From positions 1-56,255 of the IMG/VR virus record IMGVR_UViG_3300031269_000017: 56,255 nucleotides of DNA. The stretch is one strand, 5' to 3'. The translations under genes were made by a program, and so were the position numbers. Numbering within the stretch: the first letter of the stretch is position 1; the number at the start of each line of letters is the position of its first letter. The stretch comes from a virus. The notes beneath the pieces were generated by a model. That model made no database searches. It worked only from the letters and a program-made list of their open reading frames with translations, and was not told where the DNA came from. Positions 1-56,255 of this stretch are shown in pieces.

Positions 1-16
1 TGGTCAAGTTTTAATA

Positions 17-484
17 ATGTCTTCACATGAATTACCTGCTGAATGGGATATTACTGATGAACTCGATGAAAATCATACTCAAAAAGAAATAGAAGAAGGT
101 TTTTTAAATTTGTATAAACATTTTATGCTAAGTGTTTATCCACAAGATTCACCATTTATTAGTGGTGCAGAGAATCATAATTTTAGTAACGAGAAAAAAC
201 AGTTTTACTTTAGACCTGACCAAGTAGATATAACCAATGCTAAAAAACCCGACGATTTCAGAAAGTTTTTAATGTCGTCATACGATTTTATTGTCAATTC
301 CTCAGAAAAGGATGAATCTATAGTAATGCTAGAAGATGAGTTTAATGTTATCAAAATTGAAACTAAACCTGAACAAATCAAGGCTATTGATCAAGTGATA
401 CAGGTTTTTGAAGAAAAAGAGGAATATGAAAAATGTAGTAAACTTTCAAATGTTAGAGGAAAAATCCAAGAATCTATAAAATGA
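17..484 (+). CDS. Hypothetical protein with UVR-like C-terminal motif
   Basis: A 155-residue acidic protein I do not recognise. The last ~40 residues (IDQVIQVFEEKEEYEKCSKL and following) resemble the UVR motif of UvrB/UvrC, a short helical hairpin used for protein-protein contact, in spacing and in the E-Y-E-x-C/A-x-x-L pattern. No catalytic motif is visible. The stop overlaps the next start as ATGA, so the two are probably translated together. Its own promoter must lie before the window. Function unknown; the UVR resemblance is by eye only. Confidence 0.7.
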   Translation: MSSHELPAEWDITDELDENHTQKEIEEGFLNLYKHFMLSVYPQDSPFISGAENHNFSNEKKQFYFRPDQVDITNAKKPDDFRKFLMSSYDFIVNSSEKDESIVMLEDEFNVIKIETKPEQIKAIDQVIQVFEEKEEYEKCSKLSNVRGKIQESIK

Positions 485-648
485 AAAATGAATTTTTAAT
501 AGAAGCTGAAAAGTTACTAGCAACAGAAGAAAGAAATTATGAAATTGAGAAAGGTTGGAGAGGTATGGATGAGCATTACACAATACATGGCAAGATAAAC
601 GGCATGAAAAAATTATTGACTTATACAAAAAGGTTAACATTGAGATAA
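481..648 (+). CDS. Small hypothetical protein (55 aa)
   Basis: Short ORF starting in an ATGA overlap with the preceding gene and running 55 codons to TAA. The composition (charged, lysine- and glutamate-rich, E-x-x-K pattern) is like neighbouring proteins. No family is recognised. The overlap is the main reason to accept it as real. Confidence 0.5.
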   Translation: MKNEFLIEAEKLLATEERNYEIEKGWRGMDEHYTIHGKINGMKKLLTYTKRLTLR

Positions 649-663
649 CATGATATGCTTCAG

Positions 664-692
664 TTGTCAATTAAATTGATTATATTTATACT
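664..692 (+). promoter_or_regulatory. Candidate sigma70-like promoter before the ligase gene
   Basis: TTGTCA at 664-669 and TATACT at 687-692 with a 17-base spacer, ending 18 bases before the ligase ATG. An inverted repeat (ATTGATTA at 675-682, TAATCAAT at 694-701) overlaps the -10 element and could be an operator. This class differs from the AAACTT and GATATATA motifs seen elsewhere in the window. One occurrence in A+T-rich DNA could be chance. Confidence 0.35.
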
Positions 693-710
693 GTAATCAA
701 TAATTAACAA

Positions 711-2585
711 ATGAATAAATACGAAAAATTTAAAGAGACCTATATAAAAGCCAAAGAGGCTTATTATAATGGGCAACCTATCATGTCGGATTTTGAATTC
801 GATACCCTTGAATCTCAATTAAAAATTGAGGCTGATGTTTTAGGAATAAATTTTAAAAGTATTGTTGGATTCAGTGATGATAATCGCAACAAGAAATTTA
901 CCCATCCTTCAAGAATGGGTAGCTTGGATAAAATCCAATCAAATGCTGACAGGACTGCTCCTCTTTCATCCTTTATTGATTGGTCATTTAAATACCCCTC
1001 ACTAATTTATTACGCCACTCCAAAATTTGATGGTAACGCAGTCAATATAATTTATCGAAACGGTAAGCTTGATTCTATACTTTCAAGAGGTAATGGAGAC
1101 GCAGGAAGAGATTACTCTGATAAACTAGATCTGATAATTCCGGATAATATTAATGCCACCGCCAAAATTACAGAAATTCGCGGTGAGGTTGTAATTTCTA
1201 CTGAAGTTTTTAACAGAAAATATTCTGAATATAAAAACGAAAGAAACTTTGTTGCAGGGATTCTTAATCGAGATGAAGATGTTTCAGAAATTATCAAGGA
1301 TTTTTCTTTTTTGCCTATTGAAGTAAGGGTTCACCGAGACGATGAATATGGATCATATGAATTTCATGAAGTAAAAGAATTTTTAGGAACTCATGGAGGT
1401 TTCGAAATACCGCATGAATTGGAATTTAATACACCAGAATTCGAGTTCATATTTGAATCCATGTTATCATATCGAAAGTCTTGTTATTACCGACTAGACG
1501 GATTTGTAATAAAAACAAATATTGATAAGAGAAATGAATATGGAGAAACTTCACATCATCCCAATTGGGCAATAGCAATTAAATTTCCACCTGAAGAAGC
1601 TTTTACTGAAATTGTAGAAATACGATGGAATTTCGGTAAAACTGGGGAATTAACTCCAATCGCAATTATGAATCCTACTCCGCTTGACGGAACTACAGTT
1701 CGAAGAGCAACCATTCATAATATTGGATGGCTAAAAAGTAAAGGATGTGCTCCAGGCGCAAAAGTCATCATTGCGAAAAAGGGAGATATTATTCCACAAA
1801 TAATCAAAGTGGTTGAACCATCAACACAAGATTACCAACATCCAGAACATTGTCCAAAATGTGATACAAAATTAGAAATCGAAAATAAAATTCGCTTACA
1901 ATGCCCCAATATTAATTGTGAAGGAAAGGCTTATAAACATTTTCAAGATGGCTTTAATAAATTAGGGCTGTATGGAATTGGGCCAGCAATTGCAGAAAAA
2001 TTATGGGATATAGGATTTACATCTCCTATTGATATTTTGGATAAAGAACAATTTAATAAAGCCAATCTTATCGAATCAGGCGAATTTAAATCCGGAAGAT
2101 CTTTGGAGATACTTTTAAACGCTGTATCTGATATAAAATCTTTACCCCTAAGAAATATTATTGCTATGATGGGAGTCGAAAATCTAGGGAAATCAATGTC
2201 CAAACAAATCGCCAACGAAATCGCTGGAATAGAATATTCTTATCATGGCTTACAAAAAAATATCGTTGATCTTTTCAGACCTGGTTCAGAAAAACGTCAA
2301 TTATTGGCTACCAATATTGAAATGTTGAAAGAGAATAATATCAAAATTGATTATCCTGTGGCTGAAAGTACTGATATTACTCGATACGAAATGACTGGAT
2401 CTCCATCAAACTTTGGATATAAAACTAAAAAGGATTTTATAGCGTATGCAAAGGAAAACGGATATTCTCATTCTAAATTATCTGAAGCCAGTATTTTATT
2501 CACGGATAATTTAAATTCTTCTTCAAGTAAAATGAAAACAGCAGCTAAAAAGGGTGTTAAAATTATGTTATACTCACAAATTTAA
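711..2585 (+). CDS. ligA: NAD+-dependent DNA ligase (LigA-like)
   Basis: 624 residues, close to bacterial LigA (about 670). Visible in order: N-terminal Ia-like helices (YYNGQPIMSDFEFD, residues ~18-31, the NAD-binding Y-x-x-x-x-x-x-S-D-x-x-x-D pattern), adenylation domain with catalytic lysine 105 in KFDGNAV, SRGNGDAGRDY (~125), EIRGEVV (~156), DGFVIKTN (~264), OB domain (GKTGELTPIA), four-cysteine zinc finger (CPKC...CPNINC), helix-hairpin-helix region, and a short BRCT-like tail. It seals nicks in phage DNA using NAD+ instead of the ATP used by T4 gp30. Transcribed alone or with the small genes downstream. Confidence 0.96.
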   Translation: MNKYEKFKETYIKAKEAYYNGQPIMSDFEFDTLESQLKIEADVLGINFKSIVGFSDDNRNKKFTHPSRMGSLDKIQSNADRTAPLSSFIDWSFKYPSLIYYATPKFDGNAVNIIYRNGKLDSILSRGNGDAGRDYSDKLDLIIPDNINATAKITEIRGEVVISTEVFNRKYSEYKNERNFVAGILNRDEDVSEIIKDFSFLPIEVRVHRDDEYGSYEFHEVKEFLGTHGGFEIPHELEFNTPEFEFIFESMLSYRKSCYYRLDGFVIKTNIDKRNEYGETSHHPNWAIAIKFPPEEAFTEIVEIRWNFGKTGELTPIAIMNPTPLDGTTVRRATIHNIGWLKSKGCAPGAKVIIAKKGDIIPQIIKVVEPSTQDYQHPEHCPKCDTKLEIENKIRLQCPNINCEGKAYKHFQDGFNKLGLYGIGPAIAEKLWDIGFTSPIDILDKEQFNKANLIESGEFKSGRSLEILLNAVSDIKSLPLRNIIAMMGVENLGKSMSKQIANEIAGIEYSYHGLQKNIVDLFRPGSEKRQLLATNIEMLKENNIKIDYPVAESTDITRYEMTGSPSNFGYKTKKDFIAYAKENGYSHSKLSEASILFTDNLNSSSSKMKTAAKKGVKIMLYSQI

Positions 2586-2595
2586 AATAAAAATA

Positions 2596-2835
2596 ATGAA
2601 AGACTTAACTATTACAATATCAGGTGACTGTGGTTCTGGGAAATCTCGAATGTCATATTTCCTAAAGGATTTTTTAGAAGATCGTGGATTTACAGTAGAA
2701 CAATCACCTGATACAGATTTTCCAGATAAAACAGAATTCGAATCGGAAATGAGTCGCAATTTAGACAAAGTAATTTCAGGATTTACAGAAACAAGAAAAA
2801 TCAAAATTAATCAAACACAAACAACACATCGATGA
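2596..2835 (+). CDS. Small P-loop protein (79 aa)
   Basis: A longer reading starts at 2554 inside the ligase gene, but the ATG at 2596 puts the Walker A loop GDCGSGKS at residues ~10-17, as expected for a P-loop protein beginning with a beta strand (LTITISG). Only the first third of a normal nucleoside kinase or AAA core is present, so it may bind nucleotide but lacks a visible Walker B or lid. Short P-loop proteins of this kind occur in other phages; the role is unknown. It overlaps the next start by 4 bases. Confidence 0.7.
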   Translation: MKDLTITISGDCGSGKSRMSYFLKDFLEDRGFTVEQSPDTDFPDKTEFESEMSRNLDKVISGFTETRKIKINQTQTTHR

Positions 2836-3242
2836 AAACACAAGACCGAATCAATAAAGATTTTATGATAGCCCTTAAAGGTGGTGAAAGAGACAAAAAG
2901 ACGTTTTTAGGTCTTGTTAGAACAGAAATCATATTAAACGAGGGTCGTGGTATAGAAGCCACTGACGAAAATGTGATAAAGGTTCTCAAAAAATTAGCAA
3001 AAAGCATCAAAGAAAACATTGATAATGGTGATCAAGATGCAGAACAAGAACTTAAATGGCTTTCTCCATATTTACCGATATTAATGTCTGAAGGTGATAT
3101 AGCAGGAGAATTAGATTTATTCTTGAGTACTTGCCCTGCTGAAGACATGACAATAGGTTCCATTATGAAATATTTCAATGCAAATTTTAAAGGTCAAGTC
3201 GACAATAAGATTCTATCTGCACTTATTCGAGAAACGATATGA
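2832..3242 (+). CDS. YqeY-like (GatB/YqeY domain) protein
   Basis: 136 residues matching the whole length of bacterial YqeY (about 148): an N-terminal helix with I-N-K-D-F-M-x-A-L-K, a middle K-S-I-K-E helix, the typical EL-x-x-L-x-P-Y-L-P-x-x-x-S-E-x-x-I segment, and the C-terminal sequence near MTIGSIMKYFNANFKGQVDN, which mirrors the M-G-x-V-M-x-x-x-x-x-x-x-x-G-x-x-D pattern of the family. In cells the domain is found at the end of the GatB subunit of tRNA-dependent amidotransferase, where it contacts tRNA; free YqeY has no settled function. It overlaps genes on both sides by 4 bases. Confidence 0.8.
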   Translation: MKTQDRINKDFMIALKGGERDKKTFLGLVRTEIILNEGRGIEATDENVIKVLKKLAKSIKENIDNGDQDAEQELKWLSPYLPILMSEGDIAGELDLFLSTCPAEDMTIGSIMKYFNANFKGQVDNKILSALIRETI

Positions 3243-3652
3243 TTTGCGAATTAGAATTTTGGGACAAAGTAAATCTTTTCTTTGGGAGACACAGAACCCT
3301 TAGAAAAAAGATTAGACGCCAACTTACTGATATCATTAGACAATCTCCAAAATGGGAGGAATTTAAGAACCTTCGAACTAAGTATCAATCTGAATTTTCT
3401 TATTCGATGTATATGGGGAGTTAAGATGGATCAGAGTCTGATTGGAAGGATAACGTAGGCAAGATAAGAAGGTTGATATTCTCAAGGGGAAATTGATTGA
3501 TTTTGTGGAAAAGAATCTAAAGTTCTGCATCTCTAGTGATCATGTACCATTATTAAGCTACTCTAAAGTATACAAAGATTTCTATTGGGATTTTGAAGAT
3601 TGGGCTTTCCAAGAATCAGACGTTTACTGGAAAGCGAAAGAAACGTGTTGGG

Positions 3653-3690
3653 AGATCAAAGACGGTAAGGCAGATCAAAGACGGTAAGGC
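3653..3690 (+). repeat. 19-bp perfect tandem duplication
   Basis: Two adjacent copies of AGATCAAAGACGGTAAGGC (3653-3671 and 3672-3690). Because 19 is not a multiple of three, the second copy shifts the frame; removing one copy restores the reading EIKDGKAGQIAFK. A recent replication-slippage event is the simplest explanation. Confidence 0.9.
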
Positions 3691-4096
3691 AGGTCAAATA
3701 GCTTTTAAAATGTAGAGAATGCATAAAAGACTCGAAGGTAATAATCGTTGAAATTTATGAAGACAAAGTCATCAAAATCCCTAAGGATTTTGAGGCTGTT
3801 TTGCAAAACAGATCTGAATCCTATATTTGGGAAAAAACAAAGCAACCCCTACTTATGTAGTTGTGAGCTTAAAGATGATATATTTCTGTATATGGAAAAG
3901 GTTGAAGATATTTCACATAACATCGAAGGTATAGTCAAAGACTGGTTACCAGGAAGATTTTAAAGATTTATTAAAAAAGCACCCAAAACTAGAATACGGT
4001 GTTCTTAATGGCGTACCTAAAATTTATGATTATGCCGATTGTGAATTTGATTGGAGTAAAAATGAACCTGAAGATCTGTTTTGTGAAGATTTATTA

Positions 4097-4123
4097 AAAC
4101 TTAATTCAACTTTCATTATATAA
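4097..4123 (+). promoter_or_regulatory. AAACTT-class promoter, topoisomerase genes
   Basis: AAACTTAA, 11 bases, TTATATAA, followed 6 bases later by the start codon of the topoisomerase large subunit. Same elements and same spacing as five other sites in the window (7958, 11569, 25364, 28444, 46634). It lies inside the 3' end of the broken gene upstream. Confidence 0.6.
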
Positions 4124-4129
4124 ACAATA

Positions 4130-5944
4130 ATGGCAAATAAAAAAGAAATTGTAAGTCTCGATGATATCGAGCATGTATTACTTAGACCCACAATGTATAT
4201 TGGGTCTATTGAAAATTCTGAAGAAAAGGTTCCTATAGTTAAGGATGGAAAACTAGTAGCAGAAAGTAAAAATATATCAGTAGGATTTTATAAGTTAATG
4301 AATGAAATTCTCGATAATTCTTTTGATGAAGCTAAAAGATTAAATGGAAAAATGCCTAAAATTGAGGCACATTTTGATTCAAAAACAAAGAAAGTTTCGA
4401 TTAGAGATTATGGTGAGGGATTCTATAAAGGTACTGACTTAAATTCTAAAACAGGTCTTAATAATATTGAGACTGCAATGTCAGAATTAAAGGCAGGATC
4501 CAATTTTTTCGATGTTAATGAAGAGGATGCGTTAATAGGAACTAATGGAGTTGGAGCTTCATTGGTAAACATGCTATCATCAGAATTTACTATTGAAACA
4601 ATTAACAGTTCTACTTATTATAAAAGAACATGGCTCAATTTTGAACCACAAGAAAAAATAGAACGCAAAAGAAAACGAGGCGAGAAATTGGGTACCATGA
4701 TTTCATTCATTCCTCGAGATCGCGCACAAGTACATAATGAAAAAATTTCATTATTTGAAAAATGTACTTGGGATAAAGAATATATCGCATCATTAATGAT
4801 TTTTAAGAATTATCTTAAGAATAATGATGAACAAATCAAAAATTTAGAATTTTCTGTAACATTTGATGGAAAAGAATTAGATCTTGATCAATCCTTTTTA
4901 CCAGAAAATCATATTTTAATCCAAACAAAATTAGGTATTTTTGCGTTCTGGGAAAGATATGAAAATGCTGCTTCATTATCATTTATAAATGGCGCGCAAT
5001 GTAGTGGTATTCAACAAAAGATTTTTAACGATTGGATCAATGATATGTTTGATTACAATCTAGCGCATCATTTTTATGAAACCCTGGTCATCTTAAATTT
5101 ACCTCCTAAATTAGTCAGGTTTGCCGATCAGAATAAAACTCGTTATGCTGTAGGTAGATGGGAAATTGAAGATCTTTTTAAGCGATCGTTTTATAAAAAA
5201 ATCAATCGCCATGTAAAAAACTCCAACATTTTTCAATCAATACAAGAAAGAATTGATGAAAGATTATTTAAGGAAAACATCAATACAATCAAAAAGAAAA
5301 CTAAAGCTGCAAAGAAAAAAATATCTGATAAATACTTTGCACCTTCAAAAGTTAAAGATACTCTTTTTATTGTTGAGGGAAACTCAGCTCGGGGTAGTAT
5401 TTTACAAAAAAGAAATCCAGAACAGGATGGCGTGTATACATTAAAGGGCAAAATTAAAAATGCTAAGAAGATCAGCGATTTATCATCAAACAATGAAATA
5501 ATTGATCTAATGTCGATATTAGGTATCGAGCCCAAAACAGTAACAAAGTGTCAATACGATAAAGTCGTAATTGCTACTGACTGGGATCCTGATGGTATTG
5601 GTCATATTGCATCATTGTTGATTAATTTATTTTACAAATGGTTTCCACATATCATTGAAAATCACAAACTTAAGATTCTCATCACACCATTAGTATCTGC
5701 AGACAAAGTTGGTAAACGAGATTACTTTTATTCAATTGAAGAATTTAGGAAACAATCGGAAAAAGAATCTTATAAAAATATTAGATATCTTAAAGGATTA
5801 GGATCACTTTCAAAAGAAGATTGGGAATGGGTAATGAAACAGCGAAGAATGTTTGCAATTTATAAAGATAGATCTTCCAAAAAATATATCAACATTGCTT
5901 TTGGAAATTCTTCAGAATCTAGAAAAAAATGGTTACAAAACTAA
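4130..5944 (+). CDS. 39: Type II DNA topoisomerase large subunit (T4 gp39+gp60-like)
   Basis: 604 residues, one continuous chain carrying what T4 splits between gp39 and gp60. GHKL ATPase: LMNEILDNSFDEA (~60-72, the catalytic Glu and Mg-binding Asn), DYGEGF (~98), GTNGVGASLVN (~140-150). TOPRIM domain: LFIVEGNSARGSI (~412) and TDWDPDGIGH (~485-494), holding the Glu and the Asp-x-Asp metal ligands. It is the ATP-binding and TOPRIM half of the phage topoisomerase that relaxes DNA ahead of replication forks and acts with the gp52-like protein two genes downstream. Length compares with about 520+160 residues for T4 gp39+gp60. Confidence 0.95.
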   Translation: MANKKEIVSLDDIEHVLLRPTMYIGSIENSEEKVPIVKDGKLVAESKNISVGFYKLMNEILDNSFDEAKRLNGKMPKIEAHFDSKTKKVSIRDYGEGFYKGTDLNSKTGLNNIETAMSELKAGSNFFDVNEEDALIGTNGVGASLVNMLSSEFTIETINSSTYYKRTWLNFEPQEKIERKRKRGEKLGTMISFIPRDRAQVHNEKISLFEKCTWDKEYIASLMIFKNYLKNNDEQIKNLEFSVTFDGKELDLDQSFLPENHILIQTKLGIFAFWERYENAASLSFINGAQCSGIQQKIFNDWINDMFDYNLAHHFYETLVILNLPPKLVRFADQNKTRYAVGRWEIEDLFKRSFYKKINRHVKNSNIFQSIQERIDERLFKENINTIKKKTKAAKKKISDKYFAPSKVKDTLFIVEGNSARGSILQKRNPEQDGVYTLKGKIKNAKKISDLSSNNEIIDLMSILGIEPKTVTKCQYDKVVIATDWDPDGIGHIASLLINLFYKWFPHIIENHKLKILITPLVSADKVGKRDYFYSIEEFRKQSEKESYKNIRYLKGLGSLSKEDWEWVMKQRRMFAIYKDRSSKKYINIAFGNSSESRKKWLQN

Positions 5945-5954
5945 AAACTAAAAC

Positions 5955-6077
5955 ATGTCATTATTAGAAACAGAAACTGGTGAAATGATATATGTTATTG
6001 ATTATTCTGATCAATTTACAAAGTCTATAAAATCTCACAAAGAAATTGAACTTATAATATATGGCGAAGAAATATAA
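5955..6077 (+). CDS. Small hypothetical protein (40 aa) between topoisomerase subunits
   Basis: ATG 10 bases after the large-subunit stop; 40 codons ending at TAA inside the start of the gp52-like gene (17-base overlap). Acidic, no recognised motif. It fills the only gap between the two topoisomerase genes and may serve translational coupling. Could be a chance ORF. Confidence 0.4.
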   Translation: MSLLETETGEMIYVIDYSDQFTKSIKSHKEIELIIYGEEI

Positions 6078-7473
6078 GAAAGGTGTTGAAATAAGATTAC
6101 CAATTTCAAAACATATTGATATAAATTTTAGAGATTATGCTCTTTATGTTTTAGAAAACCGTGGAATACCTTCATTTTATGACGGTCTTACAAATGTTCA
6201 AAAATTCATATTGCAAAATGCGCCATCTAATTTTAACAAAACAATATCATTAGTTGGGGACTGTATTTCAGCAGGATACCATCATGGTGATTCTTCTGTG
6301 AAAGGTGCCATTAATAAATTGGCAAGACCCTTTGGATGCGCGCAACAAATGCTTGAAGGTGATGGATTTTTCGGGACACCGGTAAATCACGAAGCTGCGG
6401 CCCCTAGGTATACATCTGTGAAAATCAATAAAGATGTCCAAGGTATTATAAAGGAGAATAGTTTCCTTAATTCTAAGGATGAAGAGGGACTTTGGAATTC
6501 TCTTTGGACTCGATTGCCCTTGGGTTTAACAACTACAATTATAGGAATAGCTGTAGGATACAAAACTACTATACTTCCTAGATCAATCGAAGATATCGAA
6601 AATTATTTACAAGGTAAATCCAAAGAAGTTATTCCAAGTTTTATTGGTTTTAGTGGAAAGGTTACAAGATTTCAAAATTTAGATCGTTCATGGTTGATTC
6701 AGGGCAATTATAAAATTGATCAAAAACATAAATCAATTCATATTACTTCTTTGCCACCTATGATGAAATATAAAAAGTTTCTAAGTAAAGTGGATGGATT
6801 ACTCACAAAATATGAAGACAAGTTTACAATCAAGAATAATTCCTCAGATGACATAGATATGCTTATCACATTTAGAGGTCGTTCCCAAGATCAATTCGTA
6901 GAATTTACTAAAGACATCGAAAAAAATGTCAAAATGTTAGTAACAGAGACTCCAGTATTTGTGAAAGATGGGAGTGTTTTGGTATATGAAAAAATCGAAG
7001 ATTATCTTGATGATTTTAAATATAGACTTCAAGAACTTGAGTTAAGAAAACAAGAATATTATTTGAATAAGACAAGTTTTGAACTTGAATTTCAGCGAGC
7101 TAAACTTGATTATCTCAAATTCATGTTGGTTAAGAAAAGGACAGAAGATGAAATTTTTGAATTCTTTGAATCTTACGATAAAAAAATTGCTACAAGATTA
7201 GATACTATAAAGCTTAGAAATTTAACTGATAAGGAAATTATCAGGGTCAAAGATAAAATTAAAGAACTTGAAAAAGAAGAAAAATCTTTGATCAGACTGG
7301 TTGATAAATTAAATAAGGCTTTCGATAAATTAATTGATCCTACGATCAAGAGAAAAACAGATAACCGCGTTAACCAAACTGATTTGTTTGATGATAGTGA
7401 TTTTGAGGATTATGATGGTATAGAAATTTTCGGTAATGAAAAACGAGAAATGGCCGAAGACTTAAACGAATAA
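6061..7473 (+). CDS. 52: Type II DNA topoisomerase medium subunit (T4 gp52-like)
   Basis: 470 residues (T4 gp52: about 440). This is the DNA breakage-reunion (GyrA/ParC-like) subunit. The N-terminal winged-helix region reads SKHIDINFRDYALYVLENRGIP, matching the conserved start of gp52/GyrA; GDCISAGYHHGDSSVKGAI is the conserved 5Y-CAP segment; the active-site tyrosine is Tyr117 in EAAAPRYTSVKI. A long coiled coil (~330-430) forms the C-gate arm, and an acidic tail follows. It works with the 4130 gene product. Confidence 0.95.
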   Translation: MAKKYKKGVEIRLPISKHIDINFRDYALYVLENRGIPSFYDGLTNVQKFILQNAPSNFNKTISLVGDCISAGYHHGDSSVKGAINKLARPFGCAQQMLEGDGFFGTPVNHEAAAPRYTSVKINKDVQGIIKENSFLNSKDEEGLWNSLWTRLPLGLTTTIIGIAVGYKTTILPRSIEDIENYLQGKSKEVIPSFIGFSGKVTRFQNLDRSWLIQGNYKIDQKHKSIHITSLPPMMKYKKFLSKVDGLLTKYEDKFTIKNNSSDDIDMLITFRGRSQDQFVEFTKDIEKNVKMLVTETPVFVKDGSVLVYEKIEDYLDDFKYRLQELELRKQEYYLNKTSFELEFQRAKLDYLKFMLVKKRTEDEIFEFFESYDKKIATRLDTIKLRNLTDKEIIRVKDKIKELEKEEKSLIRLVDKLNKAFDKLIDPTIKRKTDNRVNQTDLFDDSDFEDYDGIEIFGNEKREMAEDLNE

Positions 7474-7478
7474 AAAAT

Positions 7479-7553
7479 ATGAATTTTAAAGATTACCTAG
7501 AATTAAAACCAGTACCCGGCGAAAGATTTTGCATGAATATAAACAAACAATAA
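7479..7553 (+). CDS. Possible 24-aa peptide gene
   Basis: ATG 5 bases after the gp52 stop, 24 codons (MNFKDYLELKPVPGERF...) to TAA. The start MNFKDYLE faintly recalls the capsid-targeting N-termini discussed for 51325. Too short to be sure it is translated. Confidence 0.25.
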   Translation: MNFKDYLELKPVPGERFCMNINKQ

Positions 7554-7568
7554 ACTATAAAACAGAAA

Positions 7569-7958
7569 ATGGAAAAAATCAGAAAGGTAACAGATATTAG
7601 TAACAATAGACTAACTAGTCAAATGCAAGAATATATGTTCATGGAAAATCTAAAACCAAGCGTAGATTTAAGCAGCAAGTCTTGGACATTAATCAGAGTG
7701 TTAAAAACAGAAACAGCTAATGTTCCATGGTTAATAATGTATGATGACATGTTTTATGTTGCAATACAGTCAGACAATAGAAGATTTGGAAGTAATGGAG
7801 TTTCATTTTATCCTTCTAATGAAAAGGGTCGCTATACAATATCACTCAAAACACAAATAACTAGGCTTTATAATTATGTAGATTTGGAAGCTGCGTGTGA
7901 CCAATTTACAGATAATTTATATGCTCAAAAAATGAAAGAAAGCTTAGAAATTAACTAA
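7569..7958 (+). CDS. Hypothetical protein (129 aa)
   Basis: 129 residues, mixed alpha/beta composition, with no recognised family or catalytic motif. It lies between the topoisomerase and clamp genes; its last codons overlap the promoter motif of the clamp gene. Probably a small phage-specific replication-region protein, but the sequence gives no function. Confidence 0.65.
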   Translation: MEKIRKVTDISNNRLTSQMQEYMFMENLKPSVDLSSKSWTLIRVLKTETANVPWLIMYDDMFYVAIQSDNRRFGSNGVSFYPSNEKGRYTISLKTQITRLYNYVDLEAACDQFTDNLYAQKMKESLEIN

Positions 7959-7984
7959 AACTTATTAACATATTTTTAATATAA
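7958..7984 (+). promoter_or_regulatory. AAACTT-class promoter, sliding clamp
   Basis: AAACTTAT, 11 bases, TAATATAA, followed by ACT and the clamp ATG 18 bases downstream. Identical spacing to five other sites. The -35-like half is within the stop region of the preceding gene. Confidence 0.65.
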
Positions 7985-8002
7985 ACTATAAACACACTAA
8001 AC

Positions 8003-8752
8003 ATGGCAAAAACAGTATTTAAGGTGGTATCACCCAGTAATTTTAGCGCTTTTTTAAAGCGATTTTCATCAATCGAAGAAAGTCTACTTGTTGAAATTGA
8101 GGAAGGCGAAATGAAAGCAAAATCATTTACGCCTGAACGAGCAGTAGTCAAATTTTCTAGAATAGGTTTAAACGAAATTTTTGATCATATTGAAGGTCCC
8201 GAAGAATTACTTTTCGGCATTTATAAAATGCCTCAACTTATGGGAGCATTCAAACATTTTTCTGGTGAATTTGAAATTATAATTAACCACGAAAAACTTG
8301 ACGGTAAAAATATCGCGACCGATATTATTCTTAAATCACCTGATAATAAACTTAAGGTCACTTTAGAATGTGCTTCGTACCGTTTATTTAAACACTTATC
8401 TGATGAATTGTTTTTAGATAATATTGCAAATATCAAGGATGATGTTCAGGCAAAATTTTCTTTTAGCAAAGAAACTTACTCTCAAATTAATTCATTAACA
8501 GGTATTGATACTGATGATAAAATAATTGGGTTCGAAAATACAGATACTGGAGTCTCGGTTAAAGGATCAGCATTTGAAATGGAAGTAGTCGAAGGAAAAT
8601 TTGATGTATTTTCTATTAATGTATACAAACAACATTTTAATTTAATTGATAGTGAAGATGTTGAATTATACATTTTATCTGATAAAATTGTTTGTCATAG
8701 TAATGACGAGAATACAATAACAGTAATCGGCGAAACACAAGGAGATGATTAA
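8003..8752 (+). CDS. 45: Sliding clamp (T4 gp45-like)
   Basis: 249 residues (T4 gp45: 228). It starts FKVVSPSNFSAFLKRFSSIEES and has two repeats of the clamp fold, with gp45-type features: a KSFTPERAVVKF strand after residue ~40, DKLKVTL-like strands and a HLSDELF segment near the domain boundary. As a trimeric ring it tethers the polymerase and, in T4, also couples gp55-directed late transcription to replication. Its stop codon shares bases with the polymerase start (TAATG). Confidence 0.88.
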   Translation: MAKTVFKVVSPSNFSAFLKRFSSIEESLLVEIEEGEMKAKSFTPERAVVKFSRIGLNEIFDHIEGPEELLFGIYKMPQLMGAFKHFSGEFEIIINHEKLDGKNIATDIILKSPDNKLKVTLECASYRLFKHLSDELFLDNIANIKDDVQAKFSFSKETYSQINSLTGIDTDDKIIGFENTDTGVSVKGSAFEMEVVEGKFDVFSINVYKQHFNLIDSEDVELYILSDKIVCHSNDENTITVIGETQGDD

Positions 8753-9942
8753 TGGAATTAGTACACTGCAATTTAAATATAGAAAATTCTTCGCGTGAAG
8801 AAATACTTAAAGAAATAGATCGACTCGAAGCTATCAGAAATGAAAAAGCTAACGAGGAACAAGGAATCAAAATTTTCATTAACTCGATTTATGGGGCTTC
8901 TGCATCTGCATACTTTATAGGATTTAATCTTCGGGTTGCGGAATCGATAACTTTACAGGGACAAGATCTAATTTTCTTTGCAACTAAAATCCTTAATACA
9001 TACTTTCAAAACAAGTGGCATAAAGATACAAAATTACATAAAGCTTTAGGTATCACTACTAAGGTTGAAAAAGTATTATCTGAAGTTGTAGTATATGGCG
9101 ATACAGATTCTACTTATCTATCATTCCATGATGTAATGAAATCTTGTGATTGGCCTTTGGGCGATGGTAAAAATTTCGTATTAGGTTTATATAAACACAG
9201 ACTCAAGGATTATATTGAGCAATGTTTCAATCTTTATGCGAAACGTTCAGGTACAGATAATATTCAAAAGCTAGAGCTTGAAAAAATTGCTTGGTCAGGT
9301 ATTGTATTAGCAAAGAAAAAATATGTACTTGATTTAGCATGGAAAGATCCAGGTATTTCCTATGATCATTTAGCAAAAATCAGTCCGACTGGTGTTGAAT
9401 TAGTGCAATCATCGACGCCCAAGTTTTGTCGAACACACCTCATGGATTTGTTGGAAATATTATTCAGAGAAAAACAAGATCTTAATCTTGTCAAGTTCAC
9501 AGAAAAATTGCGCGAACTTAAAGATCAATTTAAACTTTCTGATGTAACTGAAATATCCAAAAACACGAGTATTTCTGATTATAACAAATACATCATACAA
9601 GATAAGGATAAATTGTCTATTGCTAAAAAATGTCCGGCTCATGTTCGTGCCGCTGGAATCTATAATTATAAAATCAACAATAATCAAAAACTTAAGAGAA
9701 AATATCCACTGATTAAATCCGGTGATAAGGTTTCTTGGTATTACGCAAAGGCACCATTTAATGAAAAAGAGTTTGATGTTTTTGCATACACACCTGCCCA
9801 TCATCCATATGAAATGGCACCCGAAGTTGATTATGATCGACAATTTTCTAAAGTAGTTATTGAACCTATCAATAGATTTGTTCAAACTATGAAATTTGGC
9901 GCAATACCGCCAAACTTAATAACGTCAAAAAGATTATTTTGA
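8752..9942 (+). CDS. 43B: DNA polymerase family B, C-terminal part (T4 gp43-like, split)
   Basis: 396 residues covering only the last part of gp43 (about 900 in T4). Present: end of the fingers helix, motif B (K40-x-x-x-N-S-I-Y-G48), motif C YGDTDSTY (Asp117, Asp119), the KKKY motif (LAKKKYVLDL), the thumb segment GVELVQSSTPKF, and a C-terminus ending KRLF, where gp43 carries its clamp-binding tail. Absent: 3'-5' exonuclease and motif A (D-x-x-S-L-Y-P). The start is an ATG in a TAATG overlap with the clamp, so this is a genuine separate chain, not a truncated sequence. The N-terminal partner is not in the window. Confidence 0.92.
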   Translation: MELVHCNLNIENSSREEILKEIDRLEAIRNEKANEEQGIKIFINSIYGASASAYFIGFNLRVAESITLQGQDLIFFATKILNTYFQNKWHKDTKLHKALGITTKVEKVLSEVVVYGDTDSTYLSFHDVMKSCDWPLGDGKNFVLGLYKHRLKDYIEQCFNLYAKRSGTDNIQKLELEKIAWSGIVLAKKKYVLDLAWKDPGISYDHLAKISPTGVELVQSSTPKFCRTHLMDLLEILFREKQDLNLVKFTEKLRELKDQFKLSDVTEISKNTSISDYNKYIIQDKDKLSIAKKCPAHVRAAGIYNYKINNNQKLKRKYPLIKSGDKVSWYYAKAPFNEKEFDVFAYTPAHHPYEMAPEVDYDRQFSKVVIEPINRFVQTMKFGAIPPNLITSKRLF

Positions 9943-9963
9943 CAATAAAATAAAAATCAAAAA

Positions 9964-11262
9964 ATGGCTAAAAAATTATCTTTCGCTGACTTAGACAGCA
10001 AATTAACAAAAATATCGCCTTATGGTTCTGTATTAACAAAAAATTCATTTTCCAAAATAGATGAATGGATTCCTACCGGGAATTATATGTTTAATGCACA
10101 AATATCCGGTTCTATTTTTGGTGGAGTCCCTAACTGCAGATCATTTTGTATTGCTGGAGATTCAGGTACAGGAAAAACATTTCTTACATTAAATATCTGT
10201 AGAGAAGCACAAAATATGGGTTATGATATTATTTATTGTGATTCTGAAGCAGCAGTTGATCAAGATGTCTTTGAAAAATTCGGTATGGATCCCGAAAGAG
10301 TTAGATATCAACCTGTCAGTACAATCCAAGAATTCATGACATTTGTGAATAATTTAGTAAAAATGTTATCAGAAACTAGAGCTGCAGGTGGAGAAACGCC
10401 TAAAGTGTTTCTCGTACTTGATTCGTTGGGTAACTTGGCGTCATCAAAAGAAAAAGATGATGCAGTTACTGGTAGAGGCGTAAGAGACATGACAAAACAA
10501 CAAATCATCAGGTCTCTTTTCAGAACAGCTACTGTAGATTTAGCTGCTAACAAAGTTCCCTTTATAATTACAAATCATACTTATCAAGGAATTGGTATGT
10601 TTGCTAAAAAGGAAATCTCTGGAGGTGGTGGTATCGCATTTAATCCATCTATTATTGTAATGCTTGGAAAGTCTAAGCTTAAAGAAGAAACAAAAAGTTC
10701 TAAAAATGCTGAAATGGCAAGTACAGGAATTATTGTGACTTCTAGACCTAGAAAAAACAGATTTGCTAAACCTATTCCTGTCAGATTTCACATATCGTTT
10801 TTCAAGGGGATGAATAAATACACAGGACTAGAGAAATATATCAACTGGGATTCTTGTGGTATTGAAAAGGGCGATATGCTTGATCAAAAATGGTTTGATA
10901 AGTTATCTAAAGAAAAACAAGCGGCATTCGATCTGGACAGATATTCGTGGGTTGAGAAAAAACCTATTATGAAGAAAAATAAAGATGGTGAGGAAACAGA
11001 GTCGGGTGAATTCGAAGAAATTACCAGATATTTTGTGCCTAAACCAACAGCAAGATCTATAGTAGTTAGACATTTAAATGAAAGACTACCTAAAAAAGAA
11101 TTATTTACACCAAAAGTAATTACTGACGATATATTACATCAAATAGATGATAATCTGATTAAACCATTGTTTATGCTGCCTGAAATTGGAAGCTTGGAAG
11201 ATTTATCTGAAATTGAGGATCTTGATGAATCAAGTTTAGATGAAGAATTAGAAGAACTATAG
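9964..11262 (+). CDS. uvsX: UvsX, RecA-like recombinase
   Basis: 432 residues (T4 UvsX: 391). Walker A GDSGTGKT at 65-72; IIYCDSEAAVD (~90) is the RecA EAAxD segment; VFLVLDSLGNL (~146) is Walker B; PFIITNHTY (~200) matches loop L2 flanks, and GGGGIAF lies nearby. The acidic C-terminal tail (LSEIEDLDESSLDEELEEL) resembles those that regulate strand exchange in RecA/UvsX. It forms filaments on single-stranded DNA for recombination-dependent replication with gp46/gp47, encoded just downstream. Confidence 0.94.
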   Translation: MAKKLSFADLDSKLTKISPYGSVLTKNSFSKIDEWIPTGNYMFNAQISGSIFGGVPNCRSFCIAGDSGTGKTFLTLNICREAQNMGYDIIYCDSEAAVDQDVFEKFGMDPERVRYQPVSTIQEFMTFVNNLVKMLSETRAAGGETPKVFLVLDSLGNLASSKEKDDAVTGRGVRDMTKQQIIRSLFRTATVDLAANKVPFIITNHTYQGIGMFAKKEISGGGGIAFNPSIIVMLGKSKLKEETKSSKNAEMASTGIIVTSRPRKNRFAKPIPVRFHISFFKGMNKYTGLEKYINWDSCGIEKGDMLDQKWFDKLSKEKQAAFDLDRYSWVEKKPIMKKNKDGEETESGEFEEITRYFVPKPTARSIVVRHLNERLPKKELFTPKVITDDILHQIDDNLIKPLFMLPEIGSLEDLSEIEDLDESSLDEELEEL

Positions 11263-11265
11263 TCT

Positions 11266-11565
11266 ATGATAGATATAGAAATAGATTACGATAAAGTAAA
11301 AATGAAACATTATCTCTATGTCCAGCTCGATAAAGAAAAGCTGGACATAGAATATGCTTTATATGAATTGTTGCATATTTTCAAAGAAAAAGCTTATAAG
11401 AAGAGTAAAACTATTAAGCAATTAATATGGGATGGGTATTCATATAAAACAGAAAAACATAGTACCCAGGAAATATTTGATATGATGGAATCAAAAGGTT
11501 GGGTAGAAACAGAAATTAAAAGAGGCAGAACTTATTATAGTATTCTTGATCATCCATGGAAATAA
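11266..11565 (+). CDS. Hypothetical protein (99 aa), possible winged helix
   Basis: 99 residues, no family recognised. The second half (QEIFDMMESKGWVETEIKRGRTYYSILDHPW) has the look of a wing following a recognition helix (short helix, then R-G-R-x-Y-Y-S-I strand), so a small DNA-binding protein is possible. The gene contains a perfect 13-bp inverted repeat. It sits between uvsX and the helicase gene. Confidence 0.65.
   Translation: MIDIEIDYDKVKMKHYLYVQLDKEKLDIEYALYELLHIFKEKAYKKSKTIKQLIWDGYSYKTEKHSTQEIFDMMESKGWVETEIKRGRTYYSILDHPWK
11315..11351. repeat. Perfect 13-bp inverted repeat inside a coding region
   Basis: TCTATGTCCAGCT (11315-11327), an 11-base loop, then AGCTGGACATAGA (11339-11351), without a mismatch. 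This is the most stable hairpin I see inside a gene here. It is not followed by a T-tract, so it is not an obvious terminator. It could control translation or decay of the uvsX-region mRNA or be a protein-binding site. Confidence 0.8.
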
Positions 11566-11568
11566 AGT

Positions 11569-11595
11569 AAACTTTTTACAAAAAAAGTAATATAA
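11569..11595 (+). promoter_or_regulatory. AAACTT-class promoter, helicase operon
   Basis: AAACTTTT, 11 bases, TAATATAA, then ACTTTA and the gp41 ATG 8 bases downstream. Same layout as the clamp and clamp-loader promoters. Likely serves gp41, the 148-aa protein, gp47 and gp46, which follow with almost no gaps. Confidence 0.65.
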
Positions 11596-11603
11596 ACTTT
11601 AAT

Positions 11604-12905
11604 ATGGTAAATGTAAATTTAGAAAAAATATTTTATTCATATATTCTTGAAAGTAAAGAATATATTCATGTAGTCAATTCGGGATTTTTTGAATCTGAAG
11701 AAATAGGTGGATTATTTAAAGTCGCAAGAGAATTTTTTAGTGATTACAATAAAACTCCATCAAGAGACCAAATAAAGGAACTAGTATTATTAAAAGGTCT
11801 AGAAGAAACACTCAATGAAAAGAAAATCGATATTATTTACGATGTCGATATGTCACAATATGATGAAGAATGGCTTCAGTCTAGTGTTGAAACATGGATA
11901 GAGTATAAAAATCTTGATAAGTCAGTATTTGATCTTATCAATTATATGAAGACTACTAATGTCACTACTGAAAATATCAAAGAAGTAGTCGAAACTGCCA
12001 AGTCTATTATATTAGAAAAGAATAATCTTGATTTTAAATTTGATGAAGGTTTAGATTTCTACAATCCTGATTCCCATGATCAACCAATATCTGATACATT
12101 TTCTACTGGATATCCACACCTAGATCTTGTGACTGGTGGAGGATTCTCTATTAAAACATTGTGGGTATTTTTGGGCCAAGCAAAAGTTGGAAAAAGTATT
12201 TGGCTAGCAAATATGGCAACAAGTTCTATTCGAATGGGATATAACGCGGCATATATTTCTATGGAAATGCGAGATAGAAAGGTTATTAAAAGACTAGGTG
12301 CCAACTTACTCGGTATTAAAATGTCTGATTATAACCAGATAGCTCGTGATAAAGATAAAATCAAAAATAAGATTAAGAATATACAGTTTGATAATCTTAC
12401 AACACCTGGAAGACTTTATGTAAAAGAATATCCAACTTCTACAGCTTCAGTACAAGATATTGAAAGATGGCTTAAGAAAATGGAAGAGATGAAAGGTATT
12501 AGATTTAAAACAGTTTTTGTCGATTACATAAATATTATGAGAAACTGGAGAAATCCAAACTCAGAAAATACATACATGAAAATTAAGCAATTGGCCGAAG
12601 ATTTACGGGCAATGGCAGTTAGAAACGAGTGGTGTGTTGTGACAGCTACTCAAGTAAATAGAGGGGGATTTGATAGCTCTGACTTGTCCTTTTCAAACGT
12701 ATCTGAATCAGCAGCATTAATACATACTATTGATGCCATGTGGGGTATTATTCAAGAACCTACAATGCATGCGGATTGCAAATATATACTTAAATTATTG
12801 GCAAACCGAGATGATGGATACAAAAATTCAAAAAAGAGATTCGATATAAATTATGAATACATGAGGATTACAGAAGATGAATCTCAAATGTGGAGCGATG
12901 AATAA
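11604..12905 (+). CDS. 41: Replicative DNA helicase (T4 gp41 / DnaB-like)
   Basis: 433 residues (T4 gp41: 475). N-terminal helical domain (~1-140); RecA-like motor with Walker A GQAKVGKS at 191-198; ISMEM (~217) is the DnaB-family YxSLEM motif with the catalytic Glu; VFVDYINIM (~300) is Walker B; VVTATQVNRGG (~340) is motif H4 with the sensor Gln; a C-terminal arginine finger region follows. It is the hexameric 5'-3' helicase of the fork, partner of a primase not found in this window. Confidence 0.93.
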   Translation: MVNVNLEKIFYSYILESKEYIHVVNSGFFESEEIGGLFKVAREFFSDYNKTPSRDQIKELVLLKGLEETLNEKKIDIIYDVDMSQYDEEWLQSSVETWIEYKNLDKSVFDLINYMKTTNVTTENIKEVVETAKSIILEKNNLDFKFDEGLDFYNPDSHDQPISDTFSTGYPHLDLVTGGGFSIKTLWVFLGQAKVGKSIWLANMATSSIRMGYNAAYISMEMRDRKVIKRLGANLLGIKMSDYNQIARDKDKIKNKIKNIQFDNLTTPGRLYVKEYPTSTASVQDIERWLKKMEEMKGIRFKTVFVDYINIMRNWRNPNSENTYMKIKQLAEDLRAMAVRNEWCVVTATQVNRGGFDSSDLSFSNVSESAALIHTIDAMWGIIQEPTMHADCKYILKLLANRDDGYKNSKKRFDINYEYMRITEDESQMWSDE

Positions 12906-12908
12906 ACT

Positions 12909-13355
12909 ATGGTATATAAGAAAAAGAAAACAAACAAGGTATTTGACAATGATTATAACACGGGAAATTTAGACTTTGAATTTTTTGGTGAAATTAGTGT
13001 CAAGAGTGAAATTTCCGAAAAATTCACTGATGGTTCATACACAGAATACGAGCGTAAAGAATTAAGAACGGAACTATATGATATTTTCATAGAAGCAGAT
13101 TTCTATAAAAAATATTCTGTGATTAAAAAAGTTCCAAAAAATGACATGCAAACAATTTACTATTACTTTGCAAGTCGTATAACACAAAATAAATATTCGT
13201 CAGTTCAGACATTTACTGAAATTGCTGATTTTATGAAACTTGATTATAAAGCTATGTTTCAGAAATTGATGCCAATAGAAAAACAATTAATTATAGCTGA
13301 ACTTGATAAAGATTTCGATATTATCGAAAAGAAGAATATAAAAAGACTTTTTTAA
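12909..13355 (+). CDS. Hypothetical protein (148 aa)
   Basis: 148 residues, basic N-terminus (VYKKKKTNK), then a helical region. Not recognised. It sits 3 bases after the helicase and 3 bases before gp47, so it is likely a replication or recombination accessory factor. A diverged helicase loader or other small T4-type replication subunit is possible but not shown by any motif. Confidence 0.65.
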   Translation: MVYKKKKTNKVFDNDYNTGNLDFEFFGEISVKSEISEKFTDGSYTEYERKELRTELYDIFIEADFYKKYSVIKKVPKNDMQTIYYYFASRITQNKYSSVQTFTEIADFMKLDYKAMFQKLMPIEKQLIIAELDKDFDIIEKKNIKRLF

Positions 13356-13358
13356 TTT

Positions 13359-14489
13359 ATGGTAGATTATAAAGCACCTATTGAAAAATACCCTGACATT
13401 AAAAGATTTTTTATCCTTAGTGACACACACTTTGGTGTAAGATCTAATTCTGTAGAATGGTTAGAAATTCAACGAGATTATTTCTATAACTGGTTCATTC
13501 CGATGATAAAAGAAAATTATCGAGAAGGTGATGCGTTAATTCATTGTGGTGATGTATTTGATTCAAGACAAAGTCTTAATCTTCGAGTTATGAATACTGC
13601 TATGGAAATTTTTGAAGAACTATCTAAAATACTTCCTGTTTTTATTATATGTGGTAATCATGACATATATCATAAAAAATCAAACGAAATTAATTCTATT
13701 AAAATCTTTAATTGGTTAGATAATGTCCATGTTTATGAACAACCTGTAGTTTTGAATATTAACAGTGGGGACACAAACGCATTATTGATGCCATGGAAAG
13801 ACACGCAAGAAGAAGAACAAAGCGTCATTAATGCTAATCCGGCAGATTATTTATTTTGTCATACTGATATTCGAGGTCTCAAATTTAATTCTTATGTTGA
13901 GGTAGAGCATGGTTTAGGTGCAGCAGAATTCACAACATTCAAAAAGGTTTATTCTGGCCATATACATTTTGCACAAACTAATGGAAATATTAGAATGGTA
14001 GGTTGTCCATTACCTATGACTCGTAGTGACATTGGAAACACTAAGTCAATATGGACTATTAATTTTGAAAATGACGAAGATTCTAGTGTGGAAAATCATT
14101 ATTCACCAAAATTTATTAGAATGAAATTGGAAAACGTTCTTGAAAAAAATTATGGCGAACTTAAAGAAATATTCAAAAATAATTTTGTTGATATTCTTGT
14201 GCATTCCAGTTTAGGTCAATCCTTTCCGTTTAGTAGCTTTCTTGATGCATTTGCTGAAGTTAATTATCGTAAACTTAATTACATTATTACAACGATGGGT
14301 GATGGAGACGAAATTGATTTAGAAGATTATAATGAAGAAATGGAAAAAGAAATTGATCTTCTTAAACTTATTTCTTTGTATATCGATAACCTAGCATATA
14401 GTGATTCTATCAAAGGAAAACTTAAAAAAATATCTAATCGCTTCTATCATGAAAGTATACGTTCAGCTGAGGAAGAAGTTATAGGCTAA
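13359..14489 (+). CDS. 47: Recombination endonuclease subunit gp47 (Mre11/SbcD-like)
   Basis: 376 residues (T4 gp47: 339). Calcineurin-like phosphoesterase motifs in order: SDTHFG (21-26), HCGDVFD (62-68), CGNHD (98-102), FCHTDIRG (~167) and YSGHIHF (~195), supplying the two-metal site. With gp46 it resects DNA ends for recombination-dependent replication. Confidence 0.95.
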   Translation: MVDYKAPIEKYPDIKRFFILSDTHFGVRSNSVEWLEIQRDYFYNWFIPMIKENYREGDALIHCGDVFDSRQSLNLRVMNTAMEIFEELSKILPVFIICGNHDIYHKKSNEINSIKIFNWLDNVHVYEQPVVLNINSGDTNALLMPWKDTQEEEQSVINANPADYLFCHTDIRGLKFNSYVEVEHGLGAAEFTTFKKVYSGHIHFAQTNGNIRMVGCPLPMTRSDIGNTKSIWTINFENDEDSSVENHYSPKFIRMKLENVLEKNYGELKEIFKNNFVDILVHSSLGQSFPFSSFLDAFAEVNYRKLNYIITTMGDGDEIDLEDYNEEMEKEIDLLKLISLYIDNLAYSDSIKGKLKKISNRFYHESIRSAEEEVIG

Positions 14490-14492
14490 AAT

Positions 14493-16166
14493 ATGAAAAT
14501 TAAAAAAATAGAATGGAAAAATTTTGGAAGTTATGGAAATAAACTTCAAAGTTTAGAATTTACTAATAATGAAGGAAATTTTTATCTTGTCCTAGGACAA
14601 AACGGCTCAGGTAAAAGTACAATTTCGGACGTAATTAAATTTTCTTTGTATGGTAAATTACAAAAGAAAAAATTAAAGGATATCCCGAATAGATTTAATG
14701 GTGCTGCTTGGTGTAGAATAACTTTAGATAAAGATGCATTTACCGAGGTTATTATAGAACGTGGAGTAAATCCAGGTATTCTTAATTGTTTTGTGAATGC
14801 CCAGGAATATGATCAAGCAGGAAAAAGAAATGTTCAACAATATATTGAGGAAGAAGTTATTGGACTCCCGTTTTATGTGTTTAACAACATTATATCATTG
14901 TCTATAAATGATTTCAAGTCATTTTTGAGTATGCGCCCTTCCGATAAAAGAGCTATTATTGACAAAATATTTAGTTTAGAAATAATTAATAGAATCAGAA
15001 CACATGTAAAATCTGAAATTAGAAAAATCAGAGACTCGATTTTAGTACTTGATAAAGAAATTGATGTACTTACAAGTTCTATGATAAATTCGGAAAATGA
15101 ATTAAGAAAATTAGAAGAATTTGTTCAAGAAGATAATGAAAACAAAATATCTGAGTATAAAAATAAGATAGTCGAATTTAATGCATTTCTTGATGTGAAA
15201 AGAAATGAGCTTGTTTCATTGGAAGAAAAGAAAGCTACAGTAGATGAGAAAAACCTTAATGTTAGTACAATCATCAAAAAATTACAAAATAATATTTACC
15301 ATATTGAGCAGCGTGAAAAAGTTTATGAAAACGACAAATGTCCTACATGTGAAAGTGATTTAACAACGGATGATCATAAAAACCGACATGATGAATGGTT
15401 ATCTAAAAAGTCAGATATGCGGGAAAGATTAGATAAAGTTTCTGAAAATAAGCGTAAAATCAAAGAAGCGACTGTTAAAATAGAAAACGTTAGAAAAACA
15501 TTAAACGCACATATTCAGAGAGCTAAAATCAATATTGAAAGTTATCAAAAAGAACTGAAAAAACTTGATACTCAAGATAATGATAAACAAACAGAGTATT
15601 TAGGAAATATTATCAATGATCTTAAAAGCAAACAAGTAGTTTCTAAGAAAAGAAAAGGTACAGAAGAGAAAAAATCAAATTTTTTTAAAATTCTAGAAGA
15701 TATATTTGGAGATAAAGGTGTTAAACAACTTGCGATTAAAAGAATTCTTCCAAGTTTAAATACAGAAATCAATAGAATCATTAAAGAGCTTAATATGGAA
15801 TATCGTGTTATGTTTAATGAAGAGTTTGATGCAGAAATCAACCACCTCGGATACCCAGTATCTTCTGATATGCTTAGTACAGGAGAACGCAAAAAGGTTG
15901 ATTTCGCAGTATTGATATCTTTGATAAGATTAATGAAACTAAAGTTCCAAGGACTCAATATAATATTTCTCGATGAAATTTTTAGTTCAATAGATTCAGA
16001 TGGAATACATCATATATTGAAGATATTGGCAAACACTTGTAAAGAATTAAATTTAAATACATTTGTGATTAATCACAGTCAGTTACCTGTTGAAATTTTT
16101 GATTATACTCTTAATGTAGAAAAAACGAATAATTTTTCAAATATAGAATTGGAAAAAGTAGAATAG
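14493..16166 (+). CDS. 46: Recombination endonuclease subunit gp46 (Rad50/SbcC-like)
   Basis: 557 residues (T4 gp46: 560). Walker A GQNGSGKS at 35-42; Q-loop region with SLSINDFKSFL (~135); two coiled-coil arms around a zinc hook CPTC (~283); signature LSTGERKKVDFA (~452); Walker B IIFLDEIFSSID (~485), then the D-loop and the H-loop INHS. It is the ATPase arm of the Mre11-Rad50-type complex with the gene just upstream. Confidence 0.95.
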   Translation: MKIKKIEWKNFGSYGNKLQSLEFTNNEGNFYLVLGQNGSGKSTISDVIKFSLYGKLQKKKLKDIPNRFNGAAWCRITLDKDAFTEVIIERGVNPGILNCFVNAQEYDQAGKRNVQQYIEEEVIGLPFYVFNNIISLSINDFKSFLSMRPSDKRAIIDKIFSLEIINRIRTHVKSEIRKIRDSILVLDKEIDVLTSSMINSENELRKLEEFVQEDNENKISEYKNKIVEFNAFLDVKRNELVSLEEKKATVDEKNLNVSTIIKKLQNNIYHIEQREKVYENDKCPTCESDLTTDDHKNRHDEWLSKKSDMRERLDKVSENKRKIKEATVKIENVRKTLNAHIQRAKINIESYQKELKKLDTQDNDKQTEYLGNIINDLKSKQVVSKKRKGTEEKKSNFFKILEDIFGDKGVKQLAIKRILPSLNTEINRIIKELNMEYRVMFNEEFDAEINHLGYPVSSDMLSTGERKKVDFAVLISLIRLMKLKFQGLNIIFLDEIFSSIDSDGIHHILKILANTCKELNLNTFVINHSQLPVEIFDYTLNVEKTNNFSNIELEKVE

Positions 16167-16175
16167 AGATATATA
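16167..16175 (+). promoter_or_regulatory. GATATATA-class (late) promoter motif
   Basis: AGATATATA directly after the gp46 stop region and 8 bases before the next ATG. It marks the switch from replication genes to head/tail genes and matches seven other sites that all precede late-type genes. The position is like the T4 late TATAAATA element. Confidence 0.5.
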
Positions 16176-16183
16176 TATTACTA

Positions 16184-17428
16184 ATGAATATAGGCAACAA
16201 ACATAATTCCGATGATGTATTTTCCAGGGCTATTGTAGTAGGTTTGATAAACCTATTAAACAATAAAATTCAATATGAAAATTATCTTTCAGAAACAGAT
16301 AAAAAAGATATAATTGAAGTACCATGGTTTTTCAATCAATCTGGTGATGAAAGATTTATGCAAGATTTTTTTCAACACTGGGATAATTGCATTCATCCTA
16401 AACTTGCTACAGGGAATTATGATATAATCCCAAGAGGGGTCGTAACTTTAATTGATGAAACTATTGACACTGGTTCTATGACGAACAGATTTGTCCGCGG
16501 ATCAAGAGTCAAAGAAGTTAATGGTCAATTGCAAACATTTAGTGCATTTTTAAATTCTATACCATTAAATATAAGTTTTGATTGTGTCATTGAAACTGAT
16601 ACTTATTTAGATTCATTGAAAATTAGACAAACGATTATTGAAACATTTTATGCTGTACAAGTTTATCACGTAACTTACAAAGGCGTTAAGATACCTTGTC
16701 AGGTCGGATTTCCCGAGCAAGTCGGAATTGATAAGACGTTTGAATACTCGTATGGTGACGATACTAAAACAAGACTGACATTTGATTTGTCTTTACAAAC
16801 ATTTCAACCAGTATTTGATAAAACTACAGAAAGACATAATGCTAACAGAATGAATTCAATTTCAGTAGGAATGGATACTGGTAGTCAAGATTTTAAAAGC
16901 ATCACCATTACTAGTCCAGAAATAAATGATGAATTTTATTCATATCAGGATATGAGATTGGAATGGCAAGATACAGGTACAATTCTTAGGGTTAATTTAT
17001 CATATCAAATAGACAATTCTGGTGATTGGAAGCCGATAGAAAATTCTGTTATTAATTCGGGTTCATATTTATGGGCGGTACCAACATTTCAAGATACTTA
17101 TCCCAGTGCAGTATTTTCTCAGAATTCTAATTATCCTGCGTTACTAAAAGTTTTTGTAAATGGGTTAGGTGAAATTGAAGAAATTAAAATTATAGAAGGT
17201 GGTGATACATACACAAACGAACTAAAAATAACAATTGAAGAAAATAAAGATGGTATTACACCAGCTCAAATTAATCCTATTATTGTTGGTGGGTCAATTA
17301 TCGATGTAGAAATAATTTCCCCAGGATTAGGCTATACACCTACAGAGGAATTTACTGCCAAATTTAGAATTGAAAATACTACAGACCCGTCAATATATGA
17401 CGAAATAGACAATATTAAATTAAGATAA
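16184..17428 (+). CDS. 15: Tail sheath stabilizer / completion protein (gp15-like) with extra C-terminal domain
   Basis: 414 residues; T4 gp15 has 272. Residues ~1-210 follow gp15 by eye: IEVPWFFNQSGDERFM aligns with the V-P-I-x-Y segment, IPRGVVTLID with the L-P-R-x-x-L-x-L-x-D segment, then IPLNISFDCVIET (T4 IKMIYELSIFT) and a strand-rich end. gp15 caps the tail tube and sheath below the neck. The extra C-terminal ~120 residues contain two G-L/G-x-I-x-x-I-x-I-x-x-G-G/P-x-x-Y-T repeats (e.g. VEIISPGLGYTPTEEFTAKF) as found in phage adhesion proteins. Family call moderate. Confidence 0.6.
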   Translation: MNIGNKHNSDDVFSRAIVVGLINLLNNKIQYENYLSETDKKDIIEVPWFFNQSGDERFMQDFFQHWDNCIHPKLATGNYDIIPRGVVTLIDETIDTGSMTNRFVRGSRVKEVNGQLQTFSAFLNSIPLNISFDCVIETDTYLDSLKIRQTIIETFYAVQVYHVTYKGVKIPCQVGFPEQVGIDKTFEYSYGDDTKTRLTFDLSLQTFQPVFDKTTERHNANRMNSISVGMDTGSQDFKSITITSPEINDEFYSYQDMRLEWQDTGTILRVNLSYQIDNSGDWKPIENSVINSGSYLWAVPTFQDTYPSAVFSQNSNYPALLKVFVNGLGEIEEIKIIEGGDTYTNELKITIEENKDGITPAQINPIIVGGSIIDVEIISPGLGYTPTEEFTAKFRIENTTDPSIYDEIDNIKLR

Positions 17429-17444
17429 AAAATTAATTTAAGTT

Positions 17445-17453
17445 AGATATATA
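17445..17453 (+). promoter_or_regulatory. GATATATA-class (late) promoter motif
   Basis: AGATATATA followed by C, 32 bases before the start of the 873-residue protein, in the short gap after the gp15-like gene. Confidence 0.5.
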
Positions 17454-17485
17454 CATTAGAAATAAACCGAAAATAATACACTATA

Positions 17486-20107
17486 ATGGTTAAATTAAGT
17501 GCTCGAATTGAAGATCTTCAAAAAAACACAGGATCTTTAGAAGTAAAGAAAATTTGCGAAAACGCATTATCAGAAATCTCAAAAATTAACAAAACTAGAA
17601 TCTCGCCTTCTGCAAAAAAAGAGTTGGCAATTTCTATAACAGAAAATGTTATTGACGAACTTTCTGGATTTGATGAATCAATTGTGGAATCCTTTATTAA
17701 AAAGGAAAAGACTGTATTGACTCTTGATAATCTAGGTATTAGTGAAGCAATGGACAAAATTGCTGAAAGTGATTTGAAAAATCATCCGGCAATTTCATAT
17801 GCCATTAGAGGATTCCAAGATAAACTCTCAAACCCTGATTATTTGATTGCTGAAGAATTTTATAGCAAATTTAAGCCATTCGATTGGCATCCACAAGTCA
17901 AATCCGAACTTGATAATATATTTGAAAAGGTAACAATATACAAAGACGATATTATCATCCAAAAGGCTGTTCATGGTTTAAAAAATTCTAAGTCTTCATA
18001 TTTACTAAAAGGTATTAATGAGACTCTTGAGGCTTATTTGGAAGAAAGAACAAAGAAAAACAAAGAAGAACTTGTTGAAAGACTTGATCGTTTCTCTTTT
18101 GATCATATGATCAGAAACCTGAAAAATGCTGTTCAATCGTCAAATGATAATGAACTTGTAATTAAAGAAGGTAAAGGACAAGCTATACCGAAGGATATTT
18201 ATTCACTCGTTTTTATAAATGAAAATAACGAAATATTTGGTACAGGTAAAGAATTTTACGCAAAATCCGGAAATACTCTTATTAAGCTTAATGAAAGTGA
18301 TGTTTCTTCTCTTTCACATGATTTTGTAAAAGTCAATGAGTTTTTAAATAGTGATTCTGTAAAAATTGTTGGAGACACAATGACTATTTATGGATCAGAT
18401 AGAAAATTTGTACTTGAATCTGTGAATGGCAATGTTAGTATTACTGTCAATGACAAGAAGATGACCAATGAAGAATTCCAAAGTATCTATATGAAATCTG
18501 GAGTTTTATCAAGAAGAAATTCTGACCAAGTCGGAATGATTAATTATATTGTTGAAAACTTTGATTCAATTACCAAAATAGACTTCGGAAAAAGAATTTT
18601 ATCTCCGAATATGGCAAACAGAAGAGTTGATATATTCAAACTTGATGAAAACATTTTTATTACTAAAGAAGATCCTATGATGGGTCGTGTTGATTTTTTC
18701 AAAAATCTTAATGCAACACAATCAAAAAACTTGGTAATAGAATATCTTAATTATGATATTTCAGAATCTTTTACTGAAATGATTTCTTCTGAAGATAAAC
18801 AATTAAAAGAATATTCTAAAGCTAAACAAAGTTATATCAAAGCTATTTCTAAACTTGAAGAAAAAGTAAAAGAGTTGAGTTCAATCAATGATCCTGCTAT
18901 TTTAGAATCTGAAGAATTTCAGAATATTCTTTCCATTTTAAATCAAGAAATTGATTCTTTAAAAGAAGAATATAATTCTTATGTGGCTTCAATTGTTGAA
19001 ATGGAAACGGCACCTACAGCATCGCCTGAAGAAGATGCCGGTAAAGATTTAGGAATAGAAACTGAAAAGGGAGATTTTACAGTAGATGATAAAGTCAAAT
19101 GTCTTAAACTAGAATGTTGTGGAACAATTACTGGTGTTAACGGTGATGCATATACAATATTAACTGACGATGGAAAAACTGAAATATGTAAAGCTGAAGA
19201 TTTAGAATTACTTGAGGTTTCTGAATCTGATGGACTTGAAGATAAAATCGACAAAGTTACAAAGTTTATTGATAAATTAGGAGACGGCGAATCTGATGAC
19301 GAAAAGGAAGATGATGATGAAGAAGAGGGAGACGATGATGATGATGCTGAGGATGATGAGGATGAAGAAGATGAGGATGAAGAAGGAGATGATGATGAAG
19401 AATTTGATGTTGATGGACTTGATGCAAAGGATCCTGATCTTACTACCGAGGCCGAAACCGCTCCTCCCACTACCGATGTAAATGACGCCTCAAAAGAAGT
19501 TGTTGATGCAAACGATACTGATCTCACACCATTAACCGCAGGCGACAAAATTAATAAATCTGGAAAAATTGGAACTGTCCAAGGAGTAAAGGATGAAATT
19601 GCGACTGTATTATTTGATGATGGTTCAACAGAAACAGTAAAAACATCTGAAGTTTCTTTACAAATGAAACATGAAGATTCAATTACTGAAGATCATTCTG
19701 ATGTTGCCGGAGCGGCTCCTATCGAAGATCTTAATTCACTCACACCCGGCGATCGAGTAGAAACTGAGGATGATGTATATGGTTCAGTTCAAGGCGTACG
19801 TGATGATATTGTAACTGTATTACATGATGATGGTTCAACAGAATCTTATGGTCCTGGTGAATTATACTTTGTTAAGAAACACGAAGAAGCAATATCTGAA
19901 GATTTTTCAGCAGGAGATGAAGTTGAATTGACTGATGGTTCTAGAGCTAAAGTTACTAGCACAATTGATGATAAAGTGATGATTATTGACGACCAAGGAA
20001 AAACTTCAACGGTCCCAAAATCTGATCTTAATCTTATCAAGGGAATCGGTACACAAGCAGATGAAGTCGAAGGTAAAGAAAACGATGGAAAATCTGTAGA
20101 TGTATAA
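17486..20107 (+). CDS. Large acidic virion/prohead-core-like protein with four SH3-like repeats
   Basis: 873 residues. Helical N-terminal part (~1-190), a beta-rich middle (~215-340), coiled coil (~440-500), then a repeat region. Four ~45-residue units each follow G-D-x-V-x...G-x-V-x-G-V-x-D-x-x-x-V-L-x-D-D-G-x-x-E (~528, ~685, ~750, ~808), resembling KOW/Tudor-like SH3 barrels. Between units 1 and 2 lies an almost uninterrupted Asp/Glu stretch (~595-645) encoded by GATGAT/GAAGAA runs. Its place after gp15 and before gp55/gp4/portal, its late promoter motif and its strong acidity suggest a prohead core or internal virion protein. No homologue named with confidence. Confidence 0.6.
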   Translation: MVKLSARIEDLQKNTGSLEVKKICENALSEISKINKTRISPSAKKELAISITENVIDELSGFDESIVESFIKKEKTVLTLDNLGISEAMDKIAESDLKNHPAISYAIRGFQDKLSNPDYLIAEEFYSKFKPFDWHPQVKSELDNIFEKVTIYKDDIIIQKAVHGLKNSKSSYLLKGINETLEAYLEERTKKNKEELVERLDRFSFDHMIRNLKNAVQSSNDNELVIKEGKGQAIPKDIYSLVFINENNEIFGTGKEFYAKSGNTLIKLNESDVSSLSHDFVKVNEFLNSDSVKIVGDTMTIYGSDRKFVLESVNGNVSITVNDKKMTNEEFQSIYMKSGVLSRRNSDQVGMINYIVENFDSITKIDFGKRILSPNMANRRVDIFKLDENIFITKEDPMMGRVDFFKNLNATQSKNLVIEYLNYDISESFTEMISSEDKQLKEYSKAKQSYIKAISKLEEKVKELSSINDPAILESEEFQNILSILNQEIDSLKEEYNSYVASIVEMETAPTASPEEDAGKDLGIETEKGDFTVDDKVKCLKLECCGTITGVNGDAYTILTDDGKTEICKAEDLELLEVSESDGLEDKIDKVTKFIDKLGDGESDDEKEDDDEEEGDDDDDAEDDEDEEDEDEEGDDDEEFDVDGLDAKDPDLTTEAETAPPTTDVNDASKEVVDANDTDLTPLTAGDKINKSGKIGTVQGVKDEIATVLFDDGSTETVKTSEVSLQMKHEDSITEDHSDVAGAAPIEDLNSLTPGDRVETEDDVYGSVQGVRDDIVTVLHDDGSTESYGPGELYFVKKHEEAISEDFSAGDEVELTDGSRAKVTSTIDDKVMIIDDQGKTSTVPKSDLNLIKGIGTQADEVEGKENDGKSVDV

Positions 20108-20376
20108 TGATAAGAGAATTCCAAGAATATCTTAAAGATAGAATAGGTAGTCAAGAGCAAGAACAAGAATTATATGACGATAAGTATAATTCTCATGTCG
20201 AAATTGCAATTATAAAAGTAGATAAAATCATTGAGCTTTTAGAAGATCTTCAAAGGGATCTTCTAAAAGCTACTATTTCATATTCAGACATTGATAACAA
20301 AATCAAATATTTTAAAGATTTGAAAGAAGAAATCAAAACTGAAGACACTAACACTAAACAAACTAAAAGCACATAA
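20107..20376 (+). CDS. Small helical protein (89 aa)
   Basis: Starts with an ATG sharing the last base of the upstream TAA. Entirely helical and charged with a leucine-rich heptad stretch (IIELLEDLQRDLLKA), probably a coiled coil. The start MIREFQEYLKD resembles T4 capsid-targeting N-termini but lacks the Glu at the expected cleavage site. Possibly a core or scaffold accessory to the upstream protein. Confidence 0.65.
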   Translation: MIREFQEYLKDRIGSQEQEQELYDDKYNSHVEIAIIKVDKIIELLEDLQRDLLKATISYSDIDNKIKYFKDLKEEIKTEDTNTKQTKST

Positions 20377-20380
20377 AAAT

Positions 20381-20728
20381 ATGCCAGTATATTGCCCACC
20401 CGATAAATTTAAAGCAGCTATTCTAGAATCACTTGAACAAGATGAACTGACTCCAGATGCATTAATGTATCTAATGAGAATAGCAAATGAAGCAAGTAAA
20501 AAATTGAAATACAAAAATCCTAAAGATCGAGAAGATTGTATAGGTACAGCTCAAGAAGTAATTCTCAAATATTGGAGAGGATATAACCCAGAAAAATCAT
20601 CATACCCATTTGCATATTATACACAAATGGTAGTACATGGATTAGCTAAAGGATGGCATGAGCTTCATCCAATCAAAACAATTAACAAAGTTTCATTATC
20701 CCACGAGAATATTCACAGTTTTGAATAA
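20381..20728 (+). CDS. 55: Late transcription sigma factor (T4 gp55-like)
   Basis: 115 residues (T4 gp55: 185). Residues ~20-95 follow the gp55 core: LMYLMRIANEASKKLKY, DCIGTAQEVILKYWRGYNP (like DGIEASIKGLHNFDETK in T4), and YPFAYYTQMVVHGLAKGWHE, the reduced sigma region 2 that opens promoters. Region 4 is absent, as in T4, where the clamp and gp33 replace it. Predicted to direct host RNA polymerase to the GATATATA motifs in this window. No gp33 is seen here. Confidence 0.8.
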   Translation: MPVYCPPDKFKAAILESLEQDELTPDALMYLMRIANEASKKLKYKNPKDREDCIGTAQEVILKYWRGYNPEKSSYPFAYYTQMVVHGLAKGWHELHPIKTINKVSLSHENIHSFE

Positions 20729-20733
20729 GTCTA

Positions 20734-21237
20734 ATGTCATCCTCAGATTATAAAAACAAAAACAAGCCAACTAAAAACAGTAGATATAGACAAGGATACT
20801 ACAGACCTGAAAACAGTGAAAAGTATTTGGGTGATGTAACTAAAATAATCTATAGATCTACATACGAATACAAATTCTGTAGATTTTGCGATAATTCTAC
20901 AGATGTATTAAGTTGGTCATCCGAACCATTTTCAGTAAAATATTATGATCCTGTTAAGCAGAAAAAACGTGATTATTTTATAGACTTTTATATGAAATAT
21001 AATAGAGCTGATACAATCAATGATTATTTAATAGAAGTTAAACCTAAAAAGAAACTTGTTATGCCAGTTTTTGAAGGTAAACAAACTCTAAAAAGATTAA
21101 AATCTTACAATTCTGAAGTCGAAGAATTTTTGACAAATAAATCTAAAATTGAAGCTGCAAAAGATTATGCTCGTAGCTTAGGTTATAAATTTATAGTAGT
21201 AACAGAAGACTTTTTGTATAACAATGATCTAGAATAA
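20734..21237 (+). CDS. 4: Head completion protein gp4-like, TnsA/PD-(D/E)XK fold
   Basis: 167 residues (T4 gp4: about 150). It carries the nuclease-like signature of this family: YRSTYEYKFCRFCDN (~45-60), then DYFIDFYMKY (~88, active-site Asp) and YLIEVKPKKK (~104, E-x-K). gp4 acts at the portal vertex to finish packaged heads before tail joining. Next to the portal gene, as expected for a head completion factor. The stop overlaps the next start. Confidence 0.82.
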   Translation: MSSSDYKNKNKPTKNSRYRQGYYRPENSEKYLGDVTKIIYRSTYEYKFCRFCDNSTDVLSWSSEPFSVKYYDPVKQKKRDYFIDFYMKYNRADTINDYLIEVKPKKKLVMPVFEGKQTLKRLKSYNSEVEEFLTNKSKIEAAKDYARSLGYKFIVVTEDFLYNNDLE

Positions 21238-21920
21238 TGGAAAATCCGATAATAACATATAGAGATAATCTATTAGCACCTGGTAATATGAATCAAGAAA
21301 TGACTAAAAGATTTCTTGATTTGTATGTTTTAAACATAAGACCGAAAACAGATTTTCTAGAAACTGATGAAGAAACTAAAGTTATACAATTTGGTAAATT
21401 TCTTCCTGGAAAAATTTATACATTTAAATATGATCCACTTTACAAGAATAAACTGGATTTCTTTGATAAAAGACCAGTAATATTATGCAACCAAGTATTC
21501 TTTGCAAAAGGTACAAAAAATCTTATTTTGTCTGGCCTAAATCTAAATTTTTTACCCGAAGAAATAGTTGCACAATTATTATCAAAATTTTATGAACTTT
21601 TCGATAAAGAAATAGATTTAAGTTATAATATGGCAGGTTCAAATAATGTCAATTTTGATATCCGAGAAATTGCTATGTTTTTTAAAGAATGGAAAGAGGT
21701 CTTGGCATACTTTGGAGGTCTAAATGGTTTAGGTTATCAGTTTGCATATAGACATTATATTATTGATAGAATTGAATTTTTAAGATATGTTGAATATCAA
21801 CATTGGGAAATGCTACCCTTTCTAATGACCGAAGAAATAGAAGGTAAATCTGTAAAGGAGATATATACTTTATATTGGAAAACTTTAATTAGTAATGTAA
21901 ACAAATCAAAAAAGAGATAA
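21237..21920 (+). CDS. Conserved T4-like virion-region protein (227 aa)
   Basis: 227 residues. The segment LPGKIYTFKYDPLYKNKL followed by F-F-D-K-R-P-V-I-L and LNLNFLPEE recalls a family widespread in T4-like and cyanobacterial myoviruses (G-K-M-Y-x-F-x-Y-x-x-K, then Y-x-D-x-x-P and G-L-N-L-H-Y-L) whose exact role I cannot name. Between gp4 and the portal, so a head or neck role is likely. In T4 the gene after gp4 is gp53, but this does not look like gp53. Confidence 0.6.
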   Translation: MENPIITYRDNLLAPGNMNQEMTKRFLDLYVLNIRPKTDFLETDEETKVIQFGKFLPGKIYTFKYDPLYKNKLDFFDKRPVILCNQVFFAKGTKNLILSGLNLNFLPEEIVAQLLSKFYELFDKEIDLSYNMAGSNNVNFDIREIAMFFKEWKEVLAYFGGLNGLGYQFAYRHYIIDRIEFLRYVEYQHWEMLPFLMTEEIEGKSVKEIYTLYWKTLISNVNKSKKR

Positions 21921-21939
21921 ATATCTAAATTAAAATATT

Positions 21940-23538
21940 ATGGCAGGATTTCTAAATAGAGGTAACCCAACATCAATTTTTGGTACTATTGGAAAGGCAT
22001 TAAAACGTCTTTCTAATCTTGGAATGGATTATGATGATATGGTCGTCAAACAATCCAGAGCCGTTGGTGTAACAGAGGCAGAATTCGGAAACTCGGGATA
22101 TTTACCTAAAGAGTACTTATATTCTTTGGCAATGTCAGACATTGGTCAAAAGAAATTTATTGCATATTTCGAAAAAGATTATCAATCTCGAAGAGATTAT
22201 TTAAGAAGATTTGCGATGAATGGGGAAATTGATTATATCGTTGAAACTATCGTTGATGAATCTATAGTATATGATGAGAAAAATTATTTCTGTCGACCAG
22301 ATACAACATCAATTGGTGAGTATTTGAATGATGATAAAGAAGCTGAAATTAAGGAAATTATTAATGGTAGTTTTAAGAAAATCTATAGCGCCTTTAAATT
22401 TAAGGAATCGCATGATTCTTGGCATTACTTTAAAAAGTTTTTGATCGATGGATTTTTAACATTTGAAATCATTTTTGATAAAGAAGGAAAGGAAATTATT
22501 GGATTTAAAGAACTTGACGCATTATCGTTAAGACCTGCCGTACAAGAAATGGATGATGGTTCTTACAAAAAAATATGGGTACAATATGAAGATGTTCCCA
22601 CATTAAAAAGAGAACTACTTGATAGTTCAATTATCTATATTTCATACGCCAAAGGAAATTTTGTTGGAAGACTATCGTATACTGAAAGATTAGTGAGATC
22701 ATTTAATCTTTTGAGAATCATGGAAAATTCGAGAATTATTTGGAACGTAATGAATTCATCCTATCGATTAAAAATGGTAGTACCTATCGGAACTAAATCT
22801 CGTCAGAAAGCTAAAGAATCTCTTGCTGATATGCTATCAGTTTATAAAGAAGATATTTCATTAGACTTTGATTCAGGTGAATTAACCGTAAATGGTAAAC
22901 CTACCATGCAATTCTATAAAAACTATCTACTACCAAGTAAAAATGGTGAACAACCTGAAATTGATGTCATGGGTGGTGAAGGTCCTGACTTATCAGATAC
23001 CGACGCACTTAAATATTTCTATGATAAATTAAGAATGGACTCTAAAGTTCCATTTAATCGATTAGAATTTGATGGTGGCGGTGGAGGCCAAATACAATTT
23101 GAAGCTTCTAGTATGGATAGGGATGAAATTAGATTTTCTAAATTTATTCGAAGATTGCGAGCGATTTATCAGGAAATTTTACTCAAGCCCCTGTGGATTC
23201 AATTATGTTTACAAAAGCCAGAATTGGCTAATGATCGACTGCTCGAATCTAACTTAGGACTTATCTTTAATTCAGATAATATCTTTGAAGAAGCTAAAAA
23301 TATGGATATTAATGAACGTAGAGCTAACTTTATCTCGACCATGCAACAAATTACTGTTCCTGAACTTGACGAATCTGGTATGATTACTGAGGTGCCTTAT
23401 TTTAACGCCAAGTTCTTGATTCAGAAATATATGAAACTTCCTGATGCTGATATTAAACGTAATGAAAAATTACAAACTAAGAAAAAGGAAGAAGATGAGA
23501 AAAAAGCAAAAGAAATTGCTAAGCAACAAGGATTTTAA
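21940..23538 (+). CDS. 20: Portal vertex protein (gp20-like)
   Basis: 532 residues (T4 gp20: 524). Recognisable portal segments: RRDYLRRFAMNGEIDYIVET (~70), DGFLTFEIIFD (~168), SSIIYISYAKGNFVGRLSY (~230), then RLVRSFNLLRIMENSRIIW and YRLKMVVPIGTKSRQKAKE, which match the clip/stem order of T4 gp20. The C-terminal tail is Lys/Glu rich. The dodecameric ring at one vertex is the channel for DNA packaging by the gp16/gp17 terminase encoded about 9 kb downstream. Confidence 0.92.
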   Translation: MAGFLNRGNPTSIFGTIGKALKRLSNLGMDYDDMVVKQSRAVGVTEAEFGNSGYLPKEYLYSLAMSDIGQKKFIAYFEKDYQSRRDYLRRFAMNGEIDYIVETIVDESIVYDEKNYFCRPDTTSIGEYLNDDKEAEIKEIINGSFKKIYSAFKFKESHDSWHYFKKFLIDGFLTFEIIFDKEGKEIIGFKELDALSLRPAVQEMDDGSYKKIWVQYEDVPTLKRELLDSSIIYISYAKGNFVGRLSYTERLVRSFNLLRIMENSRIIWNVMNSSYRLKMVVPIGTKSRQKAKESLADMLSVYKEDISLDFDSGELTVNGKPTMQFYKNYLLPSKNGEQPEIDVMGGEGPDLSDTDALKYFYDKLRMDSKVPFNRLEFDGGGGGQIQFEASSMDRDEIRFSKFIRRLRAIYQEILLKPLWIQLCLQKPELANDRLLESNLGLIFNSDNIFEEAKNMDINERRANFISTMQQITVPELDESGMITEVPYFNAKFLIQKYMKLPDADIKRNEKLQTKKKEEDEKKAKEIAKQQGF

Positions 23539-23544
23539 TTTTCA

Positions 23545-24663
23545 GTGAAAAATAACAGCGCACAAATGCCACTACCTATAATATTATTAATACTGTTTTC
23601 ATTTTTGGCAGTTTTCTATTTATTCTATAAACTTATAAAATATTGTAGACATCTTTGTTATTGTCCAGGCAGTGGCTCAGGTAGTGGTAGCGGTTCAGGT
23701 AGTGGCTCAGGTTCCGGATGTCCAACAGGTTATCATTCAATAAAACTTAAAAGGCTTCCAGGAAATAGCGATATCATAGGTAAAGGTTTTCATAGAAGTG
23801 GATGGCCTTATGTAGTTAATCATTTATATCCTTTACATTCAGAAAGTGGAATTTTATTTGATGATTTTGTCGAACAAAATTTTTGTTATGTAGACAAACC
23901 AGAAATATATACTGAGCCATGGGTCGGAGTTTTTCATCACCCACCAAATATGCCGTATTTTGGGAATCGCCCTGAAAAATTTGAGGTTTTTACAAAGACT
24001 AAAGAATTCCAAGAATCAATTAAAATGTTGAAACTGGCTATAACTTTAACCGAGTTTCATGCTGTGGAATTAAGAAAAATAGTAGATTGTCCTGTTATTG
24101 TTATTGCACACCCAGCTAAACAAGGATTTCCTGAATGGTCTGAAGAGGAGTGGGAAGCAAATCCACGGAAAGAATTAATACAAATTGGTTTTTATCTTAG
24201 AAACACACAACTTATTAATCAGATACCTATCATTAAAAATGTCCGAAAGATTAGATTATGGATAGACAGATTTTGGATAAATGCCTATGATTCCCGAGTT
24301 AAAAAATATTGGAATGCCGAATCTACTAGGAAAAATTATGGAGAATTTAGGGATAGATATTTCGTAACACCAAGGAACTTTGATAAGATGTTATCTAAAA
24401 ACGTCGTTGTTATGGAATTCTTTACTTGCTCTGCAACTAATGGATTATTAGATTGTTTAGTAAGAAATACACCGTTGATTGTAAATAGACATCCTGCAGT
24501 CGTTGAATATTTAGGCGAAGATTATCCTTTATATTTTGATAATCCAGAAGAAATACCTGGATTAGTAGAACGGGCAGTAGAAGGACATAGGTACATGAAG
24601 AACATGAATAAGGAATTCTTAAAACCTATCAACTTTATAAACAAATTATTGGATAATTTATGA
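23545..24663 (+). CDS. Membrane-anchored glycosyltransferase-like protein
   Basis: 372 residues from a GTG start; an ATG 7 codons later is possible. Residues ~9-30 form a transmembrane helix, followed by basic/Cys residues, then a Gly-Ser linker (about residues 42-57, alternating G and S), then a globular domain of ~310 residues. The domain has GT-B-like features seen in phage and giant-virus glycosyltransferases: GFHRSGWPYVVNHL near its start, WVGVFHHPPNMP (~130), TLTEFHAVELR (~173), VIAHPAK, and a C-terminal nucleotide-binding half with NTPLIVNRHPAVVEYLG-type sequence and E-x-x-P-x-L-V. It ends in an ATGA overlap with the sulfotransferase gene. Target unknown: virion or host surface glycan. 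Confidence 0.65.
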   Translation: MKNNSAQMPLPIILLILFSFLAVFYLFYKLIKYCRHLCYCPGSGSGSGSGSGSGSGSGCPTGYHSIKLKRLPGNSDIIGKGFHRSGWPYVVNHLYPLHSESGILFDDFVEQNFCYVDKPEIYTEPWVGVFHHPPNMPYFGNRPEKFEVFTKTKEFQESIKMLKLAITLTEFHAVELRKIVDCPVIVIAHPAKQGFPEWSEEEWEANPRKELIQIGFYLRNTQLINQIPIIKNVRKIRLWIDRFWINAYDSRVKKYWNAESTRKNYGEFRDRYFVTPRNFDKMLSKNVVVMEFFTCSATNGLLDCLVRNTPLIVNRHPAVVEYLGEDYPLYFDNPEEIPGLVERAVEGHRYMKNMNKEFLKPINFINKLLDNL

Positions 24664-25307
24664 GAAAATATGCAGTAATGTGTGGCAGTCGCAGCGGCAG
24701 CTCTTACTTATGTGATCTTTTAAAATCTACAAATAGGTGTGGTAATCCCAATGAATATTTTAATCCTGAATTAAAGGATAGTTGGATGGAGAAATTTGGC
24801 TATAAACCAAGTTATGTTGATCGCCTAATTAATAAAACTAAGACTGAAAATGATGTTTTCGGAGTCAAAATCGTAGGTGTAAAAGATCAGTTGGAAACAT
24901 ATAACAATTCCATTCTTAATCTTTCACATTGGATATGGTTAAGAAGAGAAAATCAAATTTTACAAGCAATTTCGAGATATAGAGCATGGGAAACTGGAAT
25001 TTGGCATATGAAACATCCTAATCATAAAAAGACTGTCGAATATAATAAAGGTGGTATTCAATGGTGCTTAGATGAAATTAGATCAGAGGAAAAGTTTTAT
25101 GAAGAATATTTCAATGATAAAGATCATATAGAAATTTGGTATGAAGATGATCTGGTGGATGCTCCTGAACAAACTGTAGTTTCTATATTATCATATTTAA
25201 AAATAAGTACTGAGGAGATTCCCGTATTAAAAACTACGCAGATAATATCTAGAGATAAAATCTCAGAAGAATGGCAAAATAGATTTACGTCTGATTTAAC
25301 AAATTGA
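24660..25307 (+). CDS. Sulfotransferase, Stf0-like
   Basis: 215 residues. The N-terminus YAVMCGSRSGSSYLCDLL is the 5'-phosphosulfate-binding loop of PAPS-dependent sulfotransferases, and the following C-G-N-P-N-E-Y-F matches the Stf0 family (x-G-x-P-x-E-Y-F). Further Stf0-like pieces: FGVKIVG (~82), IWLRRENQILQAISRYRAWETG (~102), and YEDDLVDAPEQTV (~160). Stf0 transfers sulfate to trehalose glycolipid in mycobacteria; here the acceptor is unknown. Overlap with the glycosyltransferase gene suggests the two act on one glycan. Followed by a strong terminator, so the pair closes its operon. Confidence 0.8.
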   Translation: MRKYAVMCGSRSGSSYLCDLLKSTNRCGNPNEYFNPELKDSWMEKFGYKPSYVDRLINKTKTENDVFGVKIVGVKDQLETYNNSILNLSHWIWLRRENQILQAISRYRAWETGIWHMKHPNHKKTVEYNKGGIQWCLDEIRSEEKFYEEYFNDKDHIEIWYEDDLVDAPEQTVVSILSYLKISTEEIPVLKTTQIISRDKISEEWQNRFTSDLTN

Positions 25308-25311
25308 TAAC

Positions 25312-25340
25312 ATGGGATACTTTAGAGTATCCCATTTTTT
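25312..25340 (+). terminator. Rho-independent terminator after the sulfotransferase gene
   Basis: Perfect 10-bp stem ATGGGATACT / AGTATCCCAT (25312-25321, 25326-25335) with a TTAG loop and a T-tract to 25340. It begins 4 bases after the sulfotransferase stop and separates the head operon from the gp44 operon. Confidence 0.92.
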
Positions 25341-25363
25341 GATTATATTTAATAAATCTTCTA

Positions 25364-25390
25364 AAACTTATCACAACTTTCTTAATATAA
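25364..25390 (+). promoter_or_regulatory. AAACTT-class promoter, clamp loader
   Basis: AAACTTAT, 11 bases, TAATATAA, 27 bases before the gp44 ATG and directly downstream of the terminator. Being in a true intergenic gap right after a terminator makes this the cleanest example of the class. Confidence 0.7.
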
Positions 25391-25417
25391 TATTTAAACA
25401 ATAAAGAAAAATATTAT

Positions 25418-26368
25418 ATGGTTGATCAGTTATTTACAGAAAAGTTTAGACCCAAGAAACTCGAACATGTTATTCTTCCAACAAGAATTATGGATCATGT
25501 TAAATCCGGAGAAGTTCATCAAAATCTTTTATTACATGGACCTCCAGGTTTAGGAAAAACTTCACTAGCAAAAGTATTAACAATGGATCGTCCTACATTA
25601 TACGTCAATGTTTCTGATGAAACTGGTGTTGATGTAATTCGTGAAAAAATTAAAAAATGGTGCTCAACATCATCAGTTATCGATGGTAAAGAATCTACAA
25701 AGTTTGTTTTATTAGATGAGATGGACGGAGCTTCTGATCAATTTTATAAAGCTCTACGTGCAACAATTGAAAAATTTGCAGAAAACGCCAGATTCATAGG
25801 TACTTGTAATTACATCAACAAAGTTCCAGCGCCGATTCAATCGAGATTCGAAATGATCGATTTTAATTTCATAAATAAAGAAGAAGAAAAAGAAGTGATG
25901 ATTAATGTTATCAAAAGAACTTCTGCAATTATCAAATCTTTAGATATCAAAATTGAAAAGGCAGCGCTAATTGAGCTTGTAAAGAGAAATTTCCCCGACA
26001 TGCGTGGAATTCTAAATAAACTTCAAAGTTGGAAAATCCAAGGTATTACGGAAGTCACGATAGAAAATATTAAACAGCTCAATTATTCATTTGCAGATGT
26101 TTTCAAAATTCTTTGTGAAAAACCTGATCCTCAAGGTAATTATAAATTTTTAGTAGCAAATTATTCATCCAAAGTAGATGAAGTTCTTGCATCAATTGGT
26201 ACAGAGTTTCCGGAATATCTTAAGGAAAATAAAGAATCAGAAATTTCCAAATTACCAATGATAATTATCAAAACTGCTGAACACCAAGCACAAAGAACGA
26301 TGGTTATAGATCCTGTGATCACAATGTTATCTTTGGTATTTACCATTCAAAGTATCATCAATTCATGA
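25418..26368 (+). CDS. 44: Clamp loader large subunit (gp44-like AAA+ ATPase)
   Basis: 316 residues (T4 gp44: 319). F-R-P-K-K-L-E-H-V-I-L start; Walker A HGPPGLGKTSL (41-48); FVLLDEMDGAS (~94) is Walker B; FIGTCNYINKVPAPIQSRFE (~130) contains sensor 1 and the SRF arginine finger; MRGILNKLQSW (~197) is the sensor 2 region. It loads the gp45-like clamp using ATP. In T4 the gp62 small subunit is adjacent; here it is not recognisable. Confidence 0.95.
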   Translation: MVDQLFTEKFRPKKLEHVILPTRIMDHVKSGEVHQNLLLHGPPGLGKTSLAKVLTMDRPTLYVNVSDETGVDVIREKIKKWCSTSSVIDGKESTKFVLLDEMDGASDQFYKALRATIEKFAENARFIGTCNYINKVPAPIQSRFEMIDFNFINKEEEKEVMINVIKRTSAIIKSLDIKIEKAALIELVKRNFPDMRGILNKLQSWKIQGITEVTIENIKQLNYSFADVFKILCEKPDPQGNYKFLVANYSSKVDEVLASIGTEFPEYLKENKESEISKLPMIIIKTAEHQAQRTMVIDPVITMLSLVFTIQSIINS

Positions 26369-26565
26369 TAGTAGATAATTCATCGATAATAAAGGGTATA
26401 GATTATATCGAAAATACCCGAGAACTGATTATTGATTTCAAAACAGGAAAAACTTATACGTATTCAAATGTACCAGGAGTCGTAGCATTATCATTTTTTG
26501 ATAGTGAGTCTAAGGGTCATTTTTTTACTAAGCATATCAAAGGTAAATATGAAGAGAGTAACTGA
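26365..26565 (+). CDS. KTSC-domain protein
   Basis: 66 residues forming one KTSC domain: I-D-Y-x-x-x-x-x-x-L-x-I-D-F-K-T-G-K-T-Y-x-Y-S-N-V-P, then F-D-S-x-S-K-G-x-F-F-x-K-x-I-K-G-K-Y. The family has no firmly known role and is found beside DNA or RNA-binding partners in bacteria and phages. ATGA-type overlap with gp44 on the left; its stop lies inside the next gene. Confidence 0.85.
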   Translation: MIVDNSSIIKGIDYIENTRELIIDFKTGKTYTYSNVPGVVALSFFDSESKGHFFTKHIKGKYEESN

Positions 26566-26806
26566 CGTTAAGGAATATATAATATCCAGGTATCCATTAC
26601 ATCCAGATAAATTTGATGTCATTAAAGTAGGTAGTTCTATATGGCTTTATGTTATTGATAGAAAAATTCAGTTAACGCGGTATCAGATATTCAAAGGTTC
26701 TTTAGGTACTATAGATGAATCTGAGGCACTTAAAAATTATTTATTAGGTAATATACATAAAGCCATAATAGACCTCGGATATGTTAACTCAGGTTATTCT
26801 GTGTAA
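26549..26806 (+). CDS. Hypothetical protein (85 aa)
   Basis: The reading frame opens further upstream, but the ATG at 26549, 17 bases inside the KTSC gene, gives a sensible start (MKRVTDVKEYIISRYP). Small mixed alpha/beta protein, no family recognised. A longer start at 26498 would overlap the KTSC gene by 68 bases and is less likely. Confidence 0.55.
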   Translation: MKRVTDVKEYIISRYPLHPDKFDVIKVGSSIWLYVIDRKIQLTRYQIFKGSLGTIDESEALKNYLLGNIHKAIIDLGYVNSGYSV

Positions 26807-26833
26807 CTATTTGGACCCAATTAAAAGAAAAAT

Positions 26834-27970
26834 ATGACAAATATAATATTCGATGGTAATTATCTTTTTTATAAAACTTTGTTTGCAGTATTGCACACAA
26901 TGAAACTTAATAAAGATGAAAATTTTTTATCTTCTGATGATCATCAACAAATTTTCATGCAAAAGATATCTGTCGATATGGCTTTCGCAATTAGGCAGTT
27001 TGGTAATCCCACCCGCATCATTTTTACAATTGATGGTAAGTCTTGGAGAAACGAAGTGGAAATTGAAGAAAATGATGGATACAAATCTGGTCGTTCTAAA
27101 GATTTAAAAATTGATTGGGATGCGTTTTATAAAATGATGAATGAATTTGCGACTATTATTGAGCGCAAAGGTTTTATAGTATCTAGGATCGATAGAGCAG
27201 AAGGTGATGATGTTATGTATTTCTGGGCTCAATTATTTTTAGCCAAAAAACAAAATAGTATAATTGTAACTGGAGATAAAGATTTACGACAAATAGTTAG
27301 GTTGAATAACGATAATTACACAGTTGTATTCGATAATAATTCTCAACGAAGATCAATATGCGCAGCCGAAGGGTTACAAGATTGGCTAAAAACTGAAGAT
27401 GAGATTGATATATTTTCAACCGAAACATATATGAATACATCCAAAGATCTTATCCATAATGCATCTAAAAAAATCAAAATAATCGAAATCGATCCCCATG
27501 ATTTCATTTTACAAAAAGCATTAATTGGTGACGACGGAGATGATGTACCACCGTTATTTATTTGGCCAACAAAAAATGGAAAAAAATTCAATCGCATAAC
27601 CCCAAAAAGAGCCGAGGTGATATTAAACCATGTAAGAGAATCCATTGATGAAAAATTAACAATCAAAAATATCACTACATATGCCGATAAAATAACTGAA
27701 GGTATTAGAAAAGTTTCGAAGGTTAAAGAAATTGATGCCGAGTCTATTGAATCCAAGCTTAAACGAAACATTAAGCTTATGTATCTACATAAAAGTGTTA
27801 TACCTAACGAAATCTTTAAAGATTTTATAGTTCATGCCAAGGAAAATTATAAAAAGAAACTTGGTGCGAAATCATATTCTAAACATATGTTAATTGAAGG
27901 CACAAAATACGATAAGCCGCCAGAGTCATTTACAGACGGCATCTTTGGAAAATTGGATAGAAAAAAATGA
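26834..27970 (+). CDS. rnh: 5'-3' flap nuclease (T4 RNase H-like)
   Basis: 378 residues (T4 RNase H: 305). FEN/PIN-type acidic sites in order: IIFDGNYLFYK (Asp7), FTIDGKSWRNEVEIEENDGYKSGR (~70-95, the D-G...R...Y-K-x-x-R arch segment), AEGDDVMYFWA (~130), VTGDKDLRQIV (~152), GDDGDDVPP (~235). It removes RNA primers and 5' flaps during lagging-strand synthesis, consistent with the nearby clamp loader. Overlaps the next start by 4 bases. Confidence 0.9.
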   Translation: MTNIIFDGNYLFYKTLFAVLHTMKLNKDENFLSSDDHQQIFMQKISVDMAFAIRQFGNPTRIIFTIDGKSWRNEVEIEENDGYKSGRSKDLKIDWDAFYKMMNEFATIIERKGFIVSRIDRAEGDDVMYFWAQLFLAKKQNSIIVTGDKDLRQIVRLNNDNYTVVFDNNSQRRSICAAEGLQDWLKTEDEIDIFSTETYMNTSKDLIHNASKKIKIIEIDPHDFILQKALIGDDGDDVPPLFIWPTKNGKKFNRITPKRAEVILNHVRESIDEKLTIKNITTYADKITEGIRKVSKVKEIDAESIESKLKRNIKLMYLHKSVIPNEIFKDFIVHAKENYKKKLGAKSYSKHMLIEGTKYDKPPESFTDGIFGKLDRKK

Positions 27971-28215
27971 CAAATACACAGGACATTATTGAATATAAAG
28001 GATTTCTGTGGACCGTGGAAGCTATGTACCCACCTCGTATAGGCAAAACTGATGGTTATGATTACGATTTTCTCAGAGATAAATATAATGCGGATATCAT
28101 CCTAAAAAGATCGAATAAATTACTTGTGTGTAAAATTGTCGAGGAAATTGAATTTGAAGAAATAACGGAAAAGACTAAAGAAATAGAAGAAAAAATAAAA
28201 GAAGATAATGAATGA
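27967..28215 (+). CDS. Hypothetical protein (82 aa)
   Basis: 82 residues with an N-terminal part rich in aromatic and Tyr-Asp residues and a strongly acidic/lysine helical tail (EIEFEEITEKTKEIEEKIK). No recognised family. Linked by overlaps to the nuclease and to the membrane protein downstream. Confidence 0.6.
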   Translation: MTNTQDIIEYKGFLWTVEAMYPPRIGKTDGYDYDFLRDKYNADIILKRSNKLLVCKIVEEIEFEEITEKTKEIEEKIKEDNE

Positions 28216-28444
28216 AAAAATGACAGAATTACTTACACAACTATTTAGATTTTATCAAAAAATGTTTGAATATGATCTAGAAGTTTTTAGTCAATCGTGG
28301 ATTTATATCTGCTTATTAATACCTGCCTTTATGTACCTTTGTATTTTTTTACTTAAATGGACTATACTTACTGTACCATTTTGGATACCTGTTCGCCTTG
28401 CCTTTGAAGGAATTGCTAGTATTATTAAAGCAATTAAAGAATAA
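28208..28444 (+). CDS. Small membrane protein (78 aa)
   Basis: One long hydrophobic region (IYICLLIPAFMYLCIFLLKWTILTVPFW is split by a Lys) that can form one or two membrane helices (~33-60), followed by a short amphipathic C-terminus. Inner-membrane location predicted; a holin-like role cannot be excluded but nothing specific supports it. Confidence 0.6.
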   Translation: MNEKMTELLTQLFRFYQKMFEYDLEVFSQSWIYICLLIPAFMYLCIFLLKWTILTVPFWIPVRLAFEGIASIIKAIKE

Positions 28445-28470
28445 AACTATTCACAATTTAGAAAATATAA
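28444..28470 (+). promoter_or_regulatory. AAACTT-class promoter (variant)
   Basis: AAACTATT, 11 bases, AAATATAA, ending 8 bases before the ATG at 28479. The -35-like half differs from the others at one of the first six positions (AAACTA), but the spacing is identical. It begins at the stop of the preceding gene. Confidence 0.5.
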
Positions 28471-28478
28471 AAATATAT

Positions 28479-28895
28479 ATGGATCATACCAAGTTATTTG
28501 ACTTTACCAAAATTCTTTTTACAAGACCAGATTTTTATAAAAAAATGAAGTCTTATGAGAAAGCTCGTCATTATTTCATGACTCAAAGATTTATGTCAAT
28601 AAATTTTCCAGTACAAGCTAATCATATTCAGCATATAAAAATAAACCCTTCCGAAGTTTTAGATTATTGGCACCGCGCTCTTTCTGCCATGTATAATAGA
28701 GTTCCTGGATGGATGTATGTTAAAACTGCCAAAGCTAAAAAGGAAGTCAAAAATAAATATATCTCTGAAAACGTCATGCGAGAATACTGTAGTAGATTTG
28801 GGTATTCTATGGACCAAGTTCAAACAGCTATTGATATGTTCGGAGAAAAAATGATAAAGGAACTTAAACAATTTGAAAAAATGACAAAGCAATGA
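28479..28895 (+). CDS. Hypothetical basic helical protein (138 aa)
   Basis: The ATG at 28479 is preferred over an upstream frame opening at 28398 because a promoter motif lies 8 bases before it. 138 residues, basic, mostly helical, with no family recognised. Its own AAACTT-class promoter and its place after gp44, KTSC and RNase H make a replication or transcription role plausible; it is one candidate for the missing gp62-like clamp-loader subunit, but no motif proves that. Confidence 0.65.
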   Translation: MDHTKLFDFTKILFTRPDFYKKMKSYEKARHYFMTQRFMSINFPVQANHIQHIKINPSEVLDYWHRALSAMYNRVPGWMYVKTAKAKKEVKNKYISENVMREYCSRFGYSMDQVQTAIDMFGEKMIKELKQFEKMTKQ

Positions 28896-29124
28896 ATCCA
28901 CTGAAAAATTTTGAATATCGTAATTGGCAAGGAAAAAGTCTAAGAGAACACCCAATTATACAACCTGGTAATTATGATGGTTTATGGTCTGGGTATTTTG
29001 TAGAAATATTATTTGAAATAAGAGTTCCAATAAGATATATAAATTATGGATTTCTGGCGTACTAGGAATTAATTGTGAATGTAAAATAATAGTAACTGAT
29101 AATGGAGAAGTCTATGTTGACTAA
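28892..29124 (+). pseudogene. Frameshifted small gene (~77 aa reconstructed)
   Basis: The ATG at 28892 (ATGA overlap) opens MNPLKNFEYRNWQGKSLREH and runs through DGLWSGYFVEILF; the frame then stops at 29065. In frame 1, coding-like sequence continues from 29017 (NKSSNKIYKLWISGVLGINC, then ECKIIVTDNGEVYVD) to TAA at 29122-29124. The joined product has a coherent beta-rich pattern, so one indel near 29010-29020 split an intact small gene. Family unknown to me by name. Confidence 0.7.
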
Positions 29125-29174
29125 TCAAATCAAACGTTAGCACTTGAATACATAACTTAGAAAACACAACACTA

Positions 29175-29912
29175 ATGAGAACGATATCATTTAGAGACTT
29201 TGTTAATGAAAACAAACGTCAAGCAAAGCAATATTTGCAACAAGGTAAAATTACAAAGGACGAATTAAAGACATTTGTCGATATGGACCCGTCAGGCACA
29301 AAAAACAAGTATGTTGGTTGGATGGCGAAAGTGTATGTTAAAGAGAAGCCTGGTATTGATCAGTTGCGAAGCTATGTCGAAGAGTTTGATGTACTACTTA
29401 ATCGTCGCAAAACAAAAACAAAAGACATTTACCAAATCAAAACGTTTCAAGCACTTGTTGATGAAGTCGATAAAATTAATAACACCGGCGCAAATTTGTC
29501 AACTAAGGACCTTGAAAACGACTATGAAGTTATTCAGGACGACAAAGATTTGCTAGTTATTTGTCCGTACACTCACGAAGCATCAAGAAAGCTAGGAATC
29601 ACAAAGTTTGCATATAGAAAATGTTCTGATGGAAAAACTGATAGCGCATGGTGCACAACATATAAATCTGCTGATCACTTTAACTCGTACTACTTTAAGC
29701 ATAACGTAACGTTTTATTATGTAAAAGTCGTATCTGAGAGATTAAAGCAACAATTAATACGTGAATTTGGTGCAGATCAAGGCGATAGACTAACAATTAG
29801 TGCAATTGCAGTACTTGGTGGCAATAATATGGATGGCTATGATGGTATGGATGGTCGATTAAATGCATCTGATTTGAAAAAATACATTCGAATAATTGGC
29901 TTAGATGATTAA
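29175..29912 (+). CDS. Putative packaged protein with capsid-targeting N-terminus (245 aa)
   Basis: 245 residues. The N-terminus MRTISFRDFVNE followed by NKRQ resembles the T4 capsid-targeting sequence MKTYQEFIAE, which is cut after Glu by the gp21 protease. The C-terminal half (~150-215) has RKCSDGKTDSAWCTTYKS, FNSYYFKHNVTFYYVKV and a later GG-x-N-N-M-D-G-Y-D stretch, a W-C-T...F-x-x-Y-Y...Y-Y-V pattern I have seen in other phage proteins of unknown role. Codon use (more G and C in third positions) differs somewhat from neighbours. The same frame stays open for 46 codons beyond the stop. Confidence 0.6.
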   Translation: MRTISFRDFVNENKRQAKQYLQQGKITKDELKTFVDMDPSGTKNKYVGWMAKVYVKEKPGIDQLRSYVEEFDVLLNRRKTKTKDIYQIKTFQALVDEVDKINNTGANLSTKDLENDYEVIQDDKDLLVICPYTHEASRKLGITKFAYRKCSDGKTDSAWCTTYKSADHFNSYYFKHNVTFYYVKVVSERLKQQLIREFGADQGDRLTISAIAVLGGNNMDGYDGMDGRLNASDLKKYIRIIGLDD

Positions 29913-30050
29913 CAACAATTTGAATGGCAAAGAAAACTAAATGATGATGTGTCAAAGCATAACATTTATCATGTAGTCAAAACGTTTCTTTGGCGAGGCA
30001 AAGTTGCATATTACGCAATAGTTGACAATGTAGAAAAGAGACGATGAGTT
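29913..30050 (+). pseudogene. In-frame remnant downstream of the 245-aa gene
   Basis: Directly after TAA (29910-29912) the same frame reads QQFEWQRKLNDDVSKHNIYH, VVKTFLWRGKVAYYAIVDNV and EKRR, then TGA at 30045-30047 and a few more codons. It is protein-like and has no start codon other than a GTG at 29949. Most likely the former C-terminus of the upstream gene or a fused second gene cut off by a nonsense change. Confidence 0.5.
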
Positions 30051-30104
30051 TGGGCACCAAAATCAAGTTTCTTGATAGTTTAGTGTAAAATTAAATATAC
30101 TTTG

Positions 30105-30141
30105 AGGATTGTTGATATATACTATCAATAATCCTTTTTTT
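30105..30141 (+). terminator. Terminator hairpin containing a late promoter motif
   Basis: 13-bp stem with one G-U pair (30105-30117 with 30123-30135), 5-base loop TATAC, then seven T up to the base before the ATG at 30142. The loop side carries TGATATATAC (30113-30122), the late promoter motif of this window. In one direction it can end transcripts from the 25.4-30 kb operon; as DNA it can start the structural operon, with a leader of only about 14 bases. Confidence 0.8.
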
Positions 30142-32097
30142 ATGCAAGAACTTAGCAATATTGGTGACTATGTAATATATGATCAAAAAGAAGCATTTCT
30201 GAATGTTATACGCATCAGAGATTTCTTTTTGGAAGTTTCCGGTGAAAACATTTCAAAGGAATTTAGATGGTCAACAGACAATAAAATATACTCAGCGTGG
30301 ACAGCAATGACCATGGATACTTTGAGAGAAGTAGAATTAAATATTTTAGAAGAATTGTGGGTCGAAGTCAAATTCACATTAATCGAATCGGGTGCTGTAA
30401 CTATCAATTCTTTTTCATTAGATCTAGAAATTAAAAAGGCGAATAAGAATGACTCGATAACATCACCCATATTTACATGCTCAGAAAATGGTAATTTATT
30501 AAGCACTGTCGATCTTCAGAGTCTTTGTTTTAATCCTTATGATGTTAATCCTGCTGCATGTCTTTACCAAGAATTAAGTTATGCTGTCAATAATCTTTTT
30601 GGTCATGAAGTTGAATATTTTAAATGTGATCCAGACGTAAAATCTAAAGATATCACATTTAATGAATATTCAATTTATTCTGTAACTCAACAAAAATGTC
30701 TTAAAGTGCTAGTCGAGAATAACGAGTTTCCTGATGCAGCTCTTCAACATAATCCATTTGGTATAGATTTTGAATTACCTTTCGAGGTTCATATTGATAA
30801 GAATTATTGGGAAGAAATTTTTGGTCGTTCTACAGCACCGCAAAAAAGAGATGTTCTTTATTTTAAACTTAACAATAGAGTTTATGAAGTCATAAGTTCA
30901 TATCTTTTCAAAGCATTTATGGAAAGAGATTCATATTGGAAAGTGAGTTTGATTAAATATCAACCTAAAGCAAATAGATATGAATCTCAAGAAATACGAG
31001 ATACTTTAGACGCATTAACTACAGATTCATCAGAACTTTTTGAACAAGAATATCGAGAACAAGAAGAGAAAATTGCTAAACCTGATCAATATAGTAGATT
31101 TAAGGGAGATGGTAAATACGATCCATCTAGAAGCAAGATTCATGAGGATATAGAAATTTCCGAGTATAAACTAGAAAACTACTCAACCATCATTTCCGAA
31201 TATCAATATAGACTTTCAAGTCTGGTAAATCTTTCAAATACTGAACAAGAACCTGCCATAGTTTACCGCGAAGTCGGTAATTTATCTAAAGATGCAGAAT
31301 TTTCATATAGTTCATGGTTTGCTACTGACAAGTTCAAATTTTATGCACCACAGGATAACTTACTATCACAAGCATTAGATACAAACACTAACGAATTATT
31401 GATCACGATTAATAAAAATAGATCATATAATGTTGGTGATTATCTTAAATTTTCTAGAGTACCAGAAATAACATTTTACGGGAAAATTATAACAGTCAAT
31501 TCTCCGACTTCTTTTACACTCAAGATTAATTCTGATATCGTTAACTATCTTGATAATTTCAATAGTATGTGGAGTGGAATGTCAAATTATACAGTAGAAA
31601 AAATAGTACCAAACAACTTTTTAAGTGGCTATTCAAATAATCAAGGTATTAAAATAGATCTTTTTGCAAATCGTTATTTCATAATCACACTTAATTCAGA
31701 AGAATATTTAATACCACTAAATAAAAATCTAATCAATGGCGAATTCCATGGATTGTTCATAAATATCTCAAACAAATTTAAACAAATAAGTTTACATTTA
31801 TGGGAAAGAAAATGGATATCCGGAGTTTTAAGCTCTCCACAAACCACCGATCTATACAACAATTTTTCCATGACAATAAATAATGTGAATTCTGAAGAAA
31901 GAATCTCAGACACAAATTACGAAATAAATGCATCTAATTTGATATTAACAAATATCAGAGTATATGACCAAACATTAGAAGCAGAAAAGCAGGCAAATTT
32001 GTTAAACCAAAATATAGTACAAGACGAACAGCGTACTATAATAATTGATAACGCATTTCCTTCTTCACAGCTTCCATTTATAGCACACACAAAATGA
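30142..32097 (+). CDS. Virion structural protein with C-terminal lectin-like domain
   Basis: 651 residues from the ATG right after the terminator; a TTG-led reading from 30109 runs through the hairpin and is unlikely. Beta-rich throughout. The middle contains F-K-L-N-N-R-V-Y-E-V-I-S-S-Y-L-F-K-A-F and SYWKVSLIKYQPK, recalling neck or baseplate proteins of T4-like phages. The last ~180 residues (ISNKFKQISLHLWERKW ... ILTNIRVYDQTLEAEKQ) look like a concanavalin/LamG-type fold ending in a conserved I-I-I-D-N-A-x-P tail. First gene of the late operon before terminase; exact T4 equivalent not identified. Confidence 0.65.
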   Translation: MQELSNIGDYVIYDQKEAFLNVIRIRDFFLEVSGENISKEFRWSTDNKIYSAWTAMTMDTLREVELNILEELWVEVKFTLIESGAVTINSFSLDLEIKKANKNDSITSPIFTCSENGNLLSTVDLQSLCFNPYDVNPAACLYQELSYAVNNLFGHEVEYFKCDPDVKSKDITFNEYSIYSVTQQKCLKVLVENNEFPDAALQHNPFGIDFELPFEVHIDKNYWEEIFGRSTAPQKRDVLYFKLNNRVYEVISSYLFKAFMERDSYWKVSLIKYQPKANRYESQEIRDTLDALTTDSSELFEQEYREQEEKIAKPDQYSRFKGDGKYDPSRSKIHEDIEISEYKLENYSTIISEYQYRLSSLVNLSNTEQEPAIVYREVGNLSKDAEFSYSSWFATDKFKFYAPQDNLLSQALDTNTNELLITINKNRSYNVGDYLKFSRVPEITFYGKIITVNSPTSFTLKINSDIVNYLDNFNSMWSGMSNYTVEKIVPNNFLSGYSNNQGIKIDLFANRYFIITLNSEEYLIPLNKNLINGEFHGLFINISNKFKQISLHLWERKWISGVLSSPQTTDLYNNFSMTINNVNSEERISDTNYEINASNLILTNIRVYDQTLEAEKQANLLNQNIVQDEQRTIIIDNAFPSSQLPFIAHTK

Positions 32098-32246
32098 TAA
32101 TTAAAAAACCGAATAATACAATGAGTCTTCTTATACAAAATATGCGGGAAGAAGACAAGAATTCTGATAAATCAAGAGCCTTGATTGCTTTTCATTTGAG
32201 ATTAAAGCAACTCAGCTTTTTAATACAACCCACCGATGGCAAATAA
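32094..32246 (+). CDS. Small hypothetical protein (50 aa)
   Basis: ATG in an ATGATAA overlap with the structural gene; 50 codons (MIIKKPNNTMSLLIQNMREE...) to a TAA 8 bases inside the small-terminase gene. It bridges the 139-base gap between two confident genes. Basic, no family. Confidence 0.5.
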   Translation: MIIKKPNNTMSLLIQNMREEDKNSDKSRALIAFHLRLKQLSFLIQPTDGK

Positions 32247-32907
32247 TTCAAAAGTCGATCAAGACGAAAGAGATAGAGAAATAAAAAAACGTAAAGAACT
32301 TGAAAAGCTTATACAACAGACTGGAGATGAATTGAAAGTTGATGTTGACCGTGCTAGCAAAACACTCAAAAGACATGATCCAGGGTTTCTTAATTATCAC
32401 GATGTTAAGGAAATTGTAGACAATGAAGCTACAGAAATAGTTTTATCGATTGCAGAGTTTTATCTTAATCCTGAAATCATCGAAAAAGTCAATTACGTTA
32501 AACAAAAAACCAAAGTTGATAAAATAACTGTATCATCATTGTTATTTCAGATGAAAACTGCTGAACATGCAATCATTAAACTTTTGGGTGAGATTGACGA
32601 CGGTAATTTACACCCAAGAACATTTGAAGTTTTAGCATCTCTACAAAGGTCAAAAATGGAAATTGTTAAACACATGGCCCAATTCATGTTAGTAATGGAA
32701 AATGCGTATAAAAGTTTCCATGAAGATTATAGAATCAAAAAATCAGAAAATCGAATTGATGATAGTGAAGAAATTGAAGAAGTAGAAAGATTTAAGACTC
32801 GGGGTTCTAAGGCATTGATTAAAGCTTTAACGGAATTAAAAGATGATGAGATGAGTGAAATGGAAGCCATGAACAAAATGGGCGAAATGGGCGACGAAGA
32901 TAAATAA
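32236..32907 (+). CDS. 16: Terminase small subunit (gp16-like)
   Basis: 223 residues (T4 gp16: 164), directly before the large terminase. Helical throughout with acidic C-terminus; the central DNA-recognition/oligomerisation helices include FLNYHDVKEIVDNEATEIVL and TFEVLASLQRSKMEIVKHMA, similar in arrangement to gp16 proteins. It selects phage DNA and stimulates gp17 ATPase. The call rests largely on position. Confidence 0.75.
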   Translation: MANNSKVDQDERDREIKKRKELEKLIQQTGDELKVDVDRASKTLKRHDPGFLNYHDVKEIVDNEATEIVLSIAEFYLNPEIIEKVNYVKQKTKVDKITVSSLLFQMKTAEHAIIKLLGEIDDGNLHPRTFEVLASLQRSKMEIVKHMAQFMLVMENAYKSFHEDYRIKKSENRIDDSEEIEEVERFKTRGSKALIKALTELKDDEMSEMEAMNKMGEMGDEDK

Positions 32908-32911
32908 AAAA

Positions 32912-34672
32912 ATGGCAATAAGTAATAAAGTATGGACCAGTACAATGGTCGAAGAAAATGTTAAGGCTATTGAGGAAGGTCGACAAGCAGACACATCGTG
33001 TTTCTGGTCAAGTAATCCACAATACAGAGCGGCAAATATTAATTTTGAGCTAACAGATATAGAATTAAAGGAGTTTGTTAAATGTTCTAAGGATGTAGTT
33101 TATTTTGCTAATAAATATTGTTATGCGATGACTGATGAAGGTGTTGCGAATATTGTATTAAGACCTTATCAGGAAGATATGCTTAAAACGTTTAAGGATA
33201 AAAGATTTGTTATCATGCTTGCTAGTAGACAAATTGGTAAAACTATCACATCAGGTATTTTTTTAGCTTGGTATGCATGTTTTCATTTTGATAGAAATAT
33301 TCTAATTGTTGCGAATAAACAAGCTACTGCTGGAGAAATTGTAAGTAAAATCAAGGAAATTATTAAAAATCTTCCATTTTTCTTAAAGCCTGGAATTATT
33401 TCAGGTGGGGCTTTGGGACTTAGTTTCGATAATGGATGCCGTCTTTTCTCACAAGCAACAACAAAAACAGCAGCTCTTGGTTTCGCGATCCACTTATTAT
33501 ATGCTGATGAGTTTGCACACATTCAAAGAAATTTTGTTGTGCCCTTTTATAGATCTATTTATCCTACATTATCCTCATCAAAAATATCAAAAATAATTAT
33601 TAGTTCGACTCCTAACGGTGCTAATTTATTTAAGCAATTGTATATGGGTGCAATTAATGGTGCTAATACATACACGCCTATCAGAGTTGACTGGTGGGAG
33701 GTACCTGGTCGTGATGAAGAATGGAAAGAACAAGAAATTCAAAACCTTGGTTCTCCTGAATTATTTGAACAAGAATACGGTAATAAGTTTGTAGCAAGTT
33801 CTACGATGCTCTTGACTGCAAGAATTGTTGAGTTTGCAAATAGAATAGCTAAAACTTATGAATGGAAAGATATTGAAGATACTGATTTAATTCCAGAGGA
33901 TTACATTGATTTGACTTGGCATCCTGACTTTGATCCAGATAATATATGGGAAGAAGATGACAAATTTACAATAAGTATAGATTTAGCAGATGGTGTTGGT
34001 CGAGATTATACAGTTTTGAATATTTTTAAAATTGAAGCTATGTCACCAGCACAAATCAGAACAACAAAGAATTTTAGTGAAGAGCACGATTTTTTTAGAC
34101 TTATACAGGTTGGGAAATTTCACTCAAATTTGCGTTCTATAGAAGAAGTCGCTAAAGTTCTTGAGTTACTTGTATATGATGTATTCGACCCTGAAATTGT
34201 GACAATAGTTCTCGAAATAAATTTTAAAGGACATTATCTTTATGAAAAAATGTCTAAACATCCGGAATTCGTTGAAGAAATGTTTATGTATAGCAAACAT
34301 TCGTTAAAGGCTAGTAGTGAATCTGTGGGAATAAAACTTAATAAGGATAATAAACAAACTTATTGTAGAGAATTAAAAAGAGAAATGCAAAATAAAAGAA
34401 TTATTGTTACTGATGAAGATACAGTGGAAGAATTATCGTCGTTTGGACTAAACGATAGAGGACAATATGAGGGTCAAGGGAGTCATGATGATTTAGCTAT
34501 GTCTTGCGTTGATTTATTACCCTATTTTGAAAGTGAAGATTTTTATGAACATGTAGAAGATATCATTGATTTAGTCGATGAGCGAAGAAGAGAAGCAATG
34601 TTTAAAAGAATAGAAGAATATGATGGAGGTGACGGATACCTTGACACAATTAAGGTATTATCATCATTATAA
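32912..34672 (+). CDS. 17: Terminase large subunit (gp17-like)
   Basis: 586 residues (T4 gp17: 610). ATPase: adenine-binding RPYQEDML (~87), Walker A ASRQIGKT (~105), Walker B LLYADEFAHI (~192), coupling motif ISSTPNG (~230). RNase H-like nuclease: ISIDLADGVGRDYT (~350), VLEINFKGHYLYEKM (~432), and SHDDLAMSCVDL (~528), giving the three acidic metal sites. It drives DNA into the head through the gp20 portal and cuts the concatemer. Confidence 0.96.
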   Translation: MAISNKVWTSTMVEENVKAIEEGRQADTSCFWSSNPQYRAANINFELTDIELKEFVKCSKDVVYFANKYCYAMTDEGVANIVLRPYQEDMLKTFKDKRFVIMLASRQIGKTITSGIFLAWYACFHFDRNILIVANKQATAGEIVSKIKEIIKNLPFFLKPGIISGGALGLSFDNGCRLFSQATTKTAALGFAIHLLYADEFAHIQRNFVVPFYRSIYPTLSSSKISKIIISSTPNGANLFKQLYMGAINGANTYTPIRVDWWEVPGRDEEWKEQEIQNLGSPELFEQEYGNKFVASSTMLLTARIVEFANRIAKTYEWKDIEDTDLIPEDYIDLTWHPDFDPDNIWEEDDKFTISIDLADGVGRDYTVLNIFKIEAMSPAQIRTTKNFSEEHDFFRLIQVGKFHSNLRSIEEVAKVLELLVYDVFDPEIVTIVLEINFKGHYLYEKMSKHPEFVEEMFMYSKHSLKASSESVGIKLNKDNKQTYCRELKREMQNKRIIVTDEDTVEELSSFGLNDRGQYEGQGSHDDLAMSCVDLLPYFESEDFYEHVEDIIDLVDERRREAMFKRIEEYDGGDGYLDTIKVLSSL

Positions 34673-34699
34673 GAAAGTTAAAAATTATCTTTTTAGAAT

Positions 34700-34709
34700 G
34701 AATATATAC
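34700..34709 (+). promoter_or_regulatory. GATATATA-class (late) promoter motif, variant
   Basis: GAATATATAC, 45 bases before the sheath ATG in an 82-base gap. It differs from the consensus by one position. The gap also has a second A/T-rich block (TATATTATAAC) closer to the start. Confidence 0.4.
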
Positions 34710-34754
34710 AACAGGTATATTATAACATACTCACTAAAAATAATTTTTTGATCA

Positions 34755-37700
34755 ATGGCTAAGATCACACTTGATTTAAATTCATTTAAAGCATCTGGTG
34801 TTTACACTGTAGAATTCGATACATCTGAAAGAATAGTTCTTTCGACAGAAACAATAAGATTAGTAGTAGGATTTTCAAGAAAAGGACCATTTAATGCTCC
34901 AGTATTCTTGAGAGATCTTCGAACTTCTCGACAAATATTCGGACAAACTGATACCTTTTTGGAAAAAAGAGGATCATTTTTCCATAGAGCAATAGAGACT
35001 TGTTTACAAACAGGTCCTGTATTTGCCTTAAATCTACTACCACTTAACAACGTTCCAATTAACGAAGGTGGTGATGCAGTAGATTACAAATCTTTTTCTG
35101 TAAATACAACTGGAGAAAATGGACCTGTATCTCAGGATCTATTAACTTCTTTCTATAATAAAGAACGTTTCTGGTTTCCAGATACTGAAAACTTTATTGC
35201 AATCACAGAAAATAATCCACTAAATAAAGGAAGATTATTCAACCTTGTGAATTTAGGACAGACTCCACTATCATTTATAGTGAGAAAACCTAATCCTAAA
35301 GTTGCAGGATATAACATAACTGCTAGAGAATATTACGGTTCAAGTAATGTTCCAGATTATGTTTATGAATTTGATTTCATGGAAGATTATTTCGTAGAAA
35401 TTATTATGATCGAAGGTGATTGGACTGATTATAAGAGACTTGGTGAAGATCCAGTATACTCTAGTTTCTTTGATGCAAGAGGAGTAAAAGTTGAAAGACT
35501 AAACGAATTTTTAACTCTTACTGAAACAACTGTAATTGGAAGTTTTGTAGGATCAATAATACCTGACTTTATTGATGGTAATGGTTCTAATCAATTTATT
35601 GAGATCTTAGTAAATAACGCTGTTGCTTCAACTGGTGTATTCTTGTCAGTAAACAGAGAACAGCTTGACGATTATACAAATTCAGAATATAAAGTTGATA
35701 TGATCGGACATAATCTGATCAGTACTACTGATGATACTGTAGACTTTTTATCATACAACACACCAATATCTAAAGCAATAGCTTATGACGATCTTGATAT
35801 TAACGCACAACTTGCTACTCCTACCTTTGTAACTACTGATTATGCGGCAGGAACTTATGCTGCGGCATACGTTGAATCATCACCAATCGGTGGAAATTCT
35901 GGAGTATTTGGAAATGTTTTAGTGGTTCCGAAACCGGCACCAAATCAAACTGTTTTCACTGTTGCGAAATACCAAGAATTACTAGATACTTTATCTAATA
36001 TTTCATTAATTGCTACTAATGGTTCAACTTATGGAAACGATTATGTAAAAGTTGATCAAGTAATTGACAACGGTTCAGAATTTAGAGTGGTTCTTTCTAA
36101 TCCAGAAGGTGTCGCAGAATCTTATATAACTGAAACTACTGCATCACTTATAGTTGGTGGAGGTACTAATCAAATTACTGTACCAGAAGGCGAAGCATTA
36201 AGTACAGGTTCAGGAAACGGAATTATTTTAGTTGAAGCACCAGGATTCAAACATTATTTTGAAGTTGATGCTGTAACTGCACCTGGTGGTGGATCACCTG
36301 ATGTGATCGATATTTCTATCACACCAACTGCTGTATCGATGGCACATTCGCCACTAGAATATGTAGGCGGTCAAGAAGAAATTGATGAACTTGCTGCAGC
36401 TTTAGCAATAGCGACATTTGATTATTCAGATATTAAAATTACACAATGGGCAGCATATTCAAACAATAACGACTATGTTCCAAACCTATTAACATCTGTA
36501 GGTGGAGCTGATGGAGTATCAGTTGTATATGAACCAGCGAGTGTATTTGTTCATACTGATGATAATTTAGCAGGAGATAATTCAAATGAGGATTATATTG
36601 AAGCTTACCCAGGATCTAAACTTGCAAGAGACATTAAAGCTGCAAGAGTTATTGATGGAGACTTAATCTATTATGCTGCAAACGCATTTAGTTATATCGA
36701 TATTGATGATGCATGGGGTTCTGATTTTGATGTAACATCTAATCTTAAATATGGTTCACTCGGAGTAAGATTAAGACAATATTCAAATGCTGGACTCACT
36801 TCTCAGATAGTAGGAAAAACAAATGACTTTGTAACTGGTGAAACAGGTGCAGAAACATTCATGAATGGTTCTACTGCATATGGATCTGGTGATGATATAT
36901 TACTTTATTCTGCAGCAATTGAAGATCTAAAAACTGTAGTTGATATTATTCCTGGTTCATTAAATGGGTCTAATACATCATTCAGAATTGCTGAAGCTGA
37001 TGCATCAAAAATAGAAATTGGTTATTTCTTAGTAAATGCTGCTGGAGATTATCTAGTAAGAGTAACAGGAAAGATTAAATCTATTAATGCATCAACAGGA
37101 GTTGTAGAATATGAGATAAGTGCACCATCAGCAGTCGGAGTTACTGCAGATACTGTAACCGCATTTACACCTATTAATGATTATGTTGATAGATTACATT
37201 TTACTTACCTCAGTGGTTTTAAACTAACAGAATTTCATTTACCTAAAAACCAAGATCAAGCTAAAAAGATCTACGGTGTAATTGAAAATACTAACTTGGC
37301 TGATACATTAGCAAGTAAGGACATTATAAGTTTCCGATATATTATCGATACCATGAAATTTGGAGTTGATACTATGATGGGACCTAAGGCTGTTCTTGCA
37401 AGACTTGCTAAGAAGAGACAAAAATGTATGGCAATCTTAAATGCGCCATCGATTAAAGAGTTTATGGAGTCAACTGATCCTAGATTTACTGACGATCCTC
37501 AACCATTAATTGGGAATCCTAAACCAACACTGAAAGCTGAATATATTGCTTCAGGTGGAAACTTATCATTAGGACCATCATTTAGATTTACACTACCTGA
37601 TGAAGAAAATGGTGCTAAGTTTATGGGAGTATTCTCACCGTTTGTAACATACAGAGATAATAACAAAAATATTTCTGTACCACCAGCAGCTGATGTATCA

Positions 37701-38261
37701 AACAACTTTATCAGAAAATTCTTAAATGGTCAACCTTATGCAATTGTTGCAGGACCAAGAAGAGGTATTCTTTCAAATCCTAAATTAGTAGGTCTTGAAT
37801 ATGAATACACACTTGCTGATAGAGAATTCTTAGAACCATTTGGAATTAACCCAATTGTAACTATAAGAAACGTAGGTATAATGATATTCGGAAATCAAAC
37901 TGCATACCAAAGAACATTATCTGCATTTAATAATCTGCACGTTAGAGATCTATTAATTACAGTAGAAAATGCTATTGAAGATGTTCTTATTCAATACTTA
38001 TACGAATTCAATGATGCTACAACACGATTAGAAATTAAATCAATTGTAGAAAATTATCTTGAAAGTGTAAGAAGTGCCGGTGGAGTATTTGATTATGAAG
38101 TCATCATGGATGAAACTAACAATACGGCTGAAACAATCGATCAAAACTTCGGAATTATCGATGTAGGAATTGAGCCAGCACGAGGAATGCAGAAATTCGT
38201 AAACAGAATTACTGTTCTTAAAACTGGAGCAATATCTTCTGGTGGATTTACAATAGCATAA
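34755..38261 (+). CDS. 18: Tail sheath protein (gp18-like), enlarged
   Basis: 1168 residues against 659 in T4. N-terminus with GVYTVEFDTSERIVLSTETIRLVVGFSRKGP-type start of sheath proteins (read in pieces) and PVFLRDLRTSRQIFG. The conserved C-terminal core (~880-1168) has DTMMGPKAVLARLAKKRQKC, PYAIVAGPRRGILSNP, LEPFGINPIVTIRNVG, IFGNQTAYQRTLSAFNNLHV and a final strand exchange region. The middle (~260-850) is beta-rich, Gly/Thr/Ser-rich and has no T4 counterpart; it probably forms extra domains on the outside of the sheath. Followed by the tube gene, as in T4. Confidence 0.9.
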   Translation: MAKITLDLNSFKASGVYTVEFDTSERIVLSTETIRLVVGFSRKGPFNAPVFLRDLRTSRQIFGQTDTFLEKRGSFFHRAIETCLQTGPVFALNLLPLNNVPINEGGDAVDYKSFSVNTTGENGPVSQDLLTSFYNKERFWFPDTENFIAITENNPLNKGRLFNLVNLGQTPLSFIVRKPNPKVAGYNITAREYYGSSNVPDYVYEFDFMEDYFVEIIMIEGDWTDYKRLGEDPVYSSFFDARGVKVERLNEFLTLTETTVIGSFVGSIIPDFIDGNGSNQFIEILVNNAVASTGVFLSVNREQLDDYTNSEYKVDMIGHNLISTTDDTVDFLSYNTPISKAIAYDDLDINAQLATPTFVTTDYAAGTYAAAYVESSPIGGNSGVFGNVLVVPKPAPNQTVFTVAKYQELLDTLSNISLIATNGSTYGNDYVKVDQVIDNGSEFRVVLSNPEGVAESYITETTASLIVGGGTNQITVPEGEALSTGSGNGIILVEAPGFKHYFEVDAVTAPGGGSPDVIDISITPTAVSMAHSPLEYVGGQEEIDELAAALAIATFDYSDIKITQWAAYSNNNDYVPNLLTSVGGADGVSVVYEPASVFVHTDDNLAGDNSNEDYIEAYPGSKLARDIKAARVIDGDLIYYAANAFSYIDIDDAWGSDFDVTSNLKYGSLGVRLRQYSNAGLTSQIVGKTNDFVTGETGAETFMNGSTAYGSGDDILLYSAAIEDLKTVVDIIPGSLNGSNTSFRIAEADASKIEIGYFLVNAAGDYLVRVTGKIKSINASTGVVEYEISAPSAVGVTADTVTAFTPINDYVDRLHFTYLSGFKLTEFHLPKNQDQAKKIYGVIENTNLADTLASKDIISFRYIIDTMKFGVDTMMGPKAVLARLAKKRQKCMAILNAPSIKEFMESTDPRFTDDPQPLIGNPKPTLKAEYIASGGNLSLGPSFRFTLPDEENGAKFMGVFSPFVTYRDNNKNISVPPAADVSNNFIRKFLNGQPYAIVAGPRRGILSNPKLVGLEYEYTLADREFLEPFGINPIVTIRNVGIMIFGNQTAYQRTLSAFNNLHVRDLLITVENAIEDVLIQYLYEFNDATTRLEIKSIVENYLESVRSAGGVFDYEVIMDETNNTAETIDQNFGIIDVGIEPARGMQKFVNRITVLKTGAISSGGFTIA

Positions 38262-38290
38262 GAAAAAAGAAAAAATAAATAAATAACACA

Positions 38291-38851
38291 ATGGCTGGAG
38301 CACCACATTATAAAACAAGTAGAACTTCAACATCTAATTATGAACCTCTATATGTTGCGCATTTTCAGATTATTTTGACACCACCACCCGCGGTATCGAA
38401 CTGGGATCTGGTGATTGAAAACGTTAAGAAAGTTTCTGGATTAGATACAAACAAGATGCCAGAAATCCAAACACAAAAATACAAAGGCACAACTAGAAGT
38501 TTTGCTGGAGGTGCGGTCGATGAGACCTCAATAGATTTAATGTTGGATTTTGAGGTTAACTTGAACGACAATAATTCGGCATTTGTCTATAAAGCACTCA
38601 GACAATGGACTGATATAATTTACGATCCATTAACTGGGCGACAAGGTCTTAAAAAGGACTATATTGGTGGACCTATGGTAGTTTCATGGTTTAATAAAGA
38701 AGGTGATATTCACCAACAATGGAAATTCCCGACAGTATTTCCTTCTGCCGCATTACCAGGGGTTGATGAACTTAATTATGAAGAAGCAGGTATATTTGCA
38801 ATCGAAGGATTCCAATTACGAGCTGACTATTGGGAAGAAACAATTCTGTAA
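38291..38851 (+). CDS. 19: Tail tube protein (gp19-like)
   Basis: 186 residues (T4 gp19: 163), directly after the sheath gene. Beta-sandwich pattern with NYEPLYVAHFQIILTPPPAV near the start, KYKGTTRSFAGG (~75), LDFEVNLNDNNSAFVYKALR (~98), IYDPLTGRQGLKKDYIGG, and ending GIFAIEGFQLRADYWEE, a typical tube-protein end. Hexamers stack to form the DNA channel inside the sheath. Confidence 0.88.
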   Translation: MAGAPHYKTSRTSTSNYEPLYVAHFQIILTPPPAVSNWDLVIENVKKVSGLDTNKMPEIQTQKYKGTTRSFAGGAVDETSIDLMLDFEVNLNDNNSAFVYKALRQWTDIIYDPLTGRQGLKKDYIGGPMVVSWFNKEGDIHQQWKFPTVFPSAALPGVDELNYEEAGIFAIEGFQLRADYWEETIL

Positions 38852-38863
38852 TAATTTAAAAAT

Positions 38864-39039
38864 ATGAAAAACCTTAAAACATTCGATGAGTTATTGAATA
38901 AGTCTAAAGAGTATCAAGAAGACGAGTCTATTGAGTTTTTAAAAAAAAACTGAAAAATAAAATAAAGTTTTCGCCTGAAGAAATGAAACATATAGATAAT
39001 CTAATGTTGATGTATAAAAAAGGGTTCGAAATCTTCTAA
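38864..39039 (+). CDS. Small gene interrupted at an A9 run (possible -1 frameshift)
   Basis: The ATG at 38864 opens MKNLKTFDELLNKSKEYQED and stops at 38953 just after a run of nine A (38941-38949). In the -1 frame after the run the reading is LKNKIKFSPEEMKHIDNLML, then MYKKGFEIF and TAA at 39039. Joined, it is a 57-58-residue helical protein. T-TTA-AAA-AAA is a classical -1 slippery context, so either programmed frameshifting or a homopolymer indel explains it. This accounts for most of the 330 bases between the tube gene and the next confident gene. Confidence 0.5.
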
Positions 39040-39089
39040 AAATAAAATATAGAATTTAAACTAAAAATTTTAGATACAAATATTCACAA

Positions 39090-39116
39090 GTGGAGATCGC
39101 AAGATCTCCACTTTTT
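39090..39116 (+). terminator. Rho-independent terminator after the sheath/tube operon
   Basis: Perfect 9-bp stem GTGGAGATC / GATCTCCAC (39090-39098, 39103-39111) with GCAA loop, then TTTTT. GCAA is a stabilising GNRA tetraloop. It separates the sheath-tube unit from the chaperone-tape measure unit. Confidence 0.9.
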
Positions 39117-39146
39117 ATGCTCCAAAGCAAATTCATTTCTAGATAA

Positions 39147-39155
39147 AGATATATA
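39147..39155 (+). promoter_or_regulatory. GATATATA-class (late) promoter motif
   Basis: AGATATATA just downstream of a terminator and 37 bases before the start of the chaperone/baseplate-type gene. The terminator-then-motif arrangement supports promoter function. Confidence 0.55.
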
Positions 39156-39192
39156 GATTATAAACAAATAAACCATTTAAAATCGCATTAAT

Positions 39193-40086
39193 ATGCCAGA
39201 CACAGAAAAAATAGAACAATACGTTAAAGATCAAGAACAAAAAACATCTTTAGGTAAAGTTAATTTAAACAAAGACAGACCTATGGTCGGTGAAATTGGA
39301 TACATCGAGGTACCAATTAAGGATTTACCATCACAAGGATTATTTTATCCAGAAGGTACACAAATAGTTATTAGAGCTGCATCTGTTGCAGAAATTAGAC
39401 ATTGGTCAACTATTGACGAAACTAACTATTCCAATATGGATGACATTCTTAATTTTGTCATCGAGAAATGTGTTAAAATCAAATTCCCAGATAGACCAAG
39501 TACATGGAAAGATATTAAAGATATTGACAGATTTTATCTAATTTTTGCTGTTAGAGAATTTACATTCAAAAACGGTGAAAATAAACTTTATGTACCAGGT
39601 AAAGAATCAGAAAGAATTGAAGTAACTAAAGATATGATTAGTTATTTTACCATGGAAGATAGAATTAAAAAGTTTTATGACCATGAATCAAAAAGTTTTA
39701 TAGTTAGAAAAAACGAAAGAATATCACATGATGTTCAGTTCTTTATTCCTTCAATTGGAGTAGCACAATTCATTAAAAGCTATGTGCAGGGAAAACAAAG
39801 AGAAAATAAAGAATTTGACGAGTCATTCATTAAATTTGGAAACTTTATTTTCGAAGATTGGAGATCATTAACGCTCAACAGTTATGAAAAAGCAGTTTCC
39901 GACTCAATTGGTTGGGACATCGGTACAATATCATTATATGATAAATTCACAGAATTATTGGCAAGTGGAGTTGATCCAAAAATAATCTATAAATCGGGAG
40001 GTATGGAGCAAGAAGCTCCACTTAACTTTTCAGGCGGGATCAAATCTCTTTTCATTATTTCAGATATCCTTGACGAATTGGTATGA
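39193..40086 (+). CDS. Tail assembly/baseplate hub protein (T4 gp26-like; G-type chaperone position)
   Basis: 297 residues. The start region VPIKDLPSQGLFYPEGTQIVIRAASVAEIRHWS matches by eye the LPS-x-G-x-x-Y-P signature of T4-type baseplate hub protein gp26 relatives. It lies between the tube gene and the tape measure, exactly where long-tailed phages keep the tail assembly chaperone G. The last 17 bases overlap an 83-codon frame that has no ATG, suggesting a frameshift extension. Confidence 0.6.
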   Translation: MPDTEKIEQYVKDQEQKTSLGKVNLNKDRPMVGEIGYIEVPIKDLPSQGLFYPEGTQIVIRAASVAEIRHWSTIDETNYSNMDDILNFVIEKCVKIKFPDRPSTWKDIKDIDRFYLIFAVREFTFKNGENKLYVPGKESERIEVTKDMISYFTMEDRIKKFYDHESKSFIVRKNERISHDVQFFIPSIGVAQFIKSYVQGKQRENKEFDESFIKFGNFIFEDWRSLTLNSYEKAVSDSIGWDIGTISLYDKFTELLASGVDPKIIYKSGGMEQEAPLNFSGGIKSLFIISDILDELV

Positions 40087-40321
40087 AGTAGAATTCGTTC
40101 TTCTTAAACAATTAGGTATAACTCCATTAGAATTAGATCAACTAGAGTTTTACCGTATTGAATATCTTATGGATAATTTCAAAGATTATTCAGAAAAGAA
40201 AAATAAACAAAGGGAAACGCAAGAGCAAAGTCAAAAATTTGACCAATCTTCGATTCTTAAAAATTCCCAAAGTTCCTTTAAGAAATATCTTTCACAGAAT
40301 CAACTCAAAGGACTCAAATAA
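40070..40321 (+). CDS. Frameshift extension, GT-type tail chaperone domain
   Basis: 83 codons in the +1 (or -2) frame relative to the upstream gene, with no ATG until codon 34; only a TTG at 40070. The frame is open well upstream of the overlap. The segment LKQLGITPLELDQLEFYRIE resembles the T domain of phage tail chaperones (F/L-G-x-S/T-P-x-E-I/L-D-x-L). Best read as the T part of a G/GT pair made by ribosomal frameshifting before the TGA at 40084; independent translation from TTG is the alternative. Confidence 0.6.
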   Translation: MTNWYEVEFVLLKQLGITPLELDQLEFYRIEYLMDNFKDYSEKKNKQRETQEQSQKFDQSSILKNSQSSFKKYLSQNQLKGLK

Positions 40322-40334
40322 AATGAAAAAGTTG

Positions 40335-40359
40335 CCTGGGTAGATATATACTACTCAGG
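40335..40359 (+). promoter_or_regulatory. Late promoter motif inside a hairpin before the tape measure
   Basis: CCTGGGTAG / CTACTCAGG (9 bp with one G-U) around a 7-base ATATATA loop; AGATATATAC at 40342-40351. No T-tract follows, so it is not a normal terminator. The tape measure ATG is 20 bases past the motif. Confidence 0.6.
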
Positions 40360-40370
40360 TAATTTACTTT

Positions 40371-43300
40371 ATGGCTACTCCATCAGAAAAAATGCTAAAT
40401 GCGTTATTAGGCTCGGTTCAAAGAATCGAGAAAATAATTTCGCAAAAGACTTCAGACTCCAAAAAGGCTGAAACAAGTTCTGTTGACCCATCAATTTTTT
40501 CTTCAGGATTTGGTGGGATGGCTAAATCATTAGAAAAAATTGAGTCTGAATCCCGAAAAACCAACGATCTTCTAAGAGAACTTATTGAAATTAATTCAAT
40601 GAGAAACAAAGATATTCTTGCTGATATAAGTGATGGTGCAAGCAAAATCAATAAGCTTGTTCAATCGTTACCTAAATTTTTTAGTGCGATTAAGAATATT
40701 AGCAAACTACCTGAAAATTCTGTTGATAGACTCAAGAATGTTCTGATGTTAACAGCATTTATTGATCCTGAAACTGGTGATCCTTTAGTAGATCAAAACC
40801 AATTAGACAAGGCAGCCAAACTAATGGAAAATATTCATTCATTAGCCGGAGGTATTATTAAGTATGGTTTAGCTATGTCAGCATTCTTAATTATCTCACC
40901 ATTAGCAATCGCGGGCGCTGCTGCTTTCGGTCTTTCTCTAAGATTACTTGACCTTGCCATGGGGAAACATATTGATACCGAAAGAATTAGTGAATCAATG
41001 GGTGGGTTAAAAGATTTAGGTATGGCAATAGCTTTATTTGGTATTACAATGGTCGGATTTAGTTATGTTCTTCCACAAATTGCCAAAGGAGCTTTAGGTT
41101 TTATTACAGTAGTTGCAGGATTAGGTGTAGCACTTTGGACTTTATCAAAAGTATTACAATGGGGATCAGGAGGATTTAGAGATACCAGCCCATTAAAAAC
41201 TCTATCACATCTAGGATATAGTATAGCTGTTTTCGGTGTCACTATGGCATTAATGTCTTATGCCGCTCCTCAAATATTTGCTGGAGCATTAGTATTCACA
41301 ACAGTAGTCGCTACTTTAGGTCTTACTGTTTTCTTACTTGATAAAGTATTAGGTAATAATAAACTTTTTGGTGGTAAAGATAGTGCAGTCAAAAGTTCTG
41401 GTCCATTATCGACATTAATTAAACTTGGGTGGTCCATTGCAGCATTTTCGGCATCACTAGTCTTGGTAGGTTTGTTTGTTAAACCTTTTGCACTTGGTGC
41501 TATTGCCGTCACATTAGCGATAAGTGCAATGGGAATATCATTAAGGCTTTTAGGTAATGCATCAGCAAGAAGAGGAACACAAAATCTTCAAAGACTTTCT
41601 ATATCTCTTGGAATATTTACATTAGCGATGGCAGGTTGGGTACATTTAGTACAACCTAAACTTACATGGGAAGGACTTGGAATGTTAGGCGCAGCAATTG
41701 GTGGAATGGGCTTAATCGCGACTGTATTAGGTTTACCTGCAGTCGATAAATCTGCCAAAAAGGGTGCAGCCAATTTGATTTTATTAGGTGGCGCATTAGC
41801 TACCTTCTCAATAGGTTTAGCAATCTATGCACAATTAGCTGCCGAAAAACTTTCATGGGATTCACTAGCGATGTTAGGAGCAACAATAGGGACCATGGCA
41901 CTTGTGGGTACTATACTAGGAATACCCGCAGTTTTTCCTTTAGTACTTTCTGGTTCAATAGCCTTAATTGCTTTGGGTGCTTCATTAACAGCATTTTCAA
42001 TAGGATTAGGAGTTTATGCAAATACTGTTGCTGGTAAAATGACCATGACAGACTTAGTGATATTAGCAGGTACAGTAACAGCAATGGGATTAATTGGAAG
42101 TGTTGTAGGTATCATTTCGCCATTAGTAATCGCAGGTTCAGCAGCGTTAGTTGTGGCAGGAGGCGCGCTAATATCAATTTCTACTGGGTTGTCTGTATTC
42201 GCGAAATCTAACTTTACTAAAGAAAACGGAGAAAATCTTAATTATGCTTTACGCAGTATGATGGCAGGATTCTTAGGATATGAATCATTAGACGATGTCG
42301 GACTTTCTTCATTGGCAAAAGTTCCAGTTCAGGCTGGGCTGGTCGCAACAATGTCAGCTTCCATGTTATTAGCTTCATCTGCATTGCTTCCAATTACTAA
42401 ATCATTAAAAATATTTAAAGAAGCTAATTGGCAAGAAGGCGATTCTAAAATACTCAAAGAAGTTATCGGGTCAATTATCGGTGCGTTTACTGAAAACTTG
42501 AAAGATGTTGATTGGGTAGATCTTTGGTTTGGTTTGAATTCTTTAAACAATGTTGGAAACGTACTTACTGGTTTGGCAGAAGGAGTCGGTGCGTTTGCTA
42601 ATTTATCTTTTATTGAACAAGAATTTGATGAAAAGGCAGGGAAATTAATTCCTAAAAGAGTAGTTAGGCTTTCCTCGACAGATATCACAAATGCGGGTAT
42701 ATCTATTGGAAATGTAATTAATGCTATGGTTGAACCTGTTGCAAAATTCGGAAATGAAATTACCTCAGGCATTGGATCATTCATTGGTATTCCATTAGCA
42801 ATAAACTCGCTTGAAACTTTAGGTTCAGGTTTAGTTAACTTAGCAACAGGAGTACAGGATTGGTCAAATATGACTGTGACTTCTTGGGGTGTACAAAAGG
42901 ATCCTAAAACTGGATTAAATAAATTAGTACCTACTGGAAAAACTGAATTGAAAAAACCACAGTTAGATTCAGCAAAAAGTAACATTGGTAAAGTCTTACT
43001 AGCATTAACAAAACCTTTAAGTGATTTCGGGAAAATATTCTCGTCTGATAGTGTATTAGATTTCTTTGGGGGATTAATTGATAAAACAAGCGTAGAAAAA
43101 GGAATTGCATCAATGGCTTCATTAGGTACAGGCCTTGCTAACATGGCATTAGGAGTTTCTTACTGGGGAAATATGAAATATGCTCCAATGATTCTAGGTA
43201 AAAATAAAGAGACTGGTCTAAATGAATTAATGCCAGGTAAACCAATACCACTCGATATAGAAAATGCGGGAAAAAATATTGGTTCTGTTTTAACCGCATT

Positions 43301-44390
43301 GGCCAAACCTTTAAGTGATTTTGGAAAAATATTTAGTGGTGGTGTTATTAGCGGTCTATTTGGTGGTGTTACAGGTGATGATATTATTACTGGTATCGAA
43401 CAAATGGGAGTCATTTCTAATAATCTTGCAGAAATGGGAAAAATGGTGGGTTCTTGGAACAGATTTTCTTTCACTGAAATGGAAGTCAAAGATGGAAGAT
43501 TAGTTCCTAAAAAAGTTCATCCCCTAGGAAGTGATGCGATTGAAGTTGCTCGACAAAATATTCTTAAAATCATAGGAATTTTACCTGAAGCCTTGGGCAA
43601 ATATGATTCCATGGTCGAAGGATTAGGAATTGATCGAAAAGACATTGGGGGAATCATTTCTGAAATGTCAACTATTCAAAATACATTAGGATTTTTAGCT
43701 AAAGATATTCAGGATAATTGGTCAGGTTCTGAAATGGTAGATTCTGCAAATAATTATAAACTTTGGTTATACGAAGTTGCTGATCCAATTATTGGACAAA
43801 TGGCAGATAGATACAAACATCTAGGTCAGAGTATTACATTATTCGATAAGCATTTCAGTAATTTTAATAAGCCAGTAAAATCTAAAGAATATCATACATT
43901 CACTGATAAGTTAATTCAGTTATCTCAGCATGCAAAAGACTTTAAACTTTTTGCAGATTCCTTTGATAGAATGGCTGATTCAATGGGTAAGTTTTCGAAA
44001 AACTTTTCCGTTATGAATGCAGATGGTCTGGCAGCATTTTCAATATGGACAGATAGTTTATTACAAGCAATAGAAGTAGGAAAAGAAGGTGACGCATTTG
44101 GTAATTTCTTAGATTCTGCAGACACAGCAGTAAATTCGGCATTTAAATTTGGGAACAAAAAACTCGGTTTTTCTGATGATAATGAAGTAAGCCAAGGTGA
44201 TAAAAAATCTGTAATAGATCAAACATTAGCCCAAAATGATAGCCAACAAGCTAGAGAAATTAGAAAACTTAACTCGTCTATAATTTCCCTACATAATGAA
44301 ATTTCAACATTAAAGGCAGTAATGTCAGGTACACTGGATGTTAATATAGAAAGTGTAAGTTCAGTAGCAAAATTTAAAATAGATGAATAG
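40371..44390 (+). CDS. Tape measure protein
   Basis: 1339 residues. N-terminal coiled coil (~1-130), then about ten strongly hydrophobic helices (~160-610, Gly/Ala/Leu rich), then three ~100-residue repeats, each with a N-I/S-G-x-V-L/I-x-A-L/M-x-x-P-L/V-x-x-F-G-x-x/K-x-F segment and a following 'G-x-G-L-x-N/x-M' stretch ending in a W-(S/G)-N-M-(T/K) or similar (~755-1080), and a helical C-terminus. Long, helical, hydrophobic and after the tube and chaperone genes: the standard tape measure context. By the usual ~1.5 angstrom per residue rule it would fit a tail of about 200 nm (inference). Confidence 0.8.
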   Translation: MATPSEKMLNALLGSVQRIEKIISQKTSDSKKAETSSVDPSIFSSGFGGMAKSLEKIESESRKTNDLLRELIEINSMRNKDILADISDGASKINKLVQSLPKFFSAIKNISKLPENSVDRLKNVLMLTAFIDPETGDPLVDQNQLDKAAKLMENIHSLAGGIIKYGLAMSAFLIISPLAIAGAAAFGLSLRLLDLAMGKHIDTERISESMGGLKDLGMAIALFGITMVGFSYVLPQIAKGALGFITVVAGLGVALWTLSKVLQWGSGGFRDTSPLKTLSHLGYSIAVFGVTMALMSYAAPQIFAGALVFTTVVATLGLTVFLLDKVLGNNKLFGGKDSAVKSSGPLSTLIKLGWSIAAFSASLVLVGLFVKPFALGAIAVTLAISAMGISLRLLGNASARRGTQNLQRLSISLGIFTLAMAGWVHLVQPKLTWEGLGMLGAAIGGMGLIATVLGLPAVDKSAKKGAANLILLGGALATFSIGLAIYAQLAAEKLSWDSLAMLGATIGTMALVGTILGIPAVFPLVLSGSIALIALGASLTAFSIGLGVYANTVAGKMTMTDLVILAGTVTAMGLIGSVVGIISPLVIAGSAALVVAGGALISISTGLSVFAKSNFTKENGENLNYALRSMMAGFLGYESLDDVGLSSLAKVPVQAGLVATMSASMLLASSALLPITKSLKIFKEANWQEGDSKILKEVIGSIIGAFTENLKDVDWVDLWFGLNSLNNVGNVLTGLAEGVGAFANLSFIEQEFDEKAGKLIPKRVVRLSSTDITNAGISIGNVINAMVEPVAKFGNEITSGIGSFIGIPLAINSLETLGSGLVNLATGVQDWSNMTVTSWGVQKDPKTGLNKLVPTGKTELKKPQLDSAKSNIGKVLLALTKPLSDFGKIFSSDSVLDFFGGLIDKTSVEKGIASMASLGTGLANMALGVSYWGNMKYAPMILGKNKETGLNELMPGKPIPLDIENAGKNIGSVLTALAKPLSDFGKIFSGGVISGLFGGVTGDDIITGIEQMGVISNNLAEMGKMVGSWNRFSFTEMEVKDGRLVPKKVHPLGSDAIEVARQNILKIIGILPEALGKYDSMVEGLGIDRKDIGGIISEMSTIQNTLGFLAKDIQDNWSGSEMVDSANNYKLWLYEVADPIIGQMADRYKHLGQSITLFDKHFSNFNKPVKSKEYHTFTDKLIQLSQHAKDFKLFADSFDRMADSMGKFSKNFSVMNADGLAAFSIWTDSLLQAIEVGKEGDAFGNFLDSADTAVNSAFKFGNKKLGFSDDNEVSQGDKKSVIDQTLAQNDSQQAREIRKLNSSIISLHNEISTLKAVMSGTLDVNIESVSSVAKFKIDE

Positions 44391-44703
44391 AATTAAAACG
44401 TTTAAACAATTTCTTTTTGAGAAAAATACATCAGAATATGAACCGCCGAAACATTTGGTTTCTCCAGCATTAGATCCAGAAACACAAGAACCTGATGATA
44501 AGATGTATGATTATATGCGTGGTGAACTTGACAAGACTACAAAATACTTTGAACCTAGTATAAGCTCGATCGATGAAAAAATCAAAGGTGATTCTATTGA
44601 ATGTGATAATTGTGGATGGACATGGGAGATAAAAGAAGGTGGAAGTGATTTGTTTGTTTGTCATGAATGTGGACACGATAATTTAAATAAAGTTAACATT
44701 TAG
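44383..44703 (+). CDS. Small protein with capsid-targeting-like start and zinc ribbon
   Basis: 106 residues. The start MNRIKTFKQFLFE is like T4 capsid-targeting peptides (aromatic-x-x-F-L/I-x-E). C-terminal zinc ribbon: C-D-N-C-G-W-x-W...C-H-E-C-G-H-D-N (~75-102), four cysteines in two knuckles, a pattern I recall from small proteins of phages of Bacteroidota. Overlaps the tape measure stop by 8 bases. A packaged DNA- or protein-binding factor is possible. Confidence 0.65.
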   Translation: MNRIKTFKQFLFEKNTSEYEPPKHLVSPALDPETQEPDDKMYDYMRGELDKTTKYFEPSISSIDEKIKGDSIECDNCGWTWEIKEGGSDLFVCHECGHDNLNKVNI

Positions 44704-44735
44704 ATAATACTACTTTCGAATATTTTATTTACTTT

Positions 44736-44743
44736 TATAAATA
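44736..44743 (+). promoter_or_regulatory. T4-type late promoter box TATAAATA
   Basis: Exact TATAAATA, 23 bases before the ATG at 44767, in the only gap after the tape measure unit. Identical to the T4 late consensus; may be a gp55-dependent site, though it differs from the GATATATA form used elsewhere. Confidence 0.45.
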
Positions 44744-44766
44744 CAATCATTCATTAAAATTATCAA

Positions 44767-45360
44767 ATGTCAAAAACAAAAACTTACCAATCAACATGCA
44801 AGCATCATGGGGTCACTCAATTCTACGAATCTTCTAGAAGTTGTCAACAATGTATTTTAGAACGTAGACGAAAAAGATATGCAAATCCAGAAAAAAGAGC
44901 GATGGATGGCAAGTATCAAGAATCTTGGTTAGAAAAAAATCCAGGATACATGAAACAAAATGACGCTGAACGCAGAGAGGCAACTAAAAAGAAAAAACAG
45001 ACTATCTATAGTAAATTAATAGATAGAATTAATCGACTTGTTGATCATTATCAAATTGAGTTTCCTACCAATGTGATAATGCTAAAAATTAAAGCTGATA
45101 AGACTCCCGAAGAAAACTTTGGTTCTATCTATCAAGCTTATTTAAGACGTGTTAAATCTAATGTTAAGAATTATGAACAATTTAGATTGACTGGTGTTTA
45201 CACACATGAGTATCGCCATACAGTACCTAAACAAGAATGGGAAGGCAATTTCCGCCCAAATTACTCTCAACTACCACAAAATATCAAAGATCAATTAAAA
45301 CAAGAGGCGATCGACAACGGCCAACAAATATTTGAAAAATTAGTAAAATCTGAATCATAA
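44767..45360 (+). CDS. Hypothetical basic protein (197 aa) with N-terminal Cys/His cluster
   Basis: The N-terminus has C-K-H-H-G-V-T...S-C-Q-Q-C, a short Cys-Cys/His-like zinc-binding pattern (~11-33), resembling the zinc finger half of HNH-type or recombination-associated proteins. It is followed by a very basic, helical stretch (RRRKRYANPEKRA, KKKKQTIYSKL). No catalytic HNH motif visible. DNA or RNA binding is likely; function unknown. Confidence 0.65.
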   Translation: MSKTKTYQSTCKHHGVTQFYESSRSCQQCILERRRKRYANPEKRAMDGKYQESWLEKNPGYMKQNDAERREATKKKKQTIYSKLIDRINRLVDHYQIEFPTNVIMLKIKADKTPEENFGSIYQAYLRRVKSNVKNYEQFRLTGVYTHEYRHTVPKQEWEGNFRPNYSQLPQNIKDQLKQEAIDNGQQIFEKLVKSES

Positions 45361-45371
45361 ACAAAATTCGA

Positions 45372-45497
45372 ATGGAAAACGAAATCAATAGATTAAAAGA
45401 CATTAGATTAAGTAATCTAGAAAAGGCCCGAAATACTTTTATAGCCATAAGTATTACTTTTGCAATTTGTTTAAGTGCCGTAATTTTAGAATTATGA
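45372..45497 (+). CDS. Small membrane protein (41 aa)
   Basis: 41 codons from the ATG at 45372: charged N-terminal 20 residues then one transmembrane helix (FIAISITFAICLSAVILEL). Ends in an ATGA overlap with the following small gene, which supports translation. Confidence 0.5.
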   Translation: MENEINRLKDIRLSNLEKARNTFIAISITFAICLSAVILEL

Positions 45498-45652
45498 AAT
45501 ACCGAATTACAATTAGAACTTACTATGGCTCATTTGAAATTGATGACATTGAGGCAGAAGATGAAGATGATGCTTTTGACAAAGCTTGTGAAGAAGCAAA
45601 GAAAGAAATTGATTGTGCTAAACTTGATGAAGTTTATGAGTACGATTCTTAA
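45494..45652 (+). CDS. Small acidic protein (52 aa)
   Basis: ATG in an ATGA overlap; 52 residues, MKYRITIRTYYGSFEIDDIE then a Glu/Asp-rich helix and Y-E-Y-D-S end. Two strands plus helix, resembling small phage proteins of unknown function. The longer reading from 45467 is not supported. Confidence 0.6.
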   Translation: MKYRITIRTYYGSFEIDDIEAEDEDDAFDKACEEAKKEIDCAKLDEVYEYDS

Positions 45653-45960
45653 TGGCACACAACGGCTAAATGTATGGTGTCGTAGCGACCAAAACAGCAC
45701 GAAACTTTGATTAATAAACAACTTTAAAAATAAAACAGATGAAAAATTTAAGAACAAAACCAAGCTATGCACTATACATATTGTTAGTTGCTTTTTTATT
45801 TACGGGAACATGATTATGAATTGAAACAATACATCATAGACTATATAGAAAAGAATAATTAGGACCATTAGATTAAAACTTTTTCCTTAATAGGGTAATA
45901 TATAATAAAATAAATTTGATTCAATCTAGGGTATCTAGATTAATCTACAATATATAAATT
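45653..45960. other. 308-base stretch: possible non-coding block, broken membrane peptide gene, inverted repeat
   Basis: No intact gene. 45653-45715 is less A+T-rich than its surroundings, holds GTCG/CGAC around TAG, and reads like an intergenic element. 45739-45813 starts MKNLRTKPSYALYILLVAFL and stops at a TGA; in frame +1 the sequence goes on as REHDYELKQYIIDYIEKNN to TAG at 45862, so one indel seems to break a ~40-residue membrane peptide gene. 45923-45941 is an inverted repeat AATCTAG-GGTAT-CTAGATT, 20 bases before the next ATG, possibly an operator. Confidence 0.55.
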
Positions 45961-46236
45961 ATGAATGAAGAAACCTCAAGCTCACCCAGAGATAATTTTA
46001 TGTCAATAATAGGACAAAAGAAGAAACAAGATCAACAAAAAAACGCATTCGGTTCGCTAGTTTTAAGTATAGGAGTATTCTTTTCCCAAGCTGCAATAAT
46101 TTGGTATACCTTATTAATTTTACATAAATATCTCGATTATGATTATTTAAATATTGAATATTGGGAATTTGTAATTATATACTCATCGTTCAATATTATT
46201 CTCCAAAAATTTTCAAATAAATTCATTAAAAAATAA
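45961..46236 (+). CDS. Small membrane protein (91 aa)
   Basis: 91 residues: polar N-terminus (~1-28) then two predicted transmembrane segments (GSLVLSIGVFFSQAAIIWYT and EFVIIYSSFNIILQKF) and a basic end. No family. Inverted repeat upstream. Its stop is 3 bases before the next gene. Confidence 0.6.
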   Translation: MNEETSSSPRDNFMSIIGQKKKQDQQKNAFGSLVLSIGVFFSQAAIIWYTLLILHKYLDYDYLNIEYWEFVIIYSSFNIILQKFSNKFIKK

Positions 46237-46239
46237 AAA

Positions 46240-46653
46240 ATGGCTAAGTATTATAAGAAAAAGGATAGTTATTTTAATAGTCCTAAACCACCTAAAGAAG
46301 GAATGGTACCTCTAGGTCGAGGGTGGATAACCGAGGAAGAAGCAAAAAGATTAATTGGTCCTTCTGAATATGATCCACGAGAATTAGAAGTAATTTGTAC
46401 TTTGACAAAAAAACGTAGTCCATATTTTTGTGCGTATATAATTGACCCACTTAATGATAAAGGTGATAGTCATTTTATCATGTGTATGTATGTTCGCCAC
46501 AAAAATAGCAAAATTGCACATTCACATACTTTAGTTAAACAAGACATGTTGAATTGGATAACTGCCAACCAAAACATGGAAAAATACAATGCGCCAGTGT
46601 GGAATAAAAAATATGATTCTGATAAAAAACTTGAAACTTTTTTAAACTTATAG
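46240..46653 (+). CDS. Hypothetical protein (137 aa)
   Basis: 137 residues with a basic start (AKYYKKKDSYF), a proline-rich stretch, then a compact alpha/beta part. H-S-H and C-x-x-x-Y-V-R-H pairs are visible but form no motif I know. The last codons contain the -35-like half of a promoter motif for the next gene. Confidence 0.6.
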   Translation: MAKYYKKKDSYFNSPKPPKEGMVPLGRGWITEEEAKRLIGPSEYDPRELEVICTLTKKRSPYFCAYIIDPLNDKGDSHFIMCMYVRHKNSKIAHSHTLVKQDMLNWITANQNMEKYNAPVWNKKYDSDKKLETFLNL

Positions 46654-46660
46654 AATATAA
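46634..46660 (+). promoter_or_regulatory. AAACTT-class promoter, deaminase region
   Basis: AAACTTTT, 11 bases, GAATATAA, 17 bases before the ATG at 46678. Sixth site of the class, spacing identical. Extends the class to accessory genes outside the replication block. Confidence 0.55.
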
Positions 46661-46677
46661 ATTAGATAAACAGAACT

Positions 46678-47001
46678 ATGCAAAAAAAACTTGAAAAAGA
46701 CCAAACTAATTCAACAGTTTGGCGAATCACAGATGCTGGAAAAAAGCATTTAGAAAAAATATTAGCAGTCAAACCTTTTGCTGATGTTGTTGGCATAATG
46801 CAATATCTTAATTTATCGTTTCTTTCAGAATCTCAATCTAATGATATTATAGGGACGCTTTCTCGCTATCCTTATTATGAAGTTGCTGATTTTTTCGCTA
46901 AAACTAACGAATATTTTAATGAGATTAATGAACCAGAAAATGAAGAAATACCAACTGCCAACAACAAAAACCAAGATTCAAAGGACTCAGCAAAAGCTTA
47001 A
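46678..47001 (+). CDS. Hypothetical protein (106 aa)
   Basis: 106 residues: helical middle (GKKHLEKILAVKPFADVVGI) and a polar, Asn/Lys/Ser-rich tail. No family. The 3' third overlaps the start of the deaminase-like gene by 62 bases (from 46940), an unusually long overlap. Confidence 0.55.
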   Translation: MQKKLEKDQTNSTVWRITDAGKKHLEKILAVKPFADVVGIMQYLNLSFLSESQSNDIIGTLSRYPYYEVADFFAKTNEYFNEINEPENEEIPTANNKNQDSKDSAKA

Positions 47002-47446
47002 AGTTTTTCAAGAACATCTTATTAGTGTCGCATCACTTTCAAAATCTACACGTTTAAAAGTTGGTGCTTTAGCCCTGAGAAAAGATTTTCAACGAGAGTA
47101 TATAGCATATAATGGTTCAGTTTCAAATGCCCCAATATATGAAAGCACAAAAAGCGAAGAAGAATCTTTAGATCCAGGAAAATCTGGATTCGTACATGCA
47201 GAAATGAATTTAGTTGCTAAATTCAGAGAAAATAATCCCCAAGATTATATTGTCTTACTGACACACTCACCATGTTCTCTTTGCACAAAAATTTTGATCA
47301 ATTCTGGATTTAATCATATTTTTTGGTTAGAAAATTATCGTGATATAGATCATATAGAAATATTAATGAGAGGTCGGGTGGATAATTATGGTCTGTTTTC
47401 TCATTTTTTAGATAATCCAGAGTTAAATTATATATTCAGTATATAA
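46940..47446 (+). CDS. dCMP/CMP deaminase-like protein
   Basis: 168 residues from ATG 46940 (46928 also possible). Cytidine/deoxycytidylate deaminase zinc site: FVHAEMNLVA (His-Ala-Glu) and HSPCSLCTKIL (P-C-x-x-C), with the preceding SLSKSTRLKVGALALRKDF being the substrate-binding strand region of dCMP deaminases. It would convert dCMP to dUMP and help balance the phage dTTP pool, as T4 gpcd does. The long N-terminal overlap makes the exact start uncertain. Confidence 0.8.
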   Translation: MKKYQLPTTKTKIQRTQQKLKVFQEHLISVASLSKSTRLKVGALALRKDFQREYIAYNGSVSNAPIYESTKSEEESLDPGKSGFVHAEMNLVAKFRENNPQDYIVLLTHSPCSLCTKILINSGFNHIFWLENYRDIDHIEILMRGRVDNYGLFSHFLDNPELNYIFSI

Positions 47447-47507
47447 AATTTTTTGTTTCCAATATTTTTATTTATATTTAACCTAATACTTATCACCCCT
47501 ACTTAAT

Positions 47508-48131
47508 ATGAGAAAAAAATCTGCCAATTCAGTACAAACATTTGCCGATAATTTTATTAATGATAAATCTGAGAAAAACTTCGGTGTTTTGTATGCTAGG
47601 TTAGCACCAGGCATGCGCAAATACGTGTACAATTATATTGGTAATTATCATATTACTGAGGCTGCAGTCGCAAATGCATTTGCTAAAATATGGAATAAAA
47701 TTGATCAATATGATGAAAAATATGCATTTTCTACTTGGTCATATAGAATTGCGCGAAATGAAGCGTTAATGATTGTCAATAACAGGGACAATTGTTATTC
47801 AATAGATAAAATGCAAGATATGGGAATCGTGCTTACTACAAAATGCCCAGATTTATCTGTAGATCCTGAGTATGAATTTTTTGAACCTACAAAGGAAGAA
47901 CAAACTAACAATCTGTACGAAGCTGTTATTAAAGGTATCGATAATTTACCTGAAAAATACATGATTACATTACAACTTCGTCTTGTGAAAAGAATGAAAC
48001 TTAATGAAATCGCAGAAGAAACTGGTTGGAATCTTAACACAGTCAAAACAAGATTAACCAAGGCATTATCTTTGATCAAAAGAAATGTAGAACTTGAGGA
48101 ACCTAGACTTGTTGAAAAATTTACAAAATGA
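47508..48131 (+). CDS. ECF-type sigma factor
   Basis: 207 residues. Region 2: RKYVYNYIGNYHITEAAVANAFAKIW, then FSTWSYRIARNEALMIV, the classical sigma2 pattern (F-x-T-W-x-Y-R-I-A-R-N). Region 4: NLPEKYMITLQLRLVKRMKLNEIAEETGW followed by N-T-V-K-T-R-L, a standard helix-turn-helix (read in pieces). The linker (~105-135) is short, so it is the ECF layout (regions 2 and 4 only). Phage-encoded ECF-like factors next to a gp55-like factor are unusual. It has an ATGA-type overlap with a membrane protein gene, a common place for an anti-sigma factor. Confidence 0.85.
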   Translation: MRKKSANSVQTFADNFINDKSEKNFGVLYARLAPGMRKYVYNYIGNYHITEAAVANAFAKIWNKIDQYDEKYAFSTWSYRIARNEALMIVNNRDNCYSIDKMQDMGIVLTTKCPDLSVDPEYEFFEPTKEEQTNNLYEAVIKGIDNLPEKYMITLQLRLVKRMKLNEIAEETGWNLNTVKTRLTKALSLIKRNVELEEPRLVEKFTK

Positions 48132-48640
48132 GTCAAAAGATACCAGCCAACACAGACAGAGTATTAAATAAATATTATACGATGAATTTTTTTCAAAGAA
48201 CATATGCTGCTTGGCGAGAATTAATGAATTTTTTCTTTGTTAGAAGAGTCATTAAAAGAAACCAAAAAACTGATAAATGGAAATCTTTTAAGCTTAGATC
48301 AGGATGGCTAAATCAAATTTATACGGTCATTAATTTACGCAAAGAAGATATGGGTGAAGAAGAAGATATCAGGAAAATGCGCGTCATTGAAAAGATTGAA
48401 CCAATGAATCGTTATATGGAAGATTTAAATCTTGCAGAAGTAATGAGTATTGAGTTTAACGATATTGATGATACTAGATCTTATTTGATAATTTATTGGC
48501 CGCTATGGAATTACTTTTCATTATGGCGACTAATTTTTTGGATAACAGGAATTCTTATATCATACAAAATTATTGTTCATTATGATTTGATCAATAAAGT
48601 AACAGAATTAGTAACTAAAATAATTGAATATGTTAATTGA
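48128..48640 (+). CDS. Membrane protein next to the sigma factor (170 aa)
   Basis: 170 residues: basic soluble N-terminal part (~1-110), then one or two membrane segments (IIYWPLWNYFSLWRLIFWI, ITGILISYKIIVHY) and a short tail. It overlaps the ECF-like sigma gene by 4 bases and could be its membrane-bound regulator, but the usual anti-sigma zinc motif is absent. Otherwise unknown. Confidence 0.6.
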   Translation: MSQKIPANTDRVLNKYYTMNFFQRTYAAWRELMNFFFVRRVIKRNQKTDKWKSFKLRSGWLNQIYTVINLRKEDMGEEEDIRKMRVIEKIEPMNRYMEDLNLAEVMSIEFNDIDDTRSYLIIYWPLWNYFSLWRLIFWITGILISYKIIVHYDLINKVTELVTKIIEYVN

Positions 48641-49419
48641 TAACTTGGAAAATTGGTAGATACGGTTGGCCTAGTGCATATGATTCACGAGGTAATAAAT
48701 TAATAACACCCTCAGTCTCGGCTGTTGTTAGTTCTAAAGATGATCCCGAATTAGAAAATTGGATTAAAGAAGTAGGCGAAGAAAAAGCTGCTCTGATTTC
48801 TAAAATGTCAATGGATCGCGGGACTTCTATGCATAAATTCTTAGAAAACTACTATATAGCATTATCTAGGAAAGGAAATCCTATTAAATCATTATTATAC
48901 ACTCAAAAGAAGACAATACTAGATTTAGAAAAAGAAGATATTAAGGATGTTTCAATAAAAACAGGTCGTACTTTATTTTATCAACTTAAAGAAACTTTTG
49001 AAAATCAAGAAGAAATCTACAAAGTCTTAGGAACTGAAAAAAAGATTATTGGTTATGATCTAGGTTTCAGAGGTATGTACGATATCAATTATATTCAAAA
49101 AAGAAATAATCGCCTATTTAATATTCTTGGTGATTATAAATCTGCTGGTAATCCTATCGACAAAGGCTCAACTAAAGAAAGAAAATACAAATTACAACTT
49201 GCAGGATATTGGTATGCCTACGAGTTAGATTCACCTCATCGATTATCGGGTGCTAAAATTTGGGTGTCTATAAAAAATTATGGAACCCAGGAAATTTCCG
49301 TGACTGATCGAAATGAATATGAAGATTTATTTGCTGAATTCAAAGAACTGGCATTACATTTTCATAAAATCAATAATCAAGATATCAACATGTTTAAAAC
49401 TTATAAAGTCGCAGCATAA
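48637..49419 (+). CDS. PD-(D/E)XK nuclease (RecB/Cas4-like)
   Basis: 260 residues, from a TTG that overlaps the upstream TGA. Motifs: PSVSAVVSSKDD and R-G-T-S-M-H-K-F-L (~52, the H of the family), GFRGMYDINYI (~147, active-site Asp), LGDYKSAGNP (~170, D-x-K variant of E-x-K), YKLQLAGYWYAYE (~192, the conserved Q-x-x-x-Y). It is a single-domain exonuclease of the type that resects DNA ends or degrades host DNA. The TTG start is supported by conserved residues immediately after it. Confidence 0.8.
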   Translation: MITWKIGRYGWPSAYDSRGNKLITPSVSAVVSSKDDPELENWIKEVGEEKAALISKMSMDRGTSMHKFLENYYIALSRKGNPIKSLLYTQKKTILDLEKEDIKDVSIKTGRTLFYQLKETFENQEEIYKVLGTEKKIIGYDLGFRGMYDINYIQKRNNRLFNILGDYKSAGNPIDKGSTKERKYKLQLAGYWYAYELDSPHRLSGAKIWVSIKNYGTQEISVTDRNEYEDLFAEFKELALHFHKINNQDINMFKTYKVAA

Positions 49420-49437
49420 TTTTATAAAATAGAATAT

Positions 49438-49446
49438 GGATATATA
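49438..49446 (+). promoter_or_regulatory. GATATATA-class (late) promoter motif
   Basis: GGATATATA 33 bases before the start of the 169-residue gene, in a true 60-base gap. Confidence 0.5.
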
Positions 49447-49479
49447 ATTAATATACAAACTATCAAAACACAATTTACA

Positions 49480-49989
49480 ATGAAAGAAGCTACACTTAAA
49501 GTAGAAAAATCAGAATTAAAAGAAACTTCAAATGAAGAACAATTAAAAGGTTATCAAACTAAAGCTGAAATTGTTTTTAAAGAATTACAAGATTTACAAG
49601 AAAAAAATTCCAAAAAGAAATATCTTGTGGATGGTAAGAAAAAGACACAAGAAGCTTTAGAAAGGTTTTTAGTAGAAGACGCAGTATGGAAGTCACATGA
49701 AGCATTGGGCGTTATTAAAGCTCATGAAGAGGTTAAAGAAGGTTTAAAGAAAAATGAATTATTTTTATCCGGTCTTTGTATTGAAGCACTTGCTTTTTAT
49801 ATTGACAAACATCAAGGTACAGGGTTAAAGTATGCACAAGAATTCAAAAATAATTTGTTTATGCCTATTAACGAGGTTTATGGTAAAGTCCAGGGAGATC
49901 GTCAAGGTGTAAAAGCAATGCAAGATTCTTTGGGGGAACTTGAAGGAAAAATAAGCCATTTAGAAACTGTAATTAGTCAAGGGCTATAA
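49480..49989 (+). CDS. Hypothetical helical protein (169 aa)
   Basis: 169 residues, almost entirely charged helix (E/K rich), with coiled-coil potential at both ends (QLKGYQTKAEIVFKELQDLQ; AMQDSLGELEGKISHLETVI). It has its own late promoter motif, so it may be an abundant virion or assembly protein. No family known to me. Confidence 0.65.
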   Translation: MKEATLKVEKSELKETSNEEQLKGYQTKAEIVFKELQDLQEKNSKKKYLVDGKKKTQEALERFLVEDAVWKSHEALGVIKAHEEVKEGLKKNELFLSGLCIEALAFYIDKHQGTGLKYAQEFKNNLFMPINEVYGKVQGDRQGVKAMQDSLGELEGKISHLETVISQGL

Positions 49990-50004
49990 AATTAATATTG
50001 AAAT

Positions 50005-50214
50005 ATGGATGAGATAGATTTTCAAAAGTTTAGGGAATTACTAAGTTCTTTAAATGAATACGAACTTCTATCTCTCCATAATTCATTAAGGAATACATCA
50101 CATAAAAAACTTAACATCTCTGATGTTTTTCATGTTGATTATAATTTTGAGATATATACTAAAGAAACCGAAATTTTTACAGAGATAGAGTTTCAAAAAA
50201 GAAATTTGAACTAA
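50005..50214 (+). CDS. Hypothetical protein (69 aa)
   Basis: 69 residues, helical first half (MDEIDFQKFRELLSSLNEYE) then polar strands. No family. Its stop shares the base with the next start (TAATG). Confidence 0.55.
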   Translation: MDEIDFQKFRELLSSLNEYELLSLHNSLRNTSHKKLNISDVFHVDYNFEIYTKETEIFTEIEFQKRNLN

Positions 50215-50564
50215 TGCAGAAAATTACAGAATTCTTAGATAAAAATGTTAAATATGCAATTTATGCGATTGCAATTATTTGTTTATTTGGGTTTTTTAGA
50301 GGTTGCTCTGCCCGAAAGGACAGAAAGGCTACACAAAAAGAAATGATCATAGTTCAGTCCGAACTTGATAGTCTGAAACAAGTATTGAATGATGTCGTTT
50401 ATCGTAAAGATGAACTTAAGAAATTAATGGAAATTGAAGGCTTAAAAACTTCAAAAAGAACTTTATACGATTGGAATGCAATTGTTAGGACTGCTGTTAG
50501 ACCTGATGATCGTATGAATGAATATGATATCATGATTGAAAGTATTGAAAAAGATATTGAATAA
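50214..50564 (+). CDS. Membrane-anchored coiled-coil protein (116 aa)
   Basis: N-terminal transmembrane helix (YAIYAIAIICLFGFFRGC, ~14-31) followed by a basic turn and a coiled coil (KEMIIVQSELDSLKQVLNDV). One membrane span then a helical stalk is the layout of spanin-like or other envelope proteins, but I see no lysis gene beside it. Overlaps and continues into the next membrane gene. Confidence 0.6.
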   Translation: MQKITEFLDKNVKYAIYAIAIICLFGFFRGCSARKDRKATQKEMIIVQSELDSLKQVLNDVVYRKDELKKLMEIEGLKTSKRTLYDWNAIVRTAVRPDDRMNEYDIMIESIEKDIE

Positions 50565-51305
50565 ATGTTAAAGTGGCTCAAAAATATTAAGCGCACAACT
50601 TTAATCAAAAATTCGTTTTTGATTCCAATATTGTCGGTGGTTATCATGTCAATTTCGCATGTTATTAGTTGGTATGATTTAGGAAATCCAGTATCTTGGG
50701 CAATATATTTATCTGTTGCTATAGAAATATTTGCATTAGCATCAGTTTCTGCTGCAAGTATCAATATTAAGAAAGGTTCAATTTGGGCACTTTTTATTTT
50801 GGTCACACTAATTCAGATTGTGGGTAATGTTTATTTCACATTCCAAGAAATTGATGTGACGGCAGAAGGTTTTAAATCATGGGTTGAACTTATTGCACCA
50901 TGGTTTACGGATTGGGATATTACTGATCATAGAAGATTCCTTTCATATATTCAAGGTGGTACACTACCTTTTATGTCTTTAATTGCTTTACATTTTTATA
51001 TCATATTTAATGAAAGTCTTAAAAATAATGGAGAAGCTGAAAAGGTAAAGACTGATATTGAAGAAGATGAAGAAGCTGAAGAGGTAAAGACTGATATTGA
51101 AGAAGATGAAGAAGCTGATATTGAGGAAGATGAAGAAGCTGAAGAGGTAAAGACTGATATTATTGACGAATCTGAAGATGAAATTACCAAACCAATAGAA
51201 ACAAAGATATCTAGTGGGAATCCCCCAGAAAATGATTATATACAGCAACAATGGGCAGGCAGAAGAAAGGAAAGAAATCCTAGAAATATGCCTGGCGTAA
51301 ATTAA
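50565..51305 (+). CDS. Polytopic membrane protein with acidic repeat tail (246 aa)
   Basis: About four transmembrane helices in the first 150 residues (FLIPILSVVIMSISHVISWY; PVSWAIYLSVAIEIFALASV; GSIWALFILVTLIQIVGNVY; LPFMSLIALHFYIIF) then a tail with tandem 13-residue repeats (E-A-E-E-V-K-T-D-I-E-E-D-E) and a Pro/Gln/Arg-rich end. The acidic tail probably faces the cytoplasm. Function unknown. Confidence 0.65.
   Translation: MLKWLKNIKRTTLIKNSFLIPILSVVIMSISHVISWYDLGNPVSWAIYLSVAIEIFALASVSAASINIKKGSIWALFILVTLIQIVGNVYFTFQEIDVTAEGFKSWVELIAPWFTDWDITDHRRFLSYIQGGTLPFMSLIALHFYIIFNESLKNNGEAEKVKTDIEEDEEAEEVKTDIEEDEEADIEEDEEAEEVKTDIIDESEDEITKPIETKISSGNPPENDYIQQQWAGRRKERNPRNMPGVN
51031..51160 (+). repeat. 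39-bp in-frame tandem repeat (about three imperfect copies)
   Basis: Copies of GAAGCTGAAGAGGTAAAGAC plus TGATATTGAAGAAGATGAA, about 39 bases each, in the coding sequence of the acidic tail; one copy has lost its middle. In-frame length change keeps the gene open, so copy number is likely to vary between isolates. Confidence 0.8.
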
Positions 51306-51324
51306 ATAAAAAAGATAAAAAAGA

Positions 51325-51543
51325 ATGAAAAGTTTTAGAGAATTTATAAATGAATCAAAGATAATGTCAAAGTCAGACATTCAAAAGCTTATCAAAAAAC
51401 TTGGATCAGATGGCCCAGTCGATGATGATTCTGCGTTTGATATCGCAGATGGAATTTTATATGACGAGCCAGGTCTAGAAGCCGGCATTAAAAAACATTT
51501 TGGTGTGACTGATGCACAAGGATGGCTTGCTAATAAAATATAA
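51325..51543 (+). CDS. Small protein with T4-type capsid-targeting sequence (72 aa)
   Basis: 72 residues. MKSFREFINE followed by S is position-for-position like the T4 internal-protein targeting peptide MKTYQEFIAE, which gp21 protease cuts after the final Glu (I-x-E). The remainder is acidic with a helix (SDIQKLIKKLG) and ends DAQGWLANKI. Predicted to be packaged into the head and processed there. Role after injection unknown. Confidence 0.7.
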   Translation: MKSFREFINESKIMSKSDIQKLIKKLGSDGPVDDDSAFDIADGILYDEPGLEAGIKKHFGVTDAQGWLANKI

Positions 51544-51551
51544 ATAAACCA

Positions 51552-52784
51552 ATGGCAAATTGCGGATGTACAACAACAAATGATAATTCACAGGCTTTAA
51601 CGCCTAATTTTTCTTGCGCCCCAGATCTTTCACAACTTTTATTCAGATTTGTTGAAAGAAAATCTATGGGAATAGTCAAAGGGAGTAATGAAAATGGCGT
51701 TGTTGATATGTCAAGCTTTTTTATTCCTATTGATTCATATTCATTAAGTACGATTACTTTATGCGGTGAAGAATCAAGAAAAATTGAATTAGGATCGCAA
51801 TCAAGTAAAGGTCCTAGAAGTCAAATTGTAGAATTTGATATTAATGAATTCACTACATTAGATATTAATGAAAATACTACAGCAAAATTAAGATTATTAG
51901 ATGGGGCAACTTTATTATCCGAGACTCCAGATTTCCCTGCTCCAGATTTTTCAACATTCATTACTAATCTTAAAGATTCATTACCTAATGCATTTAAGTT
52001 ATTAAGCACATATTCAGTAAATGACGGCGTCTCTACATTTGAAATGAAAGCTATCAAAGAAGGTGTTGAATATAATTATGAATTAATTTTTACTGGCCCT
52101 GATATAACAAAGGCAAGCGTAACATTTTTATTAGATTTATCCGTAAGAACTGCGTTTAATCCTGCCGCAACAGGATTTATTAGCGGGGATTGGGATGGTA
52201 ATGTAGTTAATCCTATGATTGATTTAGGAAATGATAAGTATTCATATTCGGTAATTTTAGACAAAGGAACAACTTATAATTATTTCTTTCATGATGCTGC
52301 AGTTGCCGGTGTTGAAACAGTCGATGCGCCATGTAATACTGGTGTTGCTGGAGCAAGACAAATAACACCAACAACAGACGAGATTTTAGATATTGTATGT
52401 TTTTCTAACTGTACAATTTGTGCTGGATTTACTGGAACATTAGATCCTACAGTTGCTGTTAGACCACTCGTTAGTGAAACTATAAATGGAACAGAAACAC
52501 AATCAGTATTTAGATACTTACTTGGAGCATTTAAAGTTTTAATGTTATTCGCTGAATATTGTCAAGACTGCACAACAGCTAACGAAAGATTTATCGAATA
52601 TGCTGATTCTTCTGATGTCAACGCAAATGGTTTATCAGGAGCAACATGGAAAAAAATGGGAAATATGCTCCTATTGTCTGGTACTGATGATATTGAAGAC
52701 GATGATACAAACTTAATTGAAAATATTTACGTACGTAATACTCACGATTGCCGAGTTGATATCCAAGCAATCATAGGACTATAA
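51552..52784 (+). CDS. Virion protein with carbohydrate-binding-like domain (410 aa)
   Basis: 410 residues, beta-rich, Thr/Asn/Asp rich. Residues ~195-265 (VTFLLDLSV, SGDWDGNVVNPMIDLGNDKY, SYSVILDKGTTYNYFF) match the starch-binding/AMPK-type domain pattern (VTF-x-V-D-M, G-D/N-F/W-x-G, x-x-P-M-x-D, Y-x-x-x-V-x-L-x-x-G-x-x-Y-x-Y-x-F). C-rich N-terminus (MANCGCTTT). Immediately before the fibre genes, so an adhesin or fibre-associated protein binding a surface glycan is plausible. Confidence 0.55.
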   Translation: MANCGCTTTNDNSQALTPNFSCAPDLSQLLFRFVERKSMGIVKGSNENGVVDMSSFFIPIDSYSLSTITLCGEESRKIELGSQSSKGPRSQIVEFDINEFTTLDINENTTAKLRLLDGATLLSETPDFPAPDFSTFITNLKDSLPNAFKLLSTYSVNDGVSTFEMKAIKEGVEYNYELIFTGPDITKASVTFLLDLSVRTAFNPAATGFISGDWDGNVVNPMIDLGNDKYSYSVILDKGTTYNYFFHDAAVAGVETVDAPCNTGVAGARQITPTTDEILDIVCFSNCTICAGFTGTLDPTVAVRPLVSETINGTETQSVFRYLLGAFKVLMLFAEYCQDCTTANERFIEYADSSDVNANGLSGATWKKMGNMLLLSGTDDIEDDDTNLIENIYVRNTHDCRVDIQAIIGL

Positions 52785-52795
52785 AAGAAAACTAA

Positions 52796-53056
52796 ATGAC
52801 ACCTACACAAAGACTATACCACCTAAAATCAGACAAAGATTACCGACCCGGTCATGGAGTTATTGATGCAACCCATCCATGCATAAAATCTTTACATTGT
52901 ATTCAATTTCCAGAAAAGCCAGTAAATTTTAAGACCATACTTGGTCAAAAAATATCTCTTCCTCCTGAGGCGTTTGTAGCTGGCGCAATTTATCCATATC
53001 AGATAGTTCAGATTAATGACGAAGGCGCTCGTTGTTTTGTTGGTTTAAGTTACTAA
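52796..53056 (+). CDS. Hypothetical protein (86 aa)
   Basis: 86 residues, compact beta-rich with two Cys and a C-terminal R-C-F-V-G-L. No family. It lies in the fibre-proximal cluster and probably belongs to the virion. Confidence 0.55.
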   Translation: MTPTQRLYHLKSDKDYRPGHGVIDATHPCIKSLHCIQFPEKPVNFKTILGQKISLPPEAFVAGAIYPYQIVQINDEGARCFVGLSY

Positions 53057-53078
53057 TTGTACTCTATATTTTGTGTAA

Positions 53079-53097
53079 TGTAGATATATAATCTACA
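53079..53097 (+). promoter_or_regulatory. Palindromic late promoter motif before the fibre operon
   Basis: TGTAGAT-ATATA-ATCTACA (7-bp perfect stem) with AGATATATA at 53082-53090, 30 bases before the ATG at 53121. Third example of the motif lying in an inverted repeat (also 30105 and 40335). Confidence 0.55.
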
Positions 53098-53120
53098 CTA
53101 TATTAAAATAATATTGTACA

Positions 53121-53550
53121 ATGAAAAAGGAAGCTATTCTTAAAAGCGTTCTCACAGAAATCAACTGGGAAGAAATTCATCGATACTACACTAAATTAAA
53201 CATCATTTGGAACATAGAATCTGAATTAGGAAAAATCACACAAAAAATTCCTAGTATAAATGATTTACAAGAAGAAGTATCACAATTAATAGATCATTTA
53301 TATGATACACATGACGATTATATTTCGTATGGTAATTGGATAGTTTTTCTAGAACGAGGAGAAAGTGTTCGAGTAATCTTCAGATTAGCAGATACTACAA
53401 TCAGTAAAAAGGAATCTCTTTTTTCTGGAGTCCAAGAAAATTATGATATTGCTGTTCTTGAAAACAGACTACGTATTTGTGTAAGCAAAGAAGAGTTTGA
53501 AGAAGCAGCTTCTTTAAGAGATAAAATAAATTTTCTTCGAGAAATAGATA

Positions 53551-53558
<8 letters not shown>
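53121..53558 (+). CDS. Hypothetical protein with UVR-like C-terminus (145 aa)
   Basis: 145 residues, first gene of the fibre unit. The C-terminal ~35 residues ([20 protein letters not shown], then D-K-I) match the UVR motif (E-x-L-x-x-x-A/V-x-x-E-x-F-E-x-A-A-x-L-R-D-x-I) closely. The rest is helical and not recognised. It overlaps the fibre gene by 8 bases. A second UVR-like protein is at 17-484. Confidence 0.65.

Positions 53559-56255
<2,697 letters not shown>

Follow-up and report, generated by a model that had tools for sequence, protein, structure and literature searches.

Whether one short element can both end transcription of one operon and start that of the next is the question raised by a hairpin that lies directly in front of the structural genes in a 56,255-nucleotide stretch of viral DNA (IMG/VR record IMGVR_UViG_3300031269_000017, positions 1 to 56,255; hereafter, the window). 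An earlier note on this DNA had proposed such a double role. The genes that form the setting are the following:

20381..20728, + strand: gp55-like late sigma factor (phrog_234, E 3.6e-11)
25418..26368, + strand: DNA polymerase clamp loader, upstream of the hairpin
26834..27970, + strand: exonuclease, upstream of the hairpin
30142..32097, + strand: neck-like protein of 651 aa, encoded by the gene that opens the late operon; a relative in PTm1 bears the annotation neck protein
32912..34672, + strand: terminase large subunit
34755..38261, + strand: tail sheath

Among named phages, the closest relatives are T4-like phages with Bacteroidota hosts (Prevotella Lak, Tenacibaculum PTm1, Chryseobacterium, and Flavobacterium phages), together with phage PAU. 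No DNA similarity to named phages was found, Rfam and tRNA searches returned no match, and the neck protein had no relatives among solved structures. The start codon at 30142 is correct, as alignment with related neck proteins begins at the first residues. If the timing of expression follows that of T4, the hairpin would sit where early and middle genes run into late ones. Its parts are as follows:

30104-30117, + strand: 5' arm, GAGGATTGTTGATA
30118-30122, + strand: loop of 5 nt, TATAC
30123-30136, + strand: 3' arm, TATCAATAATCCTT
30104..30136, + strand: whole hairpin, 14 pairs, 2 of them G-U
30135-30141, + strand: T7 tract, which abuts the ATG; read-through RNA may terminate here
30142-30144, + strand: ATG of the neck/terminase/sheath operon

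The location of the element and its T7 tract, which runs up to the start codon, are as the earlier note had given them; the stem, described there as 13 bp, has 14 pairs (12 Watson-Crick and 2 G-U). A stable stem followed immediately by a T tract, as in intrinsic terminators, is present at 30104-30141, while the G-C-rich stem usual for such terminators is absent (3 of 14 pairs are G-C). Folded with its flanks, the hairpin has a predicted energy of -16.3 kcal/mol (z = -5.0), which was equaled by none of 200 shuffles; this and the other folding energies given here were predicted at 37 C, for RNA that is rich in A+U. The element is kept in a near-identical phage, G001 (a 173.5-kb phage record, ~99% identical to the window over most shared stretches), in which an A at 30104 turns a G-U pair into A-U and the tract is T8.

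In a genome that is 68% A+T, a hairpin may arise by chance, and loose terminator and motif scans of the window indeed stayed near background level. However, when both strands were scanned for stems of 13 pairs or more with loops of 3-8 nt and T6 at the stem end, one site was found in the window, whereas 60 dinucleotide shuffles gave 0.05 on average. Together with the covariation of the arms at the orthologous junction, described below, this makes a chance origin scarcely credible.

The promoter half of the element consists of the following features:

30114..30121, + strand: late promoter box GATATATA, spanning the upper 5' arm and part of the hairpin loop
30113-30122, + strand: motif TGATATATAC, which contains the box
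30127, + strand: predicted late transcription start (+1), an A in the 3' arm, placed by T4 spacing and A enrichment

The motif, previously assigned to the loop side, is present, and it fills the whole loop plus the top of the 5' arm. An exact copy of the 10-mer TGATATATAC occurs once in the window, and 9 sites with at most one mismatch were found versus 7.6 expected; with no enrichment in the window, the exact 10-mer was dropped as promoter evidence. A scan for sigma-70 promoters revealed no excess in the window. The box followed by one more base, GATATATA[AC], was strongly biased to the coding strand, with coding-to-other counts of 22:0 in G001 and 126:4 in 79 loci of relatives, which were located through the tail sheath. 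The counts for AATATATA in the relatives' loci were 141:10, and those for the T4 late consensus, TATAAATA, were unbiased in relatives (51:39), the box here being [GA]ATATATA. Over 176 sites, A was enriched 12 and 13 nt past the box start (0.77 and 0.65, respectively). T4 late promoters start transcription ~13 nt after the box start, and require gp55, gp33, and the clamp. In the window phage, the gp55-like sigma factor probably recognises GATATATA. Because of the strand bias, the recurrence before late genes, the gp55-like sigma factor, the A enrichment, and the conservation of the junction, the reading of the box as a genuine late promoter is well supported; as judged from sequence, it would work like a T4 late promoter, but with a different box. 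The leader from the predicted start at A30127 to the ATG is 15 nt long, AAUAAUCCUUUUUUU.

Many uncultured phages carry the neck gene, with identities of about 31-42%. In most of these relatives (metagenomic contigs, thinned for redundancy and designated L below), the late box at the orthologous junction lies inside a hairpin directly before the neck gene, and the stem sequences are unrelated: the arms are GCCAGCATCC...GGATGCTGGC in L040, where they surround the ATG, GATCGGTG...CACTGGATG in L028, and ACGGAGGATATATA...CTCCGTTTTTTTATG in L035. Because distant relatives keep a hairpin with a completely different sequence, the hairpin is very probably functional. Most relatives have no T tract, and the stem covers the AUG. 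The fused terminator form at the neck junction was found only in the window phage (G001 included) and in the L035/L138 pair, and conservation of the T tract rests on near-identical genomes plus this one distant pair. An ordinary terminator with a T tract stands immediately 5' of the late box in L045, L063, and L068, and L102 and L178 likewise have a separate terminator before the box. Three designs, i.e., a separate terminator, a fused terminator, and a start-covering hairpin, thus appear to share the neck junction. When genomes intermediate between the window species and the other relatives were searched for, only an already known contig came up. The junction is absent from Tenacibaculum phage PTm1, where the neck gene begins 2 nt after its upstream neighbour, and from phage PAU, where the gene order differs.

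Some further features were seen around this junction. In the more distant relatives L083 (position 1690), L086 (261), and L089 (1697), with a neck identity of ~31%, an ATG upstream of the neck match is preceded by a late box that a stem encloses, and the box itself forms part of the 5' arm. A conserved gene of ~136 aa lies directly 5' of the neck junction in relatives (phrog_35599 in L040, L061, and L075); window positions 28445-29912 are taken up by a gap of 730 bp and by a 245-aa ORF that looks unrelated and has no family matches. A piece of ~151 bp at window positions 29033-29183 is missing from G001 (the match jumps from 29032 to 29184), and holds a late-box-like AGATATATAAA.

For each late box preceding a gene, the structure spanning the predicted late start was computed. 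At 29 distinct neck junctions, the median was 10.6 kcal/mol, and the structure was significant versus shuffled flanks at 21 of them, the remaining 8 having no significant structure. At 71 late promoters of the sheath, tube, p39193, and terL genes, the median was 1.6 kcal/mol and 2 were significant (rank test, 9e-12); 11 motif hits within the neck reading frame had been taken out by hand, and the neck group was picked after the pattern had been seen. An arm-swap test between phages is less open to this objection to post hoc group choice. The energy was -16.2 kcal/mol with own arms versus -7.8 kcal/mol with foreign ones, none of 20,000 permutations reached the observed mean, and 14 of 17 5' arms preferred their own 3' arm. 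With 56 control promoters of other genes, no effect was observed (p = 0.54). These results indicate that the two arms co-evolve at the neck junction. When the swap was limited to codons 1-3, the signal was weak (p = 0.02); coverage of the AUG is therefore a trait of some lineages, not of all.

Two explanations in which RNA structure around the box is not what is selected were weighed against these data. A DNA-level palindrome at the promoter, whether a cruciform or a site bound by a dimeric regulator, would agree with the symmetry of the arms around the box. Yet from phage to phage complementarity is retained with arm sequences that bear no relation to one another, the placement of the arms about the box is often asymmetric, and the pairing of several phages extends into the start codon and codons 2-3; we consider a palindrome acting as DNA highly improbable. 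An ordinary terminator and an ordinary promoter might also overlap merely for economy of space, enclosure of the box not being selected. Several terminators of this phage do lie close before a late box (in three G001 terminators, the box is 16-31 nt downstream), and some relatives have a terminator and promoter side by side at the neck junction. However, paired arms enclose the box at the neck junction in most distant relatives, while 69 of the 71 other late promoters lack such enclosure, which makes simple overlap improbable. An RNA hairpin that encloses the late start remains the preferred reading.

We next consider how such a hairpin would silence read-through RNA. Three further sites in the window carry a late box together with a terminator or hairpin:

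39088..39155, + strand: separate terminator (39088-39113), then late box (39148-39155); unfused comparison site
40331..40370, + strand: hairpin with a second late box (40343-40350), 20 nt upstream of the start codon of ORF 40371 (1339 aa); no T tract
53075..53120, + strand: hairpin with a third late box (53083-53090), before ORF 53121

The coding strand of G001 has 148 tracts of T6 or longer, of which 12 are accompanied by a hairpin of -8 kcal/mol or better. Clear terminators in G001 range from -13.6 to -20.1 kcal/mol with tracts of T6-T9, and the neck hairpin (-15.2 kcal/mol, T8), the only one among them to hold a late box, falls within this range. As its energy and T tract fit the phage's other terminators, and as the form recurs in L035 and L138, termination in the window species is supported, and we regard it as plausible in the window phage. 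Since most relatives have no T tract, termination is not the conserved feature.

A purely translational block, as at T4 gene e or I-TevI, would keep ribosomes off the AUG with no termination, the T tract being incidental. The prevalence among relatives of a start-covering hairpin without a T tract agrees with it, as do the documentation of this design in T4 and the lack of a T tract at the second hairpin promoter of the window (40343). The preferred reading, an enclosing hairpin, is favoured by the computed cost of opening the start region, which is higher in read-through RNA than in late RNA, with medians of 10.8 versus 2.8 kcal/mol at neck junctions, compared to 2.8 versus 1.9 kcal/mol for controls. 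The values for the window are 7.8 and 1.5 kcal/mol, respectively. Against a purely translational block, the stem in the window and in G001 ends before the T tract and leaves the AUG in weak pairing at most: in the window fold of read-through RNA it lies in 4 weak outer pairs, which are absent in G001. In addition, the T7 or T8 at the foot of the stem resembles the other terminators of the phage, and it recurs in the L035/L138 pair. For the window phage, we therefore view a translational block alone as unlikely; the hairpin likely acts by termination, with occlusion of the ribosome site as an aid.

The earlier claim of a terminator and a promoter in one element is thus borne out in part. The promoter half is well supported and the terminator half is plausible in the window phage. 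What the relatives conserve, though, is a hairpin over or next to the start codon, usually without a T tract; the translational version of read-through silencing had been overlooked. Across the group, termination would be one of two or three interchangeable ways to silence read-through RNA, and the function that is conserved is probably to shield the late operon from early read-through. We give roughly even chances to the broader proposal that the junction evolves among three interchangeable insulators, with the absence of structural proteins from early read-through as the conserved trait, and that the fused terminator-promoter is a real class of element in T4-like Bacteroidota phages.

In the mechanism we propose, and consider fairly likely, the structural operon would be insulated by a late promoter nested in a hairpin. 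All the evidence is drawn from sequence: the element and the promoter motif are present in the DNA, and the co-evolution of the arms is observed in the relatives; we infer the termination, the start site, the timing, and the effect on translation. Read-through RNA coming from the upstream replication genes would contain both arms and fold. In the window phage, the 14-pair stem with U7 would most likely terminate this RNA just before the start codon, and in any RNA that escapes, the end of the stem would lie inside the footprint of the ribosome. RNA polymerase with the gp55-like sigma factor would, late in infection, initiate inside the hairpin, at about 30127. Because a start inside the hairpin leaves out the 5' arm, the late mRNA would have an open leader and be translated.

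The principle of a late promoter in a hairpin is already known from phage T4, where the late promoters of e, soc, 49, and I-TevI lie inside mRNA hairpins that sequester the start (PMC3014915, PMC2988022); lysozyme synthesis from the folded RNA is cut 100-fold (PMC3014915). As in these T4 genes, the promoter here lies in DNA that specifies the 5' portion of a hairpin preceding a late gene, and early read-through RNA, but not late RNA lacking the 5' arm, is predicted to fold. Coverage of the start codon is shared with T4 by relatives of the window phage. The differences from T4 are that the hairpin precedes the first gene of the main structural operon, that the box reads GATATATA, and that the window hairpin has a T tract and does not clearly cover the AUG, which makes it terminator-like. 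The stem followed by a T tract at an operon boundary resembles the inter-operon intrinsic terminators of T4-like phages (PMC1524935), but the next late promoter lies within the stem-loop rather than downstream, and the stem is A+T-rich. The seg43(25) hairpin of Aeromonas phage 25 is likewise stable and ends just upstream of the start without sequestering it, but seg43(25) is a homing endonuclease gene and has its ribosome binding site just below the stem (PMC2988022). No precedent for a terminator and a late promoter in one hairpin was found in the open literature; this is weak evidence of novelty, subscription papers being mostly outside the search. If our reading is correct, the T4 hairpin trick is not peculiar to lysis and homing genes, a hairpin with its own late promoter guards the main structural operon across a broad group of uncultured phages, and a start-hiding hairpin can be converted into a transcription terminator. 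It would also provide a late promoter box for T4-like Bacteroidota phages, with which early/late boundaries in their genomes could be marked.

Hairpin-enclosed late boxes also occur before other genes. The one before ORF 40371 has counterparts in L019 (6102) and L023 (8735), and in the latter the stem runs into a T5 tract. G001 has additional ones at 83303 and 89647, and the stem at 89647 takes in part of the start codon. In L013, hairpin-enclosed late boxes precede genes at 3303 and 9647, the stem of the second reaching the start codon. A near-perfect inverted repeat of 17 pairs, without a T tract worth the name, was seen at 20234-20271, at the end of ORF 20107-20376 and just before the gp55-like gene. 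Finally, near the end of the window (54740-55540), there are GGATATACAGG-like repeat units, for which a collagen-like Gly-X-Y reading is likely.

Follow-up and report, generated by a model that had tools for sequence, protein, structure and literature searches.

The 56-kb virus record analysed here (56,255 nucleotides; hereafter the window) comes from a T4-like myovirus that encodes an ECF-type (group 4) sigma factor. We propose, with a probability of about 85%, that this factor guides host core RNA polymerase to the middle promoters of replication and nucleotide-metabolism genes, which have the form AAAAC(TT)-N18-TATAA in this phage. The early genes, including the sigma gene itself, would be read by the host primary sigma factor. 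The ECF-type sigma would open the replication class next, its region-4 recognition helix contacting the -35 element, and the late class, marked by the box GATATATA, would be read by a separate gp55-like sigma. Binding, transcription and timing in this scheme are what we infer from comparing sequences. The host is probably a member of the Bacteroidota.

The product of the sigma gene is a two-domain sigma factor of the ECF superfamily, comprising regions 2 and 4. It had been described in the initial annotation as ECF-like with these two regions only, and both this description and the exact limits of the ORF proved correct, with Pfam, TIGR02937 and PDB comparisons in agreement. No match to the region 1 or region 3 families of Pfam was obtained for this ORF, and the same composition, with regions 2 and 4 found and no region 1/3 family, is observed in all 56 of the 56 aligned phage homologues. 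The window sigma scores 69.3 bits with TIGR02937 (sigma70-ECF, NCBI), for which the cut-off is 42.9. The profile of the 56 homologues matches 24 PDB sequences, all of which are ECF or ECF-like sigmas, with Bacillus subtilis SigW as the top match (3e-20). In an AlphaFold2 model of the window sigma (mean pLDDT 84.6, with a weak linker at residues 111-123; pTM 0.45, the placement of the domains being uncertain), region 4 superposes on the DNA-bound region 4 of SigE (2h27, with -35 DNA) at 0.9-1.0 Å over 64 columns, and the recognition helix corresponds approximately to residues 176-197. The best full-length Foldseek matches of the model are ECF factors, namely SigE, SigW, AlgU and mycobacterial ECF complexes. 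The neighbouring ORF 48128-48640 showed no family match; linkage to an anti-sigma gene is common among ECF factors but not universal.

The T4-like genes of the window include those for NAD ligase, topoisomerase II, a split polymerase, UvsX, gp41, gp46/47, gp4, gp2, portal, gp44, terminase and sheath. A second IMG/VR record, G001 (173.5 kb), belongs to the same phage, with ~99.4% identity over most of window positions 1-45619; it adds 129 kb of unseen sequence and ends before the sigma gene. The two strains differ by insertions/deletions at 2.6-4.1 kb and 29.03-29.18 kb of the window. The polymerase part of the split family B DNA polymerase is located at window 8752-9942, and its 3'-5' exonuclease subunit is encoded at a distance, at 87952-88629 of G001. 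Window 2832-3242 encodes a protein with a match to phrog_1460 (1.5e-20), a phage family related to tRNA amidotransferases. Between the portal and clamp-loader genes, at 23545-25307, lie two genes that had no PHROG match; on inspection, their products resemble a glycosyltransferase and a sulfotransferase. The reading frame at 53559-56255, of higher G+C content and open at the record end, contains a long collagen-like (Gly-X-Y) repeat and probably encodes a fibre.

With regard to the middle promoters, the AAACTT boxes initially linked to the sigma factor were upheld in part. The hexamer alone, with 128 copies in the window for 85.7 expected, is weak and was rejected as evidence, whereas the bipartite element (A)AAAC(TT)-N18-TATAA is far above chance (Table 1). 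The pattern AAC-N14-20-TATAA occurs 21 times 5' of genes in the window phage, G001 included, against 6.8 in shuffles. AA directly precedes AAC in 17 of these 21 sites (1.3 expected from shuffles), many of them located outside the window, in the near-identical strain, and the spacer is exactly N18 in 16 of the 21. The consensus over 15 middle sites is TAAAACTT...aATATAAA. Five more intergenic sites were found in the unseen part of G001 with the pattern AAACTT-N11-15-TAATAT, which was chosen after the window sites were known, the remainder of G001 being held-out sequence. In the window phage, de novo motif finding did not separate middle from late sites but put both into a single motif, the second and third motifs being noise or tRNA-like arms; the middle motif was recovered in G053 and G004. 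Across relatives, the general form of the class is (A/G)AACTT-N-ATATAA. The -35 element is always of the ECF type, that is, AAAAC, AGAAC (similar to the GGAAC of SigE) or GAAAC (similar to that of SigW), depending on the phage. The -10 element is TATAA, which resembles the late box and is not of the CGT type that ECF factors usually have.

Table 1. Sigma genes and promoter boxes in the window (positions are those of the window).
Feature	Position	Strand	Remarks
Early-class box TTATATTTA, 5' of NAD-dependent DNA ligase gene	680..688	+	
Middle box AAAAC-N18-TATAA, 5' of topoisomerase II large subunit gene	4095..4123	+	AAC triplet at 4098
Middle box, 5' of gene 8003	7956..7984	+	AAC triplet at 7959; gene sliding-clamp-like by position, no family match
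Middle box, GTAAAC variant, 5' of gp41/DnaB-type helicase gene	11567..11595	+	AAC triplet at 11570
Late box GATATATA, 5' of ORF 17486	17446..17453	+	
gp55-like late sigma gene, 115 aa	20381..20728	+	phrog_234, 3.6e-11
Middle box, 5' of gp44-type clamp-loader gene	25362..25390	+	AAC triplet at 25365
Middle box, 5' of ORF 28398	28442..28470	+	AAC triplet at 28445; likely true start of the ORF ~28479
Late box, 5' of ORF 39193	39148..39155	+	
Late box, 5' of ORF 40371	40343..40350	+	
Irregular middle box, AAAACTT with longer spacer, 5' of ORF 45961	45873..45908	+	AAC triplet at 45876
Middle box GAAAC-N18-TATAA, 5' of ORF 46678	46632..46660	+	AAC triplet at 46635
TTATATTTA, candidate early (host-type) promoter -10/-7 box, 5' of sigma gene	47472..47480	+	Early-class match; same place in relatives
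Weak motif ATACTTAT-N10-TAATAT at sigma start	47486..47509	+	In the initial annotation; -10 overlaps start codon
ECF-type sigma factor gene, 207 aa, ATG start	47508..48131	+	Pfam, TIGR02937, PDB, Foldseek
Sigma region 2, residues 28-88	47589..47771	+	PF04542, 1.5e-10
Sigma region 4, residues 139-188	47922..48071	+	PF08281, 2.6e-8
Late box, 5' of ORF 49480	49439..49446	+	
Late box, 5' of ORF 53121	53083..53090	+	

The genes behind the middle boxes are largely replication genes. Those of the window include the genes for the topoisomerase II large subunit, the gp41-type helicase and the gp44-type clamp loader, as well as gene 8003, a putative sliding-clamp gene by its position, family searches having given no match. 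In G001, the box precedes the genes for the polymerase 3'-5' exonuclease, SSB, a thymidylate-kinase-like protein, a homing endonuclease and a protein that matches the phosphoheptose-isomerase and polynucleotide-kinase families. Among 18 phages, 41 of 64 replication genes have the middle box 5' of them, compared with 8 of 49 structural genes (Fisher 4e-7); for the late box, the figures are 0 of 64 and 23 of 49 (Fisher 1e-10). These p values overstate independence, since the records are related. The middle element is kept 5' of replication genes in sigma-bearing relatives or in fragments syntenic with sigma-bearing phages; G003, G005, G007 and G008 are close relatives with the box, represented by fragments that end before the sigma locus.

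Based on the comparison of orthologous upstream regions, three promoter classes (early host-type, middle and late) are common to seven phages. The early class exhibits TAnnTTTG-like boxes, TAnnTTTG being the -7 box of the flavobacterial primary sigma (PMC9723704). The early box TATATTTG of G004 occurs 11 times against 1.1, and a similar box occurs in Tenacibaculum phage PTm1 (23 against 2.3). In the window phage, a targeted test of the box TTATATTT(A/G) gave a moderate excess, with 7 occurrences against 1.2 in shuffled sequence and 3 on the reverse strand; in this phage the early motif was not recovered de novo, and the explicit pattern TTG-N-TAnnTTTG had zero matches. The early and late motifs were recovered de novo in most of the relatives searched. 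The early host-type motif of G006 was considered as a diverged middle motif, which the orthologous upstream comparison ruled out. The late box is found 18 times 5' of genes in the window phage, against 1.1. This enrichment, together with the phrog_234 match of the 115-aa protein, supports the proposal already made that a gp55-like factor would serve the late class. The gp55-like protein has no match to any region-4 family.

Composite sites, which combine a middle -35 (AAAAC) with a late box (GATATATAA) ~N18 downstream, are observed in G001 5' of the genes at 6577, 22932 and 111072 (SSB). Their arrangement suggests promoters that both phage sigmas could read.

At the sigma gene itself, the initial annotation had reported only a weak copy of the motif overlapping the start, and this copy is indeed present at 47486. 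Its -10 overlaps the sigma start codon, and the copy is probably no promoter. The early-class box just upstream is a better candidate, and early-type promoters also precede the sigma gene in the relatives whose upstream regions were compared. In addition, the middle box at 46632 stands ahead of ORF 46678, the dCMP deaminase gene and the sigma gene, a position that may place the sigma under its own positive control.

Relatives of the window sigma were not found by a single-sequence scan; with an alignment of three sequences they were detected in at least 171 viral stretches. Of these, 80 were kept, and 66 distinct sigma proteins, including that of the window, were extracted. The sigma-bearing phages are known here from metagenomic contigs alone. 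A gp55 is also present in 27 of 49 sigma-bearing records and in 10 of the 10 that are at least 100 kb long, so the arrangement of one ECF-type and one gp55-like sigma is the rule in the clade. The two-sigma strategy is consequently not the unusual one it had been taken for, and SPO1 is an older precedent. MotA and AsiA had no above-cut-off match in 12 clade records (the window, G001 and ten relatives), and among 16 records both were above the cut-off only in T4, the positive control; G051 gave a single weak MotA match below threshold. A search for the gp33 co-activator family detected no member. T4, P-SSM2 and PTm1, which have gp55 and no ECF-type sigma, showed no enrichment of the middle box. 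G050 has the sigma and few boxes. Sphingomonas phage PAU exhibits 22 GAAAC-N-TATAA boxes against 0.7 expected, and an orthologue of the window sigma is absent from it.

PAU (NC_019521) also exhibits TGAAACTT-N-TAGTATAAT boxes 5' of 26 genes. Its gp1, a divergent sigma-like protein, was rejected as a sigma orthologue because its recognition helix differs and its Pfam scores fall below threshold. Annotations name gp1 both an RNA polymerase sigma factor and an internal capsid protein, so this sigma might conceivably be packaged. In LR756500 (462 kb), LR756504 (636 kb) and Prevotella phage Lak-C1, 3-5 sigma region 2 matches are observed in each, one being gp55-like.

The residues of the recognition helix were compared with the -35 bases. 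In SigW, K170, T171 and R175 (R171, S172 and R176 in SigE) contact the -31 base pair, the purine at -34 and the G at -35 (PMC6713349). Residues T178, K180, T181, R182 and K185 of the window sigma align with T168, K170, T171, R172 and R175 of SigW, positions 180, 181 and 185 of the phage sigmas thus being equivalent to K170, T171 and R175. These three predicted -35-contact positions differ among the phage sigmas jointly with the -35 bases. Sigmas with KTK at these positions (window, L073) pair with AAAAC and those with KTR (L104), the triplet of SigW itself, with GAAAC, both classes comprising very few phages (one box in L073, three in L104). RTK (8 loci) pairs with AGAAC (12) and AAAAC (4), so that RTK phages use AA besides AG at -35/-34, and KNR (53 loci) pairs with GAAAC (59) and TAAAC (43). 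Phages of the K185 group mostly have a spacer of 18, those of the R185 group one of 17. The tree of the sigmas shows a single change at residue 185 and three at residue 180; its window branch is long and of unsure placement. The independent contrasts between residues and bases are therefore few, and the association of K/R185 with A/G is a single evolutionary contrast. These pairs can be read jointly as a natural record of change in ECF -35 specificity, in which residue 185 (K/R) would set A or G at -35 and residue 180 (K/R) would bias A or G at -34. Each lineage would then have a private middle-promoter system whose targets all moved together, and composite middle-plus-late promoters, such as that of SSB, would move genes from the control of one phage sigma to that of the second. 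We give this joint reading an even chance of being right.

The link between the ECF-type sigma and the AAACTT class, which was initially proposed, has strong comparative support in the conserved boxes, the ECF-type -35 elements, the joint variation of residues and bases, and the absence of the boxes from T4, P-SSM2 and PTm1. The same observations bear on other possible readers of the boxes. A host ECF sigma could read them, with the phage sigma modulating host genes or other phage genes, given that -35 elements of the GAAAC and AGAAC kind are common to ECF factors in general, that Bacteroidota have several such factors (seven in one flavobacterium; PMC9723704) and that boxes occur in PAU, which lacks an orthologue of the window sigma. 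However, the flavobacterial ECF motif that has been described has a CGT -10 (PMC9723704) where the phage boxes have TATAA, the residues of the phage sigma and the -35 bases go together, and PTm1, whose host Tenacibaculum is a flavobacterium, lacks both the phage sigma and the boxes. Reading by a host ECF sigma is thus very unlikely.

It is less likely still that the gp55-like sigma, alone or with a co-activator, reads the middle boxes and that the ECF-type sigma has another role. What is conserved is a -35 element at a constant distance, whose bases vary jointly with the ECF recognition helix, whereas the gp55-like protein has only 115 aa and no region-4 family match, and the gp55-bearing phages that lack an ECF-type sigma (T4, P-SSM2 and PTm1) are without boxes; the similarity of the middle -10 (ATATAA) to the late box and the composite sites of G001 are the observations in favour of gp55. 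The least likely reader is the host primary-sigma polymerase with a MotA/AsiA-like activator. This is the mode of middle transcription in T4 and is used by its relatives, and an activator that escaped recognition is conceivable, but neither MotA nor AsiA was found above cut-off in the 12 clade records, with T4 positive, and these phages have early promoters that look unlike the middle boxes.

If reading by the ECF-type sigma is right, it would supply the missing middle transcription step of widespread T4-like jumbo phages that have gp55, no detectable MotA/AsiA and, between them, more than 60 distinct sigmas. The promoter rules would then allow genes to be assigned to the early, middle or late class in genomes that are largely unannotated, and the natural sigma/promoter pairs that differ at known contacts would form a test set for changes of ECF specificity.

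Compared with known ECF factors, the window sigma resembles SigW and SigE in having regions 2 and 4 only, in the fold of region 4, in its GAAAC/GGAAC-type -35 and in the K/R, S/T, R and K/R residues at the base-contact positions. In contrast to SigW and SigE, it is encoded by a phage, no anti-sigma gene was recognised adjoining it, the -10 is TATAA rather than CGT-type, and the window phage, whose sigma has K185, exhibits A at -35 in place of G. As with gp36 of phiEco32 and gp47 of 7-11, which are of similar size and already known, a phage sigma would take the host core polymerase to non-early promoters. However, phiEco32 and 7-11 are podoviruses whose sigmas act on late genes or on middle and late genes together, whereas only the replication class would be served here, and gp36 is without a recognised region 4 and its promoters without a -35. 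To our knowledge, phiEco32-like podoviruses have no gp55. The promoters of phage 7-11 are bipartite, GTAAtg-(16)-aCTA (PMC8948821), and the sigma of SU10, a relative of the phiEco32 group, has been annotated as an ECF sigma factor (PMC4281155).

In SPO1, gp28 (middle) and gp34 (late) are phage sigmas and both are essential (PMC9429907). The arrangement of one middle and one late phage sigma is therefore similar, by description, although SPO1 is a Bacillus phage and not T4-like. Successive phage sigmas, and phage sigmas for middle or late genes, are thus already established (SPO1; phiEco32, 7-11). Sigma factors, some minimal and some fuller, have been reported in the group 2 jumbo phages, which belong to the same broad T4-like group (Iyer et al. 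2021, PMC7824862); a word search of that article gave no mention of the ECF type, and no assignment of middle promoters was found in it. Our literature search, which does not prove absence, found no ECF-type sigma assigned to a middle promoter class in gp55-bearing T4-like phages. The phages described here share with T4 a T4-like genome core, a gp55-like late sigma and a TATA-type late box. In T4, the middle class depends on AsiA/MotA and the late class on gp55, whereas here MotA, AsiA and gp33 were not detected and the middle class would be read by the ECF-type sigma.
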